A stretch of 20,589 nt of DNA, taken from positions 1 to 20,589 of the IMG/VR virus record IMGVR_UViG_3300017917_002008. The stretch is one strand, 5' to 3'. The notes below the pieces were generated by a model. The model saw only the letters and a list, made by a program, of their open reading frames with translations. It was not told the DNA's origin and searched no databases. The position numbers were made by a program, and so were the translations under genes. Positions 1-20,589 of the stretch are shown here, piece after piece (positions within the stretch are counted from its first letter, which is position 1; each line of letters begins with the position of its first letter). The stretch comes from a virus.

Positions 1-738
1 ACTGACGAACCAGTAGAAGAAGTCCAAGAAGAAACACCAGTGGAAGAAGAACAAATTTTAGAACCTTCACCTGAACCAACTCCTTTAGAAGAAATTATAT
101 CAGTTGAAGAACAAGTTAATAATGCAATTGAAGAATTATTAGTTAATGAAGAAGAAATTTCTAGTGAACAATTAGAAAACATTACAGAACTATTATTAGA
201 AAATTATGAAATAAATGAACCTATGCCAGTAGCAGAATTGTTAGAAGAATTATCAGACGAACAAGTATTGGAACTATTAGAACAGTTAGATCCTAATCAA
301 AATATTGAATACCGTGACGGAGTTATATTAGAAGCAGGTGTTGCAATTGTGTTTGAAACATTAGCAGATCCTGCAGCATTAGTAGGAGAGTTACTATCAG
401 ATCCTGGTCAAGTGTTAGAAGCATTTGGCCAACTAGGTGCTGATATGACAAAAGAAGAAAGAGAAACATCACAAGATGTAGTTGTTGCAGCAGTGGTAGC
501 AAGTCAAATTGCAACAATGGCTGCAGTAGCAGCAATTCCACCAAGTGCACCATCAGCACCAAGTGGTTCAGCACCAAGCGGTCCAAGTGGCCCTGGTTCT
601 CAACCAAAGAACGAATTTGATGCTGGAAGCGGTGGAGAGGCTAGAAGGAAACCAAAGGTTAAAACCAAGAAGAAGATCAAGGTTAAACGCAAACCAAAGG
701 TAAAAATTAAGCCTAAAAATAACAGGAGGATAAAATGA
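1..738 (+). CDS. Acidic/basic low-complexity phage protein, 5' partial
   Basis: The frame is open to the first base of the window, so the true start lies upstream; the GTG at 40 is probably internal. The visible 245 residues have three parts: a Glu-rich, coiled-coil-prone half; an Ala/Ser/Pro/Gly-rich linker (about 535-620 nt) next to a short Ala-rich hydrophobic run; and a strongly basic C-terminus with repeated KPKVK-type units. This charge polarity suggests a scaffold, structural or nucleic-acid-contacting protein, but I do not recognise a family. The last codons (agg agg) form the Shine-Dalgarno sequence of the next gene, and the stop overlaps its ATG (ATGA), so the two are translationally coupled. 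Its position next to holin-like genes suggests the end of a late structural or lysis module. Confidence 0.8.
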   Translation, partial: TDEPVEEVQEETPVEEEQILEPSPEPTPLEEIISVEEQVNNAIEELLVNEEEISSEQLENITELLLENYEINEPMPVAELLEELSDEQVLELLEQLDPNQNIEYRDGVILEAGVAIVFETLADPAALVGELLSDPGQVLEAFGQLGADMTKEERETSQDVVVAAVVASQIATMAAVAAIPPSAPSAPSGSAPSGPSGPGSQPKNEFDAGSGGEARRKPKVKTKKKIKVKRKPKVKIKPKNNRRIK

Positions 739-1157
739 TAAAGGCAATATTAAAACCTTTTAAATTTATCTTCAAAGCAGTTAAGTTCATAGTCATGTTA
801 CCAATAAACCTAGTTAAATTTATATTGAGCAAGGTTTGGGCGGTAGTTAAATATGTTCTTAATCTTGTTTGGAAGATAGCAAAAGAAGCATATCAAGTAA
901 TTGCATGGATAGTTAAATCTATTAAAGATGCAATTGTATTTATATTTAAAAAAATATGGAAATTAGTAAAGATATTATGGGCATGGCTAGTAAAAGCATT
1001 TATTGAAACATTAAATCAATTGTGGACATTACTAGGTATGTTCGCAGCATGGTTAGTATTAGAGGGTAGTGCAAAAACAATCGTAGGATACTCAATCATA
1101 TTAGTACTATTTGTATGGTTAGTAACTATGGGAATTAGAGAAGGAGGGGAAGAATAA
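735..1157 (+). CDS. Trp/Lys-rich amphipathic membrane protein
   Basis: A 140-residue protein preceded by a perfect AGGAGG. Residues 1-105 are a run of hydrophobic stretches punctuated by Lys about every 3-7 residues and rich in Trp, which reads as successive amphipathic helices. Residues about 115-134 form a conventional transmembrane segment, followed by an acidic tail. There is no signal peptide with a cleavage site and no catalytic motif. It sits directly before a holin-like gene, so a role in membrane disruption, lysis control or membrane association is plausible. That role is inferred from composition and position only. No family is recognised. Confidence 0.75.
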   Translation: MIKAILKPFKFIFKAVKFIVMLPINLVKFILSKVWAVVKYVLNLVWKIAKEAYQVIAWIVKSIKDAIVFIFKKIWKLVKILWAWLVKAFIETLNQLWTLLGMFAAWLVLEGSAKTIVGYSIILVLFVWLVTMGIREGGEE

Positions 1158-1442
1158 ATGGCAAAAGAAACAAAGTTAGATGACGAAAAGGCAATGGGTG
1201 CAGTCAGTGGTATTAAAAATATTTTATTTAGAATAATCGCTGTATTTGCAGCCAATGGTCTTGGAGTTATTGGTGCTGGTGCAATCATCGGCATTGATAC
1301 ACTAAGTGCTGTTATTCTTGCAGGTACTCTCGGTGTAGCCACCGTAGTTGAAAAACTAGCAAGAGGATTTATTGATGACGGAAGACTAAGCATTGATGAA
1401 ATTAATAACGCTTTTAATTCAGTAGATAAAAAAGGTCAATAA
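1158..1442 (+). CDS. Holin-like small membrane protein
   Basis: 94 residues with a good Shine-Dalgarno sequence (GGAGG) and no gap to the upstream gene. A charged N-terminus is followed by two hydrophobic segments (about 22-44 and 46-65), the second Gly/Ala rich with a tight GAGAIIG turn, and a charged C-terminus containing FIDDGRLSIDEI. Size, topology and the acidic/basic C-terminal tail match small phage holins that form pores in the inner membrane to release endolysin. No endolysin gene is in the window, so lysis genes may lie to the left or elsewhere. Holin is the likeliest reading, but another small membrane protein cannot be excluded. Confidence 0.6.
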   Translation: MAKETKLDDEKAMGAVSGIKNILFRIIAVFAANGLGVIGAGAIIGIDTLSAVILAGTLGVATVVEKLARGFIDDGRLSIDEINNAFNSVDKKGQ

Positions 1443-1536
1443 CCCAGTATCAATGGTAGAATAATATCATACAAGATTATGATGTATTTGTCATTTTAAT
1501 TTTGTGGGGGAATTCAAACCATTGACCTATTGGGTT
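1441..1536. repeat. Long-range inverted repeat in the intergenic stretch after the holin-like gene
   Basis: AACCCA (1441-1446) and TCAATGGT (1450-1457) pair with ACCATTGA (1518-1525) and TGGGTT (1531-1536), giving 8+6 bp separated by a small internal loop. The roughly 60-nt interior contains a second small dyad (ATCATA/TATGAT near 1468-1485) and a T-rich stretch. It begins on the stop codon of the holin-like gene. It could be a structured 3' end, a terminator-like element or an uncharacterised RNA. There is no clean GC stem plus U-tract, so a classical terminator is not supported. Confidence 0.45.
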
Positions 1537-1558
1537 TGTTGACGTTGGGCTGGGTGGG

Positions 1559-1587
1559 TTGCCTATACGAATTTTTGGAGGTATAAT
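1559..1587 (+). promoter_or_regulatory. Sigma70-type promoter, TTGCCT-N17-TATAAT
   Basis: The -35 box TTGCCT (1559-1564) and a perfect -10 TATAAT (1582-1587) are separated by 17 nt. The predicted transcription start (about 1594-1595) coincides with the ATG at 1595, suggesting a leaderless mRNA. A GGAGGT at 1577-1582 would then lie upstream of the transcript. Confidence 0.5.
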
Positions 1588-1594
1588 AGTATCC

Positions 1595-1732
1595 ATGTCT
1601 GAATCAAATTACTGTGAAGATTGCAAGAGATTAAAAGATATTGCTTGTACATGCGGCATGACCTTTGCAGAAAAGATCAAGACGACTCAGGTTAATTGGG
1701 CTACCTGGTCAGATACTAGAAAGGGCTCTTGA
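1595..1732 (+). CDS. Small Cys-rich protein (45 aa)
   Basis: A 45-residue protein with Cys at positions 7, 10, 18 and 20 (CEDC and CTC groups), a pattern suited to binding one metal ion, followed by a short helical tail (MTFAEKIKT). It is preceded by a promoter whose -10 ends 7 nt before the ATG. Its stop codon TGA lies inside the -35 box TTGACT of the next promoter, so gene end and promoter share bases. Similar tiny Cys proteins occur in phage early regions, but the function is unknown. Confidence 0.6.
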   Translation: MSESNYCEDCKRLKDIACTCGMTFAEKIKTTQVNWATWSDTRKGS

Positions 1733-1757
1733 CTTGGGAACTATTAGTGGGTATAAT
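1729..1757 (+). promoter_or_regulatory. Strong sigma70 promoter, TTGACT-N17-TATAAT
   Basis: TTGACT (1729-1734), exactly 17 nt, then TATAAT (1752-1757), a near-perfect consensus. It overlaps the stop codon of the 45-aa gene and faces the long rightward run of overlapping genes starting at 1823. Expected transcription start is about 1764. It is probably the main promoter of the nuclease, repair and glycan operon. Confidence 0.75.
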
Positions 1758-1822
1758 TATAATAAGTTCTCTTTTGTTATTAACAGAAGAAAGCATAATG
1801 AAACACATAAGAAAGAAGTTTA

Positions 1823-2005
1823 ATGTTAAACGATCCAAAGGCAAAGGCAGTCCATCAGGCCTTTATTAAAAAATTTGGACAAAGAATAGACATAGATTAT
1901 CTAGATACAGAAGATGTAGTTAATTTCTTTTTACAATCATCGGATGAATATGATAAAAAATTAATACAAGATAGATTGGAAAGATACCGTGCCAATGAAC
2001 GCTAG
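1823..2005 (+). CDS. Small hypothetical protein (60 aa)
   Basis: 60 residues, charged and probably helical, with no Cys and no recognisable motif. It is the first sizeable gene after the strong promoter at 1729-1757, with a purine-rich AAGAAAGAAG region just before the ATG serving as ribosome binding site. A shorter 23-codon frame starting at 1798 overlaps its start and may be only leader sequence. Its 3' end overlaps the following zinc-ribbon gene by 11 nt, indicating co-translation. No function can be assigned. Confidence 0.6.
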   Translation: MLNDPKAKAVHQAFIKKFGQRIDIDYLDTEDVVNFFLQSSDEYDKKLIQDRLERYRANER

Positions 2006-2168
2006 AGGTATTCCAACTAGTGCTTGTCCAGAATGTGGTACAAATATATTTAAAGTCTTAGTTACATTTGATGAAGAATATAATATAGAGCAATATATGC
2101 TTGACGCAGAATGTAATGAGTGTGGTACACTAATCACTGCCCCTACACCATTAGATTTGGAAGTTTAA
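1995..2168 (+). CDS. Zinc-ribbon protein (57 aa)
   Basis: A 57-residue protein with two Cys knuckles, CPEC at 11-14 and CNEC at 40-43, each followed by Gly, the standard layout of a zinc ribbon. The rest is a short beta-rich core and a conserved-looking TAPTPLD tail. It overlaps the upstream gene by 11 nt, and its stop TAA shares one base with the ATG of the repair gene (TAATG). Zinc ribbons like this bind nucleic acid or act as adaptors; the specific partner is unknown. A GTG at 1989 in the same frame is an alternative start. Confidence 0.75.
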   Translation: MNARGIPTSACPECGTNIFKVLVTFDEEYNIEQYMLDAECNECGTLITAPTPLDLEV

Positions 2169-2647
2169 TGCAAACATTTATGCCCTATGGATCACAATAT
2201 GATAAAACTGCTAAATGTTTAGATGTAAAAAGATTAGGAAAACAAAGAGTAGAAACATATCAAATACTTAAAGCATTGCTTGGTGAAACAAAAGGATGGC
2301 GTAATCATCCAGCAACTCGCATGTGGGAAGGCTATGAGTTTCAACTTTATGTATATCAAACTGCTATTTGTACAGAGTGGACAAGACGAGGGTATAAAGA
2401 TACAGTATTAGACTCATCTAAAGAATTAATATTAAAACATAAAATTAAACCAAGCATAAAGACACCAGACTGGATTAATAAACCAGCATTAACGATAACA
2501 CATAGAGCAAATTTATTTTTAAAAGATCCTATATACTATATTAATTTTGAAGACGAGGCCAAAGAGTATGTAGATTATGTATGCTGTCCAGACAAATGTA
2601 AATATTGGTGGTATACTCATACTTTAGATAAGGAGAATAATGGCTAA
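2168..2647 (+). CDS. Pyrimidine dimer DNA glycosylase-like protein
   Basis: 159 residues from the ATG at 2168, which overlaps the preceding stop by one base; a longer frame from 2120 lies inside the zinc-ribbon gene and is unlikely. Visible blocks are LDVKRLGKQRVE (18-29), WRNHPATRMWEGYE (44-57), RRGYKD (73-78) and THRANLFLKDPIYY (111-124). These resemble bacterial members of the family containing T4 endonuclease V (Pyr_excise, including the MSMEG_6728 group), which removes UV-induced pyrimidine dimers through a glycosylase/AP-lyase reaction. A repair role for phage DNA in sunlit water fits. The T4 enzyme uses its N-terminal Thr as nucleophile; here residue 2 is Gln and the third is Thr, so activity is uncertain. 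Confidence 0.65.
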   Translation: MQTFMPYGSQYDKTAKCLDVKRLGKQRVETYQILKALLGETKGWRNHPATRMWEGYEFQLYVYQTAICTEWTRRGYKDTVLDSSKELILKHKIKPSIKTPDWINKPALTITHRANLFLKDPIYYINFEDEAKEYVDYVCCPDKCKYWWYTHTLDKENNG

Positions 2648-2918
2648 AGGTAGGGGCGGAAAGGGTGGCGGAGATCGCAACCCTAACAGGAATAATGGTA
2701 AGGCTTCAAAAAAGAATCCTAAAGCACCAAATATAGGTGCAACTGGACGTAGCCGTGGTGGATATAATTTAGTAAAAAGAGCAGATAAGGCAGCGGCTTG
2801 GGATGCAGTTTCTAAACGTGAAAAAAGAAAAGTCCGTAGAAAATCAGCAGGCCTTGCATATGCACACGGCTTAAGAACTGGACAACTACGCAAAGTAAAA
2901 GCAAATGCTGATTCCTAA
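2640..2918 (+). CDS. Basic Gly/Arg/Lys-rich small protein
   Basis: 92 residues with a net positive charge. The first 45 residues are low-complexity Gly/Asn/Lys/Arg (KGRGGKGGG type), followed by a helical Lys/Arg-rich segment (REKRKVRRKSAG). It overlaps the upstream repair gene by 8 nt with GGAG upstream of its ATG. The composition suggests nucleic acid or nucleoprotein binding; no family is recognised. Confidence 0.65.
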   Translation: MAKGRGGKGGGDRNPNRNNGKASKKNPKAPNIGATGRSRGGYNLVKRADKAAAWDAVSKREKRKVRRKSAGLAYAHGLRTGQLRKVKANADS

Positions 2919-3123
2919 TCCAAACATAAAAGACAATAGAATTATATTACTTGCACGTCATATAGAGTTTATACAGGATCATAAGTATCATATAAAGCCC
3001 CTTGAGATGGCTGAACTTATAATTGAGTTTTTAGACAATATGTATGGACAAGCATATGCACAAAAAATAGCAGAGGCAAGTGCAGATAAAAGAAGTTTTG
3101 ATCCAGTAATAGATAAGGTATAA
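2905..3123 (+). CDS. Small hypothetical protein (72 aa)
   Basis: 72 residues, mainly helical and amphipathic with His-rich patches, no Cys and no membrane segment. It begins 14 nt inside the upstream basic-protein gene and ends 7 nt before the nuclease gene, so it belongs to the same operon. No family is recognised. Confidence 0.6.
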   Translation: MLIPNPNIKDNRIILLARHIEFIQDHKYHIKPLEMAELIIEFLDNMYGQAYAQKIAEASADKRSFDPVIDKV

Positions 3124-3130
3124 TAATACT

Positions 3131-3526
3131 ATGTATGAATATCATGTTAAGAAAGTTTATAAAGTTGTAGATGGAGATACAATAGATGTCGATATCGATC
3201 TGGGCTTTAATGTTTCTTATTTCCAACGTGTCCGTCTTGCAGGTATTGATACTCCAGAATCTCGTACTACAGATGAATATGAAAAAAAATTAGGATTAGA
3301 ATCAAAAGAGTGGTTAAAGAAAAAACTTGAGGGTGCAGAAAACATAGTTATAAAAACACAAAAACCAGATTCTTCAGAAAAGTATGGTCGTATTTTAGGA
3401 GACTTACATATTAAAGGTTTTGATAAATCTTTAAATCAAATGATGATTGACGAAGGGTATGCATGGTCATATATGGGTGACACAAAAGTTAAAGATTTTC
3501 CAGCACTATTAGCAAAAAGAAAATAA
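3131..3526 (+). CDS. Staphylococcal-type thermonuclease (SNase fold)
   Basis: 131 residues covering the whole SNase (PF00565) OB-fold domain. Catalytic elements are all visible: VDGDTI (13-18), R35, the I39-D40-T41-P42-E43 block and KYGR with R87. R35, D40, T41, E43 and R87 even coincide with the mature staphylococcal numbering. The family is calcium-dependent and cleaves DNA and RNA to 3'-phosphates. There is no signal peptide, so it would act in the infected cell, for example in host DNA breakdown or nucleotide recycling. It sits 7 nt downstream of the previous gene and 4 nt before the first glycosyltransferase. Confidence 0.9.
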   Translation: MYEYHVKKVYKVVDGDTIDVDIDLGFNVSYFQRVRLAGIDTPESRTTDEYEKKLGLESKEWLKKKLEGAENIVIKTQKPDSSEKYGRILGDLHIKGFDKSLNQMMIDEGYAWSYMGDTKVKDFPALLAKRK

Positions 3527-3530
3527 ATTT

Positions 3531-4313
3531 GTGGCCGATGTTGTATACGTTGTAGATAAGAAATATTTTAATTTATTTAAAACATCTTGCTATTCTTTAA
3601 TTAAAAATTCAACTATAGATTTAAATATATATATACTTACTGAAAAAAATACTTTTAGTGAGAATCAAAAAAATAAAATTATAAAATATTTATCAAATAT
3701 AAGAAAAGATATAAATATATTATTTGTAGAAAGCAATAAATATGAGACTTGGAAAGTAAACAATATGCTTTATAAAAGCAATTGGTATGGAGACAGCATA
3801 TTTTTAAAATCATGTATAGTCGATGCTATACCATTTAGTGTTGACTGGATAAACTATATTGACTGTGATACCTTAGTTATTAAAAATATAGACGACTATT
3901 TACAAAAAACATATTTAAATCCTATTGCTGGGGTATTAGATATTTATTATGATAAAGATACTAACTACCCATATATTAGTTCTGCCGTATACAAGGTTTC
4001 ATTAAAATACTGGAGAGATAACTATGTTCAGTTACAGTTTGATTCTATGATTAAAGAAAATTATCAATATATAGATCAAGATATAATTAATAAAATATTT
4101 CCTTATAACAAATCAATACTGCCCTTAAAGTATAATATGGATAATAGATTTGCTGAACATGCAAATACAATACCTTCCCTAAACCATGCCTGTATAATAC
4201 ATTTTGGTGGTCCAATAAAACCAGACTCTCATTTACACAAGACTAACCAATGGCATAAGCAATGGGTAGGGTATAATAATGAGATACAATATTTAACAAT
4301 AGAAGAGGAGTAG
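3531..4313 (+). CDS. Family 8 glycosyltransferase (GT-A fold)
   Basis: 260 residues beginning with a GTG 4 nt after the nuclease stop. No clear Shine-Dalgarno is present, but the frame has no better start. The N-terminal Rossmann-like strand (DVVYVVDKKYFNLF) is followed by the metal-binding DxD in YIDCDT (D111, D113), the DQDIIN motif (182-187) and a C-terminal HFGG-IKP motif (224-231). This is the arrangement of GT8 enzymes such as LgtC, which transfer glucose or galactose from UDP-sugars with Mn2+. It is the first enzyme of the glycan island, and its acceptor cannot be told from sequence. The gene is very AT-rich. Confidence 0.85.
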   Translation: MADVVYVVDKKYFNLFKTSCYSLIKNSTIDLNIYILTEKNTFSENQKNKIIKYLSNIRKDINILFVESNKYETWKVNNMLYKSNWYGDSIFLKSCIVDAIPFSVDWINYIDCDTLVIKNIDDYLQKTYLNPIAGVLDIYYDKDTNYPYISSAVYKVSLKYWRDNYVQLQFDSMIKENYQYIDQDIINKIFPYNKSILPLKYNMDNRFAEHANTIPSLNHACIIHFGGPIKPDSHLHKTNQWHKQWVGYNNEIQYLTIEEE

Positions 4314-4314
4314 T

Positions 4315-5025
4315 ATGATAGTAGTAGGAACAACAACAGCAGCATTTGCCATGGACAATAGAGATACATGGGCATCATGGATGAAAAATGCAGAAGCAGT
4401 AAAAGAAAACTTTCAAAGGTTTGGTAATTTTTCTGAAGTAAAATATTTTGCAGCACTTCAAGTTGATGCAAGGGGTATAGAACCTTTTAAACCATTTATT
4501 GAAAGATTAAATCAAATTGGTGGAGAATATTGGACTTACTCACTAGATGATGGAAGAACCACAGTTACAACTGCAAATAGATTAAGACATTTAACAGTTG
4601 GTCAAAATTTAGTTACAGACTATTGTGCATCTAATCCATCAGTTACTCATCAATTATTTATGGCAGCAGATTGTATGCCACCAGATGAAATATTACCTAA
4701 AATGTTAGAAATGCAATATCCACTTTGTGCACCTTTTATTACTACATATAACTTAAGAGGAAAAAAAGTAGAAGGATATCCCTATCCCGTAGAAAGTACT
4801 ATGGCATCTGCAGCAGCAATTTTTATTTCTAGACAAGTATTTACAAAAATAAGATGGCGTTGGGATTTAGATACTAATATGTCTGATGATCCTTGTTATC
4901 ATCATGATGCATATAAATATTTAGGAATACCTACTCATGTTAGGATGGACTGCATAGCAAAGCATTTCCCAGAATCAATTGGTGCAATTGAAACTCGTGG
5001 ACATGACATGACAGTTCATAGATAA
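4315..5025 (+). CDS. Glycosyltransferase-like protein, paralogue of the 10174 gene
   Basis: 236 residues with a GT-A-like layout. It aligns over most of its length with the protein at 10174-10929: both carry a block ending EYWTYS or SYWTYS, an NLI/NLV segment before the central acidic motif, a YNL-G-K-EGY motif, and an acidic/His-rich C-terminus ending in AKH. Where the paralogue has DSD (a canonical DxD), this protein has A-A-D-C (117-120), so it keeps only one Asp of the metal-binding pair. It may use another residue or be inactive. It is spaced 1 nt after the GT8 gene in the same operon. Donor and acceptor are unknown. Confidence 0.65.
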   Translation: MIVVGTTTAAFAMDNRDTWASWMKNAEAVKENFQRFGNFSEVKYFAALQVDARGIEPFKPFIERLNQIGGEYWTYSLDDGRTTVTTANRLRHLTVGQNLVTDYCASNPSVTHQLFMAADCMPPDEILPKMLEMQYPLCAPFITTYNLRGKKVEGYPYPVESTMASAAAIFISRQVFTKIRWRWDLDTNMSDDPCYHHDAYKYLGIPTHVRMDCIAKHFPESIGAIETRGHDMTVHR

Positions 5026-5027
5026 AA

Positions 5028-5696
5028 ATGATAGGTCTTATTCCAGCATCAGGCAAAGCGTCTAGATTGTCTGGATTACCTAAATTTGCATTACCATGTG
5101 ATAGTGAAAATACTCCTTTACTAACACGGCAAGTAAAGCAAATGAGTTTTTATGTTGATAAAGTTATAGTTAGCACAACAAAAGCATGGTATGAATTAGT
5201 TAAATCATTTTCACTACCTAAAACTGAGATAATAATTATTGAACCATCAACTATGAATGATGCAGTCATAAGAATGGCAAAAGAATTTGATTCACACAAT
5301 TATTTGATAGGAATGGCAGATACTTATTTTGAAGGTGAAAATCCTTATATAAACTTATCCAACTCTATACAAAATAATTTAATATCTGTGGCATGTTGGC
5401 CAGTACACGATGATTTAAAAGGAAGAGTTGGTCAGGTAGATATAGTTAAAAATCATATTATAGATGTTAAAGATAAAACTCCAGAGTGTGACTATCAATA
5501 TATGTGGGGTGCATTAGCATTTAATAAAGATATAATTATGCAACTAGATAAATTTAATGCACACCCTGGAATAGATCTTCCAAGTTTAATAATTGATAAT
5601 TTTTATAAACATTATGCTTTTAAAGTAGATGGACAATATTTCGATGTAGGAACTTTGTCTGGCTATAGAAAATTACTGAATGGTATTAGATTATGA
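5028..5696 (+). CDS. Sugar-1-phosphate nucleotidyltransferase-like
   Basis: 222 residues. The N-terminus has a modified signature LIPASGKASRL (4-14) followed by the PK pair (P18-K19), where the family usually shows AAGxGxRL...PK. Asp98 in GMADTYF matches the metal-binding Asp. The C-terminal YFDVGTLSGYRKL resembles the end of glucose-1-phosphate thymidylyl- or cytidylyltransferases (PF00483). The expected reaction is sugar-1-P plus NTP giving NDP-sugar plus pyrophosphate, supplying donors to neighbouring glycosyltransferases. It overlaps the next gene by 4 nt. Substrate specificity is not readable. Confidence 0.75.
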   Translation: MIGLIPASGKASRLSGLPKFALPCDSENTPLLTRQVKQMSFYVDKVIVSTTKAWYELVKSFSLPKTEIIIIEPSTMNDAVIRMAKEFDSHNYLIGMADTYFEGENPYINLSNSIQNNLISVACWPVHDDLKGRVGQVDIVKNHIIDVKDKTPECDYQYMWGALAFNKDIIMQLDKFNAHPGIDLPSLIIDNFYKHYAFKVDGQYFDVGTLSGYRKLLNGIRL

Positions 5697-6283
5697 CTAA
5701 TTTAGAAAATATATGGATAGTTATTCCAATAGGGACTAGGGAAAAATATTTGCCTAATTTAATAAGTAAACTTCATAAGTACCATGGAAGAATAGTTATT
5801 GTTAATAATCAACCAGGATATACAAAATTTGAAGGAGTAAATCATATAGAAGATTTTAAAGATATAAATATAAATAGATGGTGGAATAAAGGAATTAAAT
5901 ATGCAGAAGAAAGAGGTGCAACCCACGTTTACATAGTCAATGATGATGTAGATATGCCAGATACTTTTGTTGAAAGAATGTATAGAGAAATGATTAGAAA
6001 AAGACTTGACGTAATAGACACTCATAATACAGGAAATAATGGTGGATCATCCTGGATGCTTAGATTAGATTCTGGATTAAGACCAGACGAAGATTTTAAT
6101 TGGTGGTATGGCGATACAATGGTATTTGAACAAGCAGAGGTTAGGAACAAGGCTGGCAAGTTTTACGATCCAGACTTTATTCATTTTGAGCCAGATGGGC
6201 ATACAAAAGTTCATCAAAAATTTATAGATTTAATAGAGCAAGATGTGGTAACATATAATAGAAAGAAAGGTATTAATGATTAA
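5693..6283 (+). CDS. Family 2-like glycosyltransferase
   Basis: 196 residues with the core of a GT-A transferase: N-terminal strand IWIVIPIGTREKYL, VNNQ after strand two, the RWWNKGIKYAEERG helix, and the acidic metal-binding motif NDDVD (83-87). A C-terminal WWYGDT block likely contributes the acceptor side. It is short for a stand-alone GT2 protein but similar in size to minimal phage versions. It starts on ATGA shared with the upstream nucleotidyltransferase and overlaps the methyltransferase-like gene by 8 nt. It probably adds one sugar in the glycan made by this island. Confidence 0.75.
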   Translation: MTNLENIWIVIPIGTREKYLPNLISKLHKYHGRIVIVNNQPGYTKFEGVNHIEDFKDININRWWNKGIKYAEERGATHVYIVNDDVDMPDTFVERMYREMIRKRLDVIDTHNTGNNGGSSWMLRLDSGLRPDEDFNWWYGDTMVFEQAEVRNKAGKFYDPDFIHFEPDGHTKVHQKFIDLIEQDVVTYNRKKGIND

Positions 6284-6836
6284 AAGACTAAGACCTAAAT
6301 GGTCAGATGAAGAATTAGCAAAAATATATTCTAAACCCCATGATCACTATAGATTTGGAAGGGGTCATGATATGAGAGTTAAAGTAACTATTGAAATATT
6401 AAAAGACATGTCTAAATTAATTAATGCTAAAACTGGTGGAGACTTAAGTTGCGGTAATGGTGCAATATTAAATAGCATTATACTACAGGAAAAATATTTA
6501 GGAGACTATGCACCCAAGTATGAGTTTGAAGGTCCTTTAGAAAAAACAATATTAGAAATGCCAAATGTAGATATCTATGTATGTTCTGAAACATTAGAGC
6601 ATTTAGATGATCCAGAGCACGCATTAAAATTAATAAGAGAAAAATCTAAATCATTAGTTTTATCTACTCCTATTGAACAATGGGAGGATACAAATTCAGA
6701 ACACTATTGGGCATATGATCGTGAAGGTGTAGAAGAATTATTAAAAAATTCTGGATGGAAACCTAACGTATTTTTATTTTTAGATACACAGGTTTTTGGA
6801 GAATCTTATAAATATGGAATATGGGGATGTAAATGA
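6276..6836 (+). CDS. SAM-dependent methyltransferase-like protein
   Basis: 186 residues. Motif I GGDLSCGNGA (54-63) is a recognisable, slightly altered glycine-rich SAM-binding loop. VCSETLEHLDDP (102-113) and the strand SLVLSTP (126-132) match the motif IV-VI region of small class I methyltransferases (Methyltransf_11/23). It overlaps both neighbours (8 nt upstream, 4 nt downstream) in a glycan operon, so methylation of a sugar is the simplest role. The region between motifs I and IV is shorter than usual, and the acceptor is not identifiable. Confidence 0.65.
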   Translation: MIKRLRPKWSDEELAKIYSKPHDHYRFGRGHDMRVKVTIEILKDMSKLINAKTGGDLSCGNGAILNSIILQEKYLGDYAPKYEFEGPLEKTILEMPNVDIYVCSETLEHLDDPEHALKLIREKSKSLVLSTPIEQWEDTNSEHYWAYDREGVEELLKNSGWKPNVFLFLDTQVFGESYKYGIWGCK

Positions 6837-7699
6837 AAATATTAATAACTGGTCACAGAGGATTTGTTGGTAAATACTTCTGTCAAAAATATAAAGATCA
6901 TGATATAACTGGTATAGATATTGTAGAAGGAAATGATGCAAGAGAATTTTTTAAAGTTAATAATGAATATTTTGATTTAGTAATTCATTTAGCAGCAGTT
7001 GTTGGTGGTCGTGCAACTATAGAAGGATCACCACTATCAGTAGCAGTTGATTTATCAATTGATTCAGAATTATTTGGATGGGCATTAAGAACTAAACCAG
7101 GTAGAATAATTTATTTTTCATCATCTGCAGCATATCCAATAGAGAAGCAGTACAGAAACTCTGGATATAAATTAAAAGAGTCTGATATTAATTTAGAAGA
7201 TGTTCGTAATCCAGATTTAACTTACGGCTGGTCAAAATTAACTGGAGAATACCTCGCACAATTTGCACAAGCAGCAGGTATTAAATTAAATATATTTAGA
7301 CCATTTTCAGGCTACGGAACAGATCAAGACTTATCATATCCATTTCCATCATTTATAGATAGATCAAAAAGAAAGTTGGACCCTTTTCAAATATGGGGAG
7401 ATGGAGAGCAAGTAAGAGATTTTATTCATATGACAGATGTTGTAAATGCAGTAGATGAAGCAATTAAACAAGATATAGAGGGTCCAGTAAACCTTGGATG
7501 GGGTAGGCCAACTAGTTTTAACGAATTAGCATCAATGGTAACTAAGTTTAATAAGTACAGTCCAGACATAGAACATTTAACTGCACAACCTACTGGTGTA
7601 TATTATAGAGTTTGCGATCCAACAAAGATGTTATCCTTTTATACACCCAAGATATCTCTTGAACAAGGTGTTAAGTGGGCTCTAGATAATATTATCTAA
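6833..7699 (+). CDS. NAD-dependent sugar epimerase/dehydratase (extended SDR)
   Basis: 288 residues with all hallmarks of extended SDR enzymes: the glycine-rich GHRGFVG (7-13), LAAVVGG (53-59), Ser in FSSSAAYP (95-102) and the catalytic pair YGWSK (Y131, K135), followed by RPFSGYG and GDGEQVRDFIHMTDVV near the substrate-binding end. These enzymes act on nucleotide sugars such as UDP-glucose or GDP-mannose derivatives. The gene closes the first rightward run of the island, and its last 18 nt overlap a convergent gene through a palindrome. It overlaps the methyltransferase-like gene by 4 nt. Confidence 0.9.
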   Translation: MKILITGHRGFVGKYFCQKYKDHDITGIDIVEGNDAREFFKVNNEYFDLVIHLAAVVGGRATIEGSPLSVAVDLSIDSELFGWALRTKPGRIIYFSSSAAYPIEKQYRNSGYKLKESDINLEDVRNPDLTYGWSKLTGEYLAQFAQAAGIKLNIFRPFSGYGTDQDLSYPFPSFIDRSKRKLDPFQIWGDGEQVRDFIHMTDVVNAVDEAIKQDIEGPVNLGWGRPTSFNELASMVTKFNKYSPDIEHLTAQPTGVYYRVCDPTKMLSFYTPKISLEQGVKWALDNII

Positions 7700-8638
7700 T
7701 AAATTATTAATATATTTTTTATTTAATTTAGGTAATGCTTTATTTAATTTTTCATCAATAAAAGAATCGTAATCATATTTAATTTTGCTTGTATTTTTTT
7801 GAATTGTAGCCCAAGCAACCCACATGCAATTTATATATATACTATACAATTCTGCTATACATGTTTTACGAAAGCAATAGTTTCCGTAATAATTTCTTAT
7901 TATATCTTGTAATATATCAAGTGATAAGTCTGAATCATTCCAAAATACTGCTATGTCATATAGCGGATCACTATTTCCAGAAAATTCAAAATCAATAAAT
8001 TTTATTTCATCATTCTTAGTTAATATAATGTTTGGTGCCCACAAATCTCCATGGCATGGTACTGAAAGTTTAGGCAAATTATTTAAAAATATGCCTATTT
8101 GATTAATATATTTTAATTTTCTTTTTAACTCTCTGGGTAACTTATAATCATTACCAATACATTGAGAATAGTATTTATTAAACATATCAACACAATTTAA
8201 ATCATCTAAAAATCTAGGACCTTCATGTAATTCTTTCATTTTATCTATAACTTTAAATGTAAAATATTTATTTGCTAAATCTTTATTTGTTACCGTAGAA
8301 CCTTCTATATACTCAGTTACTATTATATTTTTTTCAAAGTCATAGTCTATAAGTTTGGGTGCTATTTTCATTTTAGATGCTATATTTAAGTTATGAACCT
8401 CATTACGTCTATTCATTTTTAAATATGGGTTAAAACTTAAAATACGTAGAACTCTAGGTTTTTTATTTATAAAAACTTTATACATACTATTCATAGCCCC
8501 ACCAACAATTGGTTCGTAATGGGTCCATCCCTCGAGACCTTTAACGCTATCTAGTATATTTCTTAAAACTATAGATTTATTTAAAATTGCAGCACCAAAT
8601 GGAGGTATTGATTTTCTTTTATACACCATAGATAACAT
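7682..8638 (-). CDS. Choline/ethanolamine kinase-like phosphotransferase (LicA-type)
   Basis: 318 residues of the APH/choline kinase superfamily. A nucleotide loop GGAMNSMYKV (46-55) is followed by VTEYIEG (108-113), the Brenner catalytic motif CHGDLWAPN (H196, D198, N203) and the metal-binding IDFEFSG (D216, E218). Family enzymes phosphorylate small amino alcohols or sugars with ATP. Divergent pairing with a LicC-like cytidylyltransferase argues for choline, ethanolamine or a similar substrate. The gene is extremely AT-rich and inverted relative to the operon. It has its own promoter, with a GAAAGG ribosome binding site 8-9 nt before the ATG. A macrolide- or aminoglycoside-type kinase is less likely given the neighbour. 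Confidence 0.75.
   Translation of the reverse strand: MLSMVYKRKSIPPFGAAILNKSIVLRNILDSVKGLEGWTHYEPIVGGAMNSMYKVFINKKPRVLRILSFNPYLKMNRRNEVHNLNIASKMKIAPKLIDYDFEKNIIVTEYIEGSTVTNKDLANKYFTFKVIDKMKELHEGPRFLDDLNCVDMFNKYYSQCIGNDYKLPRELKRKLKYINQIGIFLNNLPKLSVPCHGDLWAPNIILTKNDEIKFIDFEFSGNSDPLYDIAVFWNDSDLSLDILQDIIRNYYGNYCFRKTCIAELYSIYINCMWVAWATIQKNTSKIKYDYDSFIDEKLNKALPKLNKKYINNLLDNII
7683..7698. repeat. 16-bp perfect palindrome at the overlap of two convergent genes
   Basis: TAGATAATATTATCTA reads the same on both strands. It makes up the shared ends of the epimerase (+) and the kinase-like gene (-), so both proteins finish with L-D-N-I-I. It is AT-only except for two G:C pairs, so it is a weak terminator stem at best, but it could act on both strands. 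Confidence 0.8.
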
Positions 8639-8666
8639 TGACTAAACCTTTCAACTAAGATATAAT
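8638..8666 (+). promoter_or_regulatory. Promoter TTGACT-N17-TATAAT for the LicC-like gene
   Basis: TTGACT (8638-8643), 17 nt, TATAAT (8661-8666). The -35 box abuts the start codon of the divergent kinase-like gene. Expected transcription start is about 8673, only 3 nt before the ATG at 8676, so the mRNA is probably leaderless. Confidence 0.75.
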
Positions 8667-8693
8667 TATACCACTATGCATAATTGTCGTCAA
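8665..8693 (-). promoter_or_regulatory. Divergent promoter TTGACG-N17-TATAAT for the kinase-like gene
   Basis: On the minus strand TTGACG (8693-8688), 17 nt, TATAAT (8670-8665). Its -10 overlaps the plus-strand -10 by two bases within the palindrome TATAATTATA (8661-8670). Its -35 lies inside codons 5-6 of the opposite gene. The two polymerases cannot occupy both sites at once. Confidence 0.7.
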
Positions 8694-9407
8694 GCAATCA
8701 TACTCGCTGCTGGATCGGGTACAAGACTAAAAAACAGTATACCATTAGAACATCCAAAATCATTGTTCGTATTTAATAATATTACGTTACTAGAAAGAAA
8801 TATAAATTTATTATTCAATTTAGGAGTAGAGGAAATAATAGTTGTCGGTGGATATAAAATAGATATGATTAAGTCTATAACTGATAAATATAATAATGTA
8901 ATTTTAATTAATAATTCATTATATGAAGAAACAGACACCATGTACTCCTTAGGTCTAGCAGAAGAATTTATTAAAGAGTGTTTTATTCTAACTGAAGGAG
9001 ACTTTGTATCAGAATCAAGGGGGTTTAAAAAATTATTAAACAACCATAATAACTCAGTAATATGCTCTCAAAAAAGAAAAAACAATGGAATTGCAGTACC
9101 AGTATTTGAAAATGGTCAATTTAAAAAGTTTTCAAGGTCAGAAAAAGATATTAAATTAAACTCATCAATTGCGTATATAGGTCCATCTCACTTTACTAAG
9201 GATACTTTAATTGCAATGAAGAAGCATAATGCTAATAATGGTAATAAATTATTATATGAAGAAGCATTATCTATGGCAATATCAGAAAATAAGTTTGATA
9301 TATCACTTACATACATAAATAATTTTGATTATTGGGATTTAAATAAGGAAGAAGATTTTAATAATATACAAAAACTAGTTAATAGGCTAGATGGGGTAAA
9401 CTCTTAG
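8676..9407 (+). CDS. LicC-like cytidylyltransferase (nucleotidyltransferase)
   Basis: 243 residues. The signature ILAAGSGTRL (9-18) and PKSL (27-30) start a canonical nucleotidyltransferase domain. NNSLYEETDTMYSL (79-92) matches the position of the YADYNNFYSL block in pneumococcal LicC. Asp109 in TEGDF is the likely metal ligand, and the C-terminal FDYWDLNKEEDFNNI resembles the LicC end. The expected reaction is phosphocholine (or phosphoethanolamine or a phosphonate) plus CTP giving the CDP-activated form. The partner kinase is divergently transcribed from overlapping promoters. The last 29 nt overlap the convergent gene. A generic sugar nucleotidyltransferase is the main alternative. Confidence 0.7.
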   Translation: MHNCRQAIILAAGSGTRLKNSIPLEHPKSLFVFNNITLLERNINLLFNLGVEEIIVVGGYKIDMIKSITDKYNNVILINNSLYEETDTMYSLGLAEEFIKECFILTEGDFVSESRGFKKLLNNHNNSVICSQKRKNNGIAVPVFENGQFKKFSRSEKDIKLNSSIAYIGPSHFTKDTLIAMKKHNANNGNKLLYEEALSMAISENKFDISLTYINNFDYWDLNKEEDFNNIQKLVNRLDGVNS

Positions 9408-10158
9408 ACCAATTATCCCAATCTATTGGATAGTCAAAGTCTTCAGTTTCATCATTCCATTCAACCCAATGAAAATTTTCAGTAGCATGAGGGTCCTCTG
9501 GATCTAATCCAGCCATTATTCTATAAGCCATCTTTGAAGACTCTTCCATTATCCAAGGGTATGGGTTTATCTTGTTTTCATAATCTTCAATAAATTTTTT
9601 AGTTATTTCACATGCCTTTGTAGATGATTCTATTAATTTTTTTAATTTTGATATATGATAATACCAAACAAAATGTTCTCCATAAATTTTTTTAGTTATT
9701 TGTGAACTCATTTTTCTACCGTAATAATGCCAATCTTCTGACTTATTTTCTATAACATGTTTTATTAATTCTTCTGTATAGTAAACATCTCCAAATAGTT
9801 GTACTGTTACGCCATCTTTATTTTCCATTCCTTTGATATGCATAAATTCATGATCTGGATATAAAGCACTTGCTTCAAAATTTGTTTCAATTGCGTTACA
9901 GCCATCTATAACATAAGAGTCAAAATTTTGTTTATTACAAGATACCCAAATATTAGATGCTCCATTTTCTAATAATAGTCTTTGTGTTCTATGAATTAAA
10001 GGTTCACCCTTTATTGGAATTAAATGCTTTGGTACACCTAAATAATTTCCCCATCTGTTGGGAGAACCTATCGTTGACTGTGTTTTATAATACTTAGAAT
10101 AATTTTCTTGGATATCTAGATGCCTATCCCCAGCAGAAATAATAAATTTTTTATTCAT
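9379..10158 (-). CDS. Divergent nucleotidyltransferase-like protein
   Basis: 259 residues. PKHLIPIKGEPLIHRT (43-58) followed by an NGASNIWVSC strand, and FGDVYY (122-127) with an Asp in the metal position, match the PK block, second strand and GD motif of nucleotidyltransferases. The usual Gly-rich AAGxGxR loop is not recognisable; the N-terminus has IISAGDRHLD instead, and about 30 residues separate it from the PK motif. The C-terminal third is rich in Trp, Asp and Glu. It is inverted in the glycan island and overlaps its convergent neighbour by 29 nt. The substrate is unknown, and it may transfer a nucleotide to something other than a sugar phosphate. Confidence 0.6.
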   Translation of the reverse strand: MNKKFIISAGDRHLDIQENYSKYYKTQSTIGSPNRWGNYLGVPKHLIPIKGEPLIHRTQRLLLENGASNIWVSCNKQNFDSYVIDGCNAIETNFEASALYPDHEFMHIKGMENKDGVTVQLFGDVYYTEELIKHVIENKSEDWHYYGRKMSSQITKKIYGEHFVWYYHISKLKKLIESSTKACEITKKFIEDYENKINPYPWIMEESSKMAYRIMAGLDPEDPHATENFHWVEWNDETEDFDYPIDWDNWSKSLPHLAY

Positions 10159-10165
10159 ACTAGAT

Positions 10166-10195
10166 ATGATATCATGGATACTATGTTTAAGCCAA
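10166..10195 (-). promoter_or_regulatory. Putative leaderless promoter TTGGCT-N18-TATCAT
   Basis: On the minus strand TTGGCT (10195-10190), 18 nt, TATCAT (10171-10166), ending 7 nt before the ATG at 10158. The -10 lies in the palindrome ATGATATCAT (10166-10175), whose other arm gives a TATGAT (10165-10170) for the rightward gene, although no good rightward -35 is visible. Confidence 0.4.
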
Positions 10196-10929
10196 TTGAT
10201 TATAATATAAATTTATTAATAGCAACAACAATAGTGGGCTGGAAATGTAAAAGTAACGAACACCTAGAATGGTTAAAAGAAAGAAAAGATATAAAAACTA
10301 TATTTCCCAATGTTGAATTTTTTGCTTCACTTGAACTAGATAATTCAGGGCTAGATCCTTTTATGGACGTTTTACGGGCATTAGGAGAGGTAAGGGGTAG
10401 TTATTGGACATATTCTATAAATGATCATATAAAACAAGTAGGATCTCAAAATAGATGGATAAGAATAGAAACTGGAAGAAATTTAATAAGAGAATATGCT
10501 CAAAGAGAAACATGGAGTGAAAATGATATAAGTCATAACATGAAACCAAAGATTAAATATGATGGAATTTTATTTGTAGATAGTGATATTATTTTAACTA
10601 AAGATATAGTTAAGGGTCTTTTAGAGGTAGATAATCCAGTGGTTGGAGCAAAGGTTCCTGGATATAATTTAACTGGAGAAAAGATTGAAGGATATGATAA
10701 TCTTCAATACGGTGGTGCTACTATCGCAACAATGCTATTTAACTCTCCATCTTACTTTACCATTCCATTTCATCACAATTCTTATTTAAAAATAAATGAC
10801 GATTTTTCTATGCAAGACTTAGTAAATAAACTAGTGGGTCCAATAGTTGTTAGAAAAGATGTGGTAGCCAAACATAAGGGTAGACTGATGCCAGTAGAGC
10901 ATAGACAAGTTCCAGATAGGATGCTATAA
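10174..10929 (+). CDS. GT-A glycosyltransferase-like protein, paralogue of the 4315 gene
   Basis: 251 residues from the ATG at 10174; the ATG at 10183 is an equally good start, and the open frame back to 10120 overlaps the divergent gene. The protein carries an intact DxD (FVDSDII, 136-138) and the same blocks as the 4315 protein: FASLELD, SYWTYS, GRNLIREYA, GYNLTGEKIEGY and VVAKHKG. A retained metal site suggests this is the catalytically normal copy. No ribosome binding site is obvious, in keeping with a short or absent leader. Donor and acceptor are unknown. It ends the glycan island. Confidence 0.65.
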   Translation: MDTMFKPIDYNINLLIATTIVGWKCKSNEHLEWLKERKDIKTIFPNVEFFASLELDNSGLDPFMDVLRALGEVRGSYWTYSINDHIKQVGSQNRWIRIETGRNLIREYAQRETWSENDISHNMKPKIKYDGILFVDSDIILTKDIVKGLLEVDNPVVGAKVPGYNLTGEKIEGYDNLQYGGATIATMLFNSPSYFTIPFHHNSYLKINDDFSMQDLVNKLVGPIVVRKDVVAKHKGRLMPVEHRQVPDRML

Positions 10930-10934
10930 TATAT

Positions 10935-10963
10935 TTGTACCTAGCCACAGTGGTGGGTATAAA
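10935..10963 (+). promoter_or_regulatory. Promoter TTGTAC-N17-TATAAA for Hsp20
   Basis: TTGTAC (10935-10940), 17 nt, TATAAA (10958-10963), with the same GTGGGTATAA context as the promoter at 1729-1757. It lies just upstream of the hsp20 gene and its strong Shine-Dalgarno sequence. Confidence 0.5.
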
Positions 10964-10987
10964 TTAACTCGCTATAAAGGAGGAAAA

Positions 10988-11419
10988 ATGGTAGGCTCAT
11001 TGCTACGAACAATGCAACTAGAACCCTTTTTCATAGGGTTTGATGATTCATTCAACAAATTAATGGGGCTAAGAAATGATCTTAGCAAACACATCTCAAG
11101 TTACCCACCTTATAACGTAAGAAAATTTAGTGAAAGCGAATTTGAATTACAATTTGCTATTGCTGGATTTGATAAACGTGATATTAAGGTTACTGTAAAT
11201 AATGGTAAACTTGTTGTCTCTGGAACAATGTCAGATATTGAAAATGATGGTATTGAATATCTTCATAAAGGTATTGCAACAAGATCATTCTCATCTACAT
11301 TTGCTTTAGGAGAACATGTTGAAGTTGAAGAGGCAGAGGTAGACAACGGATTACTTAAAATTAGAGTAAAAAAAGTTGTACCAAAGCATTTACAACCAAA
11401 AGAAATTACTGTAAAATAG
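10988..11419 (+). CDS. hsp20: Small heat shock protein, Hsp20/IbpA-like
   Basis: 143 residues with a strong AAAGGAGG before the ATG. The N-terminus (MVGSLLRTMQ...GFDDSFNKLMGL) resembles IbpA-type proteins. The alpha-crystallin domain starts at YPPYNVRKFSESEFELQFAIAGF and contains VNNGKLVVSG, the FSSTFALGE loop and the LLKIRVKK strand, then a C-terminal extension without the usual I-x-I but with EITVK. Small heat shock proteins hold unfolding proteins in an ATP-independent way; phages, notably cyanophages, often carry one, perhaps to support virion protein folding. It has its own promoter and a terminator directly downstream, so it appears to be a single-gene unit between operons. Confidence 0.9.
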   Translation: MVGSLLRTMQLEPFFIGFDDSFNKLMGLRNDLSKHISSYPPYNVRKFSESEFELQFAIAGFDKRDIKVTVNNGKLVVSGTMSDIENDGIEYLHKGIATRSFSSTFALGEHVEVEEAEVDNGLLKIRVKKVVPKHLQPKEITVK

Positions 11420-11451
11420 TAATATAAAGATTTCCTCTGGTAGGGAAACTT

Positions 11452-11482
11452 AAGGCGGGGGTTGACAATGCCCTCGCCTTTT
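11452..11482 (+). terminator. Rho-independent terminator after hsp20 with a promoter -35 in its loop
   Basis: A 10-bp stem pairs 11452-11461 (AAGGCGGGGG) with 11471-11480 (CCCTCGCCTT), one pair being G-U. The 9-nt loop TTGACAATG is 11462-11470, and a short T run follows at 11479-11482. A second, weaker dyad (TTTCC/GGAAA, 11431-11448) precedes it. The T tract is short, so efficiency may be moderate. Confidence 0.7.
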
Positions 11483-11490
11483 GATATTAT
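11462..11490 (+). promoter_or_regulatory. Promoter TTGACA-N17-TATTAT nested in the terminator
   Basis: A perfect -35 TTGACA (11462-11467) lies in the terminator loop, the 3' stem arm forms most of the 17-nt spacer, and the -10 is TATTAT (11485-11490). Predicted transcription start is about 11497, giving a short leader with AGGAG at 11504-11508 before the ATG at 11513. Confidence 0.75.
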
Positions 11491-11512
11491 AGAGTTTGAG
11501 AATAGGAGTATT

Positions 11513-11905
11513 ATGGCACTTCATAATCATTTATTAGTAAACGGATATACATTACTTCCACCAGTGGACGTGGATAAAACAAAAGTTTGGATGCAAGCGT
11601 TAGTTGATTCAATTGGCATGAAAACAGTTCAAGGACCTTTTGCTTCTTATGTAGAAAAAGAAGGAAATCGTGGATTAACTGCTACCGTAATGATTGAAAC
11701 TTCACACATTGCTATGCATGTTTGGGATGAAACAGATCCTGCATTTATTCAGTTTGATTTATATACTTGTTCAACATTACCAGTAGAAAAAGTATTAAGA
11801 AATCTAGAAGATCATTTTGGATTATTTAACTATACAACATTAGTTTTAGAAAGAAGTGATGGATTTAAGATAGTCCCAGAAGAAAGATGGTCTGAAGTTG
11901 GATAG
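11513..11905 (+). CDS. speD: S-adenosylmethionine decarboxylase-like (SpeD)
   Basis: 130 residues from the ATG at 11513, chosen because AGGAG precedes it and the promoter fits; the upstream TTG at 11462 lies in the terminator loop. ETSHIAMH contains Ser64, the expected self-cleavage and pyruvoyl residue, followed by His65 and the processing His69. Cys86 in LYTCS matches the catalytic Cys of prokaryotic AdoMetDC (Ser63, His68 and Cys83 in the Thermotoga enzyme). The reaction yields decarboxylated SAM for spermidine synthesis, and speD is a known phage auxiliary gene. No spermidine synthase is in the window. First gene of a long operon, overlapping the next by 8 nt. Confidence 0.85.
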   Translation: MALHNHLLVNGYTLLPPVDVDKTKVWMQALVDSIGMKTVQGPFASYVEKEGNRGLTATVMIETSHIAMHVWDETDPAFIQFDLYTCSTLPVEKVLRNLEDHFGLFNYTTLVLERSDGFKIVPEERWSEVG

Positions 11906-12146
11906 TATTGTTGATCAACTATCTATTGATAGAGACAAACAGTTGTATGCCGAATATGTTAAATCTAACATGAATTATTTTGAATGGCGTGATTTTGGTA
12001 TTGCAAAAGGGTGGATATCTGAACCTTTTTGCGATACACATGATGCAGGTTATTTAACAGAGGAAGAAGAGGCGGAATGGGAAGAAGGAAATGATCCATG
12101 TATGCCAGTATTTAGAATTTGGGAAGAAAATATAGAAAGTGAATAA
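11898..12146 (+). CDS. Small acidic protein with a CDTHD motif (82 aa)
   Basis: 82 residues if translation starts at the TTG at 11898, 8 nt inside speD; no ATG lies in a convincing position, so the start is uncertain. The central EPFCDTHDAGYLTEEEEAEWEEGNDPCMPVFRIWE contains two Cys and one His that could hold a metal ion, set in a highly acidic background. This style of short protein recurs in phage genomes. No function is known. It is followed 1 nt later by a 2OG oxygenase gene. Confidence 0.6.
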   Translation: MDSIVDQLSIDRDKQLYAEYVKSNMNYFEWRDFGIAKGWISEPFCDTHDAGYLTEEEEAEWEEGNDPCMPVFRIWEENIESE

Positions 12147-12147
12147 G

Positions 12148-12762
12148 ATGGAAAGAATAGAATTAGGTCCTAAAATATATGCTTATCCAAATTTTTTAAC
12201 TCAAGAAGAAATAGATTTTATTTATAATAGAGCAATCAATGCACCACAAGAAGAGTGGGATGCAGAGTATGAAAAAGAAATGCAAAAAACTGCTGAAGAA
12301 CAAGGATATGTAACTAAAAAAGAACAAGACTATTACTTTCAAAATGTTAATCAAAAAAATGATTTTTGGAAAAATAAAATATTAACTATTAAAAATACAG
12401 AGATGTCATTAGCAATTAATGATAGATTTTTTGATATTTGGAAAGCAGCAGACTATGAACTTGGTTTTCCAGAAAAGATACAAAGACAATATGTTAACGG
12501 AGAACCTTTAAAAGTTCATTATGATGCAATTCATAACAATGAAGTTTTAGAAGCAGTAGTTATTTATATAAACGACAATTATGAAGGCGGAGAATTGTTT
12601 TTTCCACAACATGATTTAACAATAAAGCCTAAGGCTGGAACTATGATAACATTTCCAGGAACGTCAGATTATGAACATGGAACTAAAGTTGTTACATCTG
12701 GATCAGATAGATTTGTTATAGCAGTATTTGTATTTAAGAGAACAAAATGGCAGACATCTTAG
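12148..12762 (+). CDS. 2OG-Fe(II) oxygenase, prolyl-4-hydroxylase-like
   Basis: 204 residues from the ATG at 12148, one base after the previous stop (a GTG at 12139 in frame is possible). The double-stranded beta-helix carries the iron ligands His124 and Asp126 (VHYDA) and His177 (YEHG), with Arg188 placed to bind 2-oxoglutarate. NDNYEGGELFFP is the typical central strand of P4Hc-type enzymes (PF13640). Such enzymes hydroxylate protein side chains, small molecules or sugars using O2 and 2OG. The substrate is unknown. A second, diverged copy lies at 15524-16147. It overlaps the next gene by 16 nt. Confidence 0.85.
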   Translation: MERIELGPKIYAYPNFLTQEEIDFIYNRAINAPQEEWDAEYEKEMQKTAEEQGYVTKKEQDYYFQNVNQKNDFWKNKILTIKNTEMSLAINDRFFDIWKAADYELGFPEKIQRQYVNGEPLKVHYDAIHNNEVLEAVVIYINDNYEGGELFFPQHDLTIKPKAGTMITFPGTSDYEHGTKVVTSGSDRFVIAVFVFKRTKWQTS

Positions 12763-13238
12763 TTTTGGGTTGTGGTCAAGTTGGTGGCAAAGTAATCAGT
12801 AAAATAGAAAATTTAAAAGATATAAATGTATACTGTTTTGCCAGAAATAAAAATCAAGAATATAAAAATACTACATTTATTACTAGTTATAAAACTATGC
12901 TTAAACCAGATATTTTAGTTGAGGCTCTTCCAGGAAAAACCAACATAGATGTTGAATTTTCATATGCAATATTAAAAAAATATTTAGAAAATGGCATAAG
13001 TTCTATTAGTTGTAATAAAATGCTAATACAGAGAAAAGGTAAAGAGTTGTGTAGGATAGCCAGGGAAAATAATACTAATCTTATGCTATCATCAATAATG
13101 GCAGTAGATTCTGTTAAAATTGATCAAAATAACTTTGATAAATTTGGTGAAGAAATATATACTTTTAGGGGTAAAAATAGTGAAGAAACTTCTAATAGTA
13201 TAGTAAGAGATATAAATATATTAATGGAGGTACTATGA
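12747..13238 (+). CDS. Homoserine dehydrogenase-like NAD(P)-binding domain protein
   Basis: 163 residues. LVLGCGQVGGKV (5-16) is a GxGxxG dinucleotide-binding loop. VEALPGKTNIDVEFSYAILK (58-77) and ISCNKMLIQRKGKEL (87-101) follow the order seen in homoserine dehydrogenase (VElxGG..., VTANKxLL..G.eL) and in aspartate dehydrogenases; Lys91 aligns with the NK lysine. The remaining C-terminal part is far too short to contain the substrate-binding domain of a full enzyme (over 300 residues). It may be a minimal oxidoreductase, an NAD sensor or a decayed enzyme. It overlaps the oxygenase upstream and thioredoxin downstream (ATGA). Confidence 0.65.
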   Translation: MADILVLGCGQVGGKVISKIENLKDINVYCFARNKNQEYKNTTFITSYKTMLKPDILVEALPGKTNIDVEFSYAILKKYLENGISSISCNKMLIQRKGKELCRIARENNTNLMLSSIMAVDSVKIDQNNFDKFGEEIYTFRGKNSEETSNSIVRDINILMEVL

Positions 13239-13504
13239 AAGAATATAAATTATTAGATTTTTGGGCACCATGGTGTAATCCATGTAAACTGATGAATCCA
13301 ATTATAGATAAGTTAGAAAAAGACTATCCTAACATAGAAGTAGTTAGAATAAATGTTGATGAAGATAGTTCAATGGTAGATAAATATGGTATTTTAACTA
13401 TTCCAACTTATATATTAGAAAAAGATGGACAAATTATCAACGCTGTTAAAGGTGCTATGCCAGAATTTAGATTTAAAAAAGAATTAGGATTAGATGATAA
13501 TTAA
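13235..13504 (+). CDS. Thioredoxin-like protein
   Basis: 89 residues, a compact thioredoxin fold without the first helix. The active site W13-C14-N15-P16-C17 keeps both redox cysteines, with the usual GP replaced by NP, and the cis-proline TIPTY (P57) is present. Glutaredoxin-like size, but the WCxPC motif and cis-Pro context are thioredoxin. It reduces disulfides, for example of ribonucleotide reductase or oxygenase partners, with electrons from a host reductase. Translationally coupled (ATGA) to the upstream Rossmann-domain gene and overlapping the next gene by 11 nt. Confidence 0.85.
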   Translation: MKEYKLLDFWAPWCNPCKLMNPIIDKLEKDYPNIEVVRINVDEDSSMVDKYGILTIPTYILEKDGQIINAVKGAMPEFRFKKELGLDDN

Positions 13505-13976
13505 ATTAGAACCATGGGAATATGAACATGCATATTCAGTAGGCATGAGAAGATATACAGAAAATTGGAATAAATCAGATGCCTCATACTATAATAGATC
13601 AAATATGGAAGAAGATCGTAATGCTCAGCCAGCATCTGCAATATGTGAATTAGCCGTAGCAAAATATACAAATCAATATTGGCATGGTTCAGTTTGGGAT
13701 GGAAGAAAGCATAAACAATATAAAGATATGCCTGATGTAGGTAAGAATATAGAAGTTCGTAGAGTTAGAACTCAATCTGGTCCAGCAGTAAGGGATAAAG
13801 ATTGTAATCGTAATCTTATTATTTGGGGTGCAGAATTAGCAGATCCAGAATATAGGACTGTAAAACTTCTTGGATGGATTGAAGCAGATAAAGGTTATGA
13901 AATAGGTATACAAAAGACAGGGTATAAAATAGTACCAAAAGAACTTTTAAATAAGGATTGGAAAGAAGATGATTAA
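13494..13976 (+). CDS. PD-(D/E)XK-like phage protein
   Basis: 160 residues. The ordered residues Glu52 (in ICELAVAK), Asp81 (in PDVGK) and Glu87-x-Arg89 (IEVRR) fit an E-D-ExK type nuclease core with Arg replacing the Lys, and the DKDCNRNLIIW strand follows as in that fold. This assignment rests on pattern only. Family members include restriction-type nucleases and resolvases; the substitution could mean altered or absent catalysis. It overlaps thioredoxin by 11 nt and the next small membrane gene by 8 nt. Confidence 0.5.
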   Translation: MIIKLEPWEYEHAYSVGMRRYTENWNKSDASYYNRSNMEEDRNAQPASAICELAVAKYTNQYWHGSVWDGRKHKQYKDMPDVGKNIEVRRVRTQSGPAVRDKDCNRNLIIWGAELADPEYRTVKLLGWIEADKGYEIGIQKTGYKIVPKELLNKDWKEDD

Positions 13977-14121
13977 ATATTTGTACGATGCCTTTATGGC
14001 ATTAAGTATTTTAAATAAAGTAATGGTAGTAATGATGCTAGGCATCTTGACATTTACTATAGTTATTACTATACTTGATTATAGAAGCGGTGCAAAACAC
14101 ATAGATAAGAAAAGGTGGTAA
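13969..14121 (+). CDS. Small single-span membrane protein (50 aa)
   Basis: 50 residues. A hydrophobic segment (about 17-37, Val/Met/Ile/Thr-rich) follows a short N-terminus, and a basic tail (DYRSGAKHIDKKRW) stays on the cytoplasmic side by the positive-inside rule. It overlaps the upstream gene by 8 nt and has GAAAGAAG before the ATG. The next gene starts 1 nt after its stop. No family is recognised. Confidence 0.65.
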   Translation: MIKYLYDAFMALSILNKVMVVMMLGILTFTIVITILDYRSGAKHIDKKRW

Positions 14122-14122
14122 A

Positions 14123-14386
14123 GTGTCTTCCGATAACTATTTTGTAATTAGAGAACATCCAAAAATTGATGGTGCCTTCACATACGTTATGGGATTTGAG
14201 TCAGATTCTCGTAATCATGGAAAAAATATATTTGTAGATATTCCAGTAAGAGATAGCGATCCAATATTTTATAGTTTTGATGATGCTATGAACGCAGCAC
14301 TATCAGACTACTCAGAGTATGGTGTAGTAACACATCCAGAATGTGAGAAATATGAATCGTTTTTTAAAGCAGAAATAACAAATTAA
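14123..14386 (+). CDS. Hypothetical protein (87 aa)
   Basis: 87 residues starting at GTG with AAAGGTGG upstream. It is mixed alpha/beta, with an acidic surface and no Cys cluster beyond a single Cys; the visible blocks are YFVIREHPKIDGAF and FYSFDDAMNAALSDYS. It shares one base with the SET-domain gene (TAATG). No function is assigned. Confidence 0.6.
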   Translation: MSSDNYFVIREHPKIDGAFTYVMGFESDSRNHGKNIFVDIPVRDSDPIFYSFDDAMNAALSDYSEYGVVTHPECEKYESFFKAEITN

Positions 14387-14778
14387 TGATATTTAAAAAA
14401 ACATTAAATAAATATATGCATTCATCAAAAATATATTTAAATACAAATAAGTATGGCTACGGAGTATATGCTGGAAAAAAAATTAAGAAGGGTGAGGTTG
14501 TAGAATATGCCCCAGTTTATAGACTTGTAAATTGTGATGGAAATGATAATCCGCATTTTTTTACCTGGGGTCATGATAAAAAGGGTCCAATTTGGGTTGC
14601 AGCAACTGGATTTTTTCCCTTTTACAATCACTCATTTAATCCAAATGTTGAAACTTTAAGAGATTATGAAACGGATATAATGACTATGGTTGCTATTAAA
14701 GATATAAATAAAGATGAAGAACTGTGTCATCAGTATAGATCAGCACCATGGAGAAAGGTTTTTAAGGGACTAAAATGA
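14386..14778 (+). CDS. SET-domain protein methyltransferase-like
   Basis: 130 residues forming a minimal SET domain (PF00856). GYGVYAGKKIKKGEVVEYAP (24-43) is the N-SET block. YNHSFNPNVE (80-89) contains the NHSxxPN-type SAM-binding and pseudoknot motif, and IKDINKDEELCHQY (104-117) is the C-SET block with its terminal Tyr. SET enzymes methylate protein lysines; bacterial and viral examples are rarer than eukaryotic ones. The likely target is a phage or host protein. Cys50 and Cys114 are too few for the post-SET zinc cluster. The gene is coupled to its neighbours by TAATG and ATGA overlaps. Confidence 0.75.
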   Translation: MIFKKTLNKYMHSSKIYLNTNKYGYGVYAGKKIKKGEVVEYAPVYRLVNCDGNDNPHFFTWGHDKKGPIWVAATGFFPFYNHSFNPNVETLRDYETDIMTMVAIKDINKDEELCHQYRSAPWRKVFKGLK

Positions 14779-14885
14779 TTAAATGGATTAAAGACTTAGC
14801 GTGGATAGTTCAAATAAGATGGATTATATTTACTACTCGTAAAAGAAGAAAGAATTATGGCTGGGATAACAAATCAGATAAGTAG
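14775..14885 (+). CDS. Tiny Trp/Arg-rich protein (36 aa)
   Basis: 36 residues with an amphipathic or membrane-associating N-terminus (WIKDLAWIVQIRWIIF) and a basic C-terminus. It starts on the ATGA overlap with the SET gene and overlaps the next zinc-ribbon frame, so it looks like part of the operon, though its short length makes the call tentative. Confidence 0.5.
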   Translation: MIKWIKDLAWIVQIRWIIFTTRKRRKNYGWDNKSDK

Positions 14886-14961
14886 TTGTGTAGTTCCATG
14901 GGGTCATAAATATAATTATTTTGATTATTGTACAGAGTGTGGGAGTGATAGACCATGGTAG
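14857..14961 (+). CDS. Tiny zinc-ribbon-like protein (34 aa)
   Basis: 34 residues with Cys11, His18, Cys25 and Cys28 (C..H......C..C), a half zinc-ribbon or knuckle pattern. It starts inside the upstream tiny gene (29-nt overlap) and ends 7 nt into the next gene. Length and overlap make it tentative, but the Cys spacing and a plausible run-on to the next ATG support it. Confidence 0.5.
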   Translation: MAGITNQISSCVVPWGHKYNYFDYCTECGSDRPW

Positions 14962-15218
14962 ATCATGATCACTCTAAGTGCGAACCTAATGAAGAAACTA
15001 AGGCTGCCATGGAAGAAGCGATGATAGAAAAAGACAAACCTTCTTTTCAGGAATTTTTAGATGAACTTCGTAATGATAGAGAAGAGAGAGATAACTATAT
15101 CTATAATCTTGCGTTAGAAAGTATAAATAGAAATAAAGAAATTTTAGATCGCCTCGGCTCTGATTATGATGAAAATGGAATACCCTACTGGGAAAAAAAT
15201 AAAAATCAAGATAATTAA
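14955..15218 (+). CDS. Charged hypothetical protein (87 aa)
   Basis: 87 residues, Glu/Lys/Asp-rich and helical, with an HDHSKC start that could bind a metal. A short coiled-coil-like region (RNDREERDNYIYNLALESINRNKEIL) follows. It overlaps the preceding tiny gene by 7 nt and abuts the next gene directly. Proteins of this style recur in aquatic phage contigs, but the function is unknown. Confidence 0.6.
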   Translation: MVDHDHSKCEPNEETKAAMEEAMIEKDKPSFQEFLDELRNDREERDNYIYNLALESINRNKEILDRLGSDYDENGIPYWEKNKNQDN

Positions 15219-15440
15219 ATGGGTTATAATGGATATGTGGAACAAAATCCACCAAATAAAACTGAAGGTGAAAGTATGCCCTGGGAAAGACTACAAAAGA
15301 TTTTACTAGAACTACAAAAGGTTAGCGATCATAGATATGGTCCTGGACCAACATTTTGGAACGACGTAGATATAACTGGTAAGTTCCCTAATAAATCTGA
15401 ATTAATGAAAGTAAAAAAAGAAAGTAAAAAGAAAAAATGA
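15219..15440 (+). CDS. Small hypothetical protein (73 aa)
   Basis: 73 residues whose ATG directly follows the previous stop. It has a helical core (WERLQKILLELQKV) and a strongly basic C-terminus (KVKKESKKKK) that may contact nucleic acid. It overlaps the next tiny membrane gene by 4 nt (ATGA). No family is recognised. Confidence 0.55.
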   Translation: MGYNGYVEQNPPNKTEGESMPWERLQKILLELQKVSDHRYGPGPTFWNDVDITGKFPNKSELMKVKKESKKKK

Positions 15441-15520
15441 TCGGCGGTATTTTTACAATGATCGTAATATCTGTTTTAATGCTATTCGGTATGTATAACA
15501 TTATAAATAAGAATAGATAA
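15437..15520 (+). CDS. Tiny membrane peptide (27 aa)
   Basis: 27 residues that are almost entirely one transmembrane helix (IFTMIVISVLMLFGMYNII) ending in NKNR. It starts on an ATGA overlap and ends 3 nt before the second 2OG oxygenase. Operon position is the main support. Confidence 0.5.
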   Translation: MIGGIFTMIVISVLMLFGMYNIINKNR

Positions 15521-15523
15521 GTT

Positions 15524-16147
15524 ATGTCTAATATTCAAATTAAATTCGATTATATGCATTTAAGTTCGGCGGCGAAACTAGAGTATTATTTGGACAAATT
15601 AACTAGTCCCTCTAATCAGCCCCTAATCAATTCAGCCTTAGGTCTTAGCCCTGATCAAGCCTCGAAGGTATCTAGAGAATGTCCTATATTACCATTATCT
15701 GATAATGAAGAAAATAATGAAATATCTTTAATGCTTACAGAATTAGTACTTGAAATAAAAGAAGAATTAGAGGACTTTTATAATACTAAATTAGAACTTA
15801 AGAATTGTGTATACAACAACATGCTTGAAGGGTCCTTTATAGGATTTCATGCCGATACAGCCCATTTAGAAGATGGAGAATGGGTTGAGGAAGAAGAGGC
15901 ACCATTTGAATACTCTGCCCTATTTTATTTTAATGACAACTATGAGGGTGGAGAATTATCGTTTCCAACCTTAGGAAAAGACTTTGTAATAAAGCCTAAG
16001 AAAAATAGTTTAGTATATTTTAAAGGAGACTCTAATTTGCCTCATCAGGTCAATGAAATAACTAAGGGCATAAGAAAGAATTTAGTATTGTTTTTTGGCA
16101 ACCCCAATGCAAAGGGCGAATACATACATAACTTTGAGGAACAATGA
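15524..16147 (+). CDS. 2OG-Fe(II) oxygenase (second copy)
   Basis: 207 residues. Iron ligands His109 and Asp111 (FHADTAH) and His174 (LPHQV) with Arg184 (GIRKN) form the facial triad and 2OG site. NDNYEGGELSFP (137-148) and IKPK are shared with the oxygenase at 12148, yet the N-terminal halves differ strongly, so the two are diverged paralogues or independent acquisitions. The function is hydroxylation of an unknown substrate. It overlaps the next gene by 4 nt (ATGA). The insert HLEDGEWVEEEEAPFE lies between the HxD motif and the core strand. Confidence 0.85.
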   Translation: MSNIQIKFDYMHLSSAAKLEYYLDKLTSPSNQPLINSALGLSPDQASKVSRECPILPLSDNEENNEISLMLTELVLEIKEELEDFYNTKLELKNCVYNNMLEGSFIGFHADTAHLEDGEWVEEEEAPFEYSALFYFNDNYEGGELSFPTLGKDFVIKPKKNSLVYFKGDSNLPHQVNEITKGIRKNLVLFFGNPNAKGEYIHNFEEQ

Positions 16148-16851
16148 AAATCTATCACTACTATCATATTTGGGCTGACGGCAAATGGGAACTACCCGTA
16201 TCTGAACATTTGGCGGTATTAAATGAATCTGCTTTAATGGGTAATCTAAAAGAATTTAACATAGGTATAGTAGGCAAAGAAGAAAATAGAATTAAGGTAA
16301 AAGAATATCTAGAAAAAAATGTATTAAAGTATTCTATAGTTGCAGAGGCCAATGAAGGCTTTGAACAAGAGACTATGGATAAGATGGTTGAATGTTCTTC
16401 CAAAAATGGAGTCATACTTTATGCCCATACAAAGGGTTCTTCTAACGATACAGAGTTTGAACACATTTGGAGAAGGTCAATGAATCATGATCTAATTAAA
16501 GACTGGGTTAGTTGTCTTGAACTACTAGGTCTTTATGCTGCTGTAGGAACTCACTATGCTATTCCTACCGACTCAGGGATGATCTGTAACAATCGTAATG
16601 TCAAAACCGAAAGAGGATTCTTCTACGGGAACTTCTTCTGGACTCATGTGAGATATGCCAAAGCCCTGGGGTATCCAAATAGAAGTTTGACATCTTATGA
16701 AATTTATAGTAGGATAGATGCAGAATATTGGTTATTAGGATTAAAAGAAAAGGTAGAAAATATTTTTAAAAGAAAGTTTAAAGTCTATGATAAAAATCCA
16801 TACTTTGACGAAAAACATTTTATTGATCATAGAGTAGAAGGAGAAGTATGA
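16144..16851 (+). CDS. Glycosyltransferase-like protein (rhamnan-synthesis F style)
   Basis: 235 residues. YAHTKGSSN (93-101), HIWRRSMNH (107-115), AVGTHYAIP (133-141) and YGNFFWTH (161-168) form a motif set reminiscent of RgpF/rhamnan-synthesis-type and other GT-like proteins, in which a TKG segment and a G-x-x-FW strand bracket the active site. No DxD is evident. Membership is inferred from motifs, so it is tentative. It is coupled to the 2OG oxygenase upstream (ATGA) and to a tiny membrane protein downstream (ATGA). It may add a residue to the same surface glycan as the main island. Confidence 0.55.
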   Translation: MKIYHYYHIWADGKWELPVSEHLAVLNESALMGNLKEFNIGIVGKEENRIKVKEYLEKNVLKYSIVAEANEGFEQETMDKMVECSSKNGVILYAHTKGSSNDTEFEHIWRRSMNHDLIKDWVSCLELLGLYAAVGTHYAIPTDSGMICNNRNVKTERGFFYGNFFWTHVRYAKALGYPNRSLTSYEIYSRIDAEYWLLGLKEKVENIFKRKFKVYDKNPYFDEKHFIDHRVEGEV

Positions 16852-16964
16852 TTGAATTTATAGCCTTATTTATAATCTTTGGAAGTTTCTTTTTTATAGA
16901 TAAATCTAAGAGATATTTTGGCAAGGACAAGAACAACCACTGGAGGCATCCCTTTAACCCATGA
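16848..16964 (+). CDS. Tiny membrane protein (38 aa)
   Basis: 38 residues: an N-terminal membrane helix rich in Phe and Ile (IEFIALFIIFGSFFFI) and a basic cytoplasmic tail (KSKRYFGKDKNNHWRHPFNP). ATGA overlaps at both ends place it in the operon. No family is recognised. Confidence 0.55.
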   Translation: MIEFIALFIIFGSFFFIDKSKRYFGKDKNNHWRHPFNP

Positions 16965-17164
16965 AAAGGTACAAAAAATCGGGGGAAGAATTAGAAGTAT
17001 TAAACTTTCCTATAGACCTAATAATACATACTAAAGTACCTAATAAGTATTTATTAATAGACCAAGAAACAAATGAAGTTTATATCGGAGATAAATCAGG
17101 ATATTGGACTAATATAGGATATCTACATAATGATCAAATAATCGTCCAAAATGGGCTATTTTAG
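16961..17164 (+). CDS. Small hypothetical protein (67 aa), last gene of the operon
   Basis: 67 residues, probably beta-rich (KYLLIDQETNEVYIGDKSGYWTNIGYL). GGAGG lies upstream (about 16942-16946). It overlaps the previous gene by 4 nt and ends in the loop of a terminator-like hairpin. It closes the rightward operon that began at the speD promoter. No function is assigned. Confidence 0.55.
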   Translation: MKRYKKSGEELEVLNFPIDLIIHTKVPNKYLLIDQETNEVYIGDKSGYWTNIGYLHNDQIIVQNGLF

Positions 17165-17171
17165 CCTTTTT
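17154..17171 (+). terminator. Possible short terminator at the end of the rightward operon
   Basis: GGCT (17154-17157), loop ATTTT, AGCC (17163-17166) and then five T (17167-17171). The stem is only 4-5 bp, and the stop codon TAG lies across it. It is suitable in position but weak. Confidence 0.4.
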
Positions 17172-17271
17172 AATACCCCCTGGACATTGCTTTATAGAAT
17201 TAAAAATGATATAAGAATTTATAAATAGGATTATATTGGAATAAAATGGAGGAAAGTGGTAGATTGAGCAT

Positions 17272-17295
17272 ACCATATCTTAATCGTAATGTCAA
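17272..17295 (-). promoter_or_regulatory. Promoter-like copy facing left: TTGACA...TATGCT
   Basis: On the minus strand TTGACA (17295-17290), then TTACGAT...ATATGG and TATGCT (about 17272-17267). It matches the element at 18085-18114 in content and order (TTGACA, TTACGAT, ATATGGTAT) except for 4-5 nt indels. It would fire leftward, antisense to the end of the rightward operon. Confidence 0.35.
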
Positions 17296-17341
17296 TAGAC
17301 CCATGACAAATAAATAATTTCATTATATTATGTCAAATATT

Positions 17342-17370
17342 CCAGGATTTTTTCATATTCTTCGTAATAC
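17342..17370 (+). repeat. Direct repeat copy A: CCAGG-N14-TTCGTAATAC
   Basis: CCAGG at 17342-17346 and TTCGTAATAC at 17361-17370, 19 nt between their first bases. A longer similarity upstream (TTATG..AAATAT) is shared with copy B. Confidence 0.65.
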
Positions 17371-17384
17371 TTTTATAAAAATAT

Positions 17385-17422
17385 ATGCAAATATTTTGCC
17401 TGATTCCAGGCATATTTTGCAT
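17385..17422. repeat. Imperfect hairpin in the intergenic region
   Basis: ATGCAAA...GCCTG (17385-17402) pairs with CAGGC...TTTGCAT (17407-17422), with one AT-rich bulge and a 4-nt loop. Its right arm contains the CCAGG of repeat copy C. Confidence 0.65.
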
Positions 17423-17434
17423 TATTCGTAATAC
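17406..17434 (+). repeat. Direct repeat copy C: CCAGG-N14-TTCGTAATAC
   Basis: CCAGG at 17406-17410 and TTCGTAATAC at 17425-17434, with exactly the spacing of copies A and B. It is embedded in the hairpin at 17385-17422. Confidence 0.65.
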
Positions 17435-17501
17435 TTTTTAATGTATTATGTATGTATTATTATTTAAAGTAGATAGATAATTATAGATTTTATTACCCCG
17501 C

Positions 17502-18056
17502 CTAAATCTCGGCGTAAACGATGGGCCCCGCACATGCTGGGTTGTATTCAATGGCAGCACTGACGGCAATTTTTAGCCGCTTCGTAATGTCTTTGTAGGA
17601 TCGAGTTGTGTATAGGGAGCCGAAGGCTAGGTGGGAGCCGCTCCCTATAGCACCTTCTAAGTACTCATTGAACTGGAAGTCCTCCGAATTAAATTCAAAG
17701 AGTCTTCCCTTTACTGCAATGAGTGCCGAGAGCCCGCCTTCGCCTTTTTCGTCAACGGAGGGGGAAGTAGAAGGAGAATATAAATTAATAGCATTCTTAA
17801 AACATAATGCAAATTTAGTTCTCATAAATTTTAATAAATCTTTATTTGGCACATTTGGATCTGGAAGATCAATACTGTGCAATAATTGGCCAAGGCCAGT
17901 TTCACCAGCATATCCTATTAAATATTTTCCATTTCTTTGTATTTTAGGATCTAATATAGGAGTCATAATACTTTCATCAGATGCCCCCGAATCCGCTGCC
18001 ATATAAACTTTGCGGGGGGTAGAAAGATTATCTACAATACCTACTATACAAGTCAT
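17502..18056 (-). CDS. Proteasome/HslV-like Ntn hydrolase
   Basis: 184 residues. After Met removal, Thr2 would be the N-terminal nucleophile (T-C-I-V-G). MAADSGAS supplies Asp22, DPKIQ supplies Lys38 in the usual proteasome Lys33-like position, YAGE follows, and AIGSGSHLAFGSLY matches the GSG core of proteasome-beta/HslV proteins. It is close to HslV in length (about 175). The natural role would be peptide-bond or related hydrolysis; no HslU-type ATPase is present. The ribosome binding site AAGGTGGAG and a good promoter precede it. The 3' half (17502-about 17765) is about 50% GC, the 5' half about 25-35%, a sharp break near codon 97. The gene is flanked by degenerate direct repeats. Confidence 0.75.
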   Translation of the reverse strand: MTCIVGIVDNLSTPRKVYMAADSGASDESIMTPILDPKIQRNGKYLIGYAGETGLGQLLHSIDLPDPNVPNKDLLKFMRTKFALCFKNAINLYSPSTSPSVDEKGEGGLSALIAVKGRLFEFNSEDFQFNEYLEGAIGSGSHLAFGSLYTTRSYKDITKRLKIAVSAAIEYNPACAGPIVYAEI

Positions 18057-18084
18057 TACTCCACCTTAATATATATACTGGACA

Positions 18085-18114
18085 ATAATACCATATATCG
18101 TAATACCATGTCAA
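18085..18114 (-). promoter_or_regulatory. Promoter TTGACA-N18-TATTAT for the Ntn hydrolase
   Basis: Minus strand TTGACA (18114-18109), 18 nt, TATTAT (18090-18085). A CTGGA-N14-ATCGTAATACC sequence (from 18078) spans the promoter and may be a degenerate fourth copy of the repeat, which would suit an operator. Confidence 0.65.
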
Positions 18115-18146
18115 TATCTGGAAAATATAACGAAGTTATGAAATAT

Positions 18147-18175
18147 CCAGGAAATTTTTATATCCTTCGTAATAT
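18147..18175 (+). repeat. Direct repeat copy B: CCAGG-N14-TTCGTAATA
   Basis: CCAGG at 18147-18151 and TTCGTAATA at 18166-18174, spaced as in copies A and C. It lies in the intergenic region upstream of the Ntn hydrolase promoter and follows a small dyad (ATAAC-GAA-GTTAT, about 18127-18139). Confidence 0.65.
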
Positions 18176-18180
18176 CAATA

Positions 18181-18209
18181 TTGACAAAATTTAAAAGATA
18201 TGATATAAG
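18181..18209 (+). promoter_or_regulatory. Rightward promoter TTGACA-N17-TATAAG with extended -10, antisense
   Basis: TTGACA (18181-18186), 17 nt, TATAAG (18204-18209) preceded by TGA (extended -10). It points rightward into the 3' end of the leftward operon, where no plus-strand gene is visible. It could produce an antisense or small RNA. Confidence 0.55.
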
Positions 18210-18253
18210 CCAATCCATATGGTTTTTAGACCCCCGTCAAGATGTATTACAGT

Positions 18254-18559
18254 CTAATCTTTCTTAGGGGATCTGTATGCAGACTTTGCCATGTCCTCGA
18301 TAGTTTCATAGATAGCATCAGGGTTGCATCCAATTAGATTGCAGACTTCATCCCAAGTATAGTCTAGGTGCAAGATAGCGTCACCCTCGTTCATTGTAAT
18401 TAAGTCATTGGCTAGAAGCATGGCTAATGGAACACCAATATCATTTTTAGTTTTAAATGGTATTAGTCTTTCATCATCTCTAAATCGTCTAACAAATGCT
18501 GTAATTAGGATTGCTCTTTCTTTAAAGCCTAATGAATACCTGCCGTCATCAAATGACAT
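18254..18559 (-). CDS. Hypothetical protein (101 aa)
   Basis: 101 residues, mainly helical, with charged patches. YTWDEVCNLIGCNPDAIYETIEDM in the C-terminal half has a helix-turn-helix feel, so a DNA-binding role is possible, but no family is recognised. It overlaps the upstream gene by 11 nt. About 200 nt of intergenic sequence separates it from the Ntn hydrolase. Confidence 0.6.
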   Translation of the reverse strand: MSFDDGRYSLGFKERAILITAFVRRFRDDERLIPFKTKNDIGVPLAMLLANDLITMNEGDAILHLDYTWDEVCNLIGCNPDAIYETIEDMAKSAYRSPKKD

Positions 18560-18818
18560 CTTTTATCAACTTCTTTCCGTGGACTATGTGTTCATTATAC
18601 TCTATAGAGGCGACAATTAAGTCTGCTGGTATCTCAATGCCGTGTCTGTCTATTTGATAATTTATTCCGTCAGCAAAGTTTTTTGCCGTAGCAATAATAC
18701 CAATGTGTTCGTCTAAGATATCCTCTGTGATATCAAACTTCCATTGGTTTTGAGTTACTTGACTATTAGCAAATAAATCAACTAACTTTCTAGATATTTT
18801 ATTACTTGAAATACGCAT
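18549..18818 (-). CDS. Hypothetical protein (89 aa)
   Basis: 89 residues, acidic to neutral, with no Cys and no membrane segment. The central block EHIGIIATAKNFADGINYQID and C-terminal IVASIEYNEHIVHGKKLI are featureless for function. It is preceded by AGGAG and by its own promoter (18834-18862). It overlaps the downstream gene by 11 nt. No function is assigned. Confidence 0.6.
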   Translation of the reverse strand: MRISSNKISRKLVDLFANSQVTQNQWKFDITEDILDEHIGIIATAKNFADGINYQIDRHGIEIPADLIVASIEYNEHIVHGKKLIKDVI

Positions 18819-18833
18819 AGTTCTCCTATTATT

Positions 18834-18862
18834 ATTTTATCTGAATTGCTATTAAAAGTCAA
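18834..18862 (-). promoter_or_regulatory. Promoter TTGACT-N17-TAAAAT
   Basis: Minus strand TTGACT (18862-18857), 17 nt, TAAAAT (18839-18834), just before the AGGAG of the gene starting at 18818. Confidence 0.6.
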
Positions 18863-18871
18863 TGCCTAATA

Positions 18872-19087
18872 TTAGTCTTGCTGCACCAGGTTGACTAACT
18901 TACCATCAGGTATGGATATTGTCCTATACTCGTCGTAATTATCAAGAACCAAAACATCAAACCCGTCCTGAGTATCGGTGAGATTAACAACTTCATAGAC
19001 TTCTCCCTTAACCTTGATCAGATCTCCTGGCTCTAGCCAGTTTGCTAAAATGTTATCAATTACTACGTACTCTTCCATGGTTATCAT
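18872..19087 (-). CDS. Small beta-rich protein (71 aa)
   Basis: 71 residues from the ATG at 19087; the open frame extends to 19138, but 4-5 codons of overlap with the upstream gene and a GGGAG about 12 nt upstream favour 19087 (19078 is an alternative). EPGDLIKVKGEVYEVVNLTD followed by DVLVLDNYDEYRTISIPDGKLV suggests a compact beta-barrel or Sm-like fold. No family is certain. Confidence 0.6.
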   Translation of the reverse strand: MITMEEYVVIDNILANWLEPGDLIKVKGEVYEVVNLTDTQDGFDVLVLDNYDEYRTISIPDGKLVNLVQQD

Positions 19088-19091
19088 TGTA

Positions 19092-19340
19092 TCATTCGCT
19101 CCCATCGTCTTCGTATAAAAATTCAACTTTACATTCATCTAATGCACCATCTGCGTATTGGATGTGGTCCAAGTAATTCATGTCCATGTGTTCTTGAATG
19201 GCCTGCTCCAATTCATCAGTGTCGTCGCCTTCAACCATGTCTGCAAATGCTGGATAGATATCTTGAATCTCTTCAGCAGACAGTGTTACAGTTGACCACA
19301 TTTGTAAATCAATTTCTACTTCATTAATTACTTTAGCCAT
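19092..19340 (-). CDS. Acidic hypothetical protein (82 aa)
   Basis: 82 residues with strong net negative charge (many Asp and Glu), a helical centre (AEEIQDIYPAFADMVE) and a beta C-terminus. It overlaps the Api92-like gene by 8 nt upstream. Its stop is 4 nt before the next start. Acidic small phage proteins often mimic DNA or bind host enzymes, but nothing specific supports that here. Confidence 0.6.
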   Translation of the reverse strand: MAKVINEVEIDLQMWSTVTLSAEEIQDIYPAFADMVEGDDTDELEQAIQEHMDMNYLDHIQYADGALDECKVEFLYEDDGSE

Positions 19341-20034
19341 TTACCTTCTCCTTGTGTTTTTCGCATTCTTCTGTTGCTTCTCCGTAACCACATTCTGGAC
19401 ACATGTCAGTTTGACATTCATCACAAAATGGAGTTTCGTCATGCATGTAATCACATTCACGACATTTCCATTCATACTGCTCAACATCTATTTGTTGACC
19501 ATTATTGAACTCTATCTCGCCACCCCAACCAGTTTCTTCTTCATAGTCCAAGGTTAACTTAAGTGTAGGATATTGTAAAGATAGTTTTTGAATTACTTGA
19601 CTTGGAGGTGACCAAGCAGTATCGAATCTATAGACTAAAAAGTATTTTTGATTAGTATCTATTCCTTCATCTATTAAAACTGTTTCTGGATACTCGTCAG
19701 TATCTGCAACAGCAACGTCCCACTTAGTTCCCCAGTTACGAATGTTCCAGTCATACCAGTTATTACTTTGAAACCATTCTTCACCTTCTTTAGGAACACC
19801 AGTATCTTTATCATGTAAGTAGGCATGCATGTCTTCTGGTTTTATGATATTCCAAAAAGCAAATACAGGATTATTAAATGTAGATTCTACTTCTACTAAC
19901 TTTAATTCACCTTCAATACTTTTATAGTCTGCATACTTACGTGTAAATGGTTCACCAACTTGTTTTTTTAATCTAGCAACGTTAAGTTGGTCATTGCCTT
20001 CTACTATTAGTGTATTGAATACCCAGTTAGGCAT
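19333..20034 (-). CDS. Api92/DUF1281-like protein with a C-terminal zinc ribbon
   Basis: 233 residues. MPNWVFNTLIVEG, WNIRNWGTKWDVAV, FDTAWSPPSQVIQKLSLQYP and LDYEEETGWGGEI match the Api92-like ferredoxin-fold family (DUF1281/YubB) found on plasmids and phages. A Cys-rich tail (CREC 191-194, FCDEC near 203-207, CPEC 212-215, plus C224) adds a probable two-zinc ribbon not present in short homologues. Function is unknown in the family; the tail suggests nucleic-acid or protein binding. Just before a 95-aa gene in the same operon. Confidence 0.75.
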   Translation of the reverse strand: MPNWVFNTLIVEGNDQLNVARLKKQVGEPFTRKYADYKSIEGELKLVEVESTFNNPVFAFWNIIKPEDMHAYLHDKDTGVPKEGEEWFQSNNWYDWNIRNWGTKWDVAVADTDEYPETVLIDEGIDTNQKYFLVYRFDTAWSPPSQVIQKLSLQYPTLKLTLDYEEETGWGGEIEFNNGQQIDVEQYEWKCRECDYMHDETPFCDECQTDMCPECGYGEATEECEKHKEKVNG

Positions 20035-20322
20035 TTATTTATCTCCTATCCACTCTAAGTCGTTTAAGATTATCATCAGGTCAACTAATGTGTCAAGTAT
20101 GGCCTCATGCTTAACTTTTTCTTCGTGGGTAAAGAAATGTCCTTGATCTTCTATGTAATGTTCTTTATCTATAATCATTTCATTAAGAATACCTTGAAAA
20201 ATATGCGAGGTAGTTAATTGCTTGGTTCTTAATGCATATTTAACATTATCTGATAATTCTTTTACCTTTGAATGGATATTATCATTTGGTATTATTACTT
20301 TTGGTGGCTCTGGAGTTTTCAT
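20035..20322 (-). CDS. Hypothetical protein (95 aa)
   Basis: 95 residues, helical, with clustered His (HYIEDQGHFFTHEEKVKHE) that could bind metal. GAGG precedes its ATG. It shares bases with the tiny gene upstream (ATGA) and ends 1 nt before the Api92-like ATG. A strong promoter lies 40-70 nt upstream inside that tiny gene. No family is recognised. Confidence 0.6.
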   Translation of the reverse strand: MKTPEPPKVIIPNDNIHSKVKELSDNVKYALRTKQLTTSHIFQGILNEMIIDKEHYIEDQGHFFTHEEKVKHEAILDTLVDLMIILNDLEWIGDK

Positions 20323-20420
20323 GCTAACCTCTGTTTCAGTTCTTCTAGGGTAGGGTTGTGGAAATTATTACTATAGATCATTTCATTGATAATGTCAATA
20401 ACCTCGTAATGAAACAACAT
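20319..20420 (-). CDS. Tiny protein (33 aa) containing an internal promoter
   Basis: 33 residues (MLFHYEVIDIINEMIYSN...), helical. It overlaps the upstream gene by one base (TAATG) and the downstream gene by 4 nt (ATGA), which argues that it is real. A TTGACA-N17-TATAGT promoter lies within it, so it might instead be a leader region that happens to be open. Confidence 0.45.
   Translation of the reverse strand: MLFHYEVIDIINEMIYSNNFHNPTLEELKQRLA
20370..20398 (-). promoter_or_regulatory. Promoter TTGACA-N17-TATAGT
   Basis: Minus strand TTGACA (20398-20393), 17 nt, TATAGT (20375-20370). It points to the 95-aa gene and the rest of the leftward operon. It is embedded in the 33-aa frame. Confidence 0.65.
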
Positions 20421-20587
20421 TATTGTTCTGTCCAAATGCTATCTACCTCTCCTTCTTCTACTTTGCAGCCTTCTGGCATAGGCTCTTGACCTGAACTCCA
20501 ATAAGCGTCATAGGCTTTATAGGCTGTTTCTTCATCAGGTGCTTCTATGTGATACCATGTTCCTGATAATACGTTGAACTTTGGCAT
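20420..20587 (-). CDS. Small acidic protein (55 aa)
   Basis: A complete 55-residue frame at the right edge. TWYHIEAPDEETAYKAYDAYW resembles a short alpha/beta domain; one Cys, no catalytic motif. It shares a base with the next tiny gene (TAATG). More of the operon lies outside the window. Confidence 0.6.
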   Translation of the reverse strand: MPKFNVLSGTWYHIEAPDEETAYKAYDAYWSSGQEPMPEGCKVEEGEVDSIWTEQ

Positions 20588-20589
20588 TA

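Follow-up and report, generated by a model that had tools for sequence, protein, structure and literature searches.

The 33-bp elements on either side of an HslV-like gene in this uncultured viral DNA (the window, a stretch of 20,589 nucleotides) belong to a conserved locus that may well be a control region of the replication-origin type, with the gene inserted into it as cargo. As we picture it, this would be a single non-coding locus of ~0.6 kb in relatives, found a single time in each genome where the leftward early gene block ends, and built from several 33-bp one-directional elements that are putative protein-binding sites, a GTGGA array, and sigma70-like promoters pointing both ways; 13 of 31 element-bearing relatives add a host-type DnaA loading unit. 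A protein bound to the oriented elements would govern both promoter firing and strand opening at the locus, host DnaA would open the DNA where DnaA boxes remain, and in the window's clade the HslV-like gene would have entered the locus together with its own promoter, an insertion that would have pushed the element copies apart so that they now look like brackets.

Metagenomes are nearly the only source of knowledge on phages that infect the most abundant freshwater actinobacteria, and for this phage group we came across no published description of an origin or early-control element. A conserved locus in which relatives combine the element, the array, and the DnaA unit is a concrete site at which to test where replication starts and whether host DnaA is hijacked.

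Element copies and brackets in the window

A pattern scan of the window with CCAGG-N14-TTCGTAATA returns three exact matches, all on the plus strand (17342-17369, 17406-17433, and 18147-18174), and the total stays at three when up to 2 mismatches are tolerated, compared with a shuffle mean of 0.13 and no shuffle with three. The three copies described in an earlier note on this DNA are thus real, and its spacing of 19 nt from CCAGG to TTCG is correct. Each match lies within a 33-bp element:

17340..17372, plus strand: element copy 1 (CCAGG 17342 to TTCGTAATA 17369; PWM score 28.4)
17404..17436, plus strand: element copy 2 (CCAGG 17406 to TTCGTAATA 17433; PWM score 24.8)
18145..18177, plus strand: element copy 3 (CCAGG 18147 to TTCGTAATA 18174; PWM score 28.0)

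The two segments that bracket the gene (17265-17376 and 18083-18176), which the earlier note took to be similar and in the same order, align over their full length in that order with a Smith-Waterman score of 74; exact dinucleotide shuffles gave a mean of 32.6 and a maximum of 59, and 0 of 1000 reached the observed score. Together with the pattern scan, these shuffles rule out chance similarity of AT-rich DNA. Indels of 4 nt and 5 nt fall in the first half of the brackets (ACCATAT..ATCGTAAT..GTCAATA). The relative L008 has three copies at the same positions and in the same orientation as the window, surrounding its own HslV-like gene. The bare CCAGG-N14-TTCGTAATA pattern also arises by chance in large collections, where many of the at least 119 matching stretches are unrelated; specificity resides in the extended element.

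Copy 2 is the best-conserved copy within the clade, and the left half of this copy forms an arm of a local inverted repeat. Inverted repeats are joined to both copy 2 (17391-17427, GCCTG-ATTC-CAGGC) and copy 3 (18112-18152, CTGGAAAATATAAC-GAA-GTTATGAAATATCCAG); in some relatives, changes within these repeats appear to compensate each other. We rejected a hairpin as the common feature of the copies; copy 2 and the L133-type copies have a conspicuous one, but many copies have none. A short protein-coding repeat was also rejected, judging from sequence alone: translated, the copies give ...PGxFxIxRN..., but neither the frame nor the stops are preserved. An extra intergenic profile match (ATCGGCGGTATTTTTACAATGATCGTAATATCT, score 22) lies at 15440-15472, inside the rightward gene block.

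An oriented element shared by uncultured actinophages

In the window, CCAGG-N14-TTCGTAATA represents a 33-bp asymmetric element that is common to a large group of uncultured WhiB-encoding actinophages. A profile built from 114 sites reads TT[CT]NGGGAWWTTTT-N6-CCTTCGTAAT[AG][CT]CTTTT with fixed spacing; relatives whose HslV-like proteins are 73-87% identical mostly lack CCAGG and carry another left half (TGGGC, CTGGC) at equal distance from TTCGTAATA. WhiB is encoded in 16 of 17 records, indicating an actinobacterial host; the protein has been used as a marker of such hosts (PMC6802176, PMC10202952).

The relatives were retrieved through a conserved neighbor, which serves as the anchor of the locus:

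18254..18559, minus strand: ND gene (101 aa, YND[IL]G[LIV]P motif), conserved

For the ND protein, searches of cultured phages and PHROGs gave no match, and a DNA search of cultured phages returned only trivial short matches, so that no annotated relative of the locus was found in either. We worked with viral contigs, taking the best 80 of 381 related stretches and counting elements over 46 non-redundant loci beside the ND gene. One orientation accounts for 69 matches to the exact core and the other for a single match (2.2 in shuffles), and profile-scored sites number 121 versus 0. As the PWMs were partly trained on these same loci, we use the reverse strand and the loci that lack elements as controls. 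We regard it as very highly probable that the elements are real, conserved DNA sites.

Near-complete genomes have 2-5 profile matches each, essentially all at one locus (0-0.3 in shuffles). In G025, G026, and G032 (near-complete, ~100 kb each), intergenic TTCGTAAT and profile matches are essentially confined to this locus, which lies where a leftward gene block ends or close to that point; whole-genome scans thereby exclude a dispersed regulon. A subset of phages has 1-2 further copies just upstream of other leftward promoters (L276 at 2942, L272 at 1132 and 2587, L253 at 3001, L221 at 1420, L278 at 1233, and L204 at 2249); these promoters are sigma70-like and belong to other early genes, for example the MHTMQYLATELELDL gene, a placement that fits transcription control. 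Elsewhere in G025 (L171-L176), at 88429-89364, an open frame starting VSSLIDIKVVGCGGGGINAVDSMILSGLSG.. looks like an FtsZ-type protein.

A slot for small cargo genes

17502..18056, minus strand: HslV-like Ntn hydrolase, cargo gene (184 aa; Thr2 invariant in 10 relatives)

The product is predicted to be an HslV-like Ntn hydrolase, in keeping with the Ntn hydrolase gene that the earlier note placed between the copies: it matches PHROG 1040 (E 2.5e-17), its N-terminal MT start would supply the nucleophile Thr, and its homologs in cultured phages carry the annotation "peptidase HslV family". This putative peptidase resembles other phage HslV-type peptidases (PHROG 1040) in the MT start, the invariant Thr2, and the family match, but differs in having no Pfam match at 1e-3.

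The earlier description of repeats "around a cargo gene" is borne out by relatives that hold no gene or a different gene at the locus. In L263, L234, and L228, the 400-620 bp separating the anchor gene from the array are free of ORFs of 50 aa over all or most of their length, so that the gene is indeed absent between the repeats in some relatives; elsewhere the slot contains HslV alone, HslV with a 109-112-aa gene, an MSPRHF-type gene, or a 305-324-aa gene with MSPRHF. Given these cargo-less and alternative-cargo forms, the favored view is that an insertion opened a single non-coding locus whose two sides are now the brackets, rather than that a duplication arose around the gene. We hold with high confidence that HslV is an insertion into a pre-existing locus, and we infer that the cargo-less state is ancestral; a single conserved insertion locus explains why unrelated small genes recur at one spot.

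The 109-112-aa gene follows HslV within the slot in L004 (13803-14141) and L045 (9677-10006). Members of the MSPRHF.. protein family (~60-75 aa) lie between the ND gene and the array in L202, L205, L206, L217, L219, L241, and L243; several of their genes have a TATAAT-like box a few nt before the ATG and are possibly leaderless.

Changing cargo at a fixed slot, and the inverted repeats that flank some copies, might also be expected of recombination or cassette sites of the integron or pdif type, whose direct copies would let cargo genes enter and leave. We think this improbable: i) the 2-6 copies also occur in cargo-less forms; ii) what is kept is the promoters and the spacing, not a crossover core; iii) hairpins and arms are inconsistent between copies, unlike the inverted binding arms of integron or pdif cassettes; and iv) no tyrosine integrase (PF00589) was found in any of 17 records, a host recombinase being possible in principle. 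The "recombination footprint" of the earlier note fares no better, since the copies are too diverged for a recent duplication, the elements are lineage-conserved parts of a fixed module and not a target-site duplication, and a tyrosine integrase is again missing from the 17 records.

Promoter-like sequences overlap the elements

Read on the minus strand, the first part of each bracket is a sigma70-like promoter; a rightward promoter and a terminator-like hairpin lie on the plus strand:

17267..17295, minus strand: leftward sigma70-like promoter, left bracket (TTGACA-N17-TATGCT, TTACGA in spacer; same in L130, L133, L135, and L112)
18085..18114, minus strand: predicted promoter of the HslV-like gene (TTGACA-N18-TATTAT, 11/12, TG-extended; ATTACGA in spacer)
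18181..18209, plus strand: rightward promoter (TTGACA-N17-TATAAG) aimed at the 3' end of the ND gene (equivalents in L126, L128, L130, L133, L212, L216, and L236)
17153..17167, plus strand: intrinsic terminator-like hairpin that ends the rightward gene block

The two bracket promoters are among the three best of nine promoter-like sites, a total that is not above shuffles for that stretch; both have the TG extension, and TTACGA (the complement of TCGTAA) is kept in both spacers and in relatives. We count 40 leftward and 20 rightward promoter-like sequences, compared with 7.1 and 6.0 in shuffles, and the elements fall inside promoter spacers or next to -35 boxes, with several registers and both strands represented.

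The main rival to an origin is accordingly a set of purely transcriptional operators, in which a phage or host regulator on the asymmetric 33-bp sites would repress or activate the early promoters that diverge where the leftward operon ends, among them that of the HslV-like gene, the DnaA boxes of relatives being separate neighbors. This is a real possibility. It draws on the overlap with promoters, on the extra copies upstream of other leftward promoters, and on the precedent of asymmetric, orientation-dependent phage operators bound by a two-domain monomer (PMC9283540); the "repeated operator" half of the earlier note fits the observations too, as these are conserved asymmetric sites on or beside sigma70-like promoters, the one at 18114-18085 being near consensus. 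Operators alone, however, do not need near-confinement to one locus per near-complete genome, nor an array and DnaA unit found solely where the element occurs, and the missing tyrosine integrase in 17 records means that a lysogeny repressor is not obviously required.

Cluster A mycobacteriophages offer the closest comparison for such operators, with more than 20 13-bp stoperators or operators dispersed over their genomes (PMC9283540). Our elements are like stoperators in being asymmetric sites in phages of actinobacteria, strictly oriented to early transcription (121 versus 0), but differ in being 2-5 longer sites essentially at one locus, in records where we found neither a repressor nor a tyrosine integrase.

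If the elements were instead core promoters for a phage sigma factor or RNA polymerase, CCAGG would be the -35 and CGTAATA the -10 sequence, consistent with a bipartite structure, a fixed spacing of 16-18 nt, and a single orientation. That reading is the least probable of those considered here: no sigma70 region 2 (PF04542) or region 4 (PF04545) domain was found in 15 element-bearing records in searches with positive controls, lineages differ in the left half but share a constant right half, and the copies are directed away from genes.

A near-perfect TTGACA/T-N17-TATAAT promoter lies 3' of the ND gene in L212, L216, L236, L254 (TAAAAT), and L262, with a predicted short transcript (..GGTCGG..) that is antisense to the ND gene end and reaches a GC-rich hairpin there. 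The phage lambda oop transcript is a very short antisense RNA of this kind, and an oop-like RNA at the ND gene end is possible.

A phased array adjoins DnaA boxes in relatives

17236..17272, plus strand: 10-bp-phased TGG/GTGGA array (TTGGAATAAAATGGAGGAAAGTGGTAGATTGAGCATA), conserved and shared with group-2 phages

The array block GTGGAGTAAAGTGGAGGATAGTGGAGTATAG forms the left end of the locus. Within the window's clade no other part of the left flank is as well conserved, and the block is found again in distant phages. Array and element occur together in 24 of the 46 loci; 7 have the element only, none the array only, and 15 neither.

Since, in the window's clade, the array coincides with the ~40 nt that immediately follow a near-consensus leftward promoter, its leftward transcript (CAAUCUACCACUUUCCUCCAUUUUAUUCC) might be a regulatory RNA or a rut-like terminator, with the repeats as its promoters. 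We found no Rfam match and no consistent fold, and conservation in group 2 extends into DnaA boxes, which are DNA sites; an RNA-level element is thus quite unlikely.

An origin-type control region is consistent with what lies left of the array in many group-2 phages, namely TTATCCACA-GGT-TTATCCACA-GATTA-ATCTTACTGATTATATT, in which a pair of DnaA boxes separated by 2-4 bp is followed, after a short spacer, by at least 3 DnaA-trio-like triplets. Tandem boxes of the TTATCCACA type are present in about half of the group-2 relatives, and the ATCTTACTG run of N-T-N triplets, conserved in the aligned group-2 loci, matches the DnaA-box and DnaA-trio rule of the bacterial oriC basal unwinding system, which we applied in our searches (PMC8287927). 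The 5,760 nt beside the group-2 arrays contain 34 exact DnaA boxes in a single orientation, with ~1 expected from background. When we required a pair of boxes followed by three or more triplets carrying the central base that DnaA-trios need, we obtained 15 units in 685 kb and 0 in shuffles, and every such unit in a locus with a mapped array adjoins the array; G026 and G032 each have exactly one in ~100 kb, at the locus. A looser form of the unit occurs in 13 of 31 element-bearing loci and in 0 of 15 element-less loci. The signal is strong beside the array; within 500 nt of the ND gene alone, enrichment of DnaA boxes is weak (8 versus 3.8).

The window's own clade is another matter. No consensus DnaA box was found in 2,400 nt of locus from the window and its 9 closest sampled array-bearing loci, relatives of this clade have DnaA boxes in a different non-coding gap (G025 6.4-9.8 kb, G024 8.2 kb), and the window has no box unit with at least 3 DnaA-trios within 16 bp of a box; the clade mostly has ATGTTA[T/C]AAG or similar at the DnaA-box position. 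Nor does third-position GC skew indicate a bidirectional origin at the locus, leaning the opposite way. The missing boxes and the skew are real weaknesses of the origin reading. Duplex stability places the locus among the 0.04-1% least stable positions in the records of larger relatives, and among the least stable 3% in the window. We conclude with moderate confidence that the locus is or was a replication origin in group 2, and with lower confidence that it is or was one in the window's clade, where it would have to work without consensus DnaA boxes.

Likeness to known origins

The bacterial oriC basal unwinding system (PMC8287927) resembles the locus in the box pair and trios of group 2, once per genome in G026 and G032; unlike it, the window's clade has no boxes, the phages carry no dnaA (DnaA domain IV was not found in the phage records), and a GTGGA array and 33-bp elements are added.

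Other features recall the iteron origins of plasmids and phages, such as lambda ori, in which direct copies in the same orientation lie at a single AT-rich locus with transcription nearby. Our locus likewise is single and AT-rich, with several one-orientation direct copies and transcription nearby; unlike iterons, its copies are irregularly spaced over up to 0.6 kb, lie on promoters, and are outside any initiator gene, and we identified no replication initiator candidate in the phages.

More tentatively still, and with considerable doubt, we suggest that these phages could represent a new class of actinophage origin, in which a DnaA-box/DnaA-trio unit, a phased GTGGA array, and an oriented 33-bp iteron family would double as a slot for small early cargo, the window's clade having dropped the host DnaA boxes and kept the phage-specific half.

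A second group of DnaA boxes, often TTATCCACAGGGGCGCGG, occupies other parts of the early region, inside or close to long non-coding gaps (G025 6400-9800, G024 8204-8224, G018 22300-24620, and G026 60100-62040), and may be a DnaA-dependent site in the window's clade.
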